Shown in pieces: positions 1 to 64,000 of a stretch of DNA of 64,000 nt. The stretch lies in the IMG/VR virus record IMGVR_UViG_3300021137_000001, positions 124,001 through 188,000 of that record; one strand, given 5' to 3'. The translations under genes were made by a program, and so were the position numbers. This DNA comes from a virus. The notes under the pieces were generated by a model that saw only the letters and a program-made list of their open reading frames with translations, ran no database searches and was not told the DNA's origin. Each line of letters begins with the position of its first letter. The first letter of the stretch is position 1.

Positions 1-896
1 GACTCTGTATTGCATCAGATATACATTTGGAGTTTGGTAGCATTGAATTAACCAATACCTCTAATGCTGACGTGCTAATCTTAGCTGGCGATATATGTGT
101 TGCTCGTGACATTGAATTAGCTGGCAAGAATATGTACAGCAATCGTAAACGTGCTGATCGTTATATTGAATTCTTTCAGCAGGTAAGTCGTGCGTTCCCT
201 AAAGTTATTTACGTAGTGGGCAATCACGAGCACTATGATGGTGATGTTAAGTACACAAACGGCATTCTTAAACGTGCATTAGCAGAGTTTGAAAACATTC
301 ATATACTTGAAAAAGAAACATTGGAACTTGGTGACGTTACATTTATCGGTGCTACTATGTGGACTGATATGAATGGGGGCGATCCACTTACACTAGCGGG
401 CATTAAAAATGCAATGAATGACTTTAGGTGCATTGATAACAGCAACAACATGGTTCAACGTAAAGTCCCATTATACGATGAAGGTGGTGAATTTAATAGT
501 GTACGTAATGTTATTGGGTTTAAGTTTAAAGAAGAAGCAAGCAAGTTTACACCAACTGATGCTATGGATGATCACAAGCAGGCAATAGATTATATCAATC
601 ATGTTGTTACTAATGATACAACTAAGAAATATGTAGTTGTGGGACATCACGCACCAAGTATGCAAAGCTGTGCTGATAGATTTCGTGGCGACAGGATTAT
701 GAACGGCGGGTTCTATACAGAGCTCGGTGACTTTATGGCATACCGCCCTCAGATTGCCTGCTGGATTCACGGTCACACTCACGATCCATACGATTATGTC
801 ATTGGGGAAACACGTGTTGTATGTAATCCACGTGGTTATATTGGATACGAAGCACAAGCAGTTGATTTTGAGTTAAAATACATAGATGTTGCATAA
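1..896 (+). CDS. Calcineurin-like metallophosphoesterase, 5' end outside window
   Basis: The reading frame is open to the left edge and the first visible codons (from base 3) read I-A-S-D-I-H, so the true start lies upstream of the window. The family motifs are in order: D-x-H at bases 18-26, GD in LAGDIC, GNHEHY, GHH in VVGHHAPS, and GHTH near the C-terminus, which together bind two metal ions. Such enzymes hydrolyse phosphomonoesters or phosphodiesters; the substrate cannot be told from sequence. It is the last gene before an AT-rich gap with a promoter. The family call is firm. Confidence 0.9.
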   Translation, partial: LCIASDIHLEFGSIELTNTSNADVLILAGDICVARDIELAGKNMYSNRKRADRYIEFFQQVSRAFPKVIYVVGNHEHYDGDVKYTNGILKRALAEFENIHILEKETLELGDVTFIGATMWTDMNGGDPLTLAGIKNAMNDFRCIDNSNNMVQRKVPLYDEGGEFNSVRNVIGFKFKEEASKFTPTDAMDDHKQAIDYINHVVTNDTTKKYVVVGHHAPSMQSCADRFRGDRIMNGGFYTELGDFMAYRPQIACWIHGHTHDPYDYVIGETRVVCNPRGYIGYEAQAVDFELKYIDVA

Positions 897-940
897 AAAC
901 AACACTTTTATTATTTTTATATCAAAAAACAACAAAAAGA

Positions 941-969
941 TTGACAGGGTTGATAAATACATATACACT
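941..969 (+). promoter_or_regulatory. Sigma-70-type promoter overlapping a late-type motif
   Basis: TTGACA at 941-946 is followed after 17 bases by TACACT at 964-969. GATAAATA, close to the T4 late motif, lies inside the spacer at 953-960. It precedes the outer-membrane protein gene by about 60 bases. Confidence 0.6.
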
Positions 970-1030
970 ATACACTATACAAATACTATAACTTATAGTG
1001 TATCAATTATTAATTAAGGAACTAAATCAA

Positions 1031-1624
1031 ATGAGTAAAATTTTATTAGCATTAGTATTAGCAGCATCAGTATTAACAGCATCAGTGGCACAAGCTGATG
1101 AATCAACATCGGTATCAGGTACATTTGATGTTAAAGACAAACAACATTCACCATTAAATCATGAAGTATTTGGCTTAAACGTCGGACACAACTTCGGTAA
1201 CACATGGTCAGTTGAAGGTCGTATGGAAGATGAACGTGTTGTAGGTAACGGCGGGTCACACGAAGGCCTTGTTCAACTTAAAGTAAACAAAGACATTGGT
1301 ACTTGGTATGGTTTCACTCCATATGCAGGTGTTGCAATTGGTGAGAAATCTAAATCAACAACTAACTTTGCTTACTATGTAGCAGAAGTTGGCGCAAAAT
1401 ATGTAGTAACTCCAAGTTTAACATTAAATGTACAAGAACGTTTACGTACACCATTTAATGAAAACTTTGATAGTCATACTGGTTATAACTACAAAACATG
1501 GGAAACACAAATTGGTGCAAAATACGCAATTAACAAAAACAACATTGTTGGGGTTAAGTATGCAGTTGAGCGCGGTGATTCAACATACAATACAACTGGT
1601 GGGAGCTATACATACAAGTTCTAA
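1031..1624 (+). CDS. Small outer-membrane beta-barrel-like protein with signal peptide
   Basis: The 197-residue product begins with a classic Sec signal peptide (K4, hydrophobic stretch to about residue 18, cleavage predicted after AQA at residue 22). The mature part is made of alternating polar and hydrophobic strands rich in Gly, Thr, Tyr and Asn and ends in Tyr-Lys-Phe, the terminal aromatic expected for outer-membrane barrels recognised by the Bam machinery. The start at 1031 was chosen because AAGGAACT lies 10-15 bases upstream; an upstream in-frame start at 998 would put extra residues before the signal peptide. Its own promoter and terminator make it monocistronic. Role is unknown; altering the infected cell surface or blocking superinfection are inferences. 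Confidence 0.75.
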   Translation: MSKILLALVLAASVLTASVAQADESTSVSGTFDVKDKQHSPLNHEVFGLNVGHNFGNTWSVEGRMEDERVVGNGGSHEGLVQLKVNKDIGTWYGFTPYAGVAIGEKSKSTTNFAYYVAEVGAKYVVTPSLTLNVQERLRTPFNENFDSHTGYNYKTWETQIGAKYAINKNNIVGVKYAVERGDSTYNTTGGSYTYKF

Positions 1625-1635
1625 TTTGAACTAAT

Positions 1636-1660
1636 AAAAAGGCACTTTGGTGCCTTTTTT
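1636..1660 (+). terminator. Rho-independent terminator
   Basis: GGCAC (1641-1645) pairs with GTGCC (1650-1654) over a four-base loop, preceded by an A-run and followed by six T. It ends the outer-membrane protein transcript. Confidence 0.85.
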
Positions 1661-1661
1661 G

Positions 1662-1690
1662 TTGACTTTATTTTCTGTGTGCTATATACT
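1662..1690 (+). promoter_or_regulatory. Sigma-70-type promoter for the nucleotide cyclase
   Basis: TTGACT at 1662-1667 and TATACT at 1685-1690 have the 17-base spacing used throughout the window. Transcription would begin about 7 bases after the -10, which is at or beside the ATG at 1697, so the message may be leaderless. Confidence 0.65.
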
Positions 1691-1696
1691 AGTACT

Positions 1697-3706
1697 ATGA
1701 TTAAAAAATTTGTACTCTCACCGTGGACAGCGTTACTCACGTTAGTCCTTATTATCGCTGTTAAAAATGCAGACTTTACATTTGTCGAAAGCGTAAAACT
1801 ACGTTACTTTGATACATTAATTACACACGAACCCGTACAAAACTCTGGTGTACATACAGTAAACATTGATGAAGCAACACTAAACAAATATGGGCAATGG
1901 CCATTTAGTCGAGACATATATGCAAAACTAATTGAAGATACATTTGCACATGGTGCAGGATTGGTTGTGTTTAATGTTATGATGCCAGAGAAAGATCGCT
2001 TTGGTAAAGATGATGTACTTGCTAACACCTTGCGCAATCACGCCGTTATATTACCTAACGCTGGTGATATGCAGAACAAAAACACTCCACGTCATCCAGG
2101 CGCAAGTATTATCGGAGTAAGCCCTGTTGGATTGGTAGTTGAATATCCGGGCATTATTGCAAATACAAAAGTATTAGAAGAAGCCGCAAGTGGTGTTGGG
2201 CTAGTTAACACATTCCCAGAAGTGGATGGTGTTGTCCGTCGTGCACCTTTAGTTATATTGAGTGGGCAAGACTTATACCCTGCATTAAGTTTAGAAACAT
2301 TACGTGTTGCGGCCGGCGATCCAAGTTTTCAAATTAAACTAAATGACATGGGTGTTGATAAAATGCGCATACCAGCATTTGGTCCTATTCAAACTGACTC
2401 GCTAGGTAGAGTGTGGGTGGATTGGCAACAACGTGCAACATCTCACAGCGCAATGGATATGCCCAACTTTAATAAAGCAATTGTCATCATTGGCACAACA
2501 GCACGTGGCATTAGTAATCCCGTTGCAACAAGTAGAGGCGAAGTATTCCCACATGAGTTACAAGCAAGTGTACTTGGCACAATGATTGCTGGTACAAACA
2601 TACAACGACCCGCATGGGCAGACAGTGCAGAATTGTTTGCGCTAATTGCTATTAGTATTATTATGTTAGTGCTATCACGCTGGGTCTATGTTGGATTAGC
2701 AAGTGGTATTATATTACTTGGTGCAGTAATCCCTGTCACAATGTATTTCTATCACGCAGACAAGTTTTTATTAGACGGCACGTTTATATTAGCAGGTGGT
2801 GTACTTGTTATGCTACATGCTTATGGCATTAAGTTTGTAAGCGAGTTCTTACAAAAACAACAAATTAAGCGACAGTTCGGTAGTTATGTCAACCCTACTA
2901 TTGTTGAACGCTTACAGAAAGACCCAAGTCTTATTAAGTTGGGCGGAGAGAAACGTGAGCTTAGTATTGTTATGACAGACCTGCGTGGGTTTACTACATT
3001 AGGTGAAAGCTTCGGTGATGATGTAGAAGGGCTTACACAAATTATGAATGACTACATGACAGCGTTAAGTATCCCTGTACTAAAGAATGATGGTACACTG
3101 ATTAAATTTATTGGCGATGCAAGTTTACACGTACACGGCGCACCGATTGATGATGTGTATCACGCACGTAACGCAGTCAAGACAGCACTTGAAATGATTA
3201 AAGCCATCGAAGAATTTAACGTTACACTAGTTGCAAGTGGTCGTCCACCAGTTGGTATGGGTGCAGGTGTTAATACTGGCCCAACGCTTATTGGTAACAT
3301 TGGTGCTAAGAGCAAGTTTGGTTATGACGTGTTGGGTGACAGTGTAAGCACAGCCGCACGTTTAGAAGGACAGACTAAAGCATATGGTGTATTACTAATT
3401 ATTGGACCAGAAACTGCTCGCTTGGTTAAAGATGATTTTCATATTGTACATCTCGACAACATTGCGGTTAAAGGTAAGACAGTTGGCTTAGACATCTATA
3501 CTGTTGGACACACAGTTAATTACATACATGATGAATATTTAAAAGAATACTTCCGCGGTAATTGGAAAGAAGCAATTGGGTGGGCCAAGAAGTTAGTTAA
3601 TAATGACGACGTTGATATTAAACATTATTACGAACTAATGATTGAACGTATGGAAGGCGGGCTTCCAGCTAATTGGGATGGAACATATCATGCTACTTCG
3701 AAATAG
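1697..3706 (+). CDS. CHASE2-domain class III adenylate/guanylate cyclase
   Basis: The 669-residue protein has an N-terminal membrane helix, an extracytoplasmic CHASE2 sensor (about residues 30-305), three membrane helices (about 310-390) and a C-terminal class III cyclase domain. The metal-binding aspartates are visible at about residues 428 (MTDLRGFT) and 474 (FIGDAS), 46 apart as in the family, and the transition-state Arg is in AARLE (about 555). The residue before it that is usually Asn (V-N-x-A-A-R) is Ser 551 here, so activity is likely but not certain. An in-frame GTG at 1679 was rejected because it lies inside the promoter spacer. The cyclase would make cAMP or cGMP at the host inner membrane. 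A membrane sensor-cyclase in a phage is rare. Confidence 0.88.
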   Translation: MIKKFVLSPWTALLTLVLIIAVKNADFTFVESVKLRYFDTLITHEPVQNSGVHTVNIDEATLNKYGQWPFSRDIYAKLIEDTFAHGAGLVVFNVMMPEKDRFGKDDVLANTLRNHAVILPNAGDMQNKNTPRHPGASIIGVSPVGLVVEYPGIIANTKVLEEAASGVGLVNTFPEVDGVVRRAPLVILSGQDLYPALSLETLRVAAGDPSFQIKLNDMGVDKMRIPAFGPIQTDSLGRVWVDWQQRATSHSAMDMPNFNKAIVIIGTTARGISNPVATSRGEVFPHELQASVLGTMIAGTNIQRPAWADSAELFALIAISIIMLVLSRWVYVGLASGIILLGAVIPVTMYFYHADKFLLDGTFILAGGVLVMLHAYGIKFVSEFLQKQQIKRQFGSYVNPTIVERLQKDPSLIKLGGEKRELSIVMTDLRGFTTLGESFGDDVEGLTQIMNDYMTALSIPVLKNDGTLIKFIGDASLHVHGAPIDDVYHARNAVKTALEMIKAIEEFNVTLVASGRPPVGMGAGVNTGPTLIGNIGAKSKFGYDVLGDSVSTAARLEGQTKAYGVLLIIGPETARLVKDDFHIVHLDNIAVKGKTVGLDIYTVGHTVNYIHDEYLKEYFRGNWKEAIGWAKKLVNNDDVDIKHYYELMIERMEGGLPANWDGTYHATSK

Positions 3707-4448
3707 TTTAATAGCATTATTATTATTCAGCAGTTCTGTATTTGCTGATGTAACTGCTAAAAGTTATCTTGTTACTGATACGCAAGGACAAGTTATTAAT
3801 GAGCGTGATGCCGACCAGCCACGACCCATTGCTAGCATTACTAAACTAATGACTGTTATGGTTGTGCTCGATGCTAAACAACCGTTAGACGAAGATATTA
3901 AATTAAACTTTAAGTTGGCTAAACAATATCATACACATTTACCACGTAGTATCAAAACGCTAACACGTCACGAACTAATAGATTTAGCAATGGTTAAGAG
4001 TGATAACTTCGCCGCTTACACGTTATGTTTAAATTACCCAGGTGGCATAGATAATTGTGTATATGCTATGAACAACAAAGCTGTTACGTTAGGTATGGAC
4101 CATACCACCTACACAGACCCAACAGGGATAGAAGAAACTAATGTAAGTACAGCACGTGATTTAATTAAATTAATTATCTCAGCTAGGAGTTATTTAGAGA
4201 TTGTTGGTGCTACTAGATCTAGTGTAGATATTAAAGTTAAGAAACATTGGTGGCAGTTTTGGAATACTAATTTGTTAGTGCGTAATACAGATGATGTTAT
4301 TGTAAGTAAAACAGGATACATACATCAAAGTGGAGGGTGTGTTGTGATGCTTATGAATACTCAATTTGGACAGCGCATAGTAGCAATACTTGGTAGCAAA
4401 AATACACATACCCGTATTCCAGAAGCGCAAACTTTAGCTAATATTTAA
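3690..4448 (+). CDS. S11-family D-Ala-D-Ala carboxypeptidase/endopeptidase (penicillin-binding protein)
   Basis: The three active-site motifs of serine DD-peptidases are all present: S-I-T-K at residues 49-52, S-D-N at 104-106 and K-T-G at 207-209. The start at 3690 gives a 252-residue protein with a good signal peptide (cleavage after VFA, about residue 19); a start at 3678 is also possible. At 252 residues it lacks the C-terminal domain of PBP5 and resembles short PbpG-like enzymes. It would trim or cut peptidoglycan peptides in the periplasm. It overlaps the end of the cyclase gene by 17 bases, so the two are co-transcribed, and converges on the minus-strand membrane cassette. Confidence 0.88.
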   Translation: MLLRNSLIALLLFSSSVFADVTAKSYLVTDTQGQVINERDADQPRPIASITKLMTVMVVLDAKQPLDEDIKLNFKLAKQYHTHLPRSIKTLTRHELIDLAMVKSDNFAAYTLCLNYPGGIDNCVYAMNNKAVTLGMDHTTYTDPTGIEETNVSTARDLIKLIISARSYLEIVGATRSSVDIKVKKHWWQFWNTNLLVRNTDDVIVSKTGYIHQSGGCVVMLMNTQFGQRIVAILGSKNTHTRIPEAQTLANI

Positions 4449-4789
4449 TCTTTCTTTATTTTCGGTAAGGTATCATCTAACTTAGCGGCTTCGTCAAATT
4501 GTGCAGCGGCAGTGCGATCAACTTTAACCTGTTCCATAACACGATCCGATTCAATCATCTTGCCACGTAAATGTAGTACAGTATTAACTTTTTGATTAAG
4601 TCTAATCAAGTCATTATCTAACATACGTATGCGGTCAATAAGGGCAATCAATACATTATTTGCATCTGTGATAACTGGCTTAACTTCTTTAGTACACCAT
4701 TCCCATACCATACGAATAATATATCCCATACCAATTGTCATAATGATAGGAAAACCGTACTTATTAATTAAATCTGCTATTTCGTTCAT
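4445..4789 (-). CDS. Small membrane protein, N-terminal TM helix plus coiled coil (holin-like?)
   Basis: The 114-residue product has one membrane helix (about residues 13-31) followed by a long charged helix with heptad-like Leu/Ile spacing. It resembles the 92-residue protein at 6194-6472 in layout and in the phrase around Gly-Phe-Pro at the helix start, so the two look like distant paralogues bracketing the cassette. Architecture fits UviB/BhlA-type small phage lysis proteins, but no family motif proves it. It is the last gene of a minus-strand run starting at 6472. Confidence 0.55.
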   Translation of the reverse strand: MNEIADLINKYGFPIIMTIGMGYIIRMVWEWCTKEVKPVITDANNVLIALIDRIRMLDNDLIRLNQKVNTVLHLRGKMIESDRVMEQVKVDRTAAAQFDEAAKLDDTLPKIKKD

Positions 4790-4790
4790 A

Positions 4791-4925
4791 TTATGCTCCT
4801 ATTGCATAAAGTAACATCCATCCTATTGCTACTACAACTGCTATAAACAATGCTTCGTATCTATGACCAGCACCACATTCACATTGTGCGCAAGTACAGT
4901 GCCGATTACGTTCGCGTACACTCAT
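4791..4925 (-). CDS. 44-residue Cys-rich N-terminus, single-TM protein
   Basis: A short gene with ATGA overlap with the one before it. The N-terminal half has four cysteines in a C-x-C-x2-C-x-C cluster; the C-terminal half is one hydrophobic helix. The tight coupling on both sides supports translation. Function unknown; a role with its membrane-protein neighbours is inferred from context only. Confidence 0.5.
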   Translation of the reverse strand: MSVRERNRHCTCAQCECGAGHRYEALFIAVVVAIGWMLLYAIGA

Positions 4926-5074
4926 AATATAACACCAATACATAAACCAATAGCAAAGCCGATTGTTAAAGAAAGTAGCATATCACTATCGTGCCATAAT
5001 GCTTGTTTTGCTAACCAATTTTGTGTTCTTACATCACCTTCAGGCCAATCACTTTTGAAATTCCACGACATCAT
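4922..5074 (-). CDS. 50-residue protein with C-terminal TM helix
   Basis: Two adjacent ATG codons (5074 and 5071) follow a GGGGAAT ribosome site. The product has a polar N-terminal half with several Trp and Asp and a C-terminal Gly-rich membrane helix. It overlaps the next gene by ATGA. Function unknown; part of the same cassette. Confidence 0.55.
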   Translation of the reverse strand: MMSWNFKSDWPEGDVRTQNWLAKQALWHDSDMLLSLTIGFAIGLCIGVIL

Positions 5075-5080
5075 ATTCCC

Positions 5081-5875
5081 CTAAATGTTATCTTGCGGCG
5101 CTTGCTCGCCAGCTGCCCAACGAGCTAAATTATTACTGTAACGTGTAATACTGTGATTTGAAAAGAAGTTAATATCTTTACGCATAATGCCTTTTACAAA
5201 TCCTCGTGCTACATCTTTAATTAGCTGAGTATAGGTCAGGGTGCGTAAATTTCCCCAGTGATTCATATAGTACATACCACCGAAGTGATGGAATGGCCAT
5301 AATGGAACACGTGCAACAATGTCTGCATTGTTTACGAAGCGGAAGTGTAAAACACCTGTTGCAGTAATGCCTTTAATGTATGCGCTATCACCAACACGTG
5401 GGCTACCATATGTAAACAATGCTTGCGCACTTGGCAATTCTTCATTACGTTGTAGTTTATATGCGACGATTGTAGCCATTGCTGCACCCAAGCTATGTCC
5501 GGCACACCAAATGGTTCGTTTCTTGCTTAATTTGATTAGTTTTGGCTCTAAAGTAGGCCAAATATTGTCTACACTTGACTTAAAACCGTGGTGAACTTTA
5601 CCGATGCCTGTACTACTTGCGACTGGTCGTGCATCTAAATCTGCACCGATATCTTTAAACTCTGTTGGCTGTGTACCGCGACATACGACAATTGCATCAT
5701 CTGCGTTAGTTAGCAAATATGCTTGACTGCTATTAACATTAATAAACTCTGACTTAAAGCCGAGCTCTTTAAATTGCACTTCACTATCTTTTGGGTCACT
5801 ATATGCAATGTCACTTAGTTGTGCAAACAAATGTGCTTGCTCTGGAAACGGGCGCATGTTAATCGGAGTTGTCAT
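5081..5875 (-). CDS. Class 3 (alpha/beta-hydrolase) lipase
   Basis: The nucleophile elbow G-H-S-L-G is at residues 126-130 (Ser 128), followed by the family phrase TYGSPRVGD (155-163) and an acidic residue in NNADIVARVP (Asp 185), with His candidates near 196-206. This is the fold of fungal-type triacylglycerol lipases and phospholipases (Lipase_3). No signal peptide is visible, so access to membranes would need lysis-time release or a holin. It sits among membrane proteins behind a late promoter, which suggests a job in envelope breakdown. The first 17 bases overlap the gene before it. Confidence 0.88.
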   Translation of the reverse strand: MTTPINMRPFPEQAHLFAQLSDIAYSDPKDSEVQFKELGFKSEFINVNSSQAYLLTNADDAIVVCRGTQPTEFKDIGADLDARPVASSTGIGKVHHGFKSSVDNIWPTLEPKLIKLSKKRTIWCAGHSLGAAMATIVAYKLQRNEELPSAQALFTYGSPRVGDSAYIKGITATGVLHFRFVNNADIVARVPLWPFHHFGGMYYMNHWGNLRTLTYTQLIKDVARGFVKGIMRKDINFFSNHSITRYSNNLARWAAGEQAPQDNI

Positions 5876-6056
5876 TTTGAGTATATCCCTTAATAAATGT
5901 TAAAAGTGGGTCGAGCTTAACTAATTGTGTTACACCATCGATGTTTACGAGCTTAAAGTGGTCACCACCCTTCCAACCTAATGCATCAATATTGAGTTCA
6001 CTATCAAATACTATTCTGTCGGGACTTAAATCCCAGTTATAATCTACGTACTTCAT
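5859..6056 (-). CDS. Small AbrB-like/beta-hairpin protein
   Basis: The 65-residue product carries L-G-W-K-G-G-D-H-F, matching L-G-W-K-E-G-D-N-L in the plus-strand protein at 35662-35835. This short motif resembles the swapped-hairpin AbrB fold of antitoxin-type transcription factors, but the DNA-binding function is unproven. It overlaps the lipase start, so it is translated in the same operon. Confidence 0.55.
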   Translation of the reverse strand: MKYVDYNWDLSPDRIVFDSELNIDALGWKGGDHFKLVNIDGVTQLVKLDPLLTFIKGYTQNDNSD

Positions 6057-6057
6057 A

Positions 6058-6213
6058 TTACTGTTTTTTAAGTATTTCGCTTAACCGATCTGCAACATTT
6101 CGCACATCTTCGCTTAATTGTCCATTGCCAATTGTTTGTTCTATTTTTCTAGCAATGTTATGTAATGTTATAACATCGTCGTCTAATGTTTTATTAATCT
6201 CGTCTTGCATCAT
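6058..6213 (-). CDS. 51-residue helical protein
   Basis: Two ATG codons (6213, 6210) follow a GGGAAAAA leader and the frame ends at 6058 just before the next gene's start. The product is charged and helical. It overlaps the 3' end of the preceding membrane protein gene by 20 bases. Function unknown. Confidence 0.5.
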   Translation of the reverse strand: MMQDEINKTLDDDVITLHNIARKIEQTIGNGQLSEDVRNVADRLSEILKKQ

Positions 6214-6472
6214 TTTTCCCATCAGCACGACTAATACGGTCGACGTCTGGCTTTAATCCGAGAGCATTGCTCACGACAGTGTCGATACGTATAACATCGT
6301 GATTCATTGTTTTAACTCTATTGTCTAATGCAGTGATAATACCAGCCATACCTTTAATGCTACTTAGTACGCCGCCTAGTAATAATTTGATTGTAAGATA
6401 AACAAAGTACCCGCCGGCTAGTGCCATTGCAACGGGAAAGCCCAAATCGCCAATTAATTTGAAAATATCCAT
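6194..6472 (-). CDS. Small membrane protein, holin-like, first gene of minus cassette
   Basis: The 92-residue protein has a hydrophobic segment (about residues 9-40, possibly two short helices with a Gly-Gly turn) and a polar tail. Its layout parallels the 114-residue protein at 4445-4789. It is the first gene behind a perfect late-type promoter, as expected for a lysis gene. The holin assignment is inference from size, topology and context. Confidence 0.55.
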   Translation of the reverse strand: MDIFKLIGDLGFPVAMALAGGYFVYLTIKLLLGGVLSSIKGMAGIITALDNRVKTMNHDVIRIDTVVSNALGLKPDVDRISRADGKNDARRD

Positions 6473-6506
6473 ACATTCCCCTCGAACTTTGTTATTATTA
6501 TATTAG

Positions 6507-6514
6507 TATTTATA
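6507..6514 (-). promoter_or_regulatory. T4-type late promoter, minus strand
   Basis: TATAAATA reads exactly on the minus strand, 35 bases before the first gene of the lipase/membrane cassette. No TTGACA lies at the matching distance. Confidence 0.7.
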
Positions 6515-6522
6515 GATTTCGG

Positions 6523-6551
6523 TTGACTTTTGGGTAAACTGGCTGTATAAT
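6523..6551 (+). promoter_or_regulatory. Sigma-70-type promoter with shared leader
   Basis: TTGACT (6523-6528), 17 bases, TATAAT (6546-6551), followed by the leader shared by several operons (CATACACTAACAACA, then a purine-rich ribosome site). Confidence 0.85.
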
Positions 6552-6584
6552 GCTATACATACACTAACAACAAGGAAGAACAAA

Positions 6585-6905
6585 ATGACTACACAAACTA
6601 TATTCGACGAAGCGCAACAAGCTGCAATCAAAGCAGAACAAGCATTTCTTGCTACACATGGTGATATGGCTTACTGCGGATTTGCATGGGTAGATGTATT
6701 TGTAGAACGTACTAACTCAACAGCGGCTAAAGAATTGTTAGCAGTCGGCTTTAAGAAAAGCTATCGTCCTAAAACATTAAACTTGTGGACTTGTGGTAGC
6801 TATCATGGACAAAGTATGGATGTAAAAGAAGCTGGTGCGCAAGCGTTTGCAGAAGTTTTACAAAAACATGGCTTCCGTGCTTATATGGGTTCACGTGCAG
6901 ACTAG
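6585..6905 (+). CDS. Conserved-looking small protein of unknown function
   Basis: The 106-residue, mixed alpha/beta product starts after GGAAGAAC. No recognised motif; Trp, Tyr and Cys are frequent in the middle (residues 30-75). First gene of a short operon driven by the promoter at 6523. Confidence 0.65.
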   Translation: MTTQTIFDEAQQAAIKAEQAFLATHGDMAYCGFAWVDVFVERTNSTAAKELLAVGFKKSYRPKTLNLWTCGSYHGQSMDVKEAGAQAFAEVLQKHGFRAYMGSRAD

Positions 6906-6906
6906 T

Positions 6907-7122
6907 ATGGAAGTTATTAAAGAAATAACTGATTGGAATGTGGACTTTCGTCAACCCAACCATGTGTACTTGATGGATGGGGATAAAGTATTAGCATATC
7001 AAAAATGGGGCGAAGGTGAACCCATCTACTTTAAGACTAAACAGAAGCTAGATAAGCGTAGACGCAAGTTTGAAAAAGTTAAGGTTAGCCCATTTAATTC
7101 GGTTGACATTTTGGTAAAATGA
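6907..7122 (+). CDS. 71-residue basic protein of unknown function
   Basis: The ATG at 6907 lies right after the previous stop and was preferred over an upstream in-frame ATG at 6835 that would overlap the previous gene. The C-terminal half is rich in Lys and Arg. The promoter of the next gene is built into its last 20 bases. Confidence 0.55.
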   Translation: MEVIKEITDWNVDFRQPNHVYLMDGDKVLAYQKWGEGEPIYFKTKQKLDKRRRKFEKVKVSPFNSVDILVK

Positions 7123-7131
7123 CTGTATAAT
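7103..7131 (+). promoter_or_regulatory. Sigma-70-type promoter with shared leader
   Basis: TTGACA (7103-7108), 17 bases, TATAAT (7126-7131). From the -10 through the first seven codons of the next gene the sequence is nearly identical to 21326-21390. Confidence 0.88.
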
Positions 7132-7166
7132 GCTATACATACACTAACAACACGGAGTAATAAAAA

Positions 7167-7982
7167 ATGAACGCACAACAAATTACAAATAAATTTAGTA
7201 AGATGGGTATTTTAGCAGTTGCAGGGTGTTCTTTTGCAGCAGGAACTGGATTTTTCGATGAGAAAGATTCTCCAGAATTATGGGTCAATTTATGTCACAG
7301 AAACATTAATTGTTTCAATGAATTACAATTAGTCAACCTAAGCAAAGGTGGTGCTAGCAATGCTGAAGTTTTTGAACAAGCCGTAGAAGCAATTAGTTTA
7401 TATCCTAATTTAAAATATTTAATTTGTTCTTGGACTTCAATGCCGAGATATAGTTTTAATGTAGGATTTGAATTGTATGACACTAATGCCGGAAACCCGC
7501 CCAGAGAACATAAGTTAAATGATAGGGTTATTCCGGCCGATTATATTGCCAATGTGCGTGATAGACTCAGATCATTGATTCATTTACAATATGAAATAGT
7601 TAAATTAATAAAATATATTAACATAATTAAACAATTAGCACCTAATGTTAAAATTATCAATGTTAATAGTCTATGTCCGTGGGATAATCAGTTTTTTACG
7701 CAACTAACTGATAATTTTTTACCCAGTGACATGACTGAGTTTACAAGAAAAGAAATTTTAAATACCAAAACAAGAGATGATGAAGAAATTTATAAACTAT
7801 ATGCTTTACAGCACAAACAATATACGCAAGTCGGCGGGATAACTGCAAGCTCTTGGGTTAATTTATATAATTCGTTTTTAACTTTACAAACAGATGTTAA
7901 TTTAGATAATCATCACCCTGGCATTAATAGTAACAAATTGTATTACAATTTAGTAAAAATATATACAGAAACAAATTATTAG
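7167..7982 (+). CDS. SGNH/GDSL-like hydrolase-fold protein
   Basis: The 271-residue protein has the block order of SGNH hydrolases: G-C-S-F-A-A-G at residues 20-26 (block I Ser), a Gly-rich K-G-G-A-S-N-A (block II) and D-N-H-H-P-G near the C-terminus (Asp/His of block V). The canonical Asp before the Ser is replaced by Cys, so catalysis is uncertain. The first seven codons are shared with the unrelated gene at 21367, so a natural start could be Met 13 (7203) and the first residues may come from a transplanted promoter module. Substrate unknown. Confidence 0.65.
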   Translation: MNAQQITNKFSKMGILAVAGCSFAAGTGFFDEKDSPELWVNLCHRNINCFNELQLVNLSKGGASNAEVFEQAVEAISLYPNLKYLICSWTSMPRYSFNVGFELYDTNAGNPPREHKLNDRVIPADYIANVRDRLRSLIHLQYEIVKLIKYINIIKQLAPNVKIINVNSLCPWDNQFFTQLTDNFLPSDMTEFTRKEILNTKTRDDEEIYKLYALQHKQYTQVGGITASSWVNLYNSFLTLQTDVNLDNHHPGINSNKLYYNLVKIYTETNY

Positions 7983-8250
7983 CCCCTTTGCAGATTAAGT
8001 TCTGTATCCAGAGGAGATGGTGCTCGCGTAATGGCCGCACTTGTAACGTGTAGAGTAGACTACACACTGGATGGCATCAGGTGCAGTGCGCTACACAAAA
8101 GAAGTTAAGTAGTTAACTAACAAAGACCTAGCATTTCTCTCGTAGCTTATACGAGTCGGAGTTGGTCGCCCAATCTCCTTTACTCTGTAGCTTTGCGGAG
8201 TCAATAAGCAAAAGCAAAAGGCAATAGACAGTCGGAAACGATAGTCCTAT
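7983..8250 (+). ncRNA. Candidate structured non-coding RNA, strand uncertain
   Basis: No credible frame occupies this gap between convergent genes. It holds at least five strong stem-loops in a row: 8048-8065 (perfect 6 bp), 8103-8118 (perfect 6 bp, GTAG loop), 8139-8155 (6 bp), 8158-8178 (8 bp with one bulge), and 8224-8250 (11 bp with one mismatch and one bulge, closed by a GAAA tetraloop). A further weaker stem lies at 8182-8201. The density of stems exceeds any other gap here. It is not a tRNA and I cannot match it to a known family; plus orientation is favoured by the GAAA loop but a GCGA loop on the other strand leaves it open. Confidence 0.5.
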
Positions 8251-8252
8251 AT

Positions 8253-9500
8253 CTAAGTAGTTAGTACTCGGTAAAGATCATCATAGGCTATGGCGTTATC
8301 GTTGTAGCCTATTTCCTCGAATAGCGTCTTACAATTATCAAGTAGTTCACGAGTAATGATATGCTTAAACTCACCGTAGAAGTGATGGAAATTGTACTCT
8401 ACGATTGGCGCTATAGCCTCCATAACGCTTCGCTTCTCTTCTGCACTTAACGCACAGTACCACGCAATCTGCGCAACAACAGCTTCTGTACGTGCATCGT
8501 TGTCTGTAATAGTATCATAGCTTTCATCTATAATACCTTCGAATGTTTTAAATCCATATGACTTCAAGTAAGCCAAGTTACCAACCGCCCCAAGTAACAT
8601 AAATGGTTGTTTCATTACAATTGGCTTAAATATTTTTTCAGTTAACTGTAGTTTGTCATAGTAGAATACAGTTTCTGTAACAACATGCCATAAGCTGTCA
8701 TTAGTACAACGTGGGATATCTGCACTAGCTGAACCTAACACACGTTCATTGTCTATAATCAATGGAGTGCTAGGTAAGTGTAATTTAATGTGGTCTACGG
8801 CTTTGCTTGACAACTTTGTATTAACATCAGCAATCTCTTCTTGCCAGCTTGCTTGTTCTGTAGCTAGCCCAAAGCTCACTTGTCCATGTTCTAATAATAA
8901 TTCTTCGGCTAATTTGCTCACAAAGTAGCAACGATAGCTACGATCATTTGACACAAGCCTATTGAATGTTATATAATCGTAAGTATAGTCCTTAATTACT
9001 TGTTTGTTATAGTTTAGTGCGTAAAACCCGCGATACCAATCAAGTGCGGCAAAACCGTGAAAGAAGTAATACAATAGTCGAGCATCATATTTTATAGCAC
9101 AAGAATCAACTAGTGCAGATTTCTCACTAGTAACAATAGTTTTCTTTTTATATACATATTGTGGATTAGCCAAATTTTCCATGTGTTCGTCCAACGATAT
9201 ACAACCAGTTAATCCATATGGAAGATTATTTTGTAACATAAGTTGATACATTTCATGCATATCTCTCCCATCAGAATATGTAAATAAATCCATATATTGT
9301 TCGACTATTTGCTGCAGGTGCGGTTCCTGATCATAAAAGAAGATTTTTTCTGTGGTGCGGAAACTTGGCGTAAATAATACTATATCATTGATAGTTACCT
9401 GATTAGTATTAATTACACCATTTTTACAATAATAGAAATCAAAGTTCTCAACAAAGATAGTAGAATATAAAAATTCGTAAACATGATCAATTTGGAGCAT
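8253..9500 (-). CDS. Glycosyltransferase-like protein (fucosyltransferase-like C-terminal fold)
   Basis: The 415-residue product shares with the protein at 15088-16080 the C-terminal block V-x-E-T followed by Y-x-T/L-T-E-K-I-x-K-P-I and S/N-x-G-F-K-T-F, ending in I-I/V-D-E-x-Y-D. The T-E-K-I and x-P-I/F phrase resembles the nucleotide-sugar site of GT10-type fucosyltransferases, so a sugar-transfer role is inferred. The ATG at 9500 was chosen over an in-frame TTG at 9515; a GAGACG lies upstream. It runs divergently from the dehydrogenase stub at 9504, and its last codons abut the structured RNA region. Confidence 0.6.
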   Translation of the reverse strand: MLQIDHVYEFLYSTIFVENFDFYYCKNGVINTNQVTINDIVLFTPSFRTTEKIFFYDQEPHLQQIVEQYMDLFTYSDGRDMHEMYQLMLQNNLPYGLTGCISLDEHMENLANPQYVYKKKTIVTSEKSALVDSCAIKYDARLLYYFFHGFAALDWYRGFYALNYNKQVIKDYTYDYITFNRLVSNDRSYRCYFVSKLAEELLLEHGQVSFGLATEQASWQEEIADVNTKLSSKAVDHIKLHLPSTPLIIDNERVLGSASADIPRCTNDSLWHVVTETVFYYDKLQLTEKIFKPIVMKQPFMLLGAVGNLAYLKSYGFKTFEGIIDESYDTITDNDARTEAVVAQIAWYCALSAEEKRSVMEAIAPIVEYNFHHFYGEFKHIITRELLDNCKTLFEEIGYNDNAIAYDDLYRVLTT

Positions 9501-9503
9501 TAA

Positions 9504-9554
9504 ATGTCGTCTCAATTAAAAACAGTAGGTTTCATTGGTATTGGCAAATTATAG
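9504..9554 (+). pseudogene. Severed 5' end of the UDP-sugar dehydrogenase gene
   Basis: Behind a good GGAG ribosome site (9493-9496) an ATG opens 16 codons ending V-G-F-I-G-I-G-K-L and a TAG stop. This is the first Rossmann beta strand and Gly-rich turn found again at the start of the full dehydrogenase at 10198 (V-G-F-V-G-L-G-K-L-G). A second degenerate copy of the same stretch follows at 9553-9570. The most direct reading is that a GIY-YIG gene inserted here and the dehydrogenase start was rebuilt downstream. Confidence 0.7.
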
Positions 9555-9570
9555 GTTTTGTTGGTATCGG

Positions 9571-9578
9571 TATAAATA
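9571..9578 (+). promoter_or_regulatory. T4-type late promoter for the GIY-YIG gene
   Basis: Exact TATAAATA, ending five bases before the ATG at 9584, so the transcript would have almost no leader. Confidence 0.65.
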
Positions 9579-9583
9579 CTAAT

Positions 9584-10201
9584 ATGAACCAACCATACAC
9601 ATATTTAATCGGATGGAGTACCCAGCAAAAATATTATTACGGAGTACGCTATGCCATTGATTGTAATCCCACTGATCTTTGGGCAAAATACTTTACATCT
9701 TCGCCTACTGTTAAAGCAATGCGATTAATTTATGGTGAACCAGATGTGCGCCAAATTAGAAAAATATTTACTGACAAACAAGCTGCAAGATTATGGGAAA
9801 CAAAAGTATTACGCAGAATGAAAGTAATACGTAGAGAAGAATTTTTAAACAAGAATGATGCGCCGGCTCCTCCAATAAACAATAGAATTATGTCGGATTC
9901 AACTAAAGAAAAAATAAGTGCGTCTAATAAAAGTAAGCCTAAATCAGAAGAGCACAAACAAAAGATTAGAGAAGCAAGAGCAAAACAAATTAATACAAGA
10001 AAAGGGCAGACTCAAACTGAAGAAACAAAACAAAAGATTAGAGAAGCAAGAGCAAAACAAATTACGTCAGATGAAACAAAACAAAAAATGAGTATGCAAC
10101 AAAAATTAGCAGGTGGGTATGGTCCTAAAAAACACACCGAAGAAACAAAACAAAAAATTAGAAATACATTAATGGAAAAATTTAAAAAGGGTAGTATATG
10201 A
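9584..10201 (+). CDS. GIY-YIG homing endonuclease with NUMOD3 repeats
   Basis: The N-terminal domain shows the GIY-YIG core as Y-L-I-G ... Y-Y-Y-G-V-R (residues 7-22) and a catalytic-type Glu in LWETK. From residue 105 on there are three copies of the NUMOD3 DNA-binding repeat (E-E-T/H-K-Q-K-I-R). The 205-residue size fits Seg-type phage endonucleases. It overlaps the dehydrogenase start by ATGA and separates that gene from its old 5' end. Confidence 0.9.
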   Translation: MNQPYTYLIGWSTQQKYYYGVRYAIDCNPTDLWAKYFTSSPTVKAMRLIYGEPDVRQIRKIFTDKQAARLWETKVLRRMKVIRREEFLNKNDAPAPPINNRIMSDSTKEKISASNKSKPKSEEHKQKIREARAKQINTRKGQTQTEETKQKIREARAKQITSDETKQKMSMQQKLAGGYGPKKHTEETKQKIRNTLMEKFKKGSI

Positions 10202-11427
10202 ATAATGTAGGATTTGTAGGGTTAGGGAAATTAGGAATGGCATGTGCAGAAGTGATGGCACAAACATATGACGTCACTGGCTATGATATTTACCCACGTA
10301 CTGGTGATAAGATAGCAATATCTGATACATTAGAAGGAGCAGTAAAGGGCAAGGATGTTATCTTTGTTGCAGTACAAACACCGCATGATCCGATCTATGA
10401 TGGCTCGCAACCAATTACACATTTACCAAACAAAGACTTTGATTATACAATTATAAATCAAGTATTAGCAGACATTAATCAATACGTTACGCAAGATCAA
10501 CTTGTAGTATTAATCAGCACAGTACTACCAGGAACAACACGTAGAGAGCTACGTAAGCATATCACTAACGCACGTTTCATCTATAACCCATACTTAATTG
10601 CAATGGGTTCTGTAGCGTGGGATATGGTTAACCCAGACATGATTATTATCGGTACAGAAGATGGTAGCGTAACTGGTGATGCTAAGTTGCTTACAGACTT
10701 TTACGCACCACTAATGCAAAACAATCCACATATTGCAATTGGCACATGGGATGAAGCAGAAGCAATTAAAATCTTCTACAATACATTTATTAGTACTAAA
10801 GTTGGCTTAGTAAACATGATACAAGACGTTGCTATGAAGTCAGGCAACATTAATGTTGATGTTGTAACTGACGCATTATGCGCTTCTACTATGCGTATCA
10901 TTAGTACAAAGTATATGACAGCGGGTATGGGTGATGCAGGCCCGTGTCACCCACGTGATAACATTGCGCTACGTTGGTTAGCTGAGAATTTAGACTTGGG
11001 CTACGATATTTTTAATACAGTTATATATGCACGTGAGATACAAGCAAAGAATCTTGCTATATATCTTAGTGATTTACAAGAATTAACTGATTTGCCTATC
11101 GTTATACACGGAAAAGCGTACAAGCCAGATGTGGATCTATTAGATGGCAGTTATAGCCTCTTAATCGGCAGTTATCTGACTGAAATAGGAGCAAAATACA
11201 CTTATTCTGATCCTTTAACAGGTGACATTGTTGCTGATGACACAACTGCTATTGTACTACTTGCTCACAATAGAACTATTACCTACGGTTACACCGGCGA
11301 ACTGCCAGAACAACAATTGTATTACCGACTTGGATTAAGTAGTATTGTAGTTGACCCGTGGCGCAAGTTTAAAACAGACACAAAATCAATTAAGGTTCTG
11401 CATTATGGCAACACACGAATTAATTAA
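10198..11427 (+). CDS. UDP-glucose/GDP-mannose 6-dehydrogenase family protein
   Basis: The 409-residue protein opens with an NAD-binding Rossmann motif (G-F-V-G-L-G-K-L-G) and carries the catalytic-cysteine phrase G-P-C-H-P-R-D with Cys 250, then G-K-A-Y-K-P-D in the UDP-binding third domain. Enzymes of this family oxidise a nucleotide sugar to the uronic acid in two NAD-dependent steps. Several family blocks are shortened relative to bacterial enzymes. It heads a run with a 2OG oxygenase and an amidinotransferase, all overlapping, so they probably act together, and it likely supplies a modified sugar; the product is unknown. Confidence 0.88.
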   Translation: MNNVGFVGLGKLGMACAEVMAQTYDVTGYDIYPRTGDKIAISDTLEGAVKGKDVIFVAVQTPHDPIYDGSQPITHLPNKDFDYTIINQVLADINQYVTQDQLVVLISTVLPGTTRRELRKHITNARFIYNPYLIAMGSVAWDMVNPDMIIIGTEDGSVTGDAKLLTDFYAPLMQNNPHIAIGTWDEAEAIKIFYNTFISTKVGLVNMIQDVAMKSGNINVDVVTDALCASTMRIISTKYMTAGMGDAGPCHPRDNIALRWLAENLDLGYDIFNTVIYAREIQAKNLAIYLSDLQELTDLPIVIHGKAYKPDVDLLDGSYSLLIGSYLTEIGAKYTYSDPLTGDIVADDTTAIVLLAHNRTITYGYTGELPEQQLYYRLGLSSIVVDPWRKFKTDTKSIKVLHYGNTRIN

Positions 11428-11932
11428 GATAGAACCAAATTGGGGCGAAGCGTATACTCGACTAGATTATGTCACAGAACCATTTAACAATTCCGATGAT
11501 ACTACACGTTGGCTAGCACAGGGATATAGTAATAAGTTTACTGGTGCTATGTGTGATATGCGTAAGTCACAACCAATTTGGAATAGTTATATACTAGCAC
11601 AGTTCGAACAACGTGGTTGGAAAGATGTTTGTACAAGTTATTATAGGATGGATACTGGTACTACGTTACCGGTACACTATGATATATATAAACGATATGT
11701 TGAATTGTTTAATTTACAAGGTAAAGAACAAACAATACACCGCGCAATTGTATTTTTAGAAGATTGGCAGAGCGGACATTACTTAGAAATAAACGGCGAA
11801 CCGATAGTTAAATGGTCAGCCGGTGACACAGTAATATGGCAATATGATGCACCACATATGGCGGCCAATATGGGTTTATTGCCACGATACACGCTTCAAA
11901 TAACAGGACACATGGATGAAATTAAGCAGTAG
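11405..11932 (+). CDS. 2OG-Fe(II) oxygenase-like protein
   Basis: The 175-residue product has the facial-triad pattern H91-x-D93 ... H151 and a distal Arg161 that would hold 2-oxoglutarate, on a compact double-stranded beta-helix layout. The start at 11405 overlaps the dehydrogenase end; an upstream ATG at 11351 was rejected because it lies deeper in that gene. It would hydroxylate or oxidise a small molecule or a residue. Next to a nucleotide-sugar dehydrogenase and an amidinotransferase it looks like one step of a tailoring pathway (inference). Confidence 0.7.
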   Translation: MATHELIKIEPNWGEAYTRLDYVTEPFNNSDDTTRWLAQGYSNKFTGAMCDMRKSQPIWNSYILAQFEQRGWKDVCTSYYRMDTGTTLPVHYDIYKRYVELFNLQGKEQTIHRAIVFLEDWQSGHYLEINGEPIVKWSAGDTVIWQYDAPHMAANMGLLPRYTLQITGHMDEIKQ

Positions 11933-12830
11933 CAATGAATGGGGTAAACTTAAAAGTATAGTAGTGGGGTCAGCAACACATGCGAACTGGCCAAGCAACG
12001 ATTCTGTATTCTCACAAGAACATTTAAAAACATCTTGGCATGAAACACCTGTACCAAGCGGACCAGTGCCACAATGGATTGTCGACGAAGCAAATGAAGA
12101 TTTAGATAACTTAGCCAGTGTACTTACTAAACTAGGTGTCGAAGTATTCCGCCCAAATGAAATGAACTTTGTTGAACGTGACGGTATGTACAACTATTGC
12201 CCACGTGACAGATTATTGATTGCAGACAATTGCGTAATCAACCCTGCTATGATGTATCCATGTCGCGACCAAGAGCTTGAAACATTAGACTTTGTACTTG
12301 ATAGGGCACAGACTGTTAAGAACATGCCACGCAATCAAGATATGGTTATGGATGCGGCTAATGTATGTAGACTTGGCAGTACGTGGTTGTACTTACTAAG
12401 CGACAGTGGCAATCAACTTGCATTAGATTGGTTACGTGATAAGTTACCGAACATCAATATTGAAGCATGCAACTTTTACAATGGTGTACACATTGATAGT
12501 ACAATTGTTCCGCTACGTCAAGGATTTGTTGTGCTTAATGCAAGTAGAGTAACTCCAGACAACTGCCCACGAGCATTTGATGGTTGGACTAAGTTATGGG
12601 TAAATGATGTCGAAGCACAAAGTTTTCATGAATACCCATACGCAAGTAAATGGATCGGATTGAACATGTTAAGTGTTGACCCAAAGACAGTAATTGTTGA
12701 TCGTGCGCAATATACTCTTATAGAAGACTTAGAGAAGGCGGGATTTACTACTATTCCGCTAGAGCTACGTCACAGCAGGACATTAGGAGGGGGATTTCAC
12801 TGTGTAACCCTTGATCTAGAAAGAGAATAA
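11916..12830 (+). CDS. Glycine amidinotransferase-like (pentein fold) enzyme
   Basis: The 304-residue protein has the pentein catalytic set: an Asp in C-P-R-D (98), His 192 in V-H-I-D-S, and Cys 296 in G-G-G-F-H-C close to the C-terminus. This matches the amidinotransferase branch (arginine:glycine or inosamine amidinotransferases), which moves a guanidino group from arginine to an amine; arginine deiminase-type activity is the alternative. It overlaps the oxygenase gene by 17 bases. Guanidinylation of a sugar or amine made by the upstream genes is a reasonable guess. Confidence 0.82.
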   Translation: MKLSSSNEWGKLKSIVVGSATHANWPSNDSVFSQEHLKTSWHETPVPSGPVPQWIVDEANEDLDNLASVLTKLGVEVFRPNEMNFVERDGMYNYCPRDRLLIADNCVINPAMMYPCRDQELETLDFVLDRAQTVKNMPRNQDMVMDAANVCRLGSTWLYLLSDSGNQLALDWLRDKLPNINIEACNFYNGVHIDSTIVPLRQGFVVLNASRVTPDNCPRAFDGWTKLWVNDVEAQSFHEYPYASKWIGLNMLSVDPKTVIVDRAQYTLIEDLEKAGFTTIPLELRHSRTLGGGFHCVTLDLERE

Positions 12831-12869
12831 GCTACAAATTGCTAAGTAAATGTAACACGGGGAATCAAC

Positions 12870-13601
12870 ATGCCGCAGTCTTTCGCGACGTACACACAAA
12901 CATCACTTAGCGCCTTAAAATTTAATCTTAAAAGTCAAGATGCAATTAATAAGAAACAAGAGATATTACATGGCATCGAACAACATTATAACTCAACCCC
13001 CGACAGCGTATTATTTGTTGGCTTTAGCCCATTGATGCTCGGTGTAACATACAAGAACATATTTGTAACTGGTATTAGTGCAGAAACAAAAAATTACCTC
13101 GACAGTATTGCGATTAAATACACATATATAGATGCTAAAGATTTAAAAGGTTACACTAAACAGTTTTCGTGGGTTGTGGCCGGCGATGAGTATTTTACAT
13201 TTGCAGAAACAGAACAAGATCAGCAGGCAAGTGTGGCGTTAATTGCAAGTTTAGCAAATGAATTAATAGTAACAACATTACGTGATTATAAGAATCAAAA
13301 CTTTCGAGAGCGTGAATTTAGTCAACCTCTTGCTGTATATAGAAACAATGATAGTTTAGTATTTTTAGAATATCACAAGTATGAATATGTAGATAAGAAT
13401 GCATGGCAGACAACAGTGTTTGAAATGCAAGATAGTAACACACAGTCGCATGGTCCGTTTGCAAGACGTAATATGTTTTTTAAACAGTTAGCAAAGTTTA
13501 GTATTGACGCTGGTGCAAAAGAGTTTTATGTACACAAAGATTTAATGTACAAAAGTCTCATACGTAAAAACTATGAGCACGTAATTAGTATTTCAATTTA
13601 G
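12870..13601 (+). CDS. Methyltransferase-fold-like protein of unknown function
   Basis: The 243-residue product contains a Rossmann-like series (S-V-L-F-V-G-F-S-P, then I-F-V-T-G-I, then the W-V-V-A-G-D strand) reminiscent of class I methyltransferases, but the Gly-x-Gly motif is not intact. GGGGAATCAAC precedes the ATG. It lies between the tailoring genes and a structural gene. Function not recognised. Confidence 0.5.
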   Translation: MPQSFATYTQTSLSALKFNLKSQDAINKKQEILHGIEQHYNSTPDSVLFVGFSPLMLGVTYKNIFVTGISAETKNYLDSIAIKYTYIDAKDLKGYTKQFSWVVAGDEYFTFAETEQDQQASVALIASLANELIVTTLRDYKNQNFREREFSQPLAVYRNNDSLVFLEYHKYEYVDKNAWQTTVFEMQDSNTQSHGPFARRNMFFKQLAKFSIDAGAKEFYVHKDLMYKSLIRKNYEHVISISI

Positions 13602-13620
13602 AGTTTTTTCGAGTGAGTAT

Positions 13621-14889
13621 ATGGATATCAATCAACAGCTACAACCTATCGTCGCAGGTTTAATCGACGGTCTTAAAGTATCAATTGAACAAGAGCTACA
13701 GGCTAAAATTACTGATGAGGTAATTAAAAAAATTGCCGCAACAGAACTTGATGCAGTAGTTGATACTTTAGTTAAACAACAAATTGGTACACGCCTAGAC
13801 ACATTTAACTTTGCTGATACAAGTAGAGAACAACTTACCGCACAAATTGCAAAAATCACCGCCGATGTTAACAAGACAGTAGTTGACAAAGCCAACGCAC
13901 AAATAGTACAAGAAATTAAACGCCAACTTGCCTCCATTGATATTAATTTAATAGTTAATGAAATTGTAAAAACTTCGTTGGCTAGCATAATTAAATTACA
14001 AAACTTCCCATCACAAAGCATTGCGCATACTGCAATAAACTTTCAAGGTCTTAAACTAACAGGCGATAGCATTGCCGGCGGCATTATAGAACAATTTGGT
14101 AGTACTGGTATCGAGGACAGAGCTAGCTTTGTACAGATGACGTTAATGGATCATGCTGTTGCGTTTGAAGGTCCATTGTTTGCACCCAGCGCAGAGATTA
14201 AAGGCGACTTAGTAGTAGATGGCGCACTAACACTTAATGGCACAGTAACAGAAGATTGTGTGGGCTTTACACAGTTAGTTGCCGCCACAAGTGTTGCAGT
14301 AACAGCGGGCTTAAACGATACATTGTTTACTGGTTATAGTAACATTATACAAGAACAACTTAAAACATCTGGCATTGATTTAGATCGCATTACGCAAGGT
14401 GGTAAGGAAATTGTTAAAGGTGCGCAACTGGGCTATCAGATTGTTGACAGTAATTTACAACGTGTTGGTGTGCTTAAAGACTTACAAACATCGGGTGAAA
14501 ACTTTTTAAGTGAAACACTTTATGTTACACAACGTAGAGTTGGTGTTAACACGATGGACCCGAGTGCTGTGTTCGCAGTGTGGGACGAAGAAGTCGAACT
14601 TATCGTAGCTAAACGTAAAACAGATGTTGCTTATCTTGCAACACCACGCAAACAACAACTTATACTTGGTAGCAACGGAAAAGAAAACATTATACTTGAT
14701 ACTGATGGTAGTGCGCATATAGAGAACTTAGTAGTGGGTCGGGTTGCTATGTCGTCGGCCACAGCAGTCCCAAACTATGCAGGTACAATGGCACAAATTG
14801 TCTACAACGAATCGCCGGCACCAGGCAGTCCAATTGGATGGGTATGTATTGGTGGCTCACGCTGGGCTAAGTTTGGGATAATCGAATAA
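13621..14889 (+). CDS. Virion structural protein with N-terminal coiled coil
   Basis: The first 130 residues are a long charged helix with repeated Lys/Asp/Gln and no Cys; the rest is beta-rich with phrases such as L-T-L-N-G-T-V and Y-V-T-Q-R-R-V-G-V-N-T seen in phage fibre and tail-tip proteins. The C-terminus (G-S-P-I-G-W-V-C-I-G-G-S-R-W) resembles fibre tip domains. The 422-residue protein is likely trimeric. Its stop overlaps the next start. Confidence 0.6.
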   Translation: MDINQQLQPIVAGLIDGLKVSIEQELQAKITDEVIKKIAATELDAVVDTLVKQQIGTRLDTFNFADTSREQLTAQIAKITADVNKTVVDKANAQIVQEIKRQLASIDINLIVNEIVKTSLASIIKLQNFPSQSIAHTAINFQGLKLTGDSIAGGIIEQFGSTGIEDRASFVQMTLMDHAVAFEGPLFAPSAEIKGDLVVDGALTLNGTVTEDCVGFTQLVAATSVAVTAGLNDTLFTGYSNIIQEQLKTSGIDLDRITQGGKEIVKGAQLGYQIVDSNLQRVGVLKDLQTSGENFLSETLYVTQRRVGVNTMDPSAVFAVWDEEVELIVAKRKTDVAYLATPRKQQLILGSNGKENIILDTDGSAHIENLVVGRVAMSSATAVPNYAGTMAQIVYNESPAPGSPIGWVCIGGSRWAKFGIIE

Positions 14890-15116
14890 TGGGAACTGGA
14901 TATACAACACCGTGGAATGATTCTTGGCTAGATGGTGAATGGCATTGGGCGTTAGTATTTGTTTGGTGGCCACGCAAAACTGAATATGATAAATGGATTT
15001 GGCTTACAACAGCATATCACGGTATGCGAGGAATATCTGGCCCAGGTACTCCGGTTTATTTACACAAATGGATGACACCAGGAGAGTTTACTTGGTTTCA
15101 GTTAACACAGTCTTAA
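14889..15116 (+). CDS. Trp-rich 75-residue protein
   Basis: Nine or more Trp in 75 residues with Gly and Pro make a compact beta-rich protein likely. It overlaps the structural gene by one base and the 3' end of the minus gene at 15088. Possibly a small tail-associated or fibre-assembly protein; function not known. Confidence 0.5.
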   Translation: MGTGYTTPWNDSWLDGEWHWALVFVWWPRKTEYDKWIWLTTAYHGMRGISGPGTPVYLHKWMTPGEFTWFQLTQS

Positions 15117-16080
15117 GATTCGCGTGAAACTGTCCTAACCAATCTGTCTCTAACATAACTTTACGATTGTGTTCTGTTATTGGTCGTATACTATCCAACA
15201 CTTGTTGTTGTGGTAAATTAAATAATCTATTCATTTCATTACATACCATTTCGAATCTGATATTATTATCTGCTTCTTCATCATAACGTTCATCTACAAT
15301 AATATCAAATGTTTTAAATCCCATACTGCGTAAATTGCGTAGATAATGCTGTCCACTAAACACAAGAAATAATCTTTCTGCTAATATAGGTTTAACAATC
15401 TTCTCAGTGTAAAAACTATAATGATTGTCAAAATTTGTTTCTGCAACAATGCTGTATGCAGTTTGATTATAGATACTAATTGGTATTATTTGACTTAATG
15501 ATAATGTACTATTCTGATAGCTCACCGAAGTAACAGTCCATTTAAATTCATCAGACGTTGGCTCAGATTCCCAAATCCATCCATCCGAGTCTTGTTGCTG
15601 TATTATTTTGTTTTGCAGATAAGTCATTATAACCCGATTATTTAATTCATTGCGACATATATAATTGTATACATAATCTCTATGTCGTCTGGGCTGACCT
15701 AACAGTATATCAAATGTTTTTGGCTTTGATAGGTATGGAGTTAGTTGATTTAATATATTACTTTGTTTGTAAAATTCAGTACTTGTAATAAACCAATCCA
15801 TCCAATTTTGCGTAGTAATGTCACTAACGACACCACATAAAAAATAAGTTATTTTTGGATTCTGATATTGTGTTATAAAGTCAACTGTGCTTGCATGCAA
15901 TTCTGACCCTAATATTACAATACAGTCGTGTTGAATTAATGCATCATTGATTGCTTGCTTAAACTCGATAGTAAGTGGAAATGGTATATGAAATATTGCG
16001 TGTCTTGTGTCAAGAAGATTGATACAATTCAAATGCCATCGGCAAGGGTCTAAATATTCATCGTCCCTTGCCGCTGTCAT
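15088..16080 (-). CDS. Glycosyltransferase-like protein, paralogue of the 8253-9500 product
   Basis: The 330-residue protein shares the C-terminal block (A-E-T-N-F, Y-T-E-K-I-V-K-P-I-L, M-G-F-K-T-F-D, D-E-R-Y-D) with its paralogue 6 kb away, with a divergent N-terminal half. A GT10/fucosyltransferase-like donor site is inferred. It follows four bases after a small basic-protein gene, behind a late-type promoter, so it would be expressed late. Possible substrates are virion or surface glycans. Confidence 0.6.
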   Translation of the reverse strand: MTAARDDEYLDPCRWHLNCINLLDTRHAIFHIPFPLTIEFKQAINDALIQHDCIVILGSELHASTVDFITQYQNPKITYFLCGVVSDITTQNWMDWFITSTEFYKQSNILNQLTPYLSKPKTFDILLGQPRRHRDYVYNYICRNELNNRVIMTYLQNKIIQQQDSDGWIWESEPTSDEFKWTVTSVSYQNSTLSLSQIIPISIYNQTAYSIVAETNFDNHYSFYTEKIVKPILAERLFLVFSGQHYLRNLRSMGFKTFDIIVDERYDEEADNNIRFEMVCNEMNRLFNLPQQQVLDSIRPITEHNRKVMLETDWLGQFHANLKTVLTETK

Positions 16081-16083
16081 TTA

Positions 16084-16320
16084 TTACTTAGTTGCGACTG
16101 CTTTTGGTTTAGTAGTTGCTTTCTTCTTACCGTAATATGGTTTACGTTTCTTAGCTGGCGCCGGTGCTACTGCCAATGGTGCTAGCTTAACTCCTGCTAC
16201 TGTACCTGCACGTTGTTTTACTGGTGCTTTAACTGCTACTTCTTTTACTTCTTCAACTACTACTGCTGCTGGTGCAGAGCCGAATAAATCGGATAGTAGT
16301 CCTTTGATATAATTAATCAT
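16084..16320 (-). CDS. Small Ala/Lys/Pro-rich basic protein
   Basis: The 78-residue product has a short hydrophobic N-terminus (about residues 1-14) and then a low-complexity, strongly basic Ala-Val-Lys-Pro tail like a nucleic-acid-binding or histone-like tail. AAGGAGTAAC precedes the ATG. It is the first gene behind the late motif at 16339. Function unknown. Confidence 0.55.
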   Translation of the reverse strand: MINYIKGLLSDLFGSAPAAVVVEEVKEVAVKAPVKQRAGTVAGVKLAPLAVAPAPAKKRKPYYGKKKATTKPKAVATK

Positions 16321-16338
16321 GTGTTACTCCTTGTACAT

Positions 16339-16346
16339 TATTTATT
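16339..16346 (-). promoter_or_regulatory. Late-type promoter, minus strand
   Basis: AATAAATA on the minus strand, about 20 bases before the small basic-protein gene. One mismatch to the T4 late consensus. Confidence 0.45.
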
Positions 16347-16379
16347 CATTATATACGCATAGATAAATTTATATTTCGG

Positions 16380-16408
16380 TTGACATTTTGGTAAAACGAC
16401 TGTATAAT
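16380..16408 (+). promoter_or_regulatory. Sigma-70-type promoter with shared leader
   Basis: TTGACA (16380-16385), 17 bases, TATAAT (16403-16408), followed by the recurrent CATACGCTAACAACAC leader. Confidence 0.85.
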
Positions 16409-16445
16409 GTTACACATACGCTAACAACACAGAGAAGAAAACGAA

Positions 16446-16709
16446 ATGACTACATTTGTTACTTACAACGTAAAAAGTACACAATCAATTAACTATTTTG
16501 ATACATTAGCTTCAGCTAAACGTAGTACTACATGTGCAAATAAACGTGCAGGTGCTGGTGTTGTTGCTTATGCTACTTTAGAATATTATAATACTGTTAT
16601 TGTTACTAAGAAAACAGTACGTAATATTATGTCAGGTGCGCTTGTTGAAATTGATAGCAACACTCCGCGTTGTTGCGATCCGAGTTCAGAATTATACTGG
16701 AGCATGTAA
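16446..16709 (+). CDS. 87-residue protein of unknown function
   Basis: Thr/Ala/Tyr-rich N-terminal region and three cysteines near residues 30 and 76-77. First gene of the operon behind the promoter at 16380. Function not recognised. Confidence 0.6.
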   Translation: MTTFVTYNVKSTQSINYFDTLASAKRSTTCANKRAGAGVVAYATLEYYNTVIVTKKTVRNIMSGALVEIDSNTPRCCDPSSELYWSM

Positions 16710-16727
16710 ATTAAAAGGAGATTTAAA

Positions 16728-16847
16728 ATGAAAATATTAGTAACGATTTTAGGTGCATTCGGTCTTATAGTATTGCTTAGTTTTTTACTAAGCTGGCCCA
16801 TTATGATGTTATGGAATGGTTGCTTAGTCGGCGCAGTGGATGCGTGA
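16728..16847 (+). CDS. 39-residue single-TM protein
   Basis: AAAGGAG lies 7-13 bases before the ATG. One membrane helix fills residues 3-27, followed by M-L-W-N-G-C-L-V, a short tail. Function unknown; small membrane peptides of this kind are frequent in T4-like phages. Confidence 0.6.
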   Translation: MKILVTILGAFGLIVLLSFLLSWPIMMLWNGCLVGAVDA

Positions 16848-16944
16848 AAATGGAGTTGAGTACGCACTACAAGCATCGGGCAGTAATGGGTATGGATTTA
16901 CAGTAAAAACAAACGTGGATTGGTTTAGGTTGAAATGGGTATGA
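16840..16944 (+). CDS. 34-residue hypothetical protein
   Basis: The ATG overlaps the end of the preceding gene and the frame ends inside the start of the next, typical coupling in this operon. No motif. Reality rests only on context. Confidence 0.35.
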   Translation: MRENGVEYALQASGSNGYGFTVKTNVDWFRLKWV

Positions 16945-17168
16945 TTGATAACTGTCGTATTAACTTTTGGTTACGCTGGGTCGCTTGCTGTATTACAATA
17001 GCAGGCGCACTCTGCACTAGCTTTCGTATCGACCCACTTAACATTTACTTGTTAAACATCGGCGCTGTAGTGTACTTAACGTGGAGTATACGCATTAAAG
17101 AAACAAGTTTAATTACAATCAACGTGGCGCTACTAACGATTTACTTTATTGGATTGTTTGTAAAATGA
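16935..17168 (+). CDS. Small three-helix membrane protein
   Basis: The 77-residue product has three membrane helices and the phrase I-K-E-T-S-L-I-T-I-N between helices two and three. The protein at 62212-62442 has the same layout and a matching N-E-K-S-L-I-T-N phrase, so they are paralogues. Start may also be the ATG at 16941. Function unknown. Confidence 0.65.
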   Translation: MGMIDNCRINFWLRWVACCITIAGALCTSFRIDPLNIYLLNIGAVVYLTWSIRIKETSLITINVALLTIYFIGLFVK

Positions 17169-17587
17169 CAAAAGACTGGGTTTCACCTGAAGAGAATAAA
17201 GCTAAGAAAGATGCTTATTATTCTAAATTATCAAACGACACTAATCGTTCATTAACTTATTATTGGCAACAAGCTCGCAAGGGAGCAAGAGATCGGAAAA
17301 TTGATTTTAGCATTACTGCCGATGATATTATTTCTCTCTGGTCAAAACAACGAGGATTTTGTAAGTTAAGCAACATACCAATGACACTTACGCACGGAAC
17401 ATTACGATCACAAAATCCTACAAAAGTAAGTTTTGACCGAATTGATAATTCTAAAGGATATCATGTAGGGAATATTCAATTAGTTACGTGGCAGGTAAAT
17501 TGTGCGAAAAGTGTTTGGTCAACTGATCAATTAGTTGAACTATGTATATCTATTACTGAGAAAGCATTAATGAATAAATTAAAATAG
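17165..17587 (+). CDS. HNH-type homing endonuclease-like protein
   Basis: The 140-residue protein carries C-K-L-S-N-I-P-M, F-D-R-I-D-N-S-K-G-Y and G-N-I-Q-L-V-T-W-x-x-N-C-A-K, the signature of a phage HNH subfamily in which D-R-I-D replaces the usual first His pair. It overlaps the previous gene by ATGA, so it is read from the early operon rather than a late promoter. Confidence 0.7.
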   Translation: MTKDWVSPEENKAKKDAYYSKLSNDTNRSLTYYWQQARKGARDRKIDFSITADDIISLWSKQRGFCKLSNIPMTLTHGTLRSQNPTKVSFDRIDNSKGYHVGNIQLVTWQVNCAKSVWSTDQLVELCISITEKALMNKLK

Positions 17588-17588
17588 G

Positions 17589-17617
17589 TTGACAAAAGTA
17601 GTTAAATAGTCTATAAT
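17589..17617 (+). promoter_or_regulatory. Sigma-70-type promoter
   Basis: TTGACA (17589-17594), 17 bases, TATAAT (17612-17617), then the recurrent ACATAAACTAACAA leader. The -35 overlaps the previous stop codon. Confidence 0.85.
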
Positions 17618-17647
17618 GTTACACATAAACTAACAATAGGAATAAAC

Positions 17648-17974
17648 ATGTCTACAGAGAACACAGTCGAAGAACAGGATATGCTGGACGCTTTAAAGGA
17701 GTTAGCAGAGGCAAACACAGTTACTTACACTAACGCACCCACTGACTTAGATGAAGCTATCGAGCGTTTATATCGTGTTGAGATACTACTCGAAGATTTA
17801 GCACGTGGCGCAGAGCTTGCTGAAATTGTACAAGACCCAAAGTTAACAAATGTGTTTCGACTTGCGGCAGAAGAATACTTAGTCAACAAGTTACAAGAAG
17901 TAGAGAAAGAAACTAAAGATTTAAAAATACAAATTAACGACTACAGCAACGTAGGCAAAAAGGAAGAAGCATAA
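17648..17974 (+). CDS. Acidic helical 108-residue protein
   Basis: Glu/Leu/Ala-rich with a likely coiled coil at residues 75-100. Starts after ATAGGAATAAAC. Its stop overlaps an ATG at 17974 that opens only 15 codons before the minus-strand GIY-YIG gene. Function unknown. Confidence 0.6.
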   Translation: MSTENTVEEQDMLDALKELAEANTVTYTNAPTDLDEAIERLYRVEILLEDLARGAELAEIVQDPKLTNVFRLAAEEYLVNKLQEVEKETKDLKIQINDYSNVGKKEEA

Positions 17975-17977
17975 TGG

Positions 17978-18571
17978 TTACTTGGACAAGTTATTCACCC
18001 ATTGTGTATATTGTTGGATAGCCATTTCTTTTCTGTCAGATATACGGCATATGATCTTTGGTAATGGTTTACGTAGGTTTGCTTTAAAGGCTTCGGATTT
18101 GGGCTTACGCAAATTTTCTTTAAACTCTTCGGACCGAATATATACTCCGATAATTCCTTTGTTCCACGGAATACATCCTTGTTCCCACTGACCTTTAAGA
18201 TTATCCTTATGCTCCTGCGATCTATTTTTGGCAAGATTAGACATCTTTTTCCGAGTTTCAATTGAACGATTTCCTCCATCGCCGCCGTAGCTCATATTAT
18301 ATCCGTTGCCATAATCAACGTGGGTATTATATTTGCGGATAAAGAATTCTTCCATTTCAAGTAAGGTATGTTGCTTGTCGGTGGATTGATATAGCACAGA
18401 CCAAACAAATGCCTCCCAACCATATTTACGTATAGCGGCATAGAAACGAGAATTCTTTTTAATTGAATTTCTTTTATGATCAGCACAGCGAGTAGGCCAA
18501 GAAGAATCAAATCCGATATAGGATTTACCATTTATTGTGTTAGTGGCTTTATAGATTGAATAAATATTCAT
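17978..18571 (-). CDS. GIY-YIG homing endonuclease
   Basis: Starting at Met 18571 the product opens with I-Y-S-I-Y-K-A-T and S-Y-I-G-F-D (GIY-YIG core), then a helix with an Arg and a Glu (LLEMEEFFI), a G-N-G-Y-N-M-S-Y-G-G-D-G-G stretch and NUMOD3-like repeats (W-N-K-G-I, S-E-E-F-K-E-N-L-R-K-P). About 197 residues. The longer frame to 18640 lacks a ribosome site, whereas TAAGGA lies upstream of 18571 in the loop of a small hairpin. Confidence 0.88.
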   Translation of the reverse strand: MNIYSIYKATNTINGKSYIGFDSSWPTRCADHKRNSIKKNSRFYAAIRKYGWEAFVWSVLYQSTDKQHTLLEMEEFFIRKYNTHVDYGNGYNMSYGGDGGNRSIETRKKMSNLAKNRSQEHKDNLKGQWEQGCIPWNKGIIGVYIRSEEFKENLRKPKSEAFKANLRKPLPKIICRISDRKEMAIQQYTQWVNNLSK

Positions 18572-18633
18572 GCTGACATTCCTTAAAATGTTAGAGTCCT
18601 TAGATATTACCAGTATCGTGAGGGACATTTTTG

Positions 18634-18662
18634 TTGACAACGTATTAAATTTCTGTTATAAT
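18634..18662 (+). promoter_or_regulatory. Sigma-70-type promoter for the DksA-like gene
   Basis: TTGACA (18634-18639), 17 bases, TATAAT (18657-18662). Confidence 0.82.
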
Positions 18663-18664
18663 AC

Positions 18665-18672
18665 TATTTATA
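18665..18672 (-). promoter_or_regulatory. T4-type late promoter, minus strand
   Basis: Exact TATAAATA on the minus strand, 94 bases before the GIY-YIG start at 18571. It overlaps the transcription start region of the plus-strand promoter. Confidence 0.6.
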
Positions 18673-18698
18673 TTATTTTACGATGAAAGAGAACTTAT

Positions 18699-18956
18699 AT
18701 GACAGCTACACAAAGTTATGATGATCATGATTATAGCAATGACAATCTCGAAGAAGCAGAATTCGGACAGCTCCATGCAATTCATAATAACATGAATCAT
18801 ATTGCCGCAGTGCAACGTGAGCTTGCTAAACAAGCATTACAACCAAGTTTAAGTGAATGCGAAGAATGTGGTGAAGATATCCCACTAGCACGTCAGTTAG
18901 CAATCCCCGGTGTTAAACTTTGCGTATTTTGTAAAGAACGTGCAGAACGACATTGA
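18699..18956 (+). CDS. DksA/TraR-type zinc-finger protein
   Basis: The 85-residue protein ends in the C4 zinc finger of the DksA/TraR family: C54-x2-C57 and C75-x2-C78 with the typical D-I-P-x-A-R between. Short TraR-like members bind the RNA polymerase secondary channel and alter promoter choice without ppGpp. The N-terminal half is acidic and helical. It lies just before clpP with its own promoter. Modulation of host or phage transcription is the expected role. Confidence 0.82.
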   Translation: MTATQSYDDHDYSNDNLEEAEFGQLHAIHNNMNHIAAVQRELAKQALQPSLSECEECGEDIPLARQLAIPGVKLCVFCKERAERH

Positions 18957-18981
18957 TCTTTTGAAATAAATCCTGTATACT
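18953..18981 (+). promoter_or_regulatory. Sigma-70-type promoter for clpP
   Basis: TTGATC (18953-18958), 17 bases, TATACT (18976-18981). Weaker match than the others; the -35 overlaps the previous stop codon. Confidence 0.6.
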
Positions 18982-19008
18982 TAATAAACAATCACAAAAG
19001 GAAATACA

Positions 19009-19629
19009 ATGCCGAATTTAGTCCCAATGGTAGTAGAACGTACAAGTCAAGGCGAACGTGCTTATGACATTTATTCACGTCTACTTAAAGATCGTATCGT
19101 TATGTTAGATACAGATGTTAACGAGCAGACAGCAAGTTCAATCGTTGCACAGTTGCTATTTTTAGAAAGCGAAAGCCCAGAGAAAGACATTTTGTTCTAC
19201 ATTAACTCACCGGGCGGAAGCGTAACTGCTGGCTTGGCAATTTACGATACAATGCAGTTTATTAAATGCGATGTGTCGACTATTGTACTTGGACAAGCAT
19301 GTTCAATGGGTTCATTCTTGGCGCAAGCTGGTGCTAAAGGTAAGCGTATTGTATTGCCAGAAGCACGTACAATGATTCATCGAGTTAGCTCCGGCACTCC
19401 GGGCACACGTGGTAGCGTACACGTACAAGAATTACAATTCGAAGATGCTAAACGTAGCTTTGACGAATCAATGCGTATTAATCAACGCTTAACTGAATTG
19501 TATGTACGTCATAATACTGCGGGAAAAACTTACGAAGACTTATTTGAAACTATGAAGTTTGATACGTTCTTATCAGCAGACGAAGCAGTAGCATATGGTT
19601 TGGCAGATGAAGTTATTACAAAACGTTAA
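19009..19629 (+). CDS. clpP: ATP-dependent Clp protease proteolytic subunit
   Basis: The 206-residue product has full family length with the catalytic triad Ser 99 (G-Q-A-C-S-M-G), His 124 (T-M-I-H-R) and Asp 185 ([10 protein letters not shown]) and the N-terminal P-M-V-V-E-R-T that forms the axial loops. It would form a tetradecameric barrel and work with host ClpX or ClpA, since no Clp ATPase gene is in the window. A tmRNA gene 4 kb downstream, whose tag would send stalled proteins to Clp, makes a joint role plausible. AAAGGAAATACA precedes the ATG. It overlaps the radical SAM gene by one base. Confidence 0.95.
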
Positions 19630-20942
19630 TGCTTAAAGATACATTTTGCTCAAGTCCATGGTTTCATATTAGGATAGGGCCATCGGGTAAATTTTTACCT
19701 TGCCGATGGGGGTCGCATGACGATACTGGTTATAATATTGCAACAACATCTATCGCAGAATTTATGAATTCTGATATCATGCAAGGAATTAGAGCCTCTC
19801 TATTAGATGGTGACAAATTACGTATGTGCAGTAGTTGTCATTATGAAGATTCGAACAATAAAGTAAGTGGACGTCAACGCCAACTCTTAAAGAGCGTAAT
19901 TAGTATTACAAATTTTGATAAGACATTTTGTGCAAGCCCACATTATGAAATATTTGAATATAGTGCCACTAATAATGGTCATACTAATAGTTTGCCAATT
20001 GATTTACAAATTGATCTCGGCAATACTTGTAATAGTGGTTGTATTATGTGTACTCCGACTTATAGCAGTAAATTATCTAACGACTATGTTAAACTTAACA
20101 AACTAGAACCGACATTATTTAAATCCTTTTCTAAATTTAAGAATTGGGCAGATGATCCAATATTAATGGATAAGTTTGTAGCAGAATTAATTACTATTCC
20201 TAACATTAAATACATACATTTCTTGGGTGGTGAAACACTTTACTTAAAAAGTTTTTATGATATTTGTGAAAGATTAATAGAAGCAGGAGTTGCGAAGGAT
20301 ATTAATATCGGAACAACAACTAATTGTACTGTGTATTCAGAAGAATTAGAAAACATTATTAAGAATTTTAAGCATGTTCATTTGGGACTTAGTATTGAAT
20401 CTCTACATGAAGTTAATGATTATATTCGTTATCCGAGTACGATTGATTCAGTATCATCGAACATTCAGAAATTTTTGGATCTTAGAAAGCAAACTAATTT
20501 ACATTTAAGTTTGCGTATAACGCCGACTATCTTCAGCATTTATCATTTAGATACATTATTTGAATTTATGATTAATAATTCTATTATTGCAGAAAGTTGT
20601 GATATATTATACGAACCGAGTTGGTTACGAATTGAACTATTGCCACCAAATTTAATTGCTATTGCACTTGAAAAACTTAATGCAGTTATAAATAAATATC
20701 AATTAACCAATAGTAATCAGGTTATTATTAATCGCAGGCGAGATGATTTGATTGACCCAGTTATTACAAGCATACTTTTTGAATATAAACATTTCCTTGA
20801 GAATTACCAAGTACCCAATGATGTGGACGAAGAACGCCACAATTTAGTTAAATTTATTAAAGCATTCGAATCATTGCGCAATAATACAATATTGGATTAT
20901 CTCCCAGAATATGAAGAATTTTTACGACAGTACGGTTATTAA
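19629..20942 (+). CDS. Radical SAM protein with N-terminal cysteine-rich extension
   Basis: The radical SAM cluster motif C134-x3-C138-x2-C141 follows the beta strand I-D-L-Q-I-D-L-G-N-T, and G-G-E-T comes about 75 residues later as expected for SAM binding. The N-terminal region has C25, C67 and C70 in an arrangement like the twitch/SPASM auxiliary cluster domains, here placed before the core. 437 residues. The substrate is unknown; such phage enzymes are usually thought to modify peptides, nucleotides or lipids. It is coupled to clpP upstream and to a 127-residue gene downstream. Confidence 0.82.
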   Translation: MLKDTFCSSPWFHIRIGPSGKFLPCRWGSHDDTGYNIATTSIAEFMNSDIMQGIRASLLDGDKLRMCSSCHYEDSNNKVSGRQRQLLKSVISITNFDKTFCASPHYEIFEYSATNNGHTNSLPIDLQIDLGNTCNSGCIMCTPTYSSKLSNDYVKLNKLEPTLFKSFSKFKNWADDPILMDKFVAELITIPNIKYIHFLGGETLYLKSFYDICERLIEAGVAKDINIGTTTNCTVYSEELENIIKNFKHVHLGLSIESLHEVNDYIRYPSTIDSVSSNIQKFLDLRKQTNLHLSLRITPTIFSIYHLDTLFEFMINNSIIAESCDILYEPSWLRIELLPPNLIAIALEKLNAVINKYQLTNSNQVIINRRRDDLIDPVITSILFEYKHFLENYQVPNDVDEERHNLVKFIKAFESLRNNTILDYLPEYEEFLRQYGY

Positions 20943-21294
20943 ACCAACCCTAAGATTAGATGTAGTAATTACATTAACTCCTGTCGGTCAGTGTCCATGC
21001 ATTGTATTAATCAATGATGGAGTAATTTATAACAACAAGTTAACTGAACTAACGGTATTACAGCACAGTCATTCATTAATCGATCCATTAAATATATCAA
21101 TAAATGTAACCCGTCAACATCCCGATGCAGTAATAGTCGACATTACTGTAGACGGATTTCCTATCATTCCATTATATCAACATTATGCGCAACCGCCGAC
21201 TGATTACATAGATACCAATGATACTTGGGTATTAACCATTCCGAGTTTTTATCCGTGGTATCATGAAATTACTGGACAAGGTTGGATTGCTTAA
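20911..21294 (+). CDS. 127-residue protein coupled to the radical SAM gene
   Basis: It overlaps the radical SAM gene by 32 bases, so the pair is co-translated. The product is beta-rich, with C-P-C in the middle and an aromatic C-terminus (S-F-Y-P-W-Y-H-E). No known family. It could be a partner or substrate of the radical SAM enzyme (inference). Confidence 0.6.
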   Translation: MKNFYDSTVIKPTLRLDVVITLTPVGQCPCIVLINDGVIYNNKLTELTVLQHSHSLIDPLNISINVTRQHPDAVIVDITVDGFPIIPLYQHYAQPPTDYIDTNDTWVLTIPSFYPWYHEITGQGWIA

Positions 21295-21302
21295 AATAAA
21301 GG

Positions 21303-21331
21303 TTGACATCTGGTTGTTTTGGCTGTATAAT
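21303..21331 (+). promoter_or_regulatory. Sigma-70-type promoter with shared leader
   Basis: TTGACA (21303-21308), 17 bases, TATAAT (21326-21331). The leader from the -10 onward matches 7126 onward almost base for base. Confidence 0.88.
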
Positions 21332-21366
21332 GCTATACATACACTAACAACACGGAGTAATAAAAA

Positions 21367-21639
21367 ATGAATGCACAACAAATTACAACTGCTTTAGTTC
21401 AAGGTACATTTACTAACGAAGAATTACAAAGCGTAATCGAAGCTGTTAAGTATGCTCGCGTTAAGTTAGGTAGAGCAACTAAACGTAGTTTAACTGTAGG
21501 TGATAATGTTTCATTTGTTAGCTCACGTAGCGGGCTAACTGTTAAAGGTACAGTGCTTAAAATTGCAATTAAAAATGTACGTGTTAGCACTGCACAAGGC
21601 ATTTGGAACGTGCCAGCTAATATGTTGGAAGTTGCATAA
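21367..21639 (+). CDS. 90-residue basic protein, SH3/KOW-like C-terminal half
   Basis: The C-terminal half (V-G-D-N-V-S-F, K-G-T-V, W-N-V-P-A-N-M-L) reads like a KOW or SH3-type small barrel; the N-terminal half is helical. Its first seven codons, M-N-A-Q-Q-I-T, are shared with the gene at 7167. Possible nucleic-acid binding is inferred from charge and fold. Confidence 0.65.
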   Translation: MNAQQITTALVQGTFTNEELQSVIEAVKYARVKLGRATKRSLTVGDNVSFVSSRSGLTVKGTVLKIAIKNVRVSTAQGIWNVPANMLEVA

Positions 21640-21690
21640 TAACAGTTAACTTGCATTGGAACAATTCAAATGTTACAATGCAGATTTTGG

Positions 21691-21719
21691 TTGACAGTTT
21701 ACCAAAATGGTTATATAAT
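21691..21719 (+). promoter_or_regulatory. Sigma-70-type promoter
   Basis: TTGACA (21691-21696), 17 bases, TATAAT (21714-21719). It drives a run of five or six small genes to 23440. Confidence 0.85.
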
Positions 21720-21756
21720 AGTATTTAGAAGTTAATTAAACGACAGGAGAACTAAA

Positions 21757-21951
21757 ATGCGATTCGAAGTTAGTTATAAAACTTTAGCACGTGGCTTAAA
21801 TGAAGGTGGTAGTATTCAGGGCACCGATGGCCCAAGCAACTATGTTGTTGTAGTTGAAGCGGCAAATCAAAATTATGCAGAAAATCAAGTACGCAATATG
21901 AACGGTGGTGCAAATCGTTGTATCATTCAATACGCACGTCACATTAGTTAA
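21757..21951 (+). CDS. 64-residue protein of unknown function
   Basis: Starts after ACAGGAGAAC, a strong ribosome site. Gly/Asn-rich alpha/beta protein with no recognised motif. Confidence 0.6.
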   Translation: MRFEVSYKTLARGLNEGGSIQGTDGPSNYVVVVEAANQNYAENQVRNMNGGANRCIIQYARHIS

Positions 21952-21962
21952 GGGAAGTAAAA

Positions 21963-22277
21963 ATGGCATACGCAGTAATCACAGTATCGAACGGTATCGA
22001 ACTTAAAAAAGTACCACTAGGATTTTCTTGGACCACGTTCTTTTTTAGTGGTATCCCGGCATTACTTCGTCAGGATTGGTTACCTGGAATTCTTATCATT
22101 GTAGCCAATGTGTTTACGTGGGGCATTGCAGGTATTGTTATGGCATTTATCTATAACAAGATGTATGCAAAGTCACTGTTTGAAAAAGGTTTTACTATTC
22201 AGTCTTTACCACTTGGACAAACTGCTGAATCAGTGAAAAGCTATTTAGGTTATATTAAATTCCCAAACGAAGCATAG
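21963..22277 (+). CDS. DUF2628-like membrane protein
   Basis: The phrase F-S-W-T-T-F-F-F-S-G-I-P-A-L-L-R-Q-D-W followed by a hydrophobic helical hairpin (about residues 40-65) is the DUF2628 pattern found in bacteria and phages. 104 residues. Function of the family is unknown; it sits in the inner membrane. Confidence 0.65.
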   Translation: MAYAVITVSNGIELKKVPLGFSWTTFFFSGIPALLRQDWLPGILIIVANVFTWGIAGIVMAFIYNKMYAKSLFEKGFTIQSLPLGQTAESVKSYLGYIKFPNEA

Positions 22278-22288
22278 GAGAACTAGTA

Positions 22289-22480
22289 ATGGCAAAGAAA
22301 AATAAAGCAATTGTAAATGGTGTTGACAGTTTTAGTGTTAGCATTTTAGACAATGGTTATACATTGGAGTACACTGGTAACAACAGTGACAATGATTGGG
22401 TCACCAATAAAGTTATTGTTGGTGATGTAGATAAACTTTGTGAATTAATCCGCGGCGTGGTTGTACTTCCGCAGGCATAA
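22289..22480 (+). CDS. 63-residue protein of unknown function
   Basis: Starts after TAGGAGAACTAGTA. Acidic, beta-rich, no motif. Tightly packed between neighbours. Confidence 0.6.
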   Translation: MAKKNKAIVNGVDSFSVSILDNGYTLEYTGNNSDNDWVTNKVIVGDVDKLCELIRGVVVLPQA

Positions 22481-22489
22481 GGAGAAAGT

Positions 22490-22813
22490 ATGTTTAAGAT
22501 AGTAGGCGTTTCGACGCATGCAGGACAAACAAAAGTACGTTTTGCAAATGACTTTGTAACACGTGTTAAGACATTAGTTAAAGGTGGACACACTAATGTT
22601 AATCTAATTGAAATGGATACATTCTGTTCTAAAGCAGATGCAGTCGCGTATCTTAAGACAACTGACTTAATCAACACTCCGCTATTTGCACAAGCAATTG
22701 CCGAAGCAGATGAGAAGTACAATGGTTCTGGCGCACCAGTTTATCGTGTTACCAAACCCGAGTTAAGTTTAGATGCTATTCGTTCACGTATCAATGTGGA
22801 GAAAACTGCGTAG
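22490..22813 (+). CDS. 107-residue protein of unknown function
   Basis: Starts after AAGGAGAAAGT. Mixed alpha/beta; no recognised motif. Same operon as the preceding genes. Confidence 0.6.
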   Translation: MFKIVGVSTHAGQTKVRFANDFVTRVKTLVKGGHTNVNLIEMDTFCSKADAVAYLKTTDLINTPLFAQAIAEADEKYNGSGAPVYRVTKPELSLDAIRSRINVEKTA

Positions 22814-22876
22814 TTAACTAAATAGCTATAATGCTGTCCTAAATGCAATCTTAATGACGGCCTTAGGGGAGTCATT

Positions 22877-23299
22877 ATGAAACTTGCTTTAGTAGCATTG
22901 CTCGTATCGCTATCAGTTAGCGCAGAAGAAGTACCAAAAGAAATGTACATGCCAAATGATGCTGGTGGCTTTGTTGTATTAACTACAGAGCCCTGTGCAT
23001 TTGAACAAGTGGCAAAAGAATATGAGTACAGAACTTATGCTACAGAAAGTTCAGATGTAGTAGCACACGAAGGTTGCTGGACTCTGCCAGATGTATCGAA
23101 TGTGCCAACTAAGTTATTTTCAAAGTCAGAAGGCGCACCGGAAGCACCAACAATACGTGTTATTGTTATAGTTAATACTTGGTGGAAAGAGGGCGGTAAG
23201 GCATCATTCTTTCAAACAAACTTTAATAAAGAGAAGAAACGTTATTTAAGTAATGGCACATTTGAACTGACATTGCCACCAATTGTAGTTAAGCCATAA
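22877..23299 (+). CDS. Exported 140-residue protein
   Basis: A short but clear signal peptide (M-K-L-A-L-V-A-L-L-V-S-L-S-V-S-A, cleavage after about residue 16) is followed by a soluble domain with two cysteines (in E-P-C-A and G-C-W) that could form a disulfide. The product would act in the periplasm or be a small lipoprotein-free secreted factor. A TATAAT at 22827-22832 lacks a good -35. Confidence 0.65.
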   Translation: MKLALVALLVSLSVSAEEVPKEMYMPNDAGGFVVLTTEPCAFEQVAKEYEYRTYATESSDVVAHEGCWTLPDVSNVPTKLFSKSEGAPEAPTIRVIVIVNTWWKEGGKASFFQTNFNKEKKRYLSNGTFELTLPPIVVKP

Positions 23300-23308
23300 G
23301 GAAGTAAA

Positions 23309-23440
23309 ATGAAAAGAAAGAAATTAATAAGAAAAATGTATCTAGCATGTGTGCGTAAGAATACAAAGAAACAAAAGAAACTATGGCTTAAAGCATTAAA
23401 GCTAAGTTTGAAACACAAACACACTGAAGTAATTCAGTAA
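23309..23440 (+). CDS. Very basic 43-residue protein
   Basis: About 16 Lys/Arg in 43 residues, with AAGGAAGT before the ATG. It ends directly before the tmRNA acceptor piece. Could bind RNA or DNA; function unknown. Confidence 0.55.
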   Translation: MKRKKLIRKMYLACVRKNTKKQKKLWLKALKLSLKHKHTEVIQ

Positions 23441-23459
23441 AAGAAATTGTTGTATAACT

Positions 23460-23509
23460 CTCAAAGTAAGGATTGCAAGACGCGGGGGCAGAACCCGCCA
23501 TCTCCACCA
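23460..23509 (+). ncRNA. ssrA: tmRNA acceptor piece (3' half), 5' boundary approximate
   Basis: Contains the 3' strand of P2, the T arm and the 3' strand of the acceptor stem ending CCA. The T loop reads GGCAGAA (23487-23493), not the standard TTCRANY; altered T loops are a feature I would expect only in two-piece or degenerate tmRNAs. Confidence 0.85.
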
Positions 23510-23567
23510 AAGATATATTAAGCAATATTGGCAAGAAACGCCATAAGTTCGGTAGTATATCTTTGAT

Positions 23568-23786
23568 GGGGATGACTTAGATTCGATTGCGATAGATAGG
23601 ATAAAGGGCAACACGTGGGGTCACGTTAAATGCAAAAACCGTAAATGCAGAAAAAGCAAATACAACTGGTGCAGTAAAAGTATCTATGGGTCGTGGCTTC
23701 CGCTTCGGTTCACGTACTGATGCTGCTGTTTTAGCTTAGTCTAAAACAACCGGGGTAGGACTTACCTGGCAACAGAAACAACCAAA
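23568..23786 (+). ncRNA. ssrA: tmRNA coding piece (5' half), 3' boundary approximate
   Basis: Begins with the conserved GGGG start and D-loop-like ACTTAGATTCGA, then the 5' strand of P2, a pseudoknot, the tag frame and a pseudoknot at 23750-23770 with CCGGGGTAG and TACC. Ends before the terminator. Confidence 0.85.
23647..23739 (+). other. tmRNA tag reading frame, about 30 codons
   Basis: The most likely resume codon is GCA at 23647, after GTAAAT. The frame runs A-E-K-A-N-T-T-G ... F-R-F-G-S-R-T-D and ends A-A-V-L-A before TAG (23737-23739). Two other in-frame GCA codons, at 23632 and 23656, could be the resume point. The end A-V-L-A resembles the hydrophobic Clp-recognised ends of bacterial tags but lacks the final L-A-A. 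Confidence 0.75.
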
Positions 23787-23808
23787 AAGCCCCGCAAGGG
23801 GCTTTTTT
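23783..23808 (+). terminator. Rho-independent terminator of the tmRNA gene
   Basis: AGCCCC pairs with GGGGCT over a GCAA loop, flanked by A and T runs. Confidence 0.9.
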
Positions 23809-23819
23809 ACGACAACGCA

Positions 23820-23827
23820 AATAAATA
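23820..23827 (+). promoter_or_regulatory. Late-type promoter for the HNH gene
   Basis: AATAAATA ends five bases before the ATG at 23833, the same arrangement as the GIY-YIG gene at 9584. Confidence 0.5.
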
Positions 23828-23832
23828 CTATT

Positions 23833-24234
23833 ATGGGAAGACCAAAACTAATAGAAACAGAAGAAGAACGCAGACTACGATTACGAGCTGCTTATAACCG
23901 ATGGATAGCAAAACCTGGTAATAAGGAAAAGAAATATAAATCGGATAAGAAATATTCAGCAGACGCACATAAGCGTTGGCGTCAAGCAAATAAGCATAAG
24001 ACACGATTAAAAAGTGCCAACGAACGAGCCGCAAGATTACAGAGAATCCCACCGTGGGCAGATAAAGAAGCGGTTAAAGAGTTTTATCTAAGCTGCCCTG
24101 CAGGATATCATGTTGATCATATAATTCCGTTGCGTGGTAAAATAGTAAGCGGACTACATATAGTAGAGAATATGCAATATCTTATAGCTGAAGTAAATTT
24201 AAGTAAAAGTAACAAATATGTGATATCCGCCTAA
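23833..24234 (+). CDS. HNH homing endonuclease inserted beside the tmRNA
   Basis: The C-terminal half has Y-H-V-D-H-I-I-P-L-R-G and G-L-H-x-x-E-N-M-Q-Y-L, the HNH pattern of bacterial and phage endonucleases (D-H ... N ... N/H). The N-terminal half is a very basic helical DNA-binding region. 133 residues. It lies between the tmRNA and a second copy of the tmRNA 3' pseudoknot, which suggests that the tmRNA gene was its target. Confidence 0.85.
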   Translation: MGRPKLIETEEERRLRLRAAYNRWIAKPGNKEKKYKSDKKYSADAHKRWRQANKHKTRLKSANERAARLQRIPPWADKEAVKEFYLSCPAGYHVDHIIPLRGKIVSGLHIVENMQYLIAEVNLSKSNKYVISA

Positions 24235-24244
24235 GAAACTGCTT

Positions 24245-24275
24245 CGTCCGGGGTAGCTATACCTTGTTACCAAAA
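24245..24275 (+). repeat. Second copy of the tmRNA 3' pseudoknot region
   Basis: CCGGGGTAG at 24248-24256 followed after three bases by TACC repeats CCGGGGTAG at 23750-23758 followed by TACC in the tmRNA. Both are followed by a terminator. Only the 3' portion is repeated, so this is a displaced remnant, not a second tmRNA. Confidence 0.6.
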
Positions 24276-24280
24276 CTAGT

Positions 24281-24310
24281 AGAAAGCTCACTTCGGTGGG
24301 CTTTCTTTTT
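24281..24310 (+). terminator. Rho-independent terminator
   Basis: GAAAGCTCAC pairs with GTGGGCTTTC over a TTCG tetraloop, followed by T5. It ends the HNH/tmRNA-remnant block. Confidence 0.88.
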
Positions 24311-24312
24311 GG

Positions 24313-24341
24313 TTGACATTTTAGTAAATCGAGCGTATAAT
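24313..24341 (+). promoter_or_regulatory. Sigma-70-type promoter
   Basis: TTGACA (24313-24318), 17 bases, TATAAT (24336-24341), immediately after the terminator. The leader to 24419 is long and includes TTGTAAACAATGTTTACA-like inverted repeats at about 24371-24388, a possible operator. Confidence 0.82.
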
Positions 24342-24418
24342 AGCTTTATAAGCTAAGAGAACGGCTTATTTTGTAAACAATGTTTACATAATTTTGTACA
24401 TTATACGGAGAAGTAACA

Positions 24419-25408
24419 ATGAGTAAATCTGAAGATTTAAAAATGCAACCTTTTGATCCTAGTCAAGGACGCAAAGACAAGAAAGTGTCTTTGATTCAAG
24501 TTGGACGAATGGTCCAAAAACGAGTCGGCACTATTGCAACAAACCCAAGTTTCCCATACCAAGATATATTAAAGTTTGCATGGGTGCCTGCTGAATTAGT
24601 TTATTTTAATTATGAGCGCCAACGTTGGCCTGAGCCAAAACACCAAAAGAAACTACGTGGTAAGTGGAATATTCATTGCGTAACTCCGCTTCAATGCCGT
24701 TATAGTCCTAGCGAAAATCGTTACTATGGTGCAGATGGTCAACAACACTCCACTGAGTGGATTGCGCAGTATGGAGAGCAAAGCATGGTTCCTGTATTCT
24801 ATGTTGAGAGTGAGGACGAAAATGTAGAATCGATTATGTTATTGGCACTTAATAATGATAATGAGCCGATGGCAAAATATTTTATTCACCAACAAGAAGT
24901 TATCATGGGTGAGAAAGATGCTGTTGCCCTTGAAAATTGTGTTATCGATGCTGGTTGTACTACCGGCTACAAAAAACGTACAGCAGGAGTTATTACTCAC
25001 ATCAGTGATTTAACCATGGCCCGGGATCAGTTTGGGTTAGGTGCGCTAGGACAAATTTTAAGTAAAATGCGTACATATTGGCCGACTGAAAAAATCGCCA
25101 CAGCAACTATGCTAGGCTTCCTTAAAGTTCGTGAACTTATGATATCTGCTGAATTATATACAGATGACTTATTTGAAGATGTTGTATATCAAAATTCAAA
25201 TTTCTTTGAGAGTAGTGATAGACTTCACGGCGACATTAAGGATCAATTTGAATATGAGTACCCAACAAACTACAAGGGTATGGGTGTTCGTGAAAAAATT
25301 GCAAGCGGTATCATTGATGCGTATGAATATAAGACTGGTAAAACATTAGTTGCCAAACCATTTAGCATTACGATGCCAGTAATCGATGATGAACTAAAGG
25401 CGGCATAA
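24419..25408 (+). CDS. ParB/Srx-like nuclease-fold protein
   Basis: The 329-residue protein has V-P-A-E-L-V-Y-F-N-Y-E-R-Q-R-W-P (binding-site phrase like ParB-type R-x-R) and a middle domain G-Q-Q-H-S-T-E-W-I-A resembling the DUF6551/ParB-like N-domain found in phages, followed by a helical C-terminal half. Function in phages is not settled; DNA binding or nicking is likely. It overlaps the following HNH gene by one base. Confidence 0.6.
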   Translation: MSKSEDLKMQPFDPSQGRKDKKVSLIQVGRMVQKRVGTIATNPSFPYQDILKFAWVPAELVYFNYERQRWPEPKHQKKLRGKWNIHCVTPLQCRYSPSENRYYGADGQQHSTEWIAQYGEQSMVPVFYVESEDENVESIMLLALNNDNEPMAKYFIHQQEVIMGEKDAVALENCVIDAGCTTGYKKRTAGVITHISDLTMARDQFGLGALGQILSKMRTYWPTEKIATATMLGFLKVRELMISAELYTDDLFEDVVYQNSNFFESSDRLHGDIKDQFEYEYPTNYKGMGVREKIASGIIDAYEYKTGKTLVAKPFSITMPVIDDELKAA

Positions 25409-25851
25409 TGGCAAAATTATATAATAAATATGACCCCGGCACATATCATAGCCGTACCCTTTATCGTATAGTTTGCAATACCAATGACTTACGTCCTGTT
25501 TGGGCATATAAAAATGCCAACAAATGGGGTGTAGAAAACGAACCGTTTTTAAAACTATGCGGCGAAATGTGCTCGTGTTGTGGAAGTACTTTAAACTATG
25601 GATTAGGTAAAAACAACATAGAAGATAAACTTGATATTAACACTCCTAGCACCGATCATATTGTGTCGCAGGACGAAGCTAAAAAGTTGGGTTGGTCTAA
25701 GGAACAAATACATGACATAAGCAATCTTTGGATTATATGTATGCGATGCAATTTGTTGAAAAATAATTCAACCGCAGAAGATATACATCGTTACAAGGCA
25801 ATTGTGGAAGTATTAGAACGTACTAAATTAAACAGTATATTAATTGAATAA
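25408..25851 (+). CDS. HNH endonuclease with zinc-binding cysteines
   Basis: Two C-x2-C pairs (C-S-C-C and C-M-R-C) frame T-D-H-I-V-S and N-L-W-I-I-C-x-x-C-N-x-x-K, the classic zinc-bound HNH layout. 147 residues. It is translationally coupled to the ParB-like gene, so it may be a homing endonuclease that joined this operon or a functional partner. Confidence 0.82.
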   Translation: MAKLYNKYDPGTYHSRTLYRIVCNTNDLRPVWAYKNANKWGVENEPFLKLCGEMCSCCGSTLNYGLGKNNIEDKLDINTPSTDHIVSQDEAKKLGWSKEQIHDISNLWIICMRCNLLKNNSTAEDIHRYKAIVEVLERTKLNSILIE

Positions 25852-25872
25852 AAATAAATCCACAGAAACCCA

Positions 25873-25901
25873 TTGACATAAGTAATTATCTGTAATACAC
25901 T
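25873..25901 (+). promoter_or_regulatory. Sigma-70-type promoter of groES-groEL
   Basis: TTGACA (25873-25878), 17 bases, TACACT (25896-25901). The leader to 25966 has no CIRCE-type repeat, so host HrcA control is not indicated. Confidence 0.65.
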
Positions 25902-25965
25902 ATGTATTTCGTGCCTAACTTAGGGCGGCGTACATAATTCTATTTGCTTAATAAAGGAGTAAGAA

Positions 25966-27856
<1,891 letters not shown>

Positions 27857-27876
27857 TTAGCAATATGTTATAACTA

Positions 27877-27903
27877 ATAGCACCTTCGGGTGCTATTTTT
27901 TTG
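27877..27903 (+). terminator. Rho-independent terminator after groEL
   Basis: ATAGCACC pairs with GGTGCTAT over a TTCG tetraloop, followed by a run of T. Confidence 0.92.
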
Positions 27904-27908
27904 TCTGG

Positions 27909-27916
27909 AATAAATA
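27909..27916 (+). promoter_or_regulatory. Late-type promoter of the first fibre gene
   Basis: AATAAATA, 35 bases before the ATG at 27951, in the gap after a terminator. Confidence 0.6.
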
Positions 27917-27950
27917 CTATATAATTCATTCATTTGGGGAATATGGAACC

Positions 27951-29705
27951 ATGGCAAATAGTAACTTCGTAGTACACAATGGCTTAACAGTTGGGCCACT
28001 AACAATATCAGCAGCAACAGGTGATATTACAACAACAGGTAATGTAACATTATCTGGAACAGGTAGTTTAGGCGTTAGTCAAATTGCTAAAAACGATTCG
28101 AGCATTACAATTAATGACACTGGTACTGGATCTAATGTTGTTATGAATGTAGATGGCTCACTTGCATCTACTCTTTCGGCCGTTGGATTAAATCTTACAG
28201 CATCAACAGCAAGTACTACATATACAGATGGTGCATTGGTAGTAGCAGGTGGTGTTGGTATTGGCGGTAACGTACACATACAGTCTAGTAAAATTCTACA
28301 CGTAGGACCGGATTTAATCGGTGCGTATAGTAATGTACTTGCACAATTTAATGCCAACGTTAACAGTTATAGTCAAATATTATTGCAAAATATCAGCAAT
28401 GGTACAAGTGCATCAGCAGACGTTGTAGTTGTGGCAGATACTGGTAGTGACAGTGCAAACTATGTTGATATGGGTATTAACTCGAGCAACTATTCAGATG
28501 TAGCATACACCATTGGTACTGGATTAGATGCTTACACATATTCAAATGGTGGTAATTATGCAATTGGTACACAGACATCAGGTAAAGGATTAATATTCCA
28601 CACTGGTGGTACATTAAGTGCTCAATTACGTGCTAAAATTAATGATACTGGCTTAACGGTTAATACAACAACAGCAACAAGTTCAATCTCATCTGGCGCA
28701 TTAGTAATTAACGGTGGTTGTGGTATTGCTGGTGATTTACGTCTAGGTGGTAACTTATACGTAACTAATATTATTAGTTCAAGTTCACAAACAATTACAG
28801 TTAACGACCCATTATTGTACTTGACTACAAGTGCACCATACCCATATAACTACGACATTGGTTTTTACTCTGCATTTACCGGCGGACCTGCTAACGTTTA
28901 TGTACATACTGGTTTAGTACGTAATGATGCAGATAGCTCGTGGAGTTTATTTAGTAATGTTGGTGAACCCTCTGGTGGGCAAGTAAGTTTAACAAATGCA
29001 ATATATGACCCAATTAATCACGGGGCATTAACAATCTTAGGTGCCACAGTGACTGGCACCGGTGGTACTGCAATAGTCAATGGTGGTACAAGTGGTGTTG
29101 GTAATATTGGTGCTGCAGCTGGTTTATTTAATACTGTGTATGCATCTAAACTACAAGGTACATTAACAACTGCAGCACAAACTAACGTTACTTCACTTGG
29201 TACATTATCTGCAACATTAACAACACAAATTGTTCAACCCGATGGTGATAATACTCGTACATTGGGTGCATCAGGTGTACGTTGGTCAACAATATACGGA
29301 GTAACATTTAGTGGTACATCAACTACTGCTAACTATGCCGATTTGGCAGAAAATTATCAAGCAGATGCAGAATACGCACCAGGTACAGTAGTACACTTTG
29401 GTGGTGAGTTTGAAGTTACAGCATGTGATACAGATGGTTGTACAAGTGTAGCAGGCGTAGTATCTACTAACCCAGCACATTTGATGAACACTGGTTTAGA
29501 AGGTGCTAACGTTGTTGCGGTTGCATTAAACGGTCGTGTGCCATGTCAAGTACAGGGTACTGTACATAAAGGTGACTTAATGGTATCAGCCGGTAGTGGT
29601 CGTGCTAGAGCAGAAGCTAATCCGAAAGTTGGATCAGTAATCGGTAAAGCACTGGCAAATTCAGAAGGCGACGCAGTAATTGAAGTAGTAGTTGGCGTTA
29701 GATAA
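27951..29705 (+). CDS. Tail-fibre-like protein with C-terminal YADLAE module
   Basis: 584 residues, rich in Thr, Ser, Gly, Asn and Ala with short beta repeats, typical of trimeric phage fibres. Residues about 85-395 are a close copy of a region of the next gene. The last 125 residues (from N-Y-A-D-L-A-E-N-Y) form a module shared with the proteins at 29782 and 45607; it resembles self-processing or trimerising C-terminal chaperone domains (Peptidase_G2-like) of other fibre proteins. GGGGAATATGGAACC precedes the ATG. Confidence 0.8.
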   Translation: MANSNFVVHNGLTVGPLTISAATGDITTTGNVTLSGTGSLGVSQIAKNDSSITINDTGTGSNVVMNVDGSLASTLSAVGLNLTASTASTTYTDGALVVAGGVGIGGNVHIQSSKILHVGPDLIGAYSNVLAQFNANVNSYSQILLQNISNGTSASADVVVVADTGSDSANYVDMGINSSNYSDVAYTIGTGLDAYTYSNGGNYAIGTQTSGKGLIFHTGGTLSAQLRAKINDTGLTVNTTTATSSISSGALVINGGCGIAGDLRLGGNLYVTNIISSSSQTITVNDPLLYLTTSAPYPYNYDIGFYSAFTGGPANVYVHTGLVRNDADSSWSLFSNVGEPSGGQVSLTNAIYDPINHGALTILGATVTGTGGTAIVNGGTSGVGNIGAAAGLFNTVYASKLQGTLTTAAQTNVTSLGTLSATLTTQIVQPDGDNTRTLGASGVRWSTIYGVTFSGTSTTANYADLAENYQADAEYAPGTVVHFGGEFEVTACDTDGCTSVAGVVSTNPAHLMNTGLEGANVVAVALNGRVPCQVQGTVHKGDLMVSAGSGRARAEANPKVGSVIGKALANSEGDAVIEVVVGVR

Positions 29706-29724
29706 TTAATTAGTAGTAAAACAT

Positions 29725-29750
29725 AATAGGACCTTCGGGTCCTATTTTCG
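29725..29750 (+). terminator. Rho-independent terminator
   Basis: AATAGGACC pairs with GGTCCTATT over a TTCG tetraloop; T4 follows. Confidence 0.88.
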
Positions 29751-29758
29751 TATAAATA
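29751..29758 (+). promoter_or_regulatory. T4-type late promoter of the second fibre gene
   Basis: Exact TATAAATA directly after the terminator, 23 bases before the ATG at 29782. Confidence 0.72.
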
Positions 29759-29781
29759 CTTAGAATAATACGAGAATCCAA

Positions 29782-32700
29782 ATGGCATTAACCAGACCAA
29801 AATACAGTCAGATATACGATACAGATTACAAACAAAGTGTTCGTGTGGCTACTACAGGCGACGTGGGAACTTTATTAGTAGCCGGCGGTGCGCCCAACAC
29901 AGTTGATACAGTTACATTAATATTAAATGATCGTGTTTTAGTTAAAGATCAAACTGACTCTGCACAAAATGGTATCTATCGTGTTACTGTAGTAGGAACG
30001 GGTGTCAATGGTACATGGATAAGAGATCATGATGCTGATGCTAGCGACAAAGTAACAAGTGGATTAACTACAACAGTAGCGGAAGGTGTAACAAATATTG
30101 GCAGAACTTATAAATTAACAACCTCAGATCCTATTACCCTGGGATCAACATTATTAACATTTACTAATCCATTTGCTGCAACTGCGACGGGGTCAGATAC
30201 GCAAGTATTATTTAATAATGCTACTTTATTAGCAGGTGCAACAAGTTTACATTATTTTACAGGTAATGGTGTAGTACTAGCAAGCGCCGGAGTAGTATCA
30301 ACATCAACCACAACCGGAACATTACAGGTAACTGGTGGTATTGGAGCGAGTGGTAATATTAATGCTGGTAACATTATTGGTACAACTGCTACCTTTACTA
30401 ACTATCAAGGTACATTATTAACAGCAAGTCAACCAAACATTACAACATTAGGTGGCGTTACTAGTATCGGTGCTAGCGGAACAACTACACTTACTGGTAT
30501 ATTACAAACTGCGGAACAAACCAATGTTACATCACTTGGTACACTGACAAGTTTGGCAACAGGTGCGATTACTACAACAGGCACACTAGCATTAAATGCG
30601 GCCGGTGGATTAACAACAAACCAAACTACATTTTTATTAGCAAATGCAACTGCAACTACGCTTAATATCGGCGGCGCGGCCACTACACTTAACATTGGTG
30701 CGGCAACAGGTACATTAAATCTTAATAACGCAACTACAGCGATAGCAGGTATTGCCACTGTCAGCGGCATAGTGTATGCCAACTCGGCGGTTGATAGCAC
30801 CACGTACACAGATGGTGGATTAGTGGCCAAAGGTGGTGTTGGTGTTGCAGGCAATGTACACATACAATCAACTAAAATTTTACACATCGGTCCAGACTTA
30901 ATTGGTGCGTATAGTAACGTATTAGCACAGTTCAATGCAAATGTTAACAGCTATACTCAAGTACTATTACAAAACATCAGCAGTGGCACAAGTGCATCAT
31001 CTGATTATATTTGCGTAGCAGATACTGGCACCGACAGCATAAATTATATCGATCATGGCATTAACTCGAGCAACTATTCAGATGTAGCATACACAATCGG
31101 CACTGGATTAGATGGATATTCATACACAAATGGTGGTAACTATGCAATTGGTACACAGACATCAGGTAAAGGATTAATATTCCATACTGGTGGTACATTA
31201 AGTGCTAATAAACGTGTGACAATAAACGACACTGGGCTTACTGTTAATACAGCAACAGTAGCAAGTTCAATCTCAACTGGTGCATTAGTAGTTAACGGTG
31301 GTGTTGGTGTTGCTGGGCATTTATGGATTGGCGGCAACTTATATGTAACAAACGTTATTAGTTCAAGCACTCAATCAATAAGTTCAAATGCTCCATTGCT
31401 ATATCTCGTAACGAGTGCACCATATCCATACAACTACGATCTTGGTTTTTACTCGGCATTTACCGGTGGCCCAGCCAATGTTTATGCACATACTGGTATG
31501 ATTCGTAACGATGCTGACAGTACATGGTATCTGTTTAGTAATGTAGCTGAACCCACTGGCGGACAGGTAAGTTTAACAAATGCAATATATGACCCATTAA
31601 GTATGGGTGCATTAACAATTAATGGAACATCTGTTACAGGAACTGGTGGTACAGCAATAATTAATGCTGGTACAAGTGGACAAGGTAATATTGGTACTGC
31701 ATCTGCTACATTTAATACAGTATATGCTCAAAAATTACAGGGCGTAATACAAACAGCAAGTCATCCACTTATTACAACATTGGGTGGTGTTACAAGTATC
31801 GGTGCAAGTGGCACAACAACTATCACAGGTATATTACAAACTGCGGCACAAACAAATATCACATCAGTTGGTACACTATCAGCACTTACAGTAACAGCCG
31901 CTATTACAGGTAGCGTAAGTGGTAGTGCAGCAACAGTAACAACAGCCGCTCAACCAAGCATTACTTCTGTCGGTACACTATCGGCACTTACAGTAACAGC
32001 GGCCATAGTAGGGTCAGTAACTGGTTCGGCGGCAACAGCTACTGATACAACAAATGCAGTTTATTCAGTAGCGGGCAAAAATGTCAATATTGCTGCTGAT
32101 ACCAACTTACAGACTTGGGCAGATACATTACCAAGATGTGGTCATTATGATATATCTACTACAACTGTTCAAGGTGCTTTGCCGGCCGCTTGGTGGCATA
32201 TTCAACTACAGAGACATTCAAACGATACTAGTGTCAACCTTTATCATGTTCTTACAGCAACAGGATTAACAACGGGTAGTGGAATTATATATACTAATAC
32301 TAGAGTCAATGCTTCTTGGGGTGGGTGGGTACAAGTTGTTACAACAACAGCACTAACAGCAATTACATCAGTTGGTACGTTGACTGCACTTACTGTAAGT
32401 GGTGCAATTACAGTCAATAGTGGTAGTGCTGTTACTGCTATTATCAATGGTGCTACTACAGGTGTTGGTAATATTGGTAGTTCGACTGTAACATTTAATA
32501 CTGCGTTCCTTAAAGCAACAACAGCTCAATATGCCGATTTGGCAGAAAAATACACATCAGATAACGACTATGTGCCAGGCACAGTAGTTGTGTTTGGTGG
32601 CGATAAAGAAATTACCATTAGTACAGTTAGTCATGATACTGCGGTTGCTGGCGTTATATCTTCCAATCCAGCATATCTAATGAATTCTGAACTTGATGGC

Positions 32701-32907
32701 TTACCAGTTGCATTACAAGGTCGTGTTCCGTGCTTAGTACAGGGCCCAATTAATAAAGGTGACTTAGTAGTTACAAGCGACACAGCCGGTGTAGCACAAA
32801 GATTAGACCGTGCGCAATACTTCCCGGGCTGTGTGATTGGTAAAGCACTTGAAGATATTACAGAAAATAGAATAGTTACTATCGAAGTAGTTGTTGGTAG
32901 GGTCTAA
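29782..32907 (+). CDS. Long tail-fibre protein with YADLAE C-terminal module
   Basis: 1041 residues. The N-terminal 120 residues (V-R-V-A-T-T-G-D-V-G-T, D-R-V-L-V-K-D-Q-T-D-S-A-Q-N-G-I-Y) match the repeat found in many phage tail-fibre attachment domains. The middle repeats T-S-I-G-A-S-G-T-T-T-x-T-G-I-L-Q-T and T-S-V-G-T-L-S-A-L-T-V many times, then a region copied from the first fibre gene, then a lectin-like stretch (P-R-C-G-H-Y-D, about residues 775-845) and the YADLAE module. Probable receptor-contact fibre. Confidence 0.82.
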   Translation: MALTRPKYSQIYDTDYKQSVRVATTGDVGTLLVAGGAPNTVDTVTLILNDRVLVKDQTDSAQNGIYRVTVVGTGVNGTWIRDHDADASDKVTSGLTTTVAEGVTNIGRTYKLTTSDPITLGSTLLTFTNPFAATATGSDTQVLFNNATLLAGATSLHYFTGNGVVLASAGVVSTSTTTGTLQVTGGIGASGNINAGNIIGTTATFTNYQGTLLTASQPNITTLGGVTSIGASGTTTLTGILQTAEQTNVTSLGTLTSLATGAITTTGTLALNAAGGLTTNQTTFLLANATATTLNIGGAATTLNIGAATGTLNLNNATTAIAGIATVSGIVYANSAVDSTTYTDGGLVAKGGVGVAGNVHIQSTKILHIGPDLIGAYSNVLAQFNANVNSYTQVLLQNISSGTSASSDYICVADTGTDSINYIDHGINSSNYSDVAYTIGTGLDGYSYTNGGNYAIGTQTSGKGLIFHTGGTLSANKRVTINDTGLTVNTATVASSISTGALVVNGGVGVAGHLWIGGNLYVTNVISSSTQSISSNAPLLYLVTSAPYPYNYDLGFYSAFTGGPANVYAHTGMIRNDADSTWYLFSNVAEPTGGQVSLTNAIYDPLSMGALTINGTSVTGTGGTAIINAGTSGQGNIGTASATFNTVYAQKLQGVIQTASHPLITTLGGVTSIGASGTTTITGILQTAAQTNITSVGTLSALTVTAAITGSVSGSAATVTTAAQPSITSVGTLSALTVTAAIVGSVTGSAATATDTTNAVYSVAGKNVNIAADTNLQTWADTLPRCGHYDISTTTVQGALPAAWWHIQLQRHSNDTSVNLYHVLTATGLTTGSGIIYTNTRVNASWGGWVQVVTTTALTAITSVGTLTALTVSGAITVNSGSAVTAIINGATTGVGNIGSSTVTFNTAFLKATTAQYADLAEKYTSDNDYVPGTVVVFGGDKEITISTVSHDTAVAGVISSNPAYLMNSELDGLPVALQGRVPCLVQGPINKGDLVVTSDTAGVAQRLDRAQYFPGCVIGKALEDITENRIVTIEVVVGRV

Positions 32908-32914
32908 TTATCGG

Positions 32915-32943
32915 TTGACAAGATAGCAAATTGGCTGTATAAT
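32915..32943 (+). promoter_or_regulatory. Sigma-70-type promoter of the ligase gene
   Basis: TTGACA (32915-32920), 17 bases, TATAAT (32938-32943). Confidence 0.85.
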
Positions 32944-32973
32944 ACACTTATAAATTAACAAATGGGTGTACAA

Positions 32974-34308
32974 ATGATAAACGCTATTTTAGAAGAAGTT
33001 GCAAACGAACCAAGTAAGAATGCAAAAATTGCTATCCTTACTCAGCATAAAGACAATAAAGTATTACAAGAAGTTGTTCGTTTAACCTACGACCCAACTG
33101 TAAACTTCTTCATTAAGAAAATTCCTACATACAAACAAATTGATACAACAGATATCAGTTTAACAGAAGCAATTAGTCAACTTGGTCAGTTAAGCAGCAG
33201 ACAAGTTACTGGTACTGCTGGTATTAATCATTTACAAAATATTCTAAGTAACTTACCTGAAGAAAAAGCAAAAGTAATTGCTAAAATTATTGACCGTGAC
33301 TTACGTGCGGGCTTCGGTGAGTCAACAGCAAACAAAGTATGGAAGAATTTAATTCCAGAGTTTCCATATATGCGTTGCGCACTTCCTAAAGCCGCTAAGT
33401 TAGATGAGTTTAGCTGGGTTGATGGTGTGTTTAGTCAGCTTAAAGCAGATGGTATGTTTGCCAACGTAAATCATACAGCAGATGGCGAAGTACAAATTTT
33501 AAGTCGCGCTGGTTCATTGTTTCCACAACAACACTTTGCACATTTAGTCACTGATGTACAAGCAACGTTCCCAACTAATACACAATCACATGGTGAATTG
33601 TTAATTAAACGTGATGGTGTTGTGCTTCCCAGACAGTTAGGTAACGGTATCTTAAACAAGGTACAAAAAGGTGGCGACATTGGACCAAATGACGAGATTG
33701 TTTACTTAGTTTGGGACCAAATTGCCTTAACTTCAGTCGTTTCTAAAGGTACTTACAATGTTCCGTATAAAGCTCGCTTTGCTGAATTAGCAACACAAAC
33801 ATTAACGGCAACTTGTATTACCCTAATCCCAACTGTTATTGTACATAACATGGAAGATGCACTTACACACTATCGTGAAATGCTTGCAGAAGGATTAGAA
33901 GGCACAATCATTAAAGATGCACAGGGTATTTGGAAAGATACAACAAGCAAACAACAAGTTAAAATGAAACTCGAAACAATCATTGATCTTATTATCACTG
34001 GGTTTAATGCAGGTAAAGGTAAAAATGAAGATACATTTGGTTCTATTGCTTGTCGATCAAGTGATGGCTTACTTGAAGTTAATGTAAGCGGCTTTACTGA
34101 TTCAGATAGAATCAGTATCTGGGCAAGCAAGGACGAAGTAATTGGCAAGATTATGGCAGTTAAATCTAACAGCATTATGCCACCGAGTGATAGTAATACA
34201 AGTTACTCATTATTTTTACCACGTTGCGAAGAAATTAGAGATGATAAACAAATAGCAGATGATTTACAACGTATCATCGATCAATTTGAAAGCGCAATTA
34301 AGGATTAA
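32974..34308 (+). CDS. ATP-dependent DNA ligase, T4 gp30-like
   Basis: The nucleotidyltransferase lysine is K157 in L-K-A-D-G, with downstream motifs S-R-A-G-S (motif III region), E-G-T-I-I-K-D (motif IV) and Q-V-K-M-K (motif V). The N-terminal region matches the start of T4 ligase in order and spacing, and 444 residues is close to T4's 487. It seals nicks in the phage DNA. Start 32974 fits the T4-like N-terminus better than the in-frame ATG at 32962; neither has a strong ribosome site. Confidence 0.93.
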   Translation: MINAILEEVANEPSKNAKIAILTQHKDNKVLQEVVRLTYDPTVNFFIKKIPTYKQIDTTDISLTEAISQLGQLSSRQVTGTAGINHLQNILSNLPEEKAKVIAKIIDRDLRAGFGESTANKVWKNLIPEFPYMRCALPKAAKLDEFSWVDGVFSQLKADGMFANVNHTADGEVQILSRAGSLFPQQHFAHLVTDVQATFPTNTQSHGELLIKRDGVVLPRQLGNGILNKVQKGGDIGPNDEIVYLVWDQIALTSVVSKGTYNVPYKARFAELATQTLTATCITLIPTVIVHNMEDALTHYREMLAEGLEGTIIKDAQGIWKDTTSKQQVKMKLETIIDLIITGFNAGKGKNEDTFGSIACRSSDGLLEVNVSGFTDSDRISIWASKDEVIGKIMAVKSNSIMPPSDSNTSYSLFLPRCEEIRDDKQIADDLQRIIDQFESAIKD

Positions 34309-34963
34309 TTCTTTTCATGACACCTACGTATTTTATATTCTTGTAGGTGTCAAATTCTTCTTTTGTGACACGTAATGTTAATCCTGTTACCAGATCACGT
34401 GCGCTCACCATACGACTATTAGTGCCTGAGACTTTATTCTTACATAGGTCTGATTGAGTTTTACCATACATTCCATTACCTTCTCCTGTACGTTGATCTG
34501 AGAATTTAGCACAAACAATATCACTGTGCTTTTTGCCCAACATACCACGGGGATGATTCAGTTGGCGCACTTCTTTAAGATGTTGTTTGGTTTCAATTGA
34601 ATGTTTCTTTCCTAGCATTCCTCGAGGATGTGGTATAGTTGCCATTTGTGCTTTGCGTATAATAGATATCTTTTTCTTTGTTTCATTGGACATTACATAA
34701 CCAGAGTTACCTTCGCCACCGTCTGTTAAATTACGTAATATGCCAGTACCATTACTTTTACGCCCATACAGCGCAATAAGTTTCTTTTCAAATAAGTGTG
34801 CTTCGTACTCGAAAAGTTTGTGTGCTATTATTTGTATAAGGTCTTTATTCTTCGGAGGAATATGATTCTTACCCTTTGACCACGCACGTTTTCCTTTGCC
34901 TTTGCCAATATAATATGGAGTTAAATCTTCTCTGAGGTATGCGTAAACGTAATAAATAGACAT
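34298..34963 (-). CDS. GIY-YIG homing endonuclease with NUMOD3 repeats
   Basis: Y-V-Y-A-Y-L ... Y-Y-I-G-K-G is the GIY-YIG core, followed by R-A-W-S-K-G-K, E-K-K-L-I-A-L-Y-G-R and repeated H-P-R-G-M-L-G-K-K-H-S modules. About 221 residues from Met 34963. It overlaps the ligase 3' end by 11 bases on the opposite strand. The leader CTCTAACATT ... CAGCATG is shared with the GIY-YIG gene at 18571. Confidence 0.9.
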   Translation of the reverse strand: MSIYYVYAYLREDLTPYYIGKGKGKRAWSKGKNHIPPKNKDLIQIIAHKLFEYEAHLFEKKLIALYGRKSNGTGILRNLTDGGEGNSGYVMSNETKKKISIIRKAQMATIPHPRGMLGKKHSIETKQHLKEVRQLNHPRGMLGKKHSDIVCAKFSDQRTGEGNGMYGKTQSDLCKNKVSGTNSRMVSARDLVTGLTLRVTKEEFDTYKNIKYVGVMKRINP

Positions 34964-35023
34964 GCTGGCATTGTTCCATAATGTTAGAGCTAGTGGATAC
35001 TTCAATATCGCGACTAGCACTTT

Positions 35024-35031
35024 TATTTATC
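35024..35031 (-). promoter_or_regulatory. Late-type promoter, minus strand
   Basis: GATAAATA on the minus strand, 60 bases before the GIY-YIG start at 34963. Confidence 0.5.
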
Positions 35032-35041
35032 TAATCTCCGA

Positions 35042-35070
35042 TTGACTTCTCCACAAATTCATAGTATAAT
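35042..35070 (+). promoter_or_regulatory. Sigma-70-type promoter
   Basis: TTGACT (35042-35047), 17 bases, TATAAT (35065-35070). Confidence 0.8.
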
Positions 35071-35114
35071 AAGTAATGTTAAAATTAGTAAAACGACTAA
35101 TAGGATTATTATCA

Positions 35115-35369
35115 ATGACTAAAAACTATAAACTAGCACAGGAAGCAAACAAAGATGTTGTGTATGGTGCGCTACAAGGGCTAATTAAAAACCCTAAACT
35201 CTGGCACACTAGTCCAGTTGGGCGCGAGTATTGTAATTTGACAGAATCGGGTCGTGAAGTCATTGTTGATTTAGTGCAGGACTTAATGCGCACTATTGAT
35301 GTGTTAGAACGCAAGGCATTAGATGAACGTGCAAAAGAAATTACATTTGAAACATTGAAGGCAAAATAA
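35115..35369 (+). CDS. 84-residue helical protein of unknown function
   Basis: Start 35115 with AGGATTATTATCA upstream is preferred over 35076, which would be at the transcription start itself. Mostly helical, acidic/basic mix, no motif. Confidence 0.6.
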   Translation: MTKNYKLAQEANKDVVYGALQGLIKNPKLWHTSPVGREYCNLTESGREVIVDLVQDLMRTIDVLERKALDERAKEITFETLKAK

Positions 35370-35411
35370 TGTTATTAGGATGCATTTACTGAAGCAAACG
35401 AAAGGAATCGT

Positions 35412-35669
35412 ATGAAACTAACTAAAGAAGAACTGATCGAAGCATTAAAGAACAATGTGTGTACTGTTACATTCACTAAAGTAAATGGTGAAGTGCGAGT
35501 TATGCCGTGTACGCTTAAAGCAGATATGATTGCAAGTGTTAAGTCACTTAAAGAAGTTGTAGTAACTGAGGCTGTAGTAAAGCCCACTATCAGCGTTTGG
35601 TGTACTGATGCTGGCTCATGGCGCAGTTTCCGCTTTGACAGTGTTACAAAGGTGGAAATTAATGTCTAA
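35412..35669 (+). CDS. DUF2693-like protein
   Basis: V-C-T-V-T-F-T-K-V-N-G-E-V-R-V-M-P-C-T-L matches a small family (DUF2693) common in T4-like and marine phages. 85 residues, SH3-like beta fold likely, C-terminal W-R-S-F-R-F-D-S-V-T-K. AAAGGAATCGT precedes the ATG. Function unknown. Confidence 0.72.
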   Translation: MKLTKEELIEALKNNVCTVTFTKVNGEVRVMPCTLKADMIASVKSLKEVVVTEAVVKPTISVWCTDAGSWRSFRFDSVTKVEINV

Positions 35670-35835
35670 GACATGGACTGCGGTATTAGAAGAAGATTTG
35701 GCTACTGGAGAATTACTCCTCCCTCTACCCGACGAGCTAATTGCAAGTTTAGGGTGGAAGGAAGGTGATAATTTAGTTTGGGACGTTAGAGCAGATGGAA
35801 GTATTGGATTAACTAAACAGTTGATTGTTGAATAA
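35662..35835 (+). CDS. AbrB-like small protein
   Basis: 57 residues. L-P-L-P-D-E-L-I-A-S-L-G-W-K-E-G-D-N-L resembles AbrB/MazE-type swapped hairpins and matches the protein at 5859-6056. ATG 35662 overlaps the previous stop and follows AAAGGTGG; the in-frame ATG at 35608 lies inside the previous gene. Possibly a small DNA-binding factor. Confidence 0.6.
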   Translation: MSKTWTAVLEEDLATGELLLPLPDELIASLGWKEGDNLVWDVRADGSIGLTKQLIVE

Positions 35836-35850
35836 CCCTTTATTCAATAG

Positions 35851-36210
35851 TTAGTTTGGCCAATTACCAGTTGGCCAAACCGCGTAAGGCCAATCATAAC
35901 TAGTAGTAATCGTTGGTTCAGTATCCGAAAGTTGTTCTATCGTAACGGTATATGATATATTATATGCTGTTTTCCATTCGGCGAGCTGAGAAATCTCGTC
36001 TGTTGTAAGTTTAGTGGCAGTAATAAATGATATTAATGCAGTTTGATCTACAAAAGTAATTTTAAAAGTTTCGACGGTATCGGTGTTAGTATAGACAGCA
36101 TTTAATGAGTCGGTTATATCCTTAAAGTTGTTATGCAACAAAACTAATGGTGAAAGTCCAGTGATTGATGAATATGGCTTAGTAATCGTAAATGTATGCA
36201 GTATTGACAT
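35851..36210 (-). CDS. 119-residue protein, probably structural
   Basis: Thr/Ser-rich, ends in W-P-Y-A-V-W-P-T-G-N-W-P-N. A late-type promoter and AGGAAGAATAC precede it on the minus strand, which fits a virion or assembly protein. Not recognised. Confidence 0.55.
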   Translation of the reverse strand: MSILHTFTITKPYSSITGLSPLVLLHNNFKDITDSLNAVYTNTDTVETFKITFVDQTALISFITATKLTTDEISQLAEWKTAYNISYTVTIEQLSDTEPTITTSYDWPYAVWPTGNWPN

Positions 36211-36230
36211 TGTATTCTTCCTATTTTAAA

Positions 36231-36238
36231 TATTTATC
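36231..36238 (-). promoter_or_regulatory. Late-type promoter, minus strand
   Basis: GATAAATA on the minus strand, 20 bases before the start at 36210. Confidence 0.55.
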
Positions 36239-36244
36239 ATTCTC

Positions 36245-36273
36245 TTGACTTCTGAGTAAAACTATAGTATAAT
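36245..36273 (+). promoter_or_regulatory. Sigma-70-type promoter
   Basis: TTGACT (36245-36250), 17 bases, TATAAT (36268-36273). Confidence 0.82.
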
Positions 36274-36303
36274 ACACTTGTTTTAAACATTAGAGAAAGC
36301 ATC

Positions 36304-36873
36304 ATGATAAAACGTGGCTTAATTTACATTGTTATTGCAGGTGCTATATATGTACTATTTATGCAAGATCAACGCATAGATAGGATGGAAGAACAGGTTA
36401 CTGGCATACATAATGATGTTACTGAAATTAAAGATGCTATATTAGAACGCAGTAGCGTACATGCCAAGTTTACCCCAAAAGAGTTTGAATGTATGGTACG
36501 TAACATATATTACGAAGCAGGTGTTGAGAATGATATGGGCAAGTATGCGGTTGCGCAGGTAACATTAAATCGTAAGAAGTCAGGTTACTGGGGAAAGAAT
36601 ATATGCAACGTTGTATATTCAAAAGCACAGTTTAGTTGGACGAAAGTTAAAGAACGTGCTTGGTCCAAACCTAAAGACGCAACTTGGGAACGCAGTAGAG
36701 AAATTGCAAGTCAAGTATTAAACAATGGTGTAAGAGTTAAGCCATTGAAGAAAGCTCTTTTTTATCACGCAGATTATGTAAGTCCAACATGGCGTGATAA
36801 TAAACGTAAAATAATGAAGATTGGCGCACACATCTTCTACACACAGGCAAAAGGATCGACGATTACATTATGA
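36304..36873 (+). CDS. SleB-type cell wall hydrolase with membrane anchor
   Basis: The Hydrolase_2/SleB domain shows N-I-Y-Y-E-A (catalytic Glu 71), the A-Q-V-T-L-N-R helix, A-Q-F-S-W and a C-terminal A-L-F-Y-H-A. An N-terminal uncleaved membrane helix (residues 5-20) and short coiled coil would place the enzyme in the periplasm as a signal-anchor endolysin. It cleaves peptidoglycan glycan strands (lytic transglycosylase or amidase type). Read from an early-type promoter rather than the late motif. Confidence 0.88.
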   Translation: MIKRGLIYIVIAGAIYVLFMQDQRIDRMEEQVTGIHNDVTEIKDAILERSSVHAKFTPKEFECMVRNIYYEAGVENDMGKYAVAQVTLNRKKSGYWGKNICNVVYSKAQFSWTKVKERAWSKPKDATWERSREIASQVLNNGVRVKPLKKALFYHADYVSPTWRDNKRKIMKIGAHIFYTQAKGSTITL

Positions 36874-37328
36874 AGAAACTATATATGAGCTATGGCATGA
36901 ATACAAACTTAGCACAAATGGCTAGACGTTGCCCAACAGCAGTAAGTTTAGGTGCGGCAGTGCTACCATGCTATCGCTTTGAGTTTAAAAACTTTGCAAC
37001 TGTTGAGTACGACCTCGAGTCTGATGTTGATGGTGTGCTATGGGAAATACAACCTGATGATGAGGCATCACTTGATATACTTGAAGGCTACCCATTCTAC
37101 TACGATAAGAAGATGGTTGACGTTATCGTAGACGGCATTACTGTACAAGCAATGACATACTTTATGTACCCAGAAGAAGTGTTGGGCATGCCAAGCAAGA
37201 GCTACTACAATTTAGTTGCCGATGGCTACGAAGCACACGGTATCAGATTGGATCAATTGAATGATGCTGTTGACCGTGTACACGTCAAATATCGCTTGAC
37301 AGATGACGCATTTGGCTGTATAATGTAA
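36870..37328 (+). CDS. Gamma-glutamylcyclotransferase-like protein
   Basis: Y-G-M-N at residues 8-11 (normally Y-G-S-N) binds the gamma-glutamyl group and E72 in L-D-I-L-E-G-Y-P is the catalytic Glu. 152 residues. The family cyclises gamma-glutamyl amines or peptides to 5-oxoproline. It overlaps the hydrolase gene by ATGA, and the next promoter is built into its 3' end. Confidence 0.82.
   Translation: MKKLYMSYGMNTNLAQMARRCPTAVSLGAAVLPCYRFEFKNFATVEYDLESDVDGVLWEIQPDDEASLDILEGYPFYYDKKMVDVIVDGITVQAMTYFMYPEEVLGMPSKSYYNLVADGYEAHGIRLDQLNDAVDRVHVKYRLTDDAFGCIM
37296..37324 (+). promoter_or_regulatory. Sigma-70-type promoter inside the 3' end of the previous gene
   Basis: TTGACA (37296-37301), 17 bases, TATAAT (37319-37324), then a leader like ACATAAACTAGCGCAACGGAG. 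Confidence 0.85.
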
Positions 37329-37357
37329 TACATAAACTAGCGCAACGGAGAAATAAG

Positions 37358-37447
37358 ATGCGTAACTTTTTAGAAAACTTAATTATTGCGATTATATTTG
37401 CAGTTCCTACAGCATACGTACTACGCGATTACTTAGCAGGATATTAG
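37358..37447 (+). CDS. 29-residue membrane peptide
   Basis: ACGGAGAAATAAG precedes the ATG. One hydrophobic helix (residues 5-20) flanked by charged ends. Function unknown. Confidence 0.5.
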   Translation: MRNFLENLIIAIIFAVPTAYVLRDYLAGY

Positions 37448-37457
37448 GAGAAATAAG

Positions 37458-37673
37458 ATGGCTGTATTTGTATTGTTAGGACAAATTGATTACGAAGGAC
37501 AAGGACTATTGGGAGTGTATTCAACTCGCGAAGGTGCTGTGTCGGCTAAAGATTTATACGTTGCTAACGGTGGTACATTTGATTCGTACGTTGTAGAGAA
37601 ACGTGAGCTTGATGTAATTGCGTTGCCAGACTATGAGATTACTGAGTATGCTGATATTGTGGAGTATATCTAA
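37458..37673 (+). CDS. 71-residue protein of unknown function
   Basis: TTAGGAGAAATAAG precedes the ATG. Begins with a hydrophobic strand and Gly-rich turn, ends acidic. Overlaps the next gene by one base. Confidence 0.6.
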   Translation: MAVFVLLGQIDYEGQGLLGVYSTREGAVSAKDLYVANGGTFDSYVVEKRELDVIALPDYEITEYADIVEYI

Positions 37674-37834
37674 TGGACTTTACAAAATTTGTTGGCATGA
37701 GTGCTGTTGATGTTTTTAATCTATTACCAGCTTACGTGCCAACCGAGAAAGAATACTTAGTTAAAAACTTCACTGTTGAATCATTGACAGAACGTGCTAT
37801 CTTAGATCAGCAAGCACACATTCATTTCGAATAA
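37673..37834 (+). CDS. 53-residue protein of unknown function
   Basis: Coupled start (TAATG) with the previous gene. Helical, acidic, no motif. Confidence 0.5.
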   Translation: MDFTKFVGMSAVDVFNLLPAYVPTEKEYLVKNFTVESLTERAILDQQAHIHFE

Positions 37835-37844
37835 GGGAATTACA

Positions 37845-38075
37845 ATGGCAACTATATATAAAGAAATTGAAGTTGATATTAGTTTAGATGACTTCAGCGA
37901 CGATGAAATTGCAGATGAATATGAAGAACGTGAATTGGGTGATTCGTTATCTTCGGATCGTTCATCACGTCTATTAGTCACAGTGCTCGACATCTACAAT
38001 GCTAAGACATTAGGTAAAAATTACGAAGCGTTACTTGATCAATTAATTTTTGATGCTATTGGGAGAATTGTTTAA
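37845..38075 (+). CDS. Acidic 76-residue protein
   Basis: AAGGGAATTACA precedes the ATG. Very rich in Asp and Glu in the first half. Overlaps the next start by one base. Unknown. Confidence 0.6.
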   Translation: MATIYKEIEVDISLDDFSDDEIADEYEERELGDSLSSDRSSRLLVTVLDIYNAKTLGKNYEALLDQLIFDAIGRIV

Positions 38076-38833
38076 TGGCAACTAAAAAAGAGAAAGATGT
38101 ATTAATGCAAACATTAAAGTTTACTCCGCGAACGTACACTATATCGCTTGGTGGGTTTGGTGGGGAAATTGTAGCTGGACGTGTTGACCGTAAGATTTAC
38201 GATTACTTCCAAGAGAACGATATCGACATCGAAGAATACGCAGGTGACTGGGATAATGAACTAGCAGTGCCAGAAGATATGATGCCGTTCGAACCAGGTA
38301 GCTGGCATGACTGCGATAACGCCGCACACGAATCTGGAGTTGAGCTGGAGGCAGGATGTGAGGTAACTGTCAATGATGAGAATGGTAATGAAGTATGGGT
38401 ACACAATCTTGATATTGATGAATTAATTAAAGACGGATGTAATGTTGCTGATGCATGGAGTTTTAATTCAGAATCTGAAGATGTTGGTACTTGCATTTAC
38501 GTTGGACAAAGTACAGAGAAAGGTACATTCTTTGATGGCGAGATTAAACTTACTGCACCATTCGACCCAACGAAACTAACGTTTGAATACAATGTTATCG
38601 AAGGCTGGCAACTGTGCGGTGGATTAACATATGATGGTGATGACATCGATAATGACTCAGGTGGCGACACGTGGGGTAAAGGTATGTATCATACATTGAC
38701 TTGTATTGGTGAAGATGAAGACGACGAAACTATTGATGGATTCGACAAACAACTTAGTAAGTTACACAAACAAATGGACAAGTTAAGTGAAGATGAAGAC
38801 GACGAATCTAACGCAACGGAACAGGGAGGTTAG
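38075..38833 (+). CDS. Acidic 252-residue protein of unknown function
   Basis: Strongly acidic with Asp/Glu clusters at the C-terminus (E-D-E-D-D-E), six cysteines and a Trp/Gly-rich centre. The charge pattern recalls DNA-mimic proteins, but no family match is visible. Neighbours are small early genes. Confidence 0.6.
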   Translation: MATKKEKDVLMQTLKFTPRTYTISLGGFGGEIVAGRVDRKIYDYFQENDIDIEEYAGDWDNELAVPEDMMPFEPGSWHDCDNAAHESGVELEAGCEVTVNDENGNEVWVHNLDIDELIKDGCNVADAWSFNSESEDVGTCIYVGQSTEKGTFFDGEIKLTAPFDPTKLTFEYNVIEGWQLCGGLTYDGDDIDNDSGGDTWGKGMYHTLTCIGEDEDDETIDGFDKQLSKLHKQMDKLSEDEDDESNATEQGG

Positions 38834-38834
38834 T

Positions 38835-38996
38835 ATGATTAGTTACGTAATATTAGCACTAGCAGTAATGGTAGCGATTGGTTGGGGTTTGGTTTATATG
38901 GTGGTTGGACCGAATGGTTGTAGCGACACTGGCTGTACGGGCAATTGTAATCAAGGTCGCAACTGTGATTGCAAGGACGAAACTAGTGGCGACTAA
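38835..38996 (+). CDS. 53-residue TM protein with Cys-rich tail
   Basis: CAGGGAGGT precedes the ATG at 38835. One membrane helix (residues 3-24) is followed by six cysteines in about 25 residues (C-x4-C-x3-C-x5-C-x-C). Could bind metal. An in-frame ATG at 38787 lies inside the previous gene and was rejected. Confidence 0.6.
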   Translation: MISYVILALAVMVAIGWGLVYMVVGPNGCSDTGCTGNCNQGRNCDCKDETSGD

Positions 38997-39468
38997 TAAT
39001 GTTACGCTTAACGGCGCTGGATCTAGTGGGCAGGTATTAGTTGGTGGCGCTGGTGCAAGTGGTACTAATACGTTTGGCTCTGGTGCAATACCATCAAATA
39101 TTACTGTATCCGGCATTGGCGCAAGTGGTACTAATACGTTTGGCTCTGGTGCAATACCATCAAATATTACTGTATCCGGCATTGGCGCAGGTGGCGGCGG
39201 TTTAAGTATGGCAAATACAGCATGGGTAAATTCGACTGCGGCAAAAGTATCAATGTCTGGGCAACTAACGTTAGAAGGGTTTGAACCAGACATTGTGATT
39301 GGTGGGAAAAGTATGGTTACGTGGATGCAGAAAGTAGAGCAACGTCTTAGCATACTCGAACCTAAAGCAGAGCTACTTGCTAAGTATGAAGCATTACAGC
39401 AAGCATATGAGCACTACAAGACGTTAGAAAATTTATTATATGGCACAGAGAACGATGTACAAGATTGA
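38986..39468 (+). CDS. Gly-rich repeat protein with coiled coil, GTG start
   Basis: The GTG at 38986 gives V-A-T-N-N-V-T-L-N and avoids the out-of-family upstream stretch. Two perfect 22-residue repeats (G-A-S-G-T-N-T-F-G-S-G) are followed by M-S-G-Q-L-T-L-E-G and a coiled-coil C-terminus. The layout suits a small fibre-like or scaffold protein. About 160 residues. Confidence 0.6.
   Translation: MATNNVTLNGAGSSGQVLVGGAGASGTNTFGSGAIPSNITVSGIGASGTNTFGSGAIPSNITVSGIGAGGGGLSMANTAWVNSTAAKVSMSGQLTLEGFEPDIVIGGKSMVTWMQKVEQRLSILEPKAELLAKYEALQQAYEHYKTLENLLYGTENDVQD
39055..39186 (+). repeat. Perfect 66-bp tandem repeat, two copies
   Basis: 39055-39120 and 39121-39186 are identical. The unit is a multiple of three, so it adds 22 residues to the encoded protein and keeps the frame. 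Perfect identity suggests a recent duplication. Confidence 0.95.
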
Positions 39469-39631
39469 TATCTACAGTGATGTTGCCCGTACCGCAAAAT
39501 GTATTGACTGGTGTCATGCGAACTTAAATAACAATGAGTGGGATTTACAATTGTTATCAATGAGCCCACTGCATTACAAGTTTGAATTTAATGACCCGCA
39601 GATACATTTAATGGCAGTATTAGCACACTAG
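39440..39631 (+). CDS. 63-residue protein of unknown function
   Basis: Overlaps the previous gene's 3' end by 29 bases. Alternative start at 39455. No motif. Confidence 0.5.
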   Translation: MAQRTMYKIDIYSDVARTAKCIDWCHANLNNNEWDLQLLSMSPLHYKFEFNDPQIHLMAVLAH

Positions 39632-39638
39632 GAGTTGT

Positions 39639-39971
39639 ATGGAAACACAAATACCAGCAGAAGGAATTATGTTACATAAGAGTTGGGGTGATATGAAAAT
39701 GTATACTGTCTCCTGCGAATGTGGTTGCGATGACGGACAACAGGAAGTTAGCATCGAAGCAGATGACTGCGGTATTGCTGTACACATTTATACTACACAA
39801 AAGACTAATTGGTGGACTATGAATCGTTGGCAACATATCTGGACATTGCTAACTAAGGGTTATATTAAAACTCAATCGACTACACTGTTAACAAAACAGC
39901 AAGCATTTAATTATGCAGAAACATTAAAGTCAGCAATTAAAGACGTTGAAGAATTTAGGAAAATAAAATGA
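39639..39971 (+). CDS. 110-residue protein of unknown function
   Basis: TAGGAGTTGT precedes the ATG. The N-terminal half has C-E-C-G-C-D, a possible metal site; the C-terminal half has several Trp and a Lys-rich helix. Conserved-looking but not identified. Confidence 0.6.
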   Translation: METQIPAEGIMLHKSWGDMKMYTVSCECGCDDGQQEVSIEADDCGIAVHIYTTQKTNWWTMNRWQHIWTLLTKGYIKTQSTTLLTKQQAFNYAETLKSAIKDVEEFRKIK

Positions 39972-40087
39972 ACTGGGAAGAAGCATACTTTGAAACACTA
40001 GCTAAACTGCAACAAGAAATCGTAAAAAACATAAAACTTAAAGATGAAATTGCTCGTCTACGATGGGAAGCAAATATTCAAGATTAG
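39968..40087 (+). CDS. 39-residue helical peptide
   Basis: ATGA-type overlap with the previous gene. A single amphipathic helix. Context supports translation; function unknown. Confidence 0.45.
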   Translation: MNWEEAYFETLAKLQQEIVKNIKLKDEIARLRWEANIQD

Positions 40088-40088
40088 A

Positions 40089-40117
40089 TTGACATCTACT
40101 TCATTTGAATGTATAAT
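40089..40117 (+). promoter_or_regulatory. Sigma-70-type promoter
   Basis: TTGACA (40089-40094), 17 bases, TATAAT (40112-40117). Confidence 0.85.
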
Positions 40118-40141
40118 ATTTGTATTGAACTGGAGCAATAT

Positions 40142-40309
40142 ATGACTGATGACTTAAACGAATTGAATACTAAATTACCAAAAAAAGAGCCCACAATTGA
40201 AGAGAAAATTGAGTATATGCGAGAGGCATTGGCTGCGGCAGAGCGGGCACATGCCACTATGCTAAAAGCACACGCTCGGATCGAAAAGGAACGCAATGCT
40301 AATAAATGA
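40142..40309 (+). CDS. 55-residue helical protein
   Basis: CTGGAGCAATAT precedes the ATG at 40142; the in-frame ATG at 40109 overlaps the promoter -10. One long charged helix, Ala/Glu/Arg-rich. Unknown. Confidence 0.55.
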   Translation: MTDDLNELNTKLPKKEPTIEEKIEYMREALAAAERAHATMLKAHARIEKERNANK

Positions 40310-40317
40310 GATCTATA

Positions 40318-40542
40318 ATGAACGAGATACTTAAAGCACTTGCTAAAGAACATTTTTGTTCAACTGAATTTAATGACGGAACTGTACATGAGTGTTACGA
40401 GTTTAGCGAAGTTGAATTAGTAAAGTTTGCTGAGTTGATTGTGACTGAATGTGGCGTAGCGTTGAGTCCTATGTTGCGTGATATGGTCAGTAGAGGCCAG
40501 GCTTTTGATTTGATTAAGAAACATTTCGGAGTTGAAGAATGA
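40318..40542 (+). CDS. 74-residue protein of M-N-E-x-I/L-K-A-L-A family
   Basis: Starts like its downstream neighbour (M-N-E-I-L-K-A-L-A versus M-N-E-K-I-K-A-L-A) and shares the L-I-V-T-E-C / I-V-Q-D-C helix, so the two are tandem paralogues. Also possible from 40306. Unknown function. Confidence 0.55.
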   Translation: MNEILKALAKEHFCSTEFNDGTVHECYEFSEVELVKFAELIVTECGVALSPMLRDMVSRGQAFDLIKKHFGVEE

Positions 40543-40724
40543 ACGAGAAGATTAAAGCATTAGCCGACGAATGTGGGTTAACTATTGATAGTAATAGCCC
40601 AGAAGCAACTTGGAAAGAAATTGAATTTTTTGCTGAGCAAATAGTACAAGATTGCGTAAATACACTGTATAACAATGGGTATGATGACGCCGCAATTCAA
40701 TTAACGGAGCATTTCAAGCAATGA
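40539..40724 (+). CDS. 61-residue paralogue of the preceding protein
   Basis: ATGA overlap with the previous gene; shares its N-terminus and cysteine-containing helix. Unknown function. Confidence 0.55.
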   Translation: MNEKIKALADECGLTIDSNSPEATWKEIEFFAEQIVQDCVNTLYNNGYDDAAIQLTEHFKQ

Positions 40725-40858
40725 TGAAACATGATTTACTGTTGGCAGTACAGGAATTATTAGAAAGACATTGGGACGTATTTGAAGTAGCAACTAAACT
40801 TAAAGTTGATCCCGCAATCATAATGGCAATAATCGAAACACTGAAAGGTACTATGTAA
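40721..40858 (+). CDS. 45-residue helical protein
   Basis: ATGATG start overlapping the previous stop. Short helical protein with a helix-turn-helix-like V-A-T-K-L-K-V-D-P-A stretch, which is too short to assign. Confidence 0.45.
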   Translation: MMKHDLLLAVQELLERHWDVFEVATKLKVDPAIIMAIIETLKGTM

Positions 40859-41715
40859 TGAGATCACACTATTGGACAATTGGAAAGTTTGCGGACTGGC
40901 TTCGTGGTACTAAATGTATCCCAAGTGGTACAGGTGAAGAATGGAATACGTGGACCAGGTTAGCAAAAACTACACATCCATTTCGCTACTGGCTAGTCGA
41001 AACAGCATTGCACAAAGCACAGGATGTTTTTTGCTATGTGCCAGACAAGATTAATGATGTACGCTACTATCTAAACAACCGCTATACAACTAAGACACAT
41101 GCGCTTACAAGCACACTTAAACGTGGGCAATGGCATGAGTTTAGTACACGTTTACTACATTGCTCATTTGATAGCTTTGTAGACTTTATTGAAATTGAAA
41201 CAGCATGGAGTCATCTATGTTGGGCAAATAAAGAAGAACGTGCAAAATACAATCTGCCATGGTGGAGAGAACAATGGTACACTCGCTGGTTTATGGAGTG
41301 GCGCTGTGCCGAAGCCGCTATTGCACACCTACAGTGGGAAATGACTCTTCAATATGACGATGCTTATATTCCTGTGGACCATCCAGACTTTGGACAACCA
41401 ACTCATCAAGCAATTGCCGCTAAAGAGAAATGGGCATTGTACTACTGGTGGAAACATGTTCGCCCACGTCGTGTAGATGAAAGTGAAGCAAGTGGTTGGA
41501 GTGCGCTATGTGAACGGCGTCGACTAAAACAAGTGGCAGAGAATGGTGGCGATGATGATTTTTGGTCATTGATGTCAGACGATAAAACTGACGAAGACAA
41601 GGCAGAAACACGTCGCGTTCTTGATGCTAGTACTGCACTTGAAAAGCAATACTCAGATGAAGATACAGAAATGCTTACACGTTTAATTAAGATAAGAGAA
41701 AATTTATGGACTTAG
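40858..41715 (+). CDS. Trp-rich 285-residue protein of unknown function
   Basis: About 20 Trp, many in W-x-R or W-W pairs, and a basic character until an acidic C-terminus. Coupled to its neighbours on both sides. No catalytic motif recognised; the aromatic richness suggests a helical bundle. Confidence 0.6.
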   Translation: MRSHYWTIGKFADWLRGTKCIPSGTGEEWNTWTRLAKTTHPFRYWLVETALHKAQDVFCYVPDKINDVRYYLNNRYTTKTHALTSTLKRGQWHEFSTRLLHCSFDSFVDFIEIETAWSHLCWANKEERAKYNLPWWREQWYTRWFMEWRCAEAAIAHLQWEMTLQYDDAYIPVDHPDFGQPTHQAIAAKEKWALYYWWKHVRPRRVDESEASGWSALCERRRLKQVAENGGDDDFWSLMSDDKTDEDKAETRRVLDASTALEKQYSDEDTEMLTRLIKIRENLWT

Positions 41716-42014
41716 CTATGTCAATACTACACGGAATGTGGACAGCATATCTCGTGTTTTGTTTTATATTCACAACATTCTTTATGGTTAAGTTCTTCAC
41801 TGGTATTAAGCCAGCACTAGATGAAGCACGTCGAGATAAAGTAATTAATGATGTACTTAAATCAGTTAAGCTAGTTAGCGTTGAAGTTGTTGCTGACCGC
41901 GTCATGATGTATGATGCTATAAATCATGCATTTATCTGCCAGGCCGCAACAGAAGAAGAACTGTGGGCACTTGCTAAAGACCTATTCCCAAGCAAAGAAT
42001 TGCTACTTAAATAA
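41706..42014 (+). CDS. 102-residue protein with one TM helix
   Basis: Membrane helix at residues 10-33 and a soluble C-terminal domain of about 60 residues. Overlaps the previous gene by 10 bases. Unknown. Confidence 0.55.
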   Translation: MDLAMSILHGMWTAYLVFCFIFTTFFMVKFFTGIKPALDEARRDKVINDVLKSVKLVSVEVVADRVMMYDAINHAFICQAATEEELWALAKDLFPSKELLLK

Positions 42015-42017
42015 CGG

Positions 42018-42046
42018 TTGACAACTACTCTGAATGATTGTATAAT
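42018..42046 (+). promoter_or_regulatory. Sigma-70-type promoter
   Basis: TTGACA (42018-42023), 17 bases, TATAAT (42041-42046), then ACACATAAATAG and a ribosome site. Confidence 0.85.
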
Positions 42047-42077
42047 GTACACATAAATAGTTAATAAGGAGTTAGTT

Positions 42078-42272
42078 ATGAAGTTAAACGAAATTAAAAA
42101 AACAAATGATGAAGCATTGATGGAGTCAATTGTTGCTGAAAATGATACAGGTTACAGCAATAATGATTTGTTTAACATTGTAAAAACTGCACAACTTCCA
42201 GATTCTGCGTGGACTACTTATACAGCAGATGAAATGATTGCACGTACTAAGCAACTTTGTGGAATTGTTTAA
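42078..42272 (+). CDS. 64-residue protein paired with a RelE-like gene
   Basis: TAAGGAGTTAGTT precedes the ATG. Acidic helical protein whose stop overlaps the ATG of the next gene, the arrangement of small antitoxins and their toxins. No antitoxin motif is certain. Confidence 0.5.
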   Translation: MKLNEIKKTNDEALMESIVAENDTGYSNNDLFNIVKTAQLPDSAWTTYTADEMIARTKQLCGIV

Positions 42273-42634
42273 TGGAGCAGGTGCAATTTAGAGAATGTTC
42301 TCTTCATGTAGAATCATTGATTAAACACAGACAAGTAGTTCAAAAACTATTAGATTTTTTTGAATTTAAAAGAAACAATCCCCTTGCACCATTCGGTGCG
42401 TCAGATAGAAAATTTGCGTCAAGTGGTTTATATAATACAACTATTCCAAATTTACGACATGCGCATCTTTCGACTGATATTAGTATAGTTTATAAAGTAC
42501 ACAGCAAAAATCCAATGCTAATTGATCTATATGGTTTATTTTCGCATGAAGAACTCGGTACTGGAAATCCATCTAAAGCAAACACACAAAAAGCAATGGC
42601 TAAACGCTTCTCACAGCAATCATTTAACCAATAA
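42272..42634 (+). CDS. RelE/YafQ-like toxin-fold protein
   Basis: The 120-residue product has P-N-L-R-H-A-H-L-S-T-D-I-S-I-V-Y-K-V ... L-Y-G-L-F-S-H-E-E-L-G-T-G, close in pattern to YafQ/RelE-type mRNA interferases (L-x-H ... D-x-x-x-x-Y ... G-x-H-x-x-L). Catalytic residues are not all evident. If active it would cut mRNA on ribosomes. The start at 42272 (coupled) was preferred over 42257. Confidence 0.55.
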   Translation: MEQVQFRECSLHVESLIKHRQVVQKLLDFFEFKRNNPLAPFGASDRKFASSGLYNTTIPNLRHAHLSTDISIVYKVHSKNPMLIDLYGLFSHEELGTGNPSKANTQKAMAKRFSQQSFNQ

Positions 42635-42642
42635 AATATCTC

Positions 42643-42671
42643 TTGACAAACGACTAATTTTACTGTATAAT
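42643..42671 (+). promoter_or_regulatory. Sigma-70-type promoter
   Basis: TTGACA (42643-42648), 17 bases, TATAAT (42666-42671), followed by TTGTATTGACAATTAAG. Nearly the same core as the promoter at 43867. Confidence 0.85.
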
Positions 42672-42703
42672 ACTTGTATTGACAATTAAGAAAGGTACTG
42701 AGT

Positions 42704-42901
42704 ATGGGCGTTCCGGTTTATATGGATATAGAAGATGCGTATAGAGTTGTTACTGGTTACGGTAACATACAAGGTATACATGGCTTATTTGCAATACTTC
42801 AAGATATGGAAGGTTGTTGGGACGACTTGGATAGACACGAGCGCACTGCGTACAACATGATTAAGCGAGACTTAATTGCAACTACAGGTACTGGCTTATG
42901 A
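42704..42901 (+). CDS. 65-residue protein of unknown function
   Basis: AAAGGTACTGAGT precedes the ATG. Acidic, no motif. Overlaps the next gene by ATGA. Confidence 0.55.
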   Translation: MGVPVYMDIEDAYRVVTGYGNIQGIHGLFAILQDMEGCWDDLDRHERTAYNMIKRDLIATTGTGL

Positions 42902-43089
42902 TAGTTGGCTTCGAGCATGTCGGTGAGGAACATAAGTGTAACATTTGTTCATGCGACTTTACAGAAGATGAAGGAGGCACACTTGGTTACTTTGGTATGT
43001 TACCTGTAGCGTTTTGTCCATTCTGCTTTAGCTCAATGTGTGATATGGTTGGGCAATTTACTTGTGATGACGAGTTAGTGGAAGAATGA
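42898..43089 (+). CDS. 63-residue zinc-ribbon-like protein
   Basis: C-x2-C-x-C near residues 14-19 and C-x2-C near 40-43 could form a zinc ribbon. Acidic N- and C-termini. Unknown function. Confidence 0.6.
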   Translation: MIVGFEHVGEEHKCNICSCDFTEDEGGTLGYFGMLPVAFCPFCFSSMCDMVGQFTCDDELVEE

Positions 43090-43331
43090 CGTTAACTAAA
43101 GAACAACAACAGGTATGGGATAGATTAGCAATCCCAGATCCAAATAATTTTTTCCAACAGCATAGACTTAAGAATGGCAAGATGTGGTTGACTAAAGAGT
43201 GTGTCGGAGTTGCTATAGTTGATATGTCTACATCGCATATTCAAAACTGTATTTGGTTGTTAGAGAAAAATAATCAAACAAACACAAAAGCATATCGTGG
43301 GCTAACAGCAGAATTAGAAAAGAGAAGTTAA
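43086..43331 (+). CDS. 81-residue protein of unknown function
   Basis: ATGA overlap on the 5' side and one-base overlap on the 3' side. Mixed alpha/beta. Contains V-D-M-S-T-S-H-I-Q-N-C-I-W-L-L, not assigned. Confidence 0.55.
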   Translation: MTLTKEQQQVWDRLAIPDPNNFFQQHRLKNGKMWLTKECVGVAIVDMSTSHIQNCIWLLEKNNQTNTKAYRGLTAELEKRS

Positions 43332-43726
43332 TGTCAATGCACATGGAAAAAGCGTATCTTACTACAACAGGTAAGAAGAAAGGTAAGGCAAAGTTTCGCA
43401 CTGTTATACACGCACAAAGGGCACGTATGGAAGAAGAATCTTGGAAAGAGTTACAGAAGCGTTGGGGCATTGAAGCCGATGAAAAGAAGAAGCAACGTGG
43501 ATTAAAAGCGCCAGTTGCACAACCTAAGCCTGCACCATATAGACGTGACACTGGTCCGCGAATTGCTTCGTTAGAAACAACAGGCAATGGGCAATGTGTT
43601 CGACCACCAGATAAAGTGTACACAGGTACAGCAATGATTGGCATTGGACAGTTGCATAAGAGTAACGCTATTCCTGTGTTTAGTAAAGAAGATGCTGTTG
43701 ATATTAGTAAGATGCGGAGAGGATAA
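43331..43726 (+). CDS. Basic 131-residue protein of unknown function
   Basis: Lys/Arg-rich N-terminal half with a charged helix, then Pro-rich linker (A-Q-P-K-P-A-P-Y). Possible nucleic-acid binding. Coupled to both neighbours. Confidence 0.55.
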   Translation: MSMHMEKAYLTTTGKKKGKAKFRTVIHAQRARMEEESWKELQKRWGIEADEKKKQRGLKAPVAQPKPAPYRRDTGPRIASLETTGNGQCVRPPDKVYTGTAMIGIGQLHKSNAIPVFSKEDAVDISKMRRG

Positions 43727-43881
43727 TGGGCTACGTAATACTTCCTAGTCAGAGAAATGCAACAAGAATCGGTGACACTGATTATTACCGAGTGGAGCAA
43801 TACATTAATGAATTGTTTTATACAGTTAAAATATTCACTTGGCATCAGTTAACTTGTGAATATCGATTGACAAAAGACTAA
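43726..43881 (+). CDS. 51-residue protein of unknown function
   Basis: GAGAGGATAATG coupled start. The next promoter's -35 lies in its last codons. No motif. Confidence 0.45.
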   Translation: MGYVILPSQRNATRIGDTDYYRVEQYINELFYTVKIFTWHQLTCEYRLTKD

Positions 43882-43895
43882 TTTCACTGTATAAT
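43867..43895 (+). promoter_or_regulatory. Sigma-70-type promoter
   Basis: TTGACA (43867-43872), 17 bases, TATAAT (43890-43895). Confidence 0.85.
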
Positions 43896-43928
43896 ACTTG
43901 TATTAACAATTACTTTAGAGAATCAAAA

Positions 43929-44219
43929 ATGATATTAACTGACGAACAACTACGCGATACCGACGAATTTCGTAATATATATGCCCACATTACAGAAACT
44001 AACTGGACTGGTTATGATGATGTTTGCCGTCGAGCATTACAGCAAGCTAGAGATAATCTTCTATTACGTGATACTAATGAATTTCGTAATGTTTATGCCC
44101 GCATTACAGAAACTAATTGGACTGGTTATGATGATGTTTGTCGCCGCTCATTAAATGAAGTTAGGGCAGGTTTATCTGAACTTGATATGATTATATTAGA
44201 ACAAAAGGCCAACAAATGA
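43929..44219 (+). CDS. 96-residue protein made of two internal repeats
   Basis: Residues about 6-41 and 43-79 repeat R-D-T-D/N-E-F-R-N-I/V-Y-A-x-I-T-E-T-N-W and G-Y-D-D-V-C-R-R almost exactly. A recent internal duplication of a helical unit. Function unknown. Confidence 0.6.
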   Translation: MILTDEQLRDTDEFRNIYAHITETNWTGYDDVCRRALQQARDNLLLRDTNEFRNVYARITETNWTGYDDVCRRSLNEVRAGLSELDMIILEQKANK

Positions 44220-44320
44220 TAGAATATGTACTATGTTATGCGTGGAGTTTTACAATGGGTGCCGCAGTTGGCGGAGCAATCGTTTGGTATTTAATATCTA
44301 CCTCAATAGCTAAAAATTAG
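44216..44320 (+). CDS. 34-residue membrane peptide
   Basis: ATGA overlap with the previous gene. One Gly/Ala-rich membrane helix. Unknown. Confidence 0.5.
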   Translation: MIEYVLCYAWSFTMGAAVGGAIVWYLISTSIAKN

Positions 44321-44350
44321 TTAAATAGTATTACATTAAGGAAATAACGG

Positions 44351-44566
44351 TTGGCAAAAGAAGAAGTATTAAAGTTTAGTGGAGTGGTTGAGGAAGTTCT
44401 CGGCAATTCACTATTTAGAGTTAAATTAGAAAACAATCACATGGTGACTGCGTATATCGGTGGACGATTGCGTAAGTTTACTATTAAGATCATTCAAGGC
44501 GATAAAGTCGATATTGAAATGAGCCCATACGATTTAAATAAAGCAAGGATAGTATACAGACGATGA
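44351..44566 (+). CDS. infA: Translation initiation factor IF-1
   Basis: The 71-residue S1/OB-fold protein matches bacterial IF-1 over its length: [39 protein letters not shown] and [13 protein letters not shown]. It starts with TTG at 44351, behind AAGGAAATAACGG; no ATG is available. IF-1 sits in the ribosomal A site during initiation and helps IF-2 and IF-3 act. A phage copy could bias initiation toward viral messages. Overlaps the following gene by ATGA-type coupling. Confidence 0.93.
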
Positions 44567-44886
44567 TTACATTACAACCAACAGCTATTGCAAAACTTAA
44601 AGAACTATTTGCAGAAGAAGATAACCCAAACTTAAAACTACGTGTATTTGTACAAGGTGGCGGATGTTCGGGCTTTCAATATGGCTTTACATTCGACGAA
44701 GAAGTTAACGAAGATGACTTTGATTTAGAGTTTGATGGTGTACGTTTACTAGTAGACAGCATGAGTTCAAGTTACTTGCAAGGTGCTGAAATTGAATATT
44801 TAGAAAGTTTAAATGGCAGCTCATTCAGCATTAAAAATCCACAGGCGGTTACTCAATGTGGGTGCGGAAGTTCCTTTAGCGTCTAA
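44563..44886 (+). CDS. erpA: A-type iron-sulfur cluster carrier (ErpA/IscA family)
   Basis: The 107-residue product has the three conserved cysteines C35 ([11 protein letters not shown]) and C99/C101 (C-G-C-G-S-S-F), and the F-D-E-E, L-L-V-D-S-M-S and [10 protein letters not shown] phrases of ErpA. It would receive a cluster from a scaffold and pass it to target proteins such as radical SAM enzymes; a radical SAM gene is at 19629. Coupled to infA. Confidence 0.93.
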
Positions 44887-44944
44887 ATATACCTACTTAA
44901 TTTAGCGTATGGATTGCTAAATATATGTAAGGAGATTACATATC

Positions 44945-45496
44945 ATGTATCTATACGATAGTGTTAAGGAAAATACACACGAAGCTACTCGATGGGGTAA
45001 GCTAGTAACAATCAAAAGCAAACAAACTCTACATCATTTTAAATGTAACCATTGCAATGTTGAATTCACTAAAGCAAAAAATGGCAAACGAGGGCAATCT
45101 GATGTACATTTTTGTACTACTTGTTTTACTCCTGAACTTGCACAAAAAGAAACAATCAAATGTCGAGATAAAAAAGCTGAGATTAGAGGAGAGAAGTTTG
45201 ATAGAGGGTATAAAGAAATATTCGTAGGCAAAGATTATCCATATCGATCCACTAAGTGGGTGAGAGAACATATTGTTAATATGGAAACTCATATAGGTAA
45301 TAAAATTCCAACCGGTATGGTAGTCCACCATATAGATGGTTCCAAAACAAACAATGAAATTGACAATTTATTATTGTGTTCGGTTAGTGATCACAATAAT
45401 TGCCATGCCAAAATAGAACGATTGGTATTTGAATTATATAAACAAGGCTTAGTTGGATTTGATTCTAACAATTTAGAATATTATTTTAAAGGTTAA
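44945..45496 (+). CDS. HNH homing endonuclease with zinc finger
   Basis: Two C-x2-C pairs (C-N-H-C and C-T-T-C) form a zinc finger; V-V-H-H-I-D-G-S-K-T-N-N and N-L-x-L-C-x-x-x-x-H are the HNH motif. 183 residues. Follows AAGGAGATTACATATC. Another mobile endonuclease. Confidence 0.88.
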   Translation: MYLYDSVKENTHEATRWGKLVTIKSKQTLHHFKCNHCNVEFTKAKNGKRGQSDVHFCTTCFTPELAQKETIKCRDKKAEIRGEKFDRGYKEIFVGKDYPYRSTKWVREHIVNMETHIGNKIPTGMVVHHIDGSKTNNEIDNLLLCSVSDHNNCHAKIERLVFELYKQGLVGFDSNNLEYYFKG

Positions 45497-45515
45497 CTAA
45501 GTTTTAACTAACAAG

Positions 45516-45537
45516 CCCGCACTTAGCGGGTTTTTTA
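45516..45537 (+). terminator. Rho-independent terminator
   Basis: CCCGC pairs with GCGGG over a five-base loop, followed by T6. Confidence 0.82.
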
Positions 45538-45570
45538 TTGACTGTATGTTCAAAGCAATAATAGTTTTAA

Positions 45571-45578
45571 CATAAATA
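45571..45578 (+). promoter_or_regulatory. Late-type promoter of the third fibre gene
   Basis: CATAAATA, 28 bases before the ATG at 45607. Confidence 0.6.
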
Positions 45579-45606
45579 CTTAATAAAAGTATATTAGAGC
45601 GAAACT

Positions 45607-47532
45607 ATGACCATAACCACATCACAATTTATTGCAGTTAACGTAGGTGTCACAGCCAACGACGGTACAGGGGATGACTTACGCACAGCATTTACTAAAG
45701 TCAATGATAACTTTGCTAATATTAGCGATGTTGGGTATAGTGCGGCAAATATTAGCGTAACAGGTGATGTAGTGGCTGTAGGAAACATAACTGCTGCTAA
45801 TGTAACTGCTACTAATGTAATTGCAACTAACTTATACGGACTTATACAAACACCAACACAATCACAAATTACTTCACTTGGTACGTTAACTGGATTAACA
45901 TCAAGTGGTATTATACACGTAACAAATACAACACAATCAACAAATTTTAATAATGGTGCAGTAATAATCGACGGCGGCCTTGGCGTTGCTGGAGATATAC
46001 GTATCAATGGTAATTTATATGTTCAGAATGTAGCTTCGGTTAATACAACAACATTGGTATCAACAAGTCCATTGGTGTTCTTTGATACAATTCCTGCATA
46101 TCCATACAATTTTGATATCGGTTTTTATGGTAATTTTACCGGTGGCGTTGGCAATGTAAATCAATATACTGGTTTTGTGCGCAACGATGCCGACGGTAAA
46201 TGGAATTTATTTAGTAATGTGGCATTGCCAGCGGCCAATCAGGTATCATTTACTAATGCAAAATACGATACATTAGTATTAGGTAATATTGTACTTAATA
46301 CTCCAACTCCGACTGCAATTACAAATGGCGGAACAACTGCAACAGGTAATATTGGAGCAATTGGTGCAACATTTAACTACGGTTACTTTACAAACTTAAC
46401 TGGCACATTACAAACAACTGCACAAAATACTATTGCATCAGCAAGCGCATTAGCAACAGTCGGCACAATTACTACTGGTACTTGGTCGGGCTCATTTGGT
46501 ACAGTAAGTGGCGCTAACTTAACAAGTTTAACGGCAGCAAATTTAACAGGTACTATTCCAAGTACAGTAATGGGCAATAGTACTGTATATATCGGTACAA
46601 CAGCGGTTGCGTTAAATCGTACTAGTAACGTGCAAGCATTAACTGGTGTAAGTATTGATGGAGCAGCAGGGTCGGTTGCAGCAAGTGCTATTACAGGTAC
46701 AGCATTGCCAACAGCATTAGTAACGTCAAGTTTAACCTCAGTGGGCACATTAACTGGTTTAGCGTCAAGCGGAGTTATTAGAACAACGGGTATTGTATAT
46801 GCAAATGCCGCAGTAGCAAGTACATCATCTGTTACCGGCGGATTAGTAGTAGCTGGTGGGGTAGGAGTTAGTGGTAATATCAACACAGCTGGTATTATAA
46901 CAGCACCAACATTTATTGGTAACATCACAGGTAATGTAATTGGTAATGTGAGTGGGTCGGCATTAACAGTAACTCAAGCGGCACAATCAGCAATTACATC
47001 AGTGGGTACATTATCTGGATTAACTGTTACTGGTGCCATCACAGTTAATAGTAGTAATGCAGTTACCGCTATTATAAATGGTGGAACAACTGGTGTAGGT
47101 AATATCGGAAGTGCAACTGTTGGATTTAATACTATATTTGCTAAAGCAACTTCGGCGGTATACGCCGACTTGGCAGAAAACTATTTAAGTGACAGCAATT
47201 ACGAAGCGGGCACAGTGGTTGTGTTTGGCGGCGATAAAGAAATTACTACTACACAATTATTTGCTGATACTGCGGTTGCTGGTGTTATTTCAACTAACCC
47301 AGCATATTTAATGAACAACGAATTAGTAGGACAACCAGTAGCGTTACGTGGTCGTGTTCCTGTAAAAGTACAAGGATTTACTAGAAAAGGTGACTTATTG
47401 GTAACGGGTAATATTCCCGGAACAGCAATAAGCGTGGGACGTGATGTTAAATACGGTCAGGCTGTATTTGCTAAAGCACTCGAAAACAAAACTACTAAAG
47501 AAGTTGGCATTATCGAAGCAGTAATTATTTAA
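45607..47532 (+). CDS. Tail-fibre-like protein with YADLAE C-terminal module
   Basis: 641 residues. The N-terminus (V-N-V-G-V-T-A-N-D-G-T-G-D-D-L-R-T-A-F-T-K-V-N-D-N-F-A-N-I) is a phage fibre baseplate-attachment phrase. The body has T-S-L-G-T-L-T-G-L repeats and Y-P-Y-N-F-D-I-G-F-Y like the fibres at 28 and 31 kb. The last 125 residues are the YADLAE module. Confidence 0.8.
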   Translation: MTITTSQFIAVNVGVTANDGTGDDLRTAFTKVNDNFANISDVGYSAANISVTGDVVAVGNITAANVTATNVIATNLYGLIQTPTQSQITSLGTLTGLTSSGIIHVTNTTQSTNFNNGAVIIDGGLGVAGDIRINGNLYVQNVASVNTTTLVSTSPLVFFDTIPAYPYNFDIGFYGNFTGGVGNVNQYTGFVRNDADGKWNLFSNVALPAANQVSFTNAKYDTLVLGNIVLNTPTPTAITNGGTTATGNIGAIGATFNYGYFTNLTGTLQTTAQNTIASASALATVGTITTGTWSGSFGTVSGANLTSLTAANLTGTIPSTVMGNSTVYIGTTAVALNRTSNVQALTGVSIDGAAGSVAASAITGTALPTALVTSSLTSVGTLTGLASSGVIRTTGIVYANAAVASTSSVTGGLVVAGGVGVSGNINTAGIITAPTFIGNITGNVIGNVSGSALTVTQAAQSAITSVGTLSGLTVTGAITVNSSNAVTAIINGGTTGVGNIGSATVGFNTIFAKATSAVYADLAENYLSDSNYEAGTVVVFGGDKEITTTQLFADTAVAGVISTNPAYLMNNELVGQPVALRGRVPVKVQGFTRKGDLLVTGNIPGTAISVGRDVKYGQAVFAKALENKTTKEVGIIEAVII

Positions 47533-47540
47533 GGTATATT

Positions 47541-50500
47541 ATGGCATTACCAAAGTGGATTACCCCCGCAGGACAATTAGGCATAGTACCAGAACTTGAG
47601 TACTATGAATATGTGCTGGATGCGTATGATGCATCTGGTGGTGCATTGGTTTACAGTAAGATTTCTGGACAACTTCCGTTAGGTATACAATTAATACCAA
47701 CCGGTAAACTACAAGGTATTCCAGTAAGTGAACTAGGTGGCGATCAAAATGTTACTTATACATTTACTATCAGAGTAAAGAATTCTGTAACAGGTGGATT
47801 GTCTGACAGAACATTTATTATTACAGTATCTAATGTTGCTCCTCCGATTATTATTCCACGTAACGTTGATCTTGGTTTATACTTTGATGGCACTGTAATT
47901 AATATACAGTTAGTCGCTGTCGAAGCAACACCGGGTGCAACATTAACATGGCGATTAAAGAATGGCGACTTACCAAGTGGGATATCAATATCTACTACCG
48001 GTTTGTTATATGGTTATATTAACCCAATTGTGCATCCAGGGCCAAGTAGTGAACCGGGATGGGATCAAACGCCATGGAATGAATTAGGATGGGATTTTTC
48101 AATAAATTCAATTAGTAAAACGTTTGACTTTACAATAGAAGTGTTTGATGGCGTAAATTACGATGCAACTCCATATACATTATTAGTTGTACCGCAAGAT
48201 GCACTCGAATCCGATTCAACAGGATTTACAGCAGATACAACAATATCATCGGGTCACGCACTTACCATTGATACAGGTGCACGACACGATCCAATTATAT
48301 TAACTACCCAGGCAGATTTAATGCCAGAAAGACAAGGCAGTTACTTTGCGTTTCAAATTCTTGCAGTTGATTTAAATGGCGATGTATTGCGCTATGTAAT
48401 ACCAACTGCTGCATCTGGTGCATTTGATGAACAGGTTACTCCGTCGATCAATCCATATATTACATCAACATTGGTAGGTGGCAATTTATATGTAGGTGTT
48501 AATTCAACTATCGATAACAGTCGAGCAGCATTGCTACCAAGCGATACTATTAAAGTATTAAGTTTAACTACGCCAGATGAATTAAACTGGTATGATGCAA
48601 CTGTAACTAATTTTATATCAATGAAGTTAACGGGCACTAAGATAATTACAGGCGTTGCTGGCAATTTTATTACACAGGCAATTGGACTAGCAAATGCAAC
48701 TGTGTCTAGTGTTAGTACTACGACAGGTAGTATTACAACAACAGGTAGTGTAGTTGCTGGTAGCTTATCATTGCATGGTAATACTAATGTAGGTACACTT
48801 GCAGTATCGGACCAATTAATTACTGCAAACGTGGGACAATTTATTACACAGTTTGGCAGTACTGCGAATGCTACTGTGCGAGCAAATGTTGTAAGCTCAT
48901 CTACTGTGCCAATCACATTAACTGCTGGTGCATTTACTAATGGTAGCGGTAATGTAAAAGTCAATGGTACTTTTATTAACGCATACCCTATCTCATCTGC
49001 ATATGATGATAGATTAATTACTGCCAACGTCGGCGATATCATAACACAAACAATCACTGGCGCAACTGCACGAATTACTGCAAATGTAGTAAATGTAGTT
49101 AGTGTCCCTGTTGTTTATACAGGCGGAATATTTACATTTGATAGTGGTAATATACAAATTAATGCAACAAGTATTGCAGTGTATCCAACTGCGTTCACTG
49201 GAACAACAATACCAGTTGGAGTTACTGCTAATGTCGGTGATATCATAACACAAACAAGCACAGGCGCAACCGCAACCGCAACAGCTAATGTTGTAACTGC
49301 ATCTGTTATTCCCGTAACATTTACATCAGGCATATTTTCAACAGTATCCGGTAATATTACAGTTGGCGCAACAAGTTTTGCTGCGCACCCAAGTCAGATT
49401 AATGCGCAAGCGACTGTTAGTGCAGTATATAACAACACAAATAGATTTGTGTTTAACTCAACTGATGTAAATGCAATTATATATATTAATGCTGTAAGTA
49501 CTGCCGCAACACCAACTTCAGTTGTTAGTGTCGGAGTTACGTTAGGTTTAAAATCTGCCGAAGGTACTATCGGATATGATGAATCTAAATTTGATCAAAC
49601 TGCATTGGAAATTGCAAATGGTATAACACTAGATTTAAATTCCGGATGGATGACAGGTCATTTACCATCACAAACAATCAATGAAGTTAATTACGATTTT
49701 GAAGTTGTTGTATATAAGAGAGATTACCCTGCTTATACATCAAGTCAACTATACACATTAACCGTACTGGGCGATTTAAATAATCGAATTGACTGGATAA
49801 CTCCAAGTGATTTAGGTACTATCGAAAATGGTAAAGTAAGCGATATATTTATAAATGCAGTTTCTACTATAGGTAAAACTTTAAATTATACATTAACTTC
49901 TGGAGCCGCTCAACGCTTGCCACAGGGATTAATGATTACGTCTACTGGATTATTATCTGGCAGAGTTAGTTTCGAATTGTTTAGTTTAGATCGTGGCACT
50001 ACTATAATTGATAGTAATGTACTAGGTGCAGCAACTACAACCTTTGATAATACATATACATTTAATGTTACTGCTAGCGATATTGCGCAGACTGTTAGTG
50101 CTGACCGCACATTTACTATTAGAGTAGTCGAACGTAATGTTACTCCATACGAAGATTTGTATCTTAAAGCATTACCAACAAGAGAACAACGTGCGCAATT
50201 TAGTGCAATTGTGAATAACACTGATATATTCCCACTAGATTTAATATACAGAAATGAAGATCCATTCTTTGGGCTTGCAACTGATATTAAATCATTATTC
50301 TTACCAGGATTAACTCCGAGTTTACTAGCAGATTATGCCGCCGCAGTAACAACTAACCATTATGATAAAAGAATTATAATGGGAGATGTAAAAACTGCGC
50401 AGGTATTAGACAGTAATTTTAATATTAAATATGAGGTTGTATATCTGGAAGTATTGGATGATAACACAAATGCTTACGGCCAAGGGCCAGCTAACGTTCA

Positions 50501-51548
50501 GCATCCACAAATTACTACACCATACTATGATGCTGATGGCAATACATATACAACTGCATATCCAAATGCATTTAGTAATATGCAAGATGTTATGATTTCT
50601 GCTATTGGATTTGCTAATAAAGGTGCATTACCGGACTGGATGACTAGCAGACAAGTTAACGGCAACATACTTGGATTTACTCGTGCTGTTGTACTTGCCT
50701 ATACAGTGCCGGGTGCAAGTAGTTTAATTGCTTATCGATATGCACAACAAAACTTTAATATGAATGAAATTGACTTTACAGTTGATCGTTATGAACTTGA
50801 TAATAGTTACACTGCAAATTATGATGTTACTGCAAAAGCATTTATTACCAGTAGAGAAACAACATTTGATCGCTACCCAGGTTTGGCTGGTGTATTTGCT
50901 CCAGTCGGAACAGTTGATTATGCAGTAAATATATCATTCGAAAGTATTAATAATCGTGCCGTATCGTCGATTATTGAACTCGGTGGATTAGATGGCATTA
51001 ATCACTTTAAAGATGGTGAAACATTAGTATTTGCTCAGCAAGAATTTAATCAAGGGCAGAACGATATTGGTGATTACAATCAAGGCTGGAATGATGTTAT
51101 TTCTATATGGGATGGATCAGAATGGGATTATGATAACGGAACAGTTCCAACAACAGATGATTTAGGTTGGGACGCATCAATTTATGTACCGGGCTATAAT
51201 GAACATAACTTTAACCCACTTGTTGCAAATGAGCGTATTGGCGTTTGGCAAATTAATATCGATTCTGCAGGTATAGTTACACTAACATTCATACAAGCAA
51301 TTGAAATATACAATAAACTATATGTAAGAAATGGTTATACACATGGTGGTACTAATATTTACTTTGATCCCATTGTTAAATCAGGCAATTTAATTCCTAG
51401 TTATAGTATTATACCAGAACAAGTTAAAACAATATCAACAGAATTCGACGGAAATGGTACACGCTTCTATAGCAATCGAGATAGTTATACCGTACCTGAA
51501 TCTAGAGATAAATATATAAAATTTAGTAAACTCGGAGTATTTAATTAA
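47541..51548 (+). CDS. Very long virion protein with putative Ig-like (He_PIG) and tandem repeats
   Basis: 1335 residues. L-P-x-G-I-x-I/L-x-x-T-G-x-L-x-G phrases occur near residues 44-62, 143-160 and 790-810, the He_PIG Ig-like pattern. Residues about 415-620 hold three to four copies of a roughly 60-residue unit (A-N-V-G-D-I-I-T-Q-T ... A-T-A-N-V-V). The C-terminal 300 residues are Asn/Asp/Tyr-rich. Likely a tail or baseplate-associated adhesion protein. Read with the fibre gene upstream from the late promoter. Confidence 0.75.
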   Translation: MALPKWITPAGQLGIVPELEYYEYVLDAYDASGGALVYSKISGQLPLGIQLIPTGKLQGIPVSELGGDQNVTYTFTIRVKNSVTGGLSDRTFIITVSNVAPPIIIPRNVDLGLYFDGTVINIQLVAVEATPGATLTWRLKNGDLPSGISISTTGLLYGYINPIVHPGPSSEPGWDQTPWNELGWDFSINSISKTFDFTIEVFDGVNYDATPYTLLVVPQDALESDSTGFTADTTISSGHALTIDTGARHDPIILTTQADLMPERQGSYFAFQILAVDLNGDVLRYVIPTAASGAFDEQVTPSINPYITSTLVGGNLYVGVNSTIDNSRAALLPSDTIKVLSLTTPDELNWYDATVTNFISMKLTGTKIITGVAGNFITQAIGLANATVSSVSTTTGSITTTGSVVAGSLSLHGNTNVGTLAVSDQLITANVGQFITQFGSTANATVRANVVSSSTVPITLTAGAFTNGSGNVKVNGTFINAYPISSAYDDRLITANVGDIITQTITGATARITANVVNVVSVPVVYTGGIFTFDSGNIQINATSIAVYPTAFTGTTIPVGVTANVGDIITQTSTGATATATANVVTASVIPVTFTSGIFSTVSGNITVGATSFAAHPSQINAQATVSAVYNNTNRFVFNSTDVNAIIYINAVSTAATPTSVVSVGVTLGLKSAEGTIGYDESKFDQTALEIANGITLDLNSGWMTGHLPSQTINEVNYDFEVVVYKRDYPAYTSSQLYTLTVLGDLNNRIDWITPSDLGTIENGKVSDIFINAVSTIGKTLNYTLTSGAAQRLPQGLMITSTGLLSGRVSFELFSLDRGTTIIDSNVLGAATTTFDNTYTFNVTASDIAQTVSADRTFTIRVVERNVTPYEDLYLKALPTREQRAQFSAIVNNTDIFPLDLIYRNEDPFFGLATDIKSLFLPGLTPSLLADYAAAVTTNHYDKRIIMGDVKTAQVLDSNFNIKYEVVYLEVLDDNTNAYGQGPANVQHPQITTPYYDADGNTYTTAYPNAFSNMQDVMISAIGFANKGALPDWMTSRQVNGNILGFTRAVVLAYTVPGASSLIAYRYAQQNFNMNEIDFTVDRYELDNSYTANYDVTAKAFITSRETTFDRYPGLAGVFAPVGTVDYAVNISFESINNRAVSSIIELGGLDGINHFKDGETLVFAQQEFNQGQNDIGDYNQGWNDVISIWDGSEWDYDNGTVPTTDDLGWDASIYVPGYNEHNFNPLVANERIGVWQINIDSAGIVTLTFIQAIEIYNKLYVRNGYTHGGTNIYFDPIVKSGNLIPSYSIIPEQVKTISTEFDGNGTRFYSNRDSYTVPESRDKYIKFSKLGVFN

Positions 51549-52481
51549 ATGTCATCAATTAACCCAAACAACATTAACGGTAGCTATCCAATTGCAGGTC
51601 AGGACAATGATTCGCAGGGATTTCGTGATAATTTCACTAATGTTAAAAACAATCTAACCTTTGCCAAGACAGAGATAGAAGATTTACAAAACAATGCTAT
51701 TTTAAAAACTGGACTAGCAGGTACTACACTAAACAACGAAATGAATAATGCGCAACTTAAAGGCGCACAATTATTAAAAACTGTTGAAACATTTAAAGAC
51801 TTAGGCGCACTAAGCACAGCTTCTATTAGTTGGGCAGATGGCCACTATCAAAAACTAACTACAAGTGGTGCAACTACAATCAGTGCAATTACAGATTGGC
51901 CAACTAGTGGATTATATGCTAAGTTAAGACTTGAAATTGCTGTGGTTACACCAGCAACTGATACCTTAACATTACCGAGTGCAGTTTCAGTTGGCTTATC
52001 AATTGTACAGGGTGCAGTTGGACAAACAATTACATTCTTACAAGCTGGCTCATATGTGTTTGAATTTACAAGTTATGATGCAGGTACAACAATTACTATT
52101 ACTGATTTATCACGTAATTCCGATAGCGTAGTTAATGACTTTACAATTTCGGGCAATTTAACAGTTGGCGGTGCTATTCAAACTGCTGGATATCAATATA
52201 GTGTTGGAACAACTGGCTTTAATGATACTGTTAACTCGGGTATTTCTCAAGTAATATACGACCCAGCTGGCACATTAGCTAATGGTACAATTACTTTACC
52301 GATTGGTAACGTTGACGCAAGAACAGTTACTATTTCAAGTACAGCAACTATTACAGCATTTCAAGTTAAACCAAGCATTGGTACAACATTGGCGCCAAGC
52401 GGTAATATTACATTAGCAGCAGGTACAGGTGTTTCATACTTCTATCACGCTGTAGAGTCTAAATGGTATAAAATAGGTTAA
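51549..52481 (+). CDS. Virion protein with fibre-like N-terminus
   Basis: Starts directly after the previous stop. N-G-S-Y-P-I-A-G-Q-D-N-D-S-Q-G-F-R-D-N-F-T-N-V recalls the N-terminal attachment phrase of the fibre at 45607. 310 residues, beta-rich. Last gene of the late block. Confidence 0.7.
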   Translation: MSSINPNNINGSYPIAGQDNDSQGFRDNFTNVKNNLTFAKTEIEDLQNNAILKTGLAGTTLNNEMNNAQLKGAQLLKTVETFKDLGALSTASISWADGHYQKLTTSGATTISAITDWPTSGLYAKLRLEIAVVTPATDTLTLPSAVSVGLSIVQGAVGQTITFLQAGSYVFEFTSYDAGTTITITDLSRNSDSVVNDFTISGNLTVGGAIQTAGYQYSVGTTGFNDTVNSGISQVIYDPAGTLANGTITLPIGNVDARTVTISSTATITAFQVKPSIGTTLAPSGNITLAAGTGVSYFYHAVESKWYKIG

Positions 52482-52496
52482 TTTCAACCAAACCCA

Positions 52497-52525
52497 TTGA
52501 CTCCTGTCAAGTATTAGTGTATTAT
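52497..52525 (+). promoter_or_regulatory. Sigma-70-type promoter
   Basis: TTGACT (52497-52502), 17 bases, TATTAT (52520-52525). Confidence 0.65.
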
Positions 52526-52546
52526 TAATACTTACAGGAGTTTTCT

Positions 52547-52927
52547 ATGCAACCCACTTTCCCACATCCGTTTACAGAAGTACAGAAATTTTTAGAAGCA
52601 TTTGACCAAACAGTCGACTGCGATAATGACCACCAACGTGTATTATATGCAAAATTAATTTCAGAAGAGTTTGCTGAATTCTTACAGGCATATTTTGAAA
52701 AAGATAATATCGAACAACTCGATGCAGTATGCGATTTAGTTTGGGTATTAACTGGATATGCAATGTCACGTGGATGGGATATTTACGGTGCATTCGACGA
52801 AGTTGCTCGTTCAAACATGAGCAAACTTGACCCAGATACAGGCAAACCAATTAAACGCGAAGATGGCAAAGTATTAAAAGGTCGCGACTATTTTCCGCCT
52901 GACTTACATAAGTACCTAAACAAATAA
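52547..52927 (+). CDS. MazG-like nucleotide pyrophosphohydrolase
   Basis: The 126-residue protein has the all-alpha NTP-PPase pattern: L-I-S-E-E-F-A-E-F ... E-Q-L-D-A-V-C-D-L-V-W, whose Glu/Asp bind Mg. A C-terminal D-P-D-T-G-K-P-I-K-R-E-D-G-K-V-L-K-G fits the phage branch. It would hydrolyse a (d)NTP or alarmone-like nucleotide. TACAGGAGTTTTCT precedes the ATG. Confidence 0.88.
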   Translation: MQPTFPHPFTEVQKFLEAFDQTVDCDNDHQRVLYAKLISEEFAEFLQAYFEKDNIEQLDAVCDLVWVLTGYAMSRGWDIYGAFDEVARSNMSKLDPDTGKPIKREDGKVLKGRDYFPPDLHKYLNK

Positions 52928-52945
52928 TGGCATTAGGAGAATAAG

Positions 52946-53182
52946 ATGCATCCACTAACACAAGACTTATCTACATTAACAGATGAAGAATTGCACACTA
53001 AGCGATCTGAATTAAGTAATCGTATGGTGTTTGCATATCGCATGGGTCATGCTGAAATGATCGGGCAGATACAATTAGTAATGGGCGATTATGAAGCAGA
53101 AGTACAACGTCGTAATTATAAAATGCTAGAAGATTTAGAAAAGAATAGCAAAACATTTAAGAACAAAATCGATATCAGCTAA
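52946..53182 (+). CDS. 78-residue helical protein of unknown function
   Basis: TTAGGAGAATAAG precedes the ATG. Charged helical hairpin. Overlaps the next gene by one base. Confidence 0.6.
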   Translation: MHPLTQDLSTLTDEELHTKRSELSNRMVFAYRMGHAEMIGQIQLVMGDYEAEVQRRNYKMLEDLEKNSKTFKNKIDIS

Positions 53183-53694
53183 TGAAGTACGATGCTTACG
53201 GACAAGGGTATACAGACAGTAGCGAACTGTGTAATCTGTTGTACACCAATCCAGAAGTTGATATCTCGGCAATTAAAGTAATTGACCCTGCTGAATATAA
53301 TACAAGCATTGCAACGATGTTTGCGTCAATGCCATCGCTTAAACAGTATACAGAAGCAATTGGTAGTTTAGCGGAGTTTGATGTTAGTCAACAAGCAAAC
53401 TGGCACATGCCCGATGAATATAAGCAATTAGATATTGCAGAGTATATTTTGAGTTTATGTAAAGAAGATTATGAGTTACAACGTGTGGCACAAGAGTTAT
53501 TATTGTATCAAGAGCGTGATTTGTTTAACTTGTTGCGTTACTTAAAATATCTCGTTGATACATTGCGCAAGAATAAAGTAGTATGGGGAGTTGGCCGTGG
53601 TAGTAGTGTCGCATCATATGTTCTTTACCTTTTAAGTGTGCATCGCATCAATTCTATCTACTACGATTTAGATATTAAGGAATTTTTAAAATAA
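53182..53694 (+). CDS. DnaE-like (DNA polymerase III alpha) fragment protein
   Basis: The end, W-G-V-G-R-G-S-S-V-A-S-Y-V-L-Y-L-L ... F-L, matches the palm entry motif of DNA polymerase III alpha (G-P-G-R-G-S-A-A-G-S). The rest of the 170-residue protein has no catalytic aspartates, so it cannot polymerise. Similar stand-alone proteins are known in T4-like phages; their role is unknown. It is intact rather than frameshifted. Confidence 0.65.
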   Translation: MKYDAYGQGYTDSSELCNLLYTNPEVDISAIKVIDPAEYNTSIATMFASMPSLKQYTEAIGSLAEFDVSQQANWHMPDEYKQLDIAEYILSLCKEDYELQRVAQELLLYQERDLFNLLRYLKYLVDTLRKNKVVWGVGRGSSVASYVLYLLSVHRINSIYYDLDIKEFLK

Positions 53695-53704
53695 CACATA
53701 AGTT

Positions 53705-53712
53705 GATAAATA
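53705..53712 (+). promoter_or_regulatory. Late-type promoter of an HNH gene
   Basis: GATAAATA, 18 bases before the ATG at 53731. Confidence 0.5.
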
Positions 53713-53730
53713 ATTATACTGGAGAACAAT

Positions 53731-54429
53731 ATGTTTATAATCAACAAATATACTAAATGGTATAATGCAATTATCTACAAGGCTTTGCGTGATTTAAATA
53801 GAGGGGGATATACAGAAAAACATCACATCATTCCCAAATCACTTAGTGGCGATAATTCAACAGATAATTTAGTAAAACTTACAGCCCGAGAACATTTTAT
53901 ATGTCATTGGTTACTAACTAAAATGACAACAGGTGAAAATAAAGCTAAAATGGTTTGTGCGTTAAATAGAATGCGGTGTATAAATGGACAGCAACAAAGA
54001 TATCAGACTAAAATTACTAGTCGAGTCTTTGAACATATTAGAGAGTCGTTATCTAATAGAATGCGCGAATTAAATACAAATCGTGTCAGAGCTCCTATAA
54101 CCGAACAAGCTCGAAAAAATATGTCAAATGCGCAAAAGAGAAGAATAGTATCTGAAAATGCACGAAAAAATATGTCGTTAGCACAAGTTGGGAAAAAAAA
54201 GAGTCAAGAGACAAAAGAAAAAATAGCCAAGTCAAAATTAGGTAAAATATTCACCGACGAACATAAAGAAAATATGTCAAACGCACAAAAAGGAAGAATA
54301 ATGTCAACCGAACATAAAGAAAAATTGTCATTATCAAAAATAGGAAAAAAGAGAAAACCGTTTTCAGAAGAAACTAAGAAAAAAATGTCAGAATCAAGAT
54401 TGCTTGCTATGGCACAGAAAAGTAAATAA
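53731..54429 (+). CDS. HNH homing endonuclease with NUMOD3 repeats
   Basis: Y-T-E-K-H-H-I-I-P-K-S-L-S-G ... N-L-V-K-L-T-A-R-E-H-F is the HNH core. From residue 120 on there are six or more NUMOD3-type helices (A-R-K-N-M-S, E-H-K-E-N-M-S-N-A-Q-K-G), unusually many. 232 residues. CTGGAGAACAAT precedes the ATG. Confidence 0.9.
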   Translation: MFIINKYTKWYNAIIYKALRDLNRGGYTEKHHIIPKSLSGDNSTDNLVKLTAREHFICHWLLTKMTTGENKAKMVCALNRMRCINGQQQRYQTKITSRVFEHIRESLSNRMRELNTNRVRAPITEQARKNMSNAQKRRIVSENARKNMSLAQVGKKKSQETKEKIAKSKLGKIFTDEHKENMSNAQKGRIMSTEHKEKLSLSKIGKKRKPFSEETKKKMSESRLLAMAQKSK

Positions 54430-54454
54430 GTACACATATAATAGGAGAAAGACA

Positions 54455-54871
54455 ATGGCAACATACAGAACAGCAATGGGCAAGGCAATTGATATTGATA
54501 CAATTCGTGTTGCAAACGAAAATGTAATTGCAGTTGGTAACATGCGTACAAACGGACGTGGTGACGAATTAGGATCGGGTGGGCAAGTAGTAAAAACTCG
54601 TGCTCAACTAATGCAAGAATATCACAAATTAAATACACCAGTTGCAGCACACGATGATGTTGTGGCAACATCAATTGATACTCCAGCTAGACCAGTAACT
54701 AAACTTGCACAACCAACAGCTGATGACACACCGGTTGCTACATCAGCACCAACACCGGACTATGTTAAACCGCGTGGTAGTTTTGCAGGCGCAGTTGCTA
54801 CCGAAACTGAAGTTAAACAAGAGTTGTTAAATCCACTACCGGGTGTTACTCCTGGTGTTAAACGAATTTAA
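54455..54871 (+). CDS. Conserved T4-like phage protein of unknown function
   Basis: ATAGGAGAAAGACA precedes the ATG at 54455; the in-frame ATG at 54404 lies inside the previous gene. The N-terminus (M-A-T-Y-R-T-A-M-G-K-A-I-D-I-D ... N-E-N-V-I-A-V-G-N-M-R-T-N-G-R-G-D) is a pattern I recognise from marine T4-like phages. The C-terminal half is Pro/Thr/Ala-rich and flexible. 138 residues. Confidence 0.65.
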   Translation: MATYRTAMGKAIDIDTIRVANENVIAVGNMRTNGRGDELGSGGQVVKTRAQLMQEYHKLNTPVAAHDDVVATSIDTPARPVTKLAQPTADDTPVATSAPTPDYVKPRGSFAGAVATETEVKQELLNPLPGVTPGVKRI

Positions 54872-54879
54872 GGAATAAT

Positions 54880-55236
54880 ATGGCTGCATTTGAAGCACAC
54901 AAAGTAGAAAACATTAGGGCATTGCAAGACCATGTGCTAGTAACTGATATGAACTTTGATCAGAAGATTAGCTACGGTGGTATCATTATACAAAACACAG
55001 ACGGCAAGTTAGAAGGCATACATGCACGTTGGGGTCGAGTATATGCAGTTGGTACTAAGCAAACCGATGTTAAAGTTGGGCAATATGTTTTAGTTAAACA
55101 TGGTCGCTGGACACGTGGTATTGACATTGAAGATACAGCAGGCGAACATACGCTACGTAGAATTGATCACAAAGACATTTTGTTAGTTAGCGATGAACCA
55201 AGAACAGATGAAATTATGGCAAGGGGATCAACATAA
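54880..55236 (+). CDS. gp31-like co-chaperonin
   Basis: The 118-residue protein has a GroES-type fold pattern: I-R-A-L-Q-D-H-V-L-V-T-D, a mobile-loop-like Y-G-G-I-I-I-Q-N, then G-R-V-Y-A-V-G and V-K-V-G-Q-Y-V-L-V-K-H-G-R-W and D-I-L-L-V. The insertion and G-G-I-I-I match T4 gp31, which replaces GroES to enlarge the GroEL cavity for the capsid protein. So the window has two co-chaperonins. Confidence 0.82.
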   Translation: MAAFEAHKVENIRALQDHVLVTDMNFDQKISYGGIIIQNTDGKLEGIHARWGRVYAVGTKQTDVKVGQYVLVKHGRWTRGIDIEDTAGEHTLRRIDHKDILLVSDEPRTDEIMARGST

Positions 55237-55400
55237 TGACACAACAATTACCAGACGCAAGAAAACATCAAATTATTAGTTTTGCCAAAAGTGCATTTCG
55301 GCTCTTGGCAGGCGGCTTCTTATGTGCTAATATATTAGTAAGTGCTGGGGTATTGTTTATCGTAGCAGAGCTATTAGGCATCTTAGAAGAATTAGTATAA
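55236..55400 (+). CDS. 54-residue membrane protein
   Basis: Coupled start with the previous gene. One long hydrophobic helix, A-F-R-L-L-A-G-G-F-L-C-A-N, after a polar N-terminus. Known only as conserved in related phages; function unknown. Confidence 0.6.
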   Translation: MTQQLPDARKHQIISFAKSAFRLLAGGFLCANILVSAGVLFIVAELLGILEELV

Positions 55401-55418
55401 TCAACAGAAAGGATTTAA

Positions 55419-56348
55419 ATGTCAGTCAAGCAACTTTGGGTAGAGAAATTTCGCCCAGCAGATATCGAGGGATATGTATTCCGTGATGAAACACAACGTG
55501 AACAAGTTAAGCAATGGATTAAGGAAGGTGCAATACCTCACTTACTATTCAGTGGTTCGGCTGGCATTGGTAAAACAACATTGGCAAAGATTCTTATCAC
55601 AGCGTTAAACATTGATGAGTATGATATTTTACAAATCAATGCGTCACGTGATAATGGTGTGGACTTTATTAGAACACGCATCGAAGGCTTTGTGAGTACA
55701 ATGCCATTTGGTAAGTTTAAAATTGTCCTGTTAGATGAAGCTGATTACTTATCACCGGGTGCGCAGGCAGTGTTGCGTGGACTTATGGAAACATACAGCG
55801 ATACAGCACGTTTTATTATGACCTGTAACTACCCACACAAAATTATCCCAGCGTTACATTCACGTTGTCAGGGTTTTCATATTGAGAAAGTTGACCATAC
55901 CGAGTTCACAGCACGTGCGGCAACTGTGTTGGTAACAGAAGGTGTGGATTTTGATTTGGATACCCTTGATACCTATGTTAAATCATCGTATCCAGACTTG
56001 CGTAAGTGTTTAAACTTATTACAAATGAATAGTACAGATAATATACTTAAAGCACCAAGCGAAACAGGTACAGGTACAAGTGATTACAAACTTGCAATGA
56101 TTGATTTGTTTAAGAATGGCAAGATTCGCGAAGCACGTAAACTGTTATGCGAACAAGCCCGCCCAGAAGAAATGGATGAAATTATCTCTTGGGCATATAA
56201 CAATCTGGAAATGTGGAGCAAAACTGATGAAGGGCAAGACGAAGCAATTTTAATTATTCGTAAAGCCGCAGTTAACGCACCGCTTGTTGCAGACCACGAG
56301 ATCAACTTAGCGGCAATGATGATTGAACTAGCACAGGTGACACAATAA
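55419..56348 (+). CDS. Sliding clamp loader large subunit (T4 gp44-like AAA+)
   Basis: Walker A is G-S-A-G-I-G-K-T at residues 46-53, Walker B is L-L-D-E-A-D, sensor 1 is M-T-C-N-Y and the arginine-finger S-R-C box follows. 309 residues matches gp44/RFC size. It would load the gp45-like clamp for replication and late transcription. GAAAGGATTTAA precedes the ATG; it overlaps the next gene by one base. Confidence 0.95.
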   Translation: MSVKQLWVEKFRPADIEGYVFRDETQREQVKQWIKEGAIPHLLFSGSAGIGKTTLAKILITALNIDEYDILQINASRDNGVDFIRTRIEGFVSTMPFGKFKIVLLDEADYLSPGAQAVLRGLMETYSDTARFIMTCNYPHKIIPALHSRCQGFHIEKVDHTEFTARAATVLVTEGVDFDLDTLDTYVKSSYPDLRKCLNLLQMNSTDNILKAPSETGTGTSDYKLAMIDLFKNGKIREARKLLCEQARPEEMDEIISWAYNNLEMWSKTDEGQDEAILIIRKAAVNAPLVADHEINLAAMMIELAQVTQ

Positions 56349-56647
56349 TGGCAGATTTAAGCATTTACTTAATTGCAAAGTACACAGGGCAACCTAAAGA
56401 TCCTAAGCAGACTCATAAAGCGGGTTATATGAAAGATCCTGCTAATATTGAATATGAAGAGCAAGTGTACATCACCCGCGGACTGAAGGATAAAGAACTC
56501 AAAAACCAAGTGATTTTGAACCTAACCGAAGCCAAAATCATCAAAAACACCTTCAAAAATGCCAATACTTTTGAGGAGCTATTCGTACACTATTATGACG
56601 GATATGCGGAATATATTGATGAAGCAGTCTCTTCTTTAAACGGTTAA
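56348..56647 (+). CDS. 99-residue protein coupled to the clamp loader
   Basis: Position right after gp44 is where T4-like phages carry gp62, the small clamp loader subunit, but the sequence is too short and shows no gp62 motif I know. Lys-rich helical protein with an acidic, Tyr-rich C-terminus. GC content of its middle third looks higher than its neighbours. Confidence 0.55.
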   Translation: MADLSIYLIAKYTGQPKDPKQTHKAGYMKDPANIEYEEQVYITRGLKDKELKNQVILNLTEAKIIKNTFKNANTFEELFVHYYDGYAEYIDEAVSSLNG

Positions 56648-56654
56648 TTAACAC

Positions 56655-56683
56655 TTGACAATCCTTATTAACTAGTGTATAAT
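56655..56683 (+). promoter_or_regulatory. Sigma-70-type promoter
   Basis: TTGACA (56655-56660), 17 bases, TATAAT (56678-56683). Confidence 0.85.
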
Positions 56684-56709
56684 AGCTTTATAGTTAATAA
56701 GGAAGTAAG

Positions 56710-56883
56710 ATGAAAAGAATACTAGACTGGTTTGCAAACTTGTTTGATACAAGATCAGAATCAACTAAACAACAAGACCTACGCGACTCAGCTCAAATTA
56801 AAGAACTTAGTAAAACATATCACGTTACAGTCGAAGGACGTGGTAAAGTATCTATTATTAAGAAAGGTAAAAATGAGTTATAA
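56710..56883 (+). CDS. 57-residue basic protein of unknown function
   Basis: AAGGAAGTAAG precedes the ATG. Starts with an amphipathic helix; C-terminal third is a Lys-rich beta hairpin. Converges on and overlaps a GIY-YIG gene by six bases. Confidence 0.5.
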   Translation: MKRILDWFANLFDTRSESTKQQDLRDSAQIKELSKTYHVTVEGRGKVSIIKKGKNEL

Positions 56884-57750
56884 CAACTTCCATCCCTTAC
56901 ATGATTTGTAAAGTCCAGCTGTAAGTTTCCATATCTCTGCATTGTGATATTTTTTAGTAAATGTGTCGGGATAATGTTTTATCAATGCTTGAATAGTACC
57001 TGTAAAGTTGCCGTGCTCATCATGCACAAAATTATATGTTTTTTCAACTCGATTCAGTCGAGCAATGCTTATATTTTTTTTATGCTCGAGTGAGAATGGA
57101 CCTTTCTTAAATGAGTCAGGATTGTTTATTTTTCGTTGCTTTTGTGAGATTGACATTTGCAATCTCATTTCAGTAGTCCATATCCGCGAACTATTTGATT
57201 TTTTAATTTGATCTTTTTGATAATCTGAAATTGGATGCATAATTTTACCGCGTCGCTTACTAGCACCTTGTTCAATGGAACTGCTAGATTGAGTTTTACC
57301 ATACATAGGATTGCCTTTGCCTTTGTTCCGTATACTTAAATTGATTTTTAATTTATCGGCTACTTCTTTACCATATAAATCTTCATAAGACTTACCTATA
57401 CGGGCAGCAGATAATTTTTTCTTTGTTTCAGTAGATACAATATGATGTTCGCCGCCTTTGGACATATTAGTTAGTATACCGCCATCATTAATTCTACCAT
57501 AAAATGCAATTAATTCTAATTCTTTTTTAATTGATTCTTCTTTATTAGTTGTTGTAACTACCACACTTATCAACGGAGTTAATCCTGTTGCTAATATTTC
57601 ATTAATCATTTTAGTCTTACTAATATTAATTATTTTCTTTTCATTTATGTGTTCGTATAATCTCTTATTAGTTGCTCTAGAGGTCCACCCAACATAAAAA
57701 CAAATTTTAGTTACAGGGTGAATTAATTCATATACAGAATAGGTTGACAT
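56878..57750 (-). CDS. GIY-YIG homing endonuclease with NUMOD3 repeats
   Basis: Y-S-V-Y-E-L-I-H-P ... F-Y-V-G-W-T-S is the GIY-YIG core; L-E-L-I-A-F-Y-G-R-I-N-D-G-G-I-L-T-N-M-S-K-G-G-E matches other members, followed by T-K-K-K-L-S-A-A-R-I-G-K, M-Y-G-K-T and other NUMOD3 helices. 290 residues. AAAGGAACAAT precedes the ATG. Confidence 0.9.
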   Translation of the reverse strand: MSTYSVYELIHPVTKICFYVGWTSRATNKRLYEHINEKKIINISKTKMINEILATGLTPLISVVVTTTNKEESIKKELELIAFYGRINDGGILTNMSKGGEHHIVSTETKKKLSAARIGKSYEDLYGKEVADKLKINLSIRNKGKGNPMYGKTQSSSSIEQGASKRRGKIMHPISDYQKDQIKKSNSSRIWTTEMRLQMSISQKQRKINNPDSFKKGPFSLEHKKNISIARLNRVEKTYNFVHDEHGNFTGTIQALIKHYPDTFTKKYHNAEIWKLTAGLYKSCKGWKLL

Positions 57751-57778
57751 ATTGTTCCTTTGATGTTATTATTAATGT

Positions 57779-58390
57779 ATGACTACAAATAATATTTATG
57801 CAGGAAGGCGCTTGGTGTTGTCAGATGTGGATGGCGTACTTTTGGATTGGGAGTATGCATTTCACGTATGGATGCAAGAGCGTGGATATGTGCTTAAAGA
57901 AGATGCAAAACTTACATACTACATTCACTTAATGTATAATGATCTTGAGCATGACGAAAGTAAGAAGTTAGTGCGCTTGTTTAACGAAAGTGCGGCTATG
58001 GGCTTTGTACCCGCATTGCGTGATGCTGTGTACTATGTTAAACGTTTACATGAAGAATATGGATACGTGTTTCACTGTATCACAAGCATAAGCAAAGATG
58101 TTAATGCGCAGAAGTTACGTGCAATGAATCTTCATAAATTGTTTGGTGTGAATACATTTGAAGAGATTGTTTGCTTAGATACTGGTGCAGATAAGAATGA
58201 AGCACTTGAGAAGTACAGAGACAGTGAGTTGTATTGGATTGAAGATAAACCCGAGAATGCAGACTTAGGTCATGCAATTGGGTTGAAATCAATACTATTC
58301 GAACATGGACACAACATGCATCATGAGTGCCCATATCCTGTAGTTAAAAATTGGAAAGAAATCTTCGAGTTAATTACCCGTTTGGATTAG
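57779..58390 (+). CDS. HAD-superfamily hydrolase, nucleotidase-like
   Basis: Motif I is L-S-D-V-D-G-V-L-L-D-W (Asp 16, Asp 18). A C1 cap region follows, then H-C-I-T-S (motif II) and W-I-E-D-K-P (motif IV). 203 residues, like phage 5'(3')-deoxyribonucleotidases or sugar-phosphate phosphatases. The ATG sits at a TATG boundary without a good ribosome site. Confidence 0.82.
   Translation: MTTNNIYAGRRLVLSDVDGVLLDWEYAFHVWMQERGYVLKEDAKLTYYIHLMYNDLEHDESKKLVRLFNESAAMGFVPALRDAVYYVKRLHEEYGYVFHCITSISKDVNAQKLRAMNLHKLFGVNTFEEIVCLDTGADKNEALEKYRDSELYWIEDKPENADLGHAIGLKSILFEHGHNMHHECPYPVVKNWKEIFELITRLD
57793..57800 (-). promoter_or_regulatory. Late-type promoter, minus strand
   Basis: CATAAATA on the minus strand, about 42 bases before the GIY-YIG start at 57750. 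Confidence 0.45.
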
Positions 58391-59150
58391 CTTCGTTCCA
58401 CATTTCTTCAGCAATAATAAATTCACGAACGAATCCACTACGTACAATATCATCGTGTCCAAAGTAAACACTGCGGAACGATGGTATCATTGCAGCAATT
58501 TTCACAAACTTAGCAAAGCCACTGAAGTCACTTCTTTTACGATGTAAATCGTTTTGTGCAATATCACCGCAGTAGATAAGTTTAGAGTGTTGTCCGACAC
58601 GTGTTGCTACTGTAGATAATTCTTCGTAGTTTGCATTTTGAAATTCATCAAAGATAACAATACTATTATCCCATGTTACACCACGAATGTTACCTGTAGT
58701 GTGAAATTCCACAATGCCTGCTTCTTTTAAGAATTTGTATTGATTTGTTTTCTTAAATAAATCGTTAAACAACTGCGTATATGGCAGTTCATAAATTGCA
58801 TTCTTTTCCTCTTGTGTGCCTGGAACAAAACCTTGTTCTCTAGCTTGTACTGCACTACGTACAATAATTATTTTCTCATATCCGTTTACTTTGTCTAGTA
58901 CATCACACAATGAAAGATACAATGCAATAAAACTTTTACCCGAACCTGCAGACCCAGCAAGTATCATGGAGTAGTCATCACTCCACATATCAAAGACTTT
59001 TTCTTGGTTTATTGTTTTTGGGCTAACATTCACTAAATCAAGACTTGAAAACTTCTTTTGATTATAGGCTGTTGGGATTGGTATTGGATTGTTATCGATA
59101 AATCTTACAAATTCACGTGCTTTTACTGAACCGCTTCTACGTTTTGTCAT
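58374..59150 (-). CDS. phoH: PhoH-like ATPase
   Basis: The P-loop is L-A-G-S-A-G-S-G-K-S (64-73), Walker B is S-I-V-I-F-D-E-F-Q-N-A and the Q-G-F-V-P-G-T phrase is the PhoH signature. 258 residues. PhoH is frequent in marine phages; biochemical role (RNA helicase/ATPase) is only partly settled. The 3' end overlaps the HAD gene on the other strand. Confidence 0.93.
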   Translation of the reverse strand: MTKRRSGSVKAREFVRFIDNNPIPIPTAYNQKKFSSLDLVNVSPKTINQEKVFDMWSDDYSMILAGSAGSGKSFIALYLSLCDVLDKVNGYEKIIIVRSAVQAREQGFVPGTQEEKNAIYELPYTQLFNDLFKKTNQYKFLKEAGIVEFHTTGNIRGVTWDNSIVIFDEFQNANYEELSTVATRVGQHSKLIYCGDIAQNDLHRKRSDFSGFAKFVKIAAMIPSFRSVYFGHDDIVRSGFVREFIIAEEMWNEANPNG

Positions 59151-59457
59151 ATGTCACCATTGTTAGTTAATTAGTTATTAGTCGAACTGTGTGGTAAATG
59201 TTGCGCCACTGTTAATTAAAGGTTGGTTGTATAATTATGTTTTGCTAATACAGAGTAGTGCAGTTTAATTGAGACTGTCCGAATATGTCTTCTTGTAGTT
59301 GTCAGTGTTATTATATCGCGTTGTCGTCTGAGTGTACAATTTATTAAACGTATGGCTTATGCTGTATTACTTTATCTCCTATGTTAAATTTATTTAACCA
59401 TAGAAAAAAGATTGAAAGTACACAGTTATATCTGAGATTTAATTACTAAATACTGAG
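59151..59457. other. Non-coding gap of about 307 bases
   Basis: No frame over 40 codons with a ribosome site. On the minus strand a TATAAT in GATATAATAACAC (near 59315) with a TTGTAC 18 bases before could be a weak promoter for phoH; on plus a TATAAT at 59230-59235 has no -35. No terminator or tRNA found. Confidence 0.4.
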
Positions 59458-59973
59458 CTACACACTCCACTCGGCATAAATTCTATTACCAGTATCCCAT
59501 TGCGCAACAACTAACTTGTATCCAAAGCGATCAGCAAACTCTATATGCTTCTCTATTGTCCATGGATAGAAGTCAATATCTTTGCATTGTTCATTGTTGT
59601 GGTCTGCCACGCCGGGATTACAGCGCCAGTATATTCTACTCTTGGGTTTGAGATTTTTGATTACACATTCGATTTGATTTAGTATGTTTTCTTCTGAGCC
59701 AAAGTTAATACTACCTAAACAAAATGCTACATCAAACTTATCATCTGATATAAAGCCCTCTATGCTTAGTCTGTAGTCTGCCATTGCGTTTGCTGGGTCA
59801 ATACCGACAAGATTTGGAATACGTGTACTAAATTCGTTAAAGCCGCAACCAACGTCGAGTACAGTTTCGCCTGAGTTAATTTTGTTTACTAATGCCCATC
59901 CTGAGAATTTGTATTGATTTATATTACTTTGCCATGTAGTGCTAAAATAATTATTGAGTGCTGTTTGTTTCAT
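59458..59973 (-). CDS. Class I SAM-dependent methyltransferase
   Basis: Motif I is V-L-D-V-G-C-G-F, motif II I-D-P-A, motif IV F-D-V-A-F-C-L-G. 171 residues, short for the family. Substrate unknown. It reads divergently from the next gene with only 12 bases between start codons. Confidence 0.8.
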   Translation of the reverse strand: MKQTALNNYFSTTWQSNINQYKFSGWALVNKINSGETVLDVGCGFNEFSTRIPNLVGIDPANAMADYRLSIEGFISDDKFDVAFCLGSINFGSEENILNQIECVIKNLKPKSRIYWRCNPGVADHNNEQCKDIDFYPWTIEKHIEFADRFGYKLVVAQWDTGNRIYAEWSV

Positions 59974-59985
59974 ATAATTACTTAT

Positions 59986-60867
59986 ATGAAGAATATTTGT
60001 ATAATATATAATGCTGGCAGTTATGGTACTTTTATTAACTGGTGCTTAAATTATTTCAGCGATTTAACTTTTGATGAGTCACTACCATTTACTGAAATTG
60101 GAAATTCGCATAATTTTGTCACTCCTACGTTAATGAATTTTCAAGGTTGTGTAAATTTTGTCGAATCAAATAGTACTGCATCGATTGTTAGATTTCATCC
60201 AAAAACACAAATTGACGAGAATATAATAGATAATCTAGTATATATTAATGTGCATTTTAAAAAAATTATATATTTAATTCCCACTGTTGATACTATAGCA
60301 TGGAATATAAATAATAAGTTTGAAAAAATATGGACAGAAGGATGGTTACTACACAACGAGCCATCCTATTCAAATAATCTGACTTGCTGGGAGGGAAATA
60401 ATCTAGATCAAATGCAACTATGGGAAAAGAGAGAATTTTTATCTCTGTATATTTACCCGCAGCATCTGTCAGAATGTAGAATATCACACTATCCACAAAT
60501 ACAACAAGAATTTACTAAGTTTCAATTTGTCACAATTGATTCACTAAGGGATAATTTTAAAGAATCTATACTATCAATGTTAGAATATTGTAACTTACTG
60601 CCTGTTCGTATTGACAAGTTTGATTATGTCTATAGAGAATGGATAAAATTACAATATCATAGTAATAAAGATCAACTAATCGATACAATAATCAAGTCCG
60701 TTTTAAATAATAATTATTATGATTGGTCAGATAGTAAGTTAACATTAATTGACGAAGCACTAATACAATATTATCTCAGAGAGAATAAAATAGAAATTAA
60801 ATGTTATAACTTAAATATATTTCCAACAAATGCAACAGAATTAAAGGAATATTTATATAGTGCCTAG
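59986..60867 (+). CDS. P-loop sulfotransferase-like protein (divergent)
   Basis: I-C-I-I-Y-N-A-G-S-Y-G-T-F-I-N-W at the N-terminus looks like a modified sulfotransferase P-loop, and the three following P-loop genes share the context. 293 residues from Met 59986, chosen over an upstream in-frame ATG that overlaps the minus-strand gene. AT-rich relative to neighbours. Call is tentative. Confidence 0.5.
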   Translation: MKNICIIYNAGSYGTFINWCLNYFSDLTFDESLPFTEIGNSHNFVTPTLMNFQGCVNFVESNSTASIVRFHPKTQIDENIIDNLVYINVHFKKIIYLIPTVDTIAWNINNKFEKIWTEGWLLHNEPSYSNNLTCWEGNNLDQMQLWEKREFLSLYIYPQHLSECRISHYPQIQQEFTKFQFVTIDSLRDNFKESILSMLEYCNLLPVRIDKFDYVYREWIKLQYHSNKDQLIDTIIKSVLNNNYYDWSDSKLTLIDEALIQYYLRENKIEIKCYNLNIFPTNATELKEYLYSA

Positions 60868-61435
60868 TTACATATTCTTTACCGGAGTACCCGGATCACG
60901 ATGGAGTGGCATTGCGCAAGTGTTAGAGTCAATGCCCACCATGAATACAAGTGACCGCACTCCTGCACGTACATACAGCCATCACAGCTACACAGGGCAT
61001 GTTGGCGCATACTTTGGTCGCGGTATGGAACTTGAAGCTACGTTAGATGCAGCGCACATAAACAGTGCATGGACAACAGAGGGTGATACTAAGTTAGTTA
61101 AAAGTCACGATTGGGCATACAAGTTACAAGAAATCAAAGATACATTCCCAGATGCGTGGATTATGCTAGTCTATCGCCCAGACATGACAAGTTATGCTTG
61201 GTGGCACGAAGCTGGGGGATTTCAAATTAAGTATCCGTGTTATGATGCGTACAAAAACAGCCCAACTATGTTAGGAGAAATAATAGCACAGAATACCGCC
61301 ATACTCGAGTTCGGAATGATAAATAACTGTAAGTGGGAGTACTTTACGTCCAAGTGGATTAAAGAAAACTTCGATACTGACCTTGATGTAACTAACGTCT
61401 GGCCAGATATATTAGTTACATTAATTAAATTATAA
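60860..61435 (+). CDS. Sulfotransferase-like P-loop protein, GTG start
   Basis: I-F-F-T-G-V-P-G-S-R-W-S-G is a PAPS-binding P-loop of the sulfotransferase type, and V-K-S-H-D-W (K-S-H) fits the conserved catalytic-region phrase. 191 residues. GTG 60860 overlaps the previous stop. Would transfer sulfate from PAPS to an unknown acceptor, if active. Confidence 0.65.
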   Translation: MPSYIFFTGVPGSRWSGIAQVLESMPTMNTSDRTPARTYSHHSYTGHVGAYFGRGMELEATLDAAHINSAWTTEGDTKLVKSHDWAYKLQEIKDTFPDAWIMLVYRPDMTSYAWWHEAGGFQIKYPCYDAYKNSPTMLGEIIAQNTAILEFGMINNCKWEYFTSKWIKENFDTDLDVTNVWPDILVTLIKL

Positions 61436-61456
61436 CGTTATTAAAAGGATATTAAA

Positions 61457-62152
61457 ATGAACTCAAAACAATTTGTTGCTAAAATGGCACAAGACAATGA
61501 AGCACTATTTCAAGCAAGCGAAATGCAAGTTGAAGCATATTTCAACAGCAAACCAACACAAGAACAATTAGTAACACATTTCGTTGGTCGTATGGTTAAC
61601 GAAAGAATGAACATGGTAGCTATTGCTGGTAAAGTTGCAGCTATGCCTGCAGATGCAACAGCAGAATATTGTGCGCTAATCAGCAAACAAGCATTAGATG
61701 AAGCTAATCACTTCCGTATGGTGCGTGATGTTATTGAACACATGACAGGTGAGAAATTAGACGTTGCGGCTGCAATTGCTAACGAAGAAGCTAATCCAAC
61801 TGCTAAAGGTGCGGCGCTATTAGCAACATACGAAGCTGAAAGCGATCCACTAGCGTTAGCTGCATATCAGTTCATTGCAGAAGGCCGTGCGGAACGTGTA
61901 TGGAACAAAATGGCTGATTGTATTCAAGACGAATTTATCTCAACAACATACGCTAAAATTGCTAAAGATGAAGGCTTCCATGCTAACATTGGTGCACGTT
62001 CATTAGAACTATTAGCAACAGACGAAGCTACACAGGCACGTATTGAGCAAATTGCTCGTACAATGCGTATGGACTTGTTTGCTGTTAGTTGCATGAACAC
62101 AACAGCATTACCAGAAGCTGCAAAATTAATTGCTGACGCTTACGGCGCATAA
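61457..62152 (+). CDS. Ferritin-like diiron protein
   Basis: A four-helix bundle pattern with E49, E82-x2-H85, E142 or E146, and E172-x2-H175 supplies two E-x2-H metal motifs. 231 residues. It could oxidise iron, protect from peroxide or act as a monooxygenase. TAAAAGGATATTAAA precedes the ATG, and it is followed by a terminator. Confidence 0.78.
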   Translation: MNSKQFVAKMAQDNEALFQASEMQVEAYFNSKPTQEQLVTHFVGRMVNERMNMVAIAGKVAAMPADATAEYCALISKQALDEANHFRMVRDVIEHMTGEKLDVAAAIANEEANPTAKGAALLATYEAESDPLALAAYQFIAEGRAERVWNKMADCIQDEFISTTYAKIAKDEGFHANIGARSLELLATDEATQARIEQIARTMRMDLFAVSCMNTTALPEAAKLIADAYGA

Positions 62153-62171
62153 TTAGTTATATAAGTTTCGC

Positions 62172-62196
62172 AAAAGGGACTTTGGTCCCTTTTTTT
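62172..62196 (+). terminator. Rho-independent terminator
   Basis: AGGGAC pairs with GTCCCT over a four-base loop, with flanking A and T7. Confidence 0.9.
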
Positions 62197-62211
62197 ACCT
62201 CTAGGATTTCA

Positions 62212-62442
62212 ATGAAAGATTATACAGTTATCATTAAATGGTGTTCAGCAACAATGATTTTATGTGCTATGCCATTGCATATATTAGGCATTACGCCATG
62301 GAATAGCATACTACAAATTATCGGTGCTTGCGGTTGGGTATATGTAGGTTTTAAATGGAATGAGAAATCTCTTATTACTAATTTCTTGCCGCAGATTTTT
62401 ATGATTATTGCTGGATTAATGTACTTCGCATACTTCAAATGA
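62212..62442 (+). CDS. Small three-helix membrane protein, paralogue of 16935-17168
   Basis: Start at 62212 after TAGGATTTCA. 76 residues, three membrane helices, with I-I-G-A-C-G-W-V-Y and N-E-K-S-L-I-T-N as in the other copy. Overlaps the next gene by ATGA. Confidence 0.62.
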   Translation: MKDYTVIIKWCSATMILCAMPLHILGITPWNSILQIIGACGWVYVGFKWNEKSLITNFLPQIFMIIAGLMYFAYFK

Positions 62443-62975
62443 TTATAGCAATTTCGCAAACACAAACTAATATCAATGATACAATTTATGATTGTCTAGA
62501 TCCTAGATGGTACAATTTCTTAGACAATCATAAATTGATTCCTATTCCGAATATTATAGATGTACATTTTAATGCAGATATGCTAATATTAACTGGTGGA
62601 GAAGATACTCCGGAACGACTAGTAACAGAAACAGCTCTTTTTAATATAGCATTGACAAAAAATATACCTATCCTTGGTATATGCAGAGGTGCATTTATTT
62701 TAAACAGTTATTACAATGGCATTAATAGAACAATCACAGGACATAGTAAAACGGAACATGTAATAGAGATGGAAGAAGAAACATTTATTGTTAATAGCTT
62801 CCACAGTACATCCATTTACCTAGTAGGCGAGGATATCGAAATTATTGCAACAGCCGACGAATGTGTTGAAGCATATAAACATAAACAATTACCAATTTGG
62901 GGACTTTCGTGGCACCCGGAACGAATGGAAGAACCTGTGTTACCAAAAGAGTTAAAGGAGTTATTACTTGTCTAA
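62439..62975 (+). CDS. Class I glutamine amidotransferase-like (PuuD-type) hydrolase
   Basis: The nucleophile elbow G-I-C-R-G has Cys 82, with G-G-E-D (oxyanion side) before it and W-H-P-E-R near the C-terminus (His 159, Glu 161). 178 residues, no synthetase domain, so it resembles gamma-glutamyl-GABA hydrolases. It would remove glutamyl or amide groups; partner unknown. Compare the gamma-glutamylcyclotransferase-like gene at 36870. Confidence 0.82.
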   Translation: MIIAISQTQTNINDTIYDCLDPRWYNFLDNHKLIPIPNIIDVHFNADMLILTGGEDTPERLVTETALFNIALTKNIPILGICRGAFILNSYYNGINRTITGHSKTEHVIEMEEETFIVNSFHSTSIYLVGEDIEIIATADECVEAYKHKQLPIWGLSWHPERMEEPVLPKELKELLLV

Positions 62976-63594
62976 AATGTTGATTTTAACTGGGCCTCAA
63001 GGTGCCGGAAATCATCTCTGGAGTAAAATATTCAGCTTGCATCCAGAAGTATACGGATGGAAAAGTCTATTAGACAATTACTGGGAAGCACATAGATTTG
63101 CAGAACCATTTTGCGAGCATTGGCGTGACCACAGTAAGTTAGCAGACTTTGATTGGGCGCAAAGCAAATATTTCTTTACAAGTATCAGTTGTCCATTAGG
63201 TATACAAGATAAGAAATGGATGCCTGATGTTGCTGGATTTGTACAGGCAATAGAGCAACAAGGAGTAGAAGTGCAGATTGTTGTGTGTGGGCGTGATCAA
63301 ACTATATTAACCAATCAGCAAACACGTATTAGAGATGAGCACACGTTTCCATTGTTTATGCAACAGCTACCTAAATTTAACAAACCAACATTCCTAAGTT
63401 ATGAATTGTTATATTTGTATAAAGAACAATACTTACACAGTTTATCTCTCAATATACCTATTGCGTGGAATGATCCAACTGTACATACTATTTTAGAAAA
63501 CGATAGTAATGCAAAATATATACACTATGTTGACGATTATATTTTAGATAACTGTAATAAGACGGGTATTCCGCTTAGTGAACTACCAAAATGA
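62968..63594 (+). CDS. Sulfotransferase-like P-loop protein, TTG start
   Basis: I-L-T-G-P-Q-G-A-G-N-H-L-W-S-K is the P-loop. The TTG at 62968 is 7 bases after AAGGAG (62955-62960), whereas the ATG at 62977 is too far, so the ribosome site decides for TTG. 208 residues. Closely related to the next gene; both may be sulfotransferases or related nucleotide-dependent enzymes. Confidence 0.65.
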   Translation: MSKMLILTGPQGAGNHLWSKIFSLHPEVYGWKSLLDNYWEAHRFAEPFCEHWRDHSKLADFDWAQSKYFFTSISCPLGIQDKKWMPDVAGFVQAIEQQGVEVQIVVCGRDQTILTNQQTRIRDEHTFPLFMQQLPKFNKPTFLSYELLYLYKEQYLHSLSLNIPIAWNDPTVHTILENDSNAKYIHYVDDYILDNCNKTGIPLSELPK

Positions 63595-64000
63595 AGAAAC
63601 TATTAATTATTACAGGCCCACAAGGCTCGGGCAATCATTTGTTTAGTCGTGTGTTAAGCACACACCCACAAGTTGGCGGCTGGAAAGAATTGTTAAAACA
63701 ATATTGGGTACCTAGTGACGAAGAACCTTTTGCTAAGTTTTGGGTTAACCCAGACGAACTAACAGCAACACACTTTGAAGGCTATAACTATTGGCTTGCC
63801 AATGTAAGCTGCCCATTCTTTTATGACGGAGTGCGTCATGTACCAAAAATACTCGAAGTAGCAGAGCAAGCACGTGCGTTAGATATTGATGTACAGATTG
63901 CTATTATTGTACGTGATCAAAATATTAACGCAGAACAGCAACAACGTGTACGCAATGAAGTAACATTACCTATCGCACAAAATTACTATTATAATGTGTT
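63591..64000 (+). CDS. Sulfotransferase-like P-loop protein, 3' end outside window
   Basis: ATG 63591 overlaps the previous stop (ATGA). The visible 136 residues begin K-L-L-I-I-T-G-P-Q-G-S-G-N-H-L-F-S, then H-P-Q-V-G-G-W-K-E-L-L, parallel to the preceding gene. The frame is open to the right edge. Confidence 0.7.
   Translation, partial: MKKLLIITGPQGSGNHLFSRVLSTHPQVGGWKELLKQYWVPSDEEPFAKFWVNPDELTATHFEGYNYWLANVSCPFFYDGVRHVPKILEVAEQARALDIDVQIAIIVRDQNINAEQQQRVRNEVTLPIAQNYYYNV

What the first reader, a model, noticed from the sequence alone, without database searches (positions are those of the whole stretch)
23441..23786. Circularly permuted two-piece tmRNA encoded by a phage
Seen directly: the acceptor half ending CCA lies upstream of the GGGG-starting coding half, and they pair in two independent helices (7-bp acceptor stem with the G-U alanine identity wobble, 7-bp P2). 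One-piece tmRNA is the bacterial norm; permuted genes are known from alpha-proteobacteria, some beta-proteobacteria and cyanobacteria. A viral copy would let the phage rescue its own stalled ribosomes and mark products for Clp, and hints at the host lineage.
Basis: partly seen in the sequence, partly recalled or inferred. Interest (0 to 1): 0.9.

Follow-up and report, generated by a model that had tools for sequence, protein, structure and literature searches.

The report
Phage tmRNA with a conserved long tag
A giant bacterial virus carries its own two-piece ribosome-rescue RNA, which is a known kind of gene; unusually, this RNA writes a 30-residue tag with a conserved core shared only within one group of giant phages, its tRNA-like half has apparently been swapped, and the phage also encodes a protease (ClpA, ClpP, ClpS) that could read the tag.

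Summary
Window 23448-23786 is a circularly permuted (two-piece) tmRNA gene: Rfam tmRNA_permuted 91.6 bits (cut-off 47), alpha_tmRNA 71.4 (cut-off 50). It lies inside a 329-kb phage record. Phage-borne two-piece tmRNAs are already published, and a capped scan of viral contigs gave 119 more, so the headline claim is not new. Three things go beyond it. (1) The tag is 30 aa (AEKANTTGAVKVSMGRGFRFGSRTDAAVLA), not the usual ~10. Its core VKVSMGRGFRF[G/A] recurs in tmRNAs of related giant phages; all 24 viral stretches matching that core are tmRNA tags, and the core varies mostly synonymously. (2) The tRNA-like domain behaves as an exchangeable cassette: a close relative is 97% identical in the tag module but 61% in the tRNA-like domain, which is alpha-type here and beta-type there. 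(3) The phage also encodes ClpP (4 kb away), ClpA with a ClpP-docking loop, ClpS and GroES/GroEL, but no detected SmpB. Most likely mechanism: it rescues stalled ribosomes with host SmpB and adds a phage-specific tag, probably read by Clp proteases, perhaps the phage's own ClpAP. Degradation and the core's role are inferred. A general tmRNA-ClpP association was tested and not found. New variant of a known kind.

The parts
23448..23509 (+). Acceptor piece: P2 5' strand (23448-23453), T-arm GCGGG-GGCAGAA-CCCGC (23482-23498), acceptor 3' strand 23499-23505, A73 23506, encoded CCA 23507-23509
   Evidence: RF04321 and RF01849 alignments; direct parsing and cofold
23510..23567 (+). 58-nt intervening segment of the precursor, predicted to be removed; forms a 13-bp helix on top of the acceptor stem
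   Evidence: removal is inferred from known two-piece tmRNAs
23568..23786 (+). Coding piece: acceptor 5' strand GGGGATG (23568-23574), D-region, P2 3' strand (23608-23613), resume site GTAAAT|GCA, tag, conserved 3' element ACCTGGCAACAGAAA
23647..23739 (+). Tag reading frame, 30 aa AEKANTTGAVKVSMGRGFRFGSRTDAAVLA plus TAG stop (23737-23739)
   Evidence: same frame called by ARAGORN in the sister phage; same GTAAAT before the resume codon in many viral tmRNAs
23674..23709 (+). Conserved 12-codon tag core VKVSMGRGFRFG
23784..23808 (+). Intrinsic-terminator-like hairpin AGCCCC-GCAA-GGGGCT with T-run, directly after the tmRNA
   Evidence: sequence; scan listed it on the other strand
19009..19629 (+). 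Phage ClpP, with the catalytic Ser, His and Asp sequence contexts present
   Evidence: PF00574 221 bits; NCBIfam ClpP subfamily 255 bits; motif check
25966..26259 (+). Phage GroES
   Evidence: PF00166 107.8 bits
26246..27856 (+). Phage GroEL
   Evidence: PF00118; TIGR02348 783.8 bits over cut-off

Best explanation
The locus makes a working two-piece tmRNA of a giant phage. A single precursor, read with the upstream genes and ended by the hairpin at 23784, folds so that the acceptor stem closes on the 58-nt segment. Host RNase P and tRNA-processing nucleases free the CCA end (23509) and the GGGG start (23568), leaving two base-paired pieces. The alanine-charged RNA with host SmpB (none found in the phage) enters stalled ribosomes, translation resumes at GCA 23647, and the 30-aa tag is added before release at the TAG. 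The tag exposes a C-terminal ...AAVLA degron-like end, and its conserved core VKVSMGRGFRF[G/A] is probably a recognition element for a protease or adaptor, most economically the phage's own ClpA(S)P. Shown: gene structure, tag frame, conservation of the core in related phages, and presence of ClpP/ClpA/ClpS and chaperonin genes. Inferred: processing, charging, ribosome rescue, degradation, and what the core binds.
For: Covariance matches above curated cut-offs. Acceptor stem 7/7 paired with G3-U70; across 102 distinct tRNA-like domains the variable acceptor pairs change on both sides (the viral set was first selected by a pattern fixing parts of both strands, so only the inner pairs are informative). 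Strong fold, z -4.2. The tag core recurs in related phages, also when they are found through ClpP and not through the tag; core pN/pS 0.14-0.32 against 0.82 in the five codons before it. All 24 viral stretches with the core codons are tmRNA tags. ClpP, ClpA with an IGF docking loop, and ClpS are encoded; ClpA is found in 12 of 15 records of the clade. tmRNA lies about 2-5 kb from clpP in most long-tag members (coordinates).
Against: No expression or processing data. ARAGORN misses this copy, and several inner pairs next to P2 are not standard in the covariance alignment. No SmpB in the phage, so function depends on the host factor. The C-termini of long tags vary (AVLA, ATFA, AAFA, ELVA, ALAA, AVAA), so a single Clp degron is not guaranteed. 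Some relatives with the same ClpP carry ordinary 10-aa tags, so ClpP and long tag are not obligately coupled. ClpA is below the equivalog cut-off of its NCBIfam model although ClpA is the best family.
Confidence: 0.72

Rival explanations
1. An ordinary phage tmRNA whose tag is just another degron: rescued products go to host ClpXP, and the long tag has no special role beyond an extended linker. The conserved core reflects common descent in a young phage clade.
For: C-termini ALAA/AVAA in many long-tag members; other phages of the clade manage with 10-aa tags; strong ClpP genes are not significantly more frequent in tmRNA-bearing viral contigs (4-6 of 36) than in random ones (3 of 50).
Against: Within the core most changes are synonymous while flanking codons change amino acids freely; the core survives in divergent members (G012, G097: VKV...FRFG) while flanks and ends differ.
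Confidence: 0.35
2. The tag is not mainly a Clp degradation signal: the tmRNA captures stalled ribosomes and adds a peptide that has another job, for example binding a phage or host protein or sending products to another protease such as Lon, as the YAFA-ending tags of Mollicutes do.
For: Non-LAA ends (VLA, TFA, AFA, LVA) in part of the family; Mollicute tags ending NYAFA are read by Lon (PMC9382460).
Against: Other members keep ALAA/AVAA ends; the phages carry ClpAP; no partner was found (a search of the ORFs of G000 and G012 for the core motif gave nothing convincing).
Confidence: 0.2
3. A decaying or inactive copy carried by chance, picked up from a host.
For: Unusual T-loop GGCAGAA, shared only with one relative, G128; not called by ARAGORN.
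Against: All acceptor and T-stem pairs, G3-U70, CCA, resume motif and an open tag frame are intact; the tag module is 97% identical to the sister's; related phages keep the gene near clpP.
Confidence: 0.08
4. Instead of cassette exchange, the tRNA-like domain of this phage diverged quickly from a beta-type ancestor (a rival to the evolutionary part of the account only).
For: AU tests on the 59 alignable columns do not reject either grouping (p 0.65 and 0.95).
Against: Identity drops from 187/193 in the module to 36/59 in the domain against the sister, while the sister's domain is 59/59 identical to phages whose modules match only 138/176; T-loop GGCAGAA and 16 of 17 D-region bases are shared with the alpha-type tmRNA of G128; best covariance model switches from beta to alpha.
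Confidence: 0.15

Closest known systems
Permuted two-piece tmRNA (Rfam RF04321; alpha RF01849, beta RF01850)
   Same: Gene order, acceptor stem with G3-U70, encoded CCA, intervening segment, P2, resume site, tag frame, above cut-off
   Different: 30-aa tag with a conserved core instead of about 10 aa; ends AVLA; carried by a phage
Two-piece tmRNAs of marine phages such as Methylophilales phage Melnitz and pelagimyophages (PMC9004378)
   Same: Phage-encoded, alphaproteobacterial-type permuted tmRNA; 53 phages with two-piece tmRNA reported there
   Different: No glutamine riboswitch was matched here at Rfam's cut-offs; giant phage with its own ClpAPS and GroEL; long conserved tag; exchanged tRNA-like domain
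tmRNA and SmpB of huge phages (PMC7162821)
   Same: Ribosome-rescue genes in phages over 200 kb
   Different: There found by ARAGORN, which misses this copy; here no SmpB
Mollicute tmRNA tags ending NYAFA, read by Lon (PMC9382460)
   Same: Non-LAA C-termini in some family members; that Mollicute tags are also long is my own knowledge
   Different: No shared core; different lineage and gene form

Membership tests
Permuted (two-piece) tmRNA | Covariance-model match above curated cut-off | tested here: met
   RF04321 91.6 vs 47 bits; RF01849 71.4 vs 50
Permuted (two-piece) tmRNA | Acceptor half upstream of coding half, separated by an intervening segment | tested here: met
   CCA at 23507-23509, GGGG at 23568, 58 nt between
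Permuted (two-piece) tmRNA | Alanine identity G3-U70 pair, A73, CCA end | tested here: met
Permuted (two-piece) tmRNA | Open tag frame starting with a GCN resume codon after a TAA(A/C)-like motif | tested here: met
   GTAAAT|GCA, 30 codons, TAG; same frame in sister by ARAGORN
Permuted (two-piece) tmRNA | Mature RNA in two pieces, charged with alanine, SmpB-dependent tagging | not testable with these tools
   needs RNA-seq and biochemistry
Alphaproteobacterial tmRNA subtype | Alpha-type T-loop (GGC[AG]GNA) and alpha model as best clan member | tested here: met
   Loop GGCAGAA; RF01849 best in its clan; but the tag module is shared with a beta-type relative
Standard SsrA degron (C-terminal LAA) | Tag ends in -AA, mostly LAA | tested here: not met
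   Ends AVLA here; LAA in 53 of 68 distinct automatically called tags of other viral tmRNAs
Complete ClpAP protease | ClpP with catalytic triad and ClpA with IG(F/L) docking loop in the same genome | tested here: met
   (sequence level only)
Self-contained trans-translation system | SmpB encoded with the tmRNA | tested here: not met
   PF01668 absent from the 329-kb record, which may be incomplete

The most novel reading that the evidence does not exclude
A clade of giant phages runs its own tag-and-degrade channel: its tmRNA writes a phage-specific peptide whose conserved core VKVSMGRGFRF[G/A] is a private address read by the phage's ClpA(S)P (or an adaptor), while the host-facing tRNA-like half is swapped as a cassette between phages, made easy because permutation puts that half in one contiguous stretch of DNA.
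Probability: 0.3. Interest if true: 0.82.

Novelty: new variant of a known kind. Interest (0 to 1): 0.56.

Why it matters
Phage tmRNAs are known but their purpose is not. A tag whose inner core is conserved across phages that differ in the tRNA-like half suggests that the tag, not only ribosome rescue, is under selection. With ClpP, ClpA and ClpS in the same genomes this gives a directly testable phage-run quality-control or host-takeover pathway. The natural exchange of the tRNA-like domain shows a consequence of circular permutation for tmRNA evolution and warns against reading the host from the tmRNA subtype. A private tag-protease pair would also be a useful orthogonal degron.

Tried and rejected
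General link between phage tmRNA and phage ClpP: strong ClpP hits (>200 bits) in 6 of 36 tmRNA-bearing viral contigs, two of them (G023, G029) looking like bacterial clpP-clpX regions, against 3 of 50 random contigs: no significant enrichment, claim dropped. Phage SmpB: not found in this record or in six relatives and other tmRNA-bearing records. Bacterial source of the long tag: a degenerate pattern in 84,980 species genomes gave two hits, neither a tmRNA; the tag peptide had no match in 50,697 phage records. Exact bacterial match of the acceptor half: none. A first tag pattern was mis-spaced and returned nothing; corrected. My first search for tmRNAs in the ClpP loci used a wrong spacing; corrected. 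AU tests on the 59-column tRNA-like domain are uninformative, so the exchange rests on the identity contrast and shared T-loop/D-region. Core motif elsewhere in the phage proteome: nothing convincing. pN/pS from the tag-selected set would be biased, so only members found through ClpP (plus this phage) were used.

Full report
What was checked. The parsed anatomy is: P2 5' strand at 23448, T-arm 23482-23498, acceptor 3' strand CATCTCC, A73, CCA to 23509; 58-nt intervening segment; acceptor 5' strand GGGGATG from 23568 (7/7 pairs, G3-U70); P2 3' strand 23608-23613; resume site GTAAAT|GCA; tag 23647-23736; TAG; a conserved ACCTGGCAACAGAAA element; terminator-like hairpin at 23784. The region folds 4.2 sd better than shuffles. 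P2 has 6 pairs rather than the 7 stated. ARAGORN misses this copy but calls the copy of a sister phage with exactly the homologous tag frame.

Where it lies. The window is 124001-188000 of a 329,321-base IMG/VR virus record. It shares about 180 ORFs, many at about 50% identity, with another 318-kb record, G012; PHROGs finds phage ligase, clamp loader and tail fibre families. Identical DNA around the tmRNA occurs in contigs of three further metagenomes.

How common. Published work reports 53 phages with two-piece tmRNA (PMC9004378) and tmRNA plus SmpB in huge phages (PMC7162821). A phage permuted tmRNA is therefore not new.

The tag. Here it is AEKANTTGAVKVSMGRGFRFGSRTDAAVLA, 30 aa; the modal tag length in tmRNAs is 10 (PMC11915505), and most tags of other viral permuted tmRNAs are 8-17 aa. 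A degenerate pattern for KANT...FRFG found related tags in G012 and a sister phage 'B' (IMGVR_UViG_3300044633_000774 and two contigs identical where they overlap). Looking for relatives through ClpP instead of the tag, and then for tmRNAs by structure, gave more members with the same core, and a pattern for the core codons found 24 viral stretches, all of them tmRNA tags and none a protein. Among members found without using the tag, the 12-codon core has pN/pS 0.14-0.32 and the five codons before it 0.82 (pairwise, not corrected for the tree). G012 and G097 keep VKV..FRFG with different residues between. C-termini vary: AVLA, ATFA, AAFA, ELVA, ALAA, AVAA. Other members of the ClpP-defined clade have ordinary 10-aa tags (ANDNTFALAA, ANDSQFALAA, ANDEQFLMVA; read from the sequences). 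The tag was not found in 84,980 bacterial and archaeal species genomes with the KANT...FRFG pattern or in deposited phage genomes.

The tRNA-like domain is a cassette. Against sister B, this tmRNA matches 187/193 aligned bases in the module holding P2, tag and 3' part but only 36/59 in the tRNA-like domain (Fisher p 1e-11). B in turn is 59/59 identical in that domain to phages whose modules match only 138/176. The domain here is alpha-type (T-loop GGCAGAA), B's is beta-type. The T-loop GGCAGAA was seen in only one other member, G128 (alpha-type), which also shares 16 of 17 D-region bases although its module is much less similar and its tag differs. The module tree joins this phage and B with full support. 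AU tests on the 59-column domain are not decisive, so exchange is the likeliest, not a proven, account. Permutation places the whole domain in one contiguous stretch between the two P2 strands, so one double crossover suffices (inference).

Neighbourhood. ClpP (19009-19629, catalytic contexts present), GroES and GroEL lie within 4.5 kb on either side. The same genome encodes ClpA (G000:193107-195419; best NCBIfam family ClpA, 828 bits, ClpB 647; IGF docking loop) and ClpS (G000:102708-102944). ClpA was found in 12 of 15 clade records, the three without being 65-104 kb fragments. No SmpB was found. In most long-tag members the tmRNA sits about 2-5 kb from clpP (from coordinates). There is no general enrichment of ClpP in tmRNA-bearing viral contigs.

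Mechanism. Shown: gene structure, tag frame, conservation of the core, Clp and chaperonin genes. From established biology of two-piece tmRNAs: processing by RNase P and tRNA nucleases, alanylation, SmpB-dependent entry, resumption on the tag frame. Inferred: delivery of tagged products to Clp proteases, and a recognition role of the core, perhaps by the phage's own ClpAP. That the published literature holds no earlier description of this tag or of domain exchange rests on a few full-text searches of an open-access library and is not exhaustive.

Verdict. The bare claim is a known kind; the conserved long tag, the exchanged tRNA-like domain and the co-encoded ClpAPS make it a new variant worth experimental follow-up.

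Noticed in passing
L140 1756-2043 and 2536-2982; L141 2969-3256 and 3814-4263: Erythrobacter phages XM05 (PV416404.1) and vB_EliS-L02 (OL955261.1) have unannotated permuted tmRNAs (about 100 and 92 bits) about 0.5 kb upstream of an HslV/proteasome-like peptidase gene: another tmRNA-protease neighbourhood.
   Followed up: partly
L078 482-739 (minus strand): Tandem partial duplication of the tRNA-like domain of a permuted tmRNA about 180 bases apart; the first copy lacks an intact T-arm.
   Followed up: no
L470, L448, L482 (intervening segment between CCA and GGG): In some long-tag relatives the intervening segment is 117-194 nt and seems to hold a short open reading frame, so a protein could be encoded inside the excised part of the tmRNA precursor.
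   Followed up: no
L467, L483, L490: The tmRNA acceptor half reads CTCCACTGA, so CCA is not fully encoded in these relatives.
   Followed up: no
window 7103, 16380, 17589, 18634, 21303, 21691, 24313, 32915, 37296, 40089, 42018, 42643, 43867, 56655: Many perfect TTGACA-17-TATAAT promoters on the + strand (45 sites with at most 2 mismatches vs 21 expected); several lie in a repeated intergenic element conserved in the sister phage.
   Followed up: partly
window 17978-18640 and 34298-35020 (minus): GIY-YIG homing-endonuclease-like genes (the second by resemblance of its sequence only), and small unassigned genes at 17165-17587, 23833-24234 and 25408-25851 that look like HNH endonucleases, interspersed around the clpP-tmRNA-groEL region.
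   Followed up: partly
window 10198-11427 and 19629-20942: Host-like metabolic genes in the phage: UDP-glucose dehydrogenase and a radical SAM/SPASM protein beside clpP.
   Followed up: no
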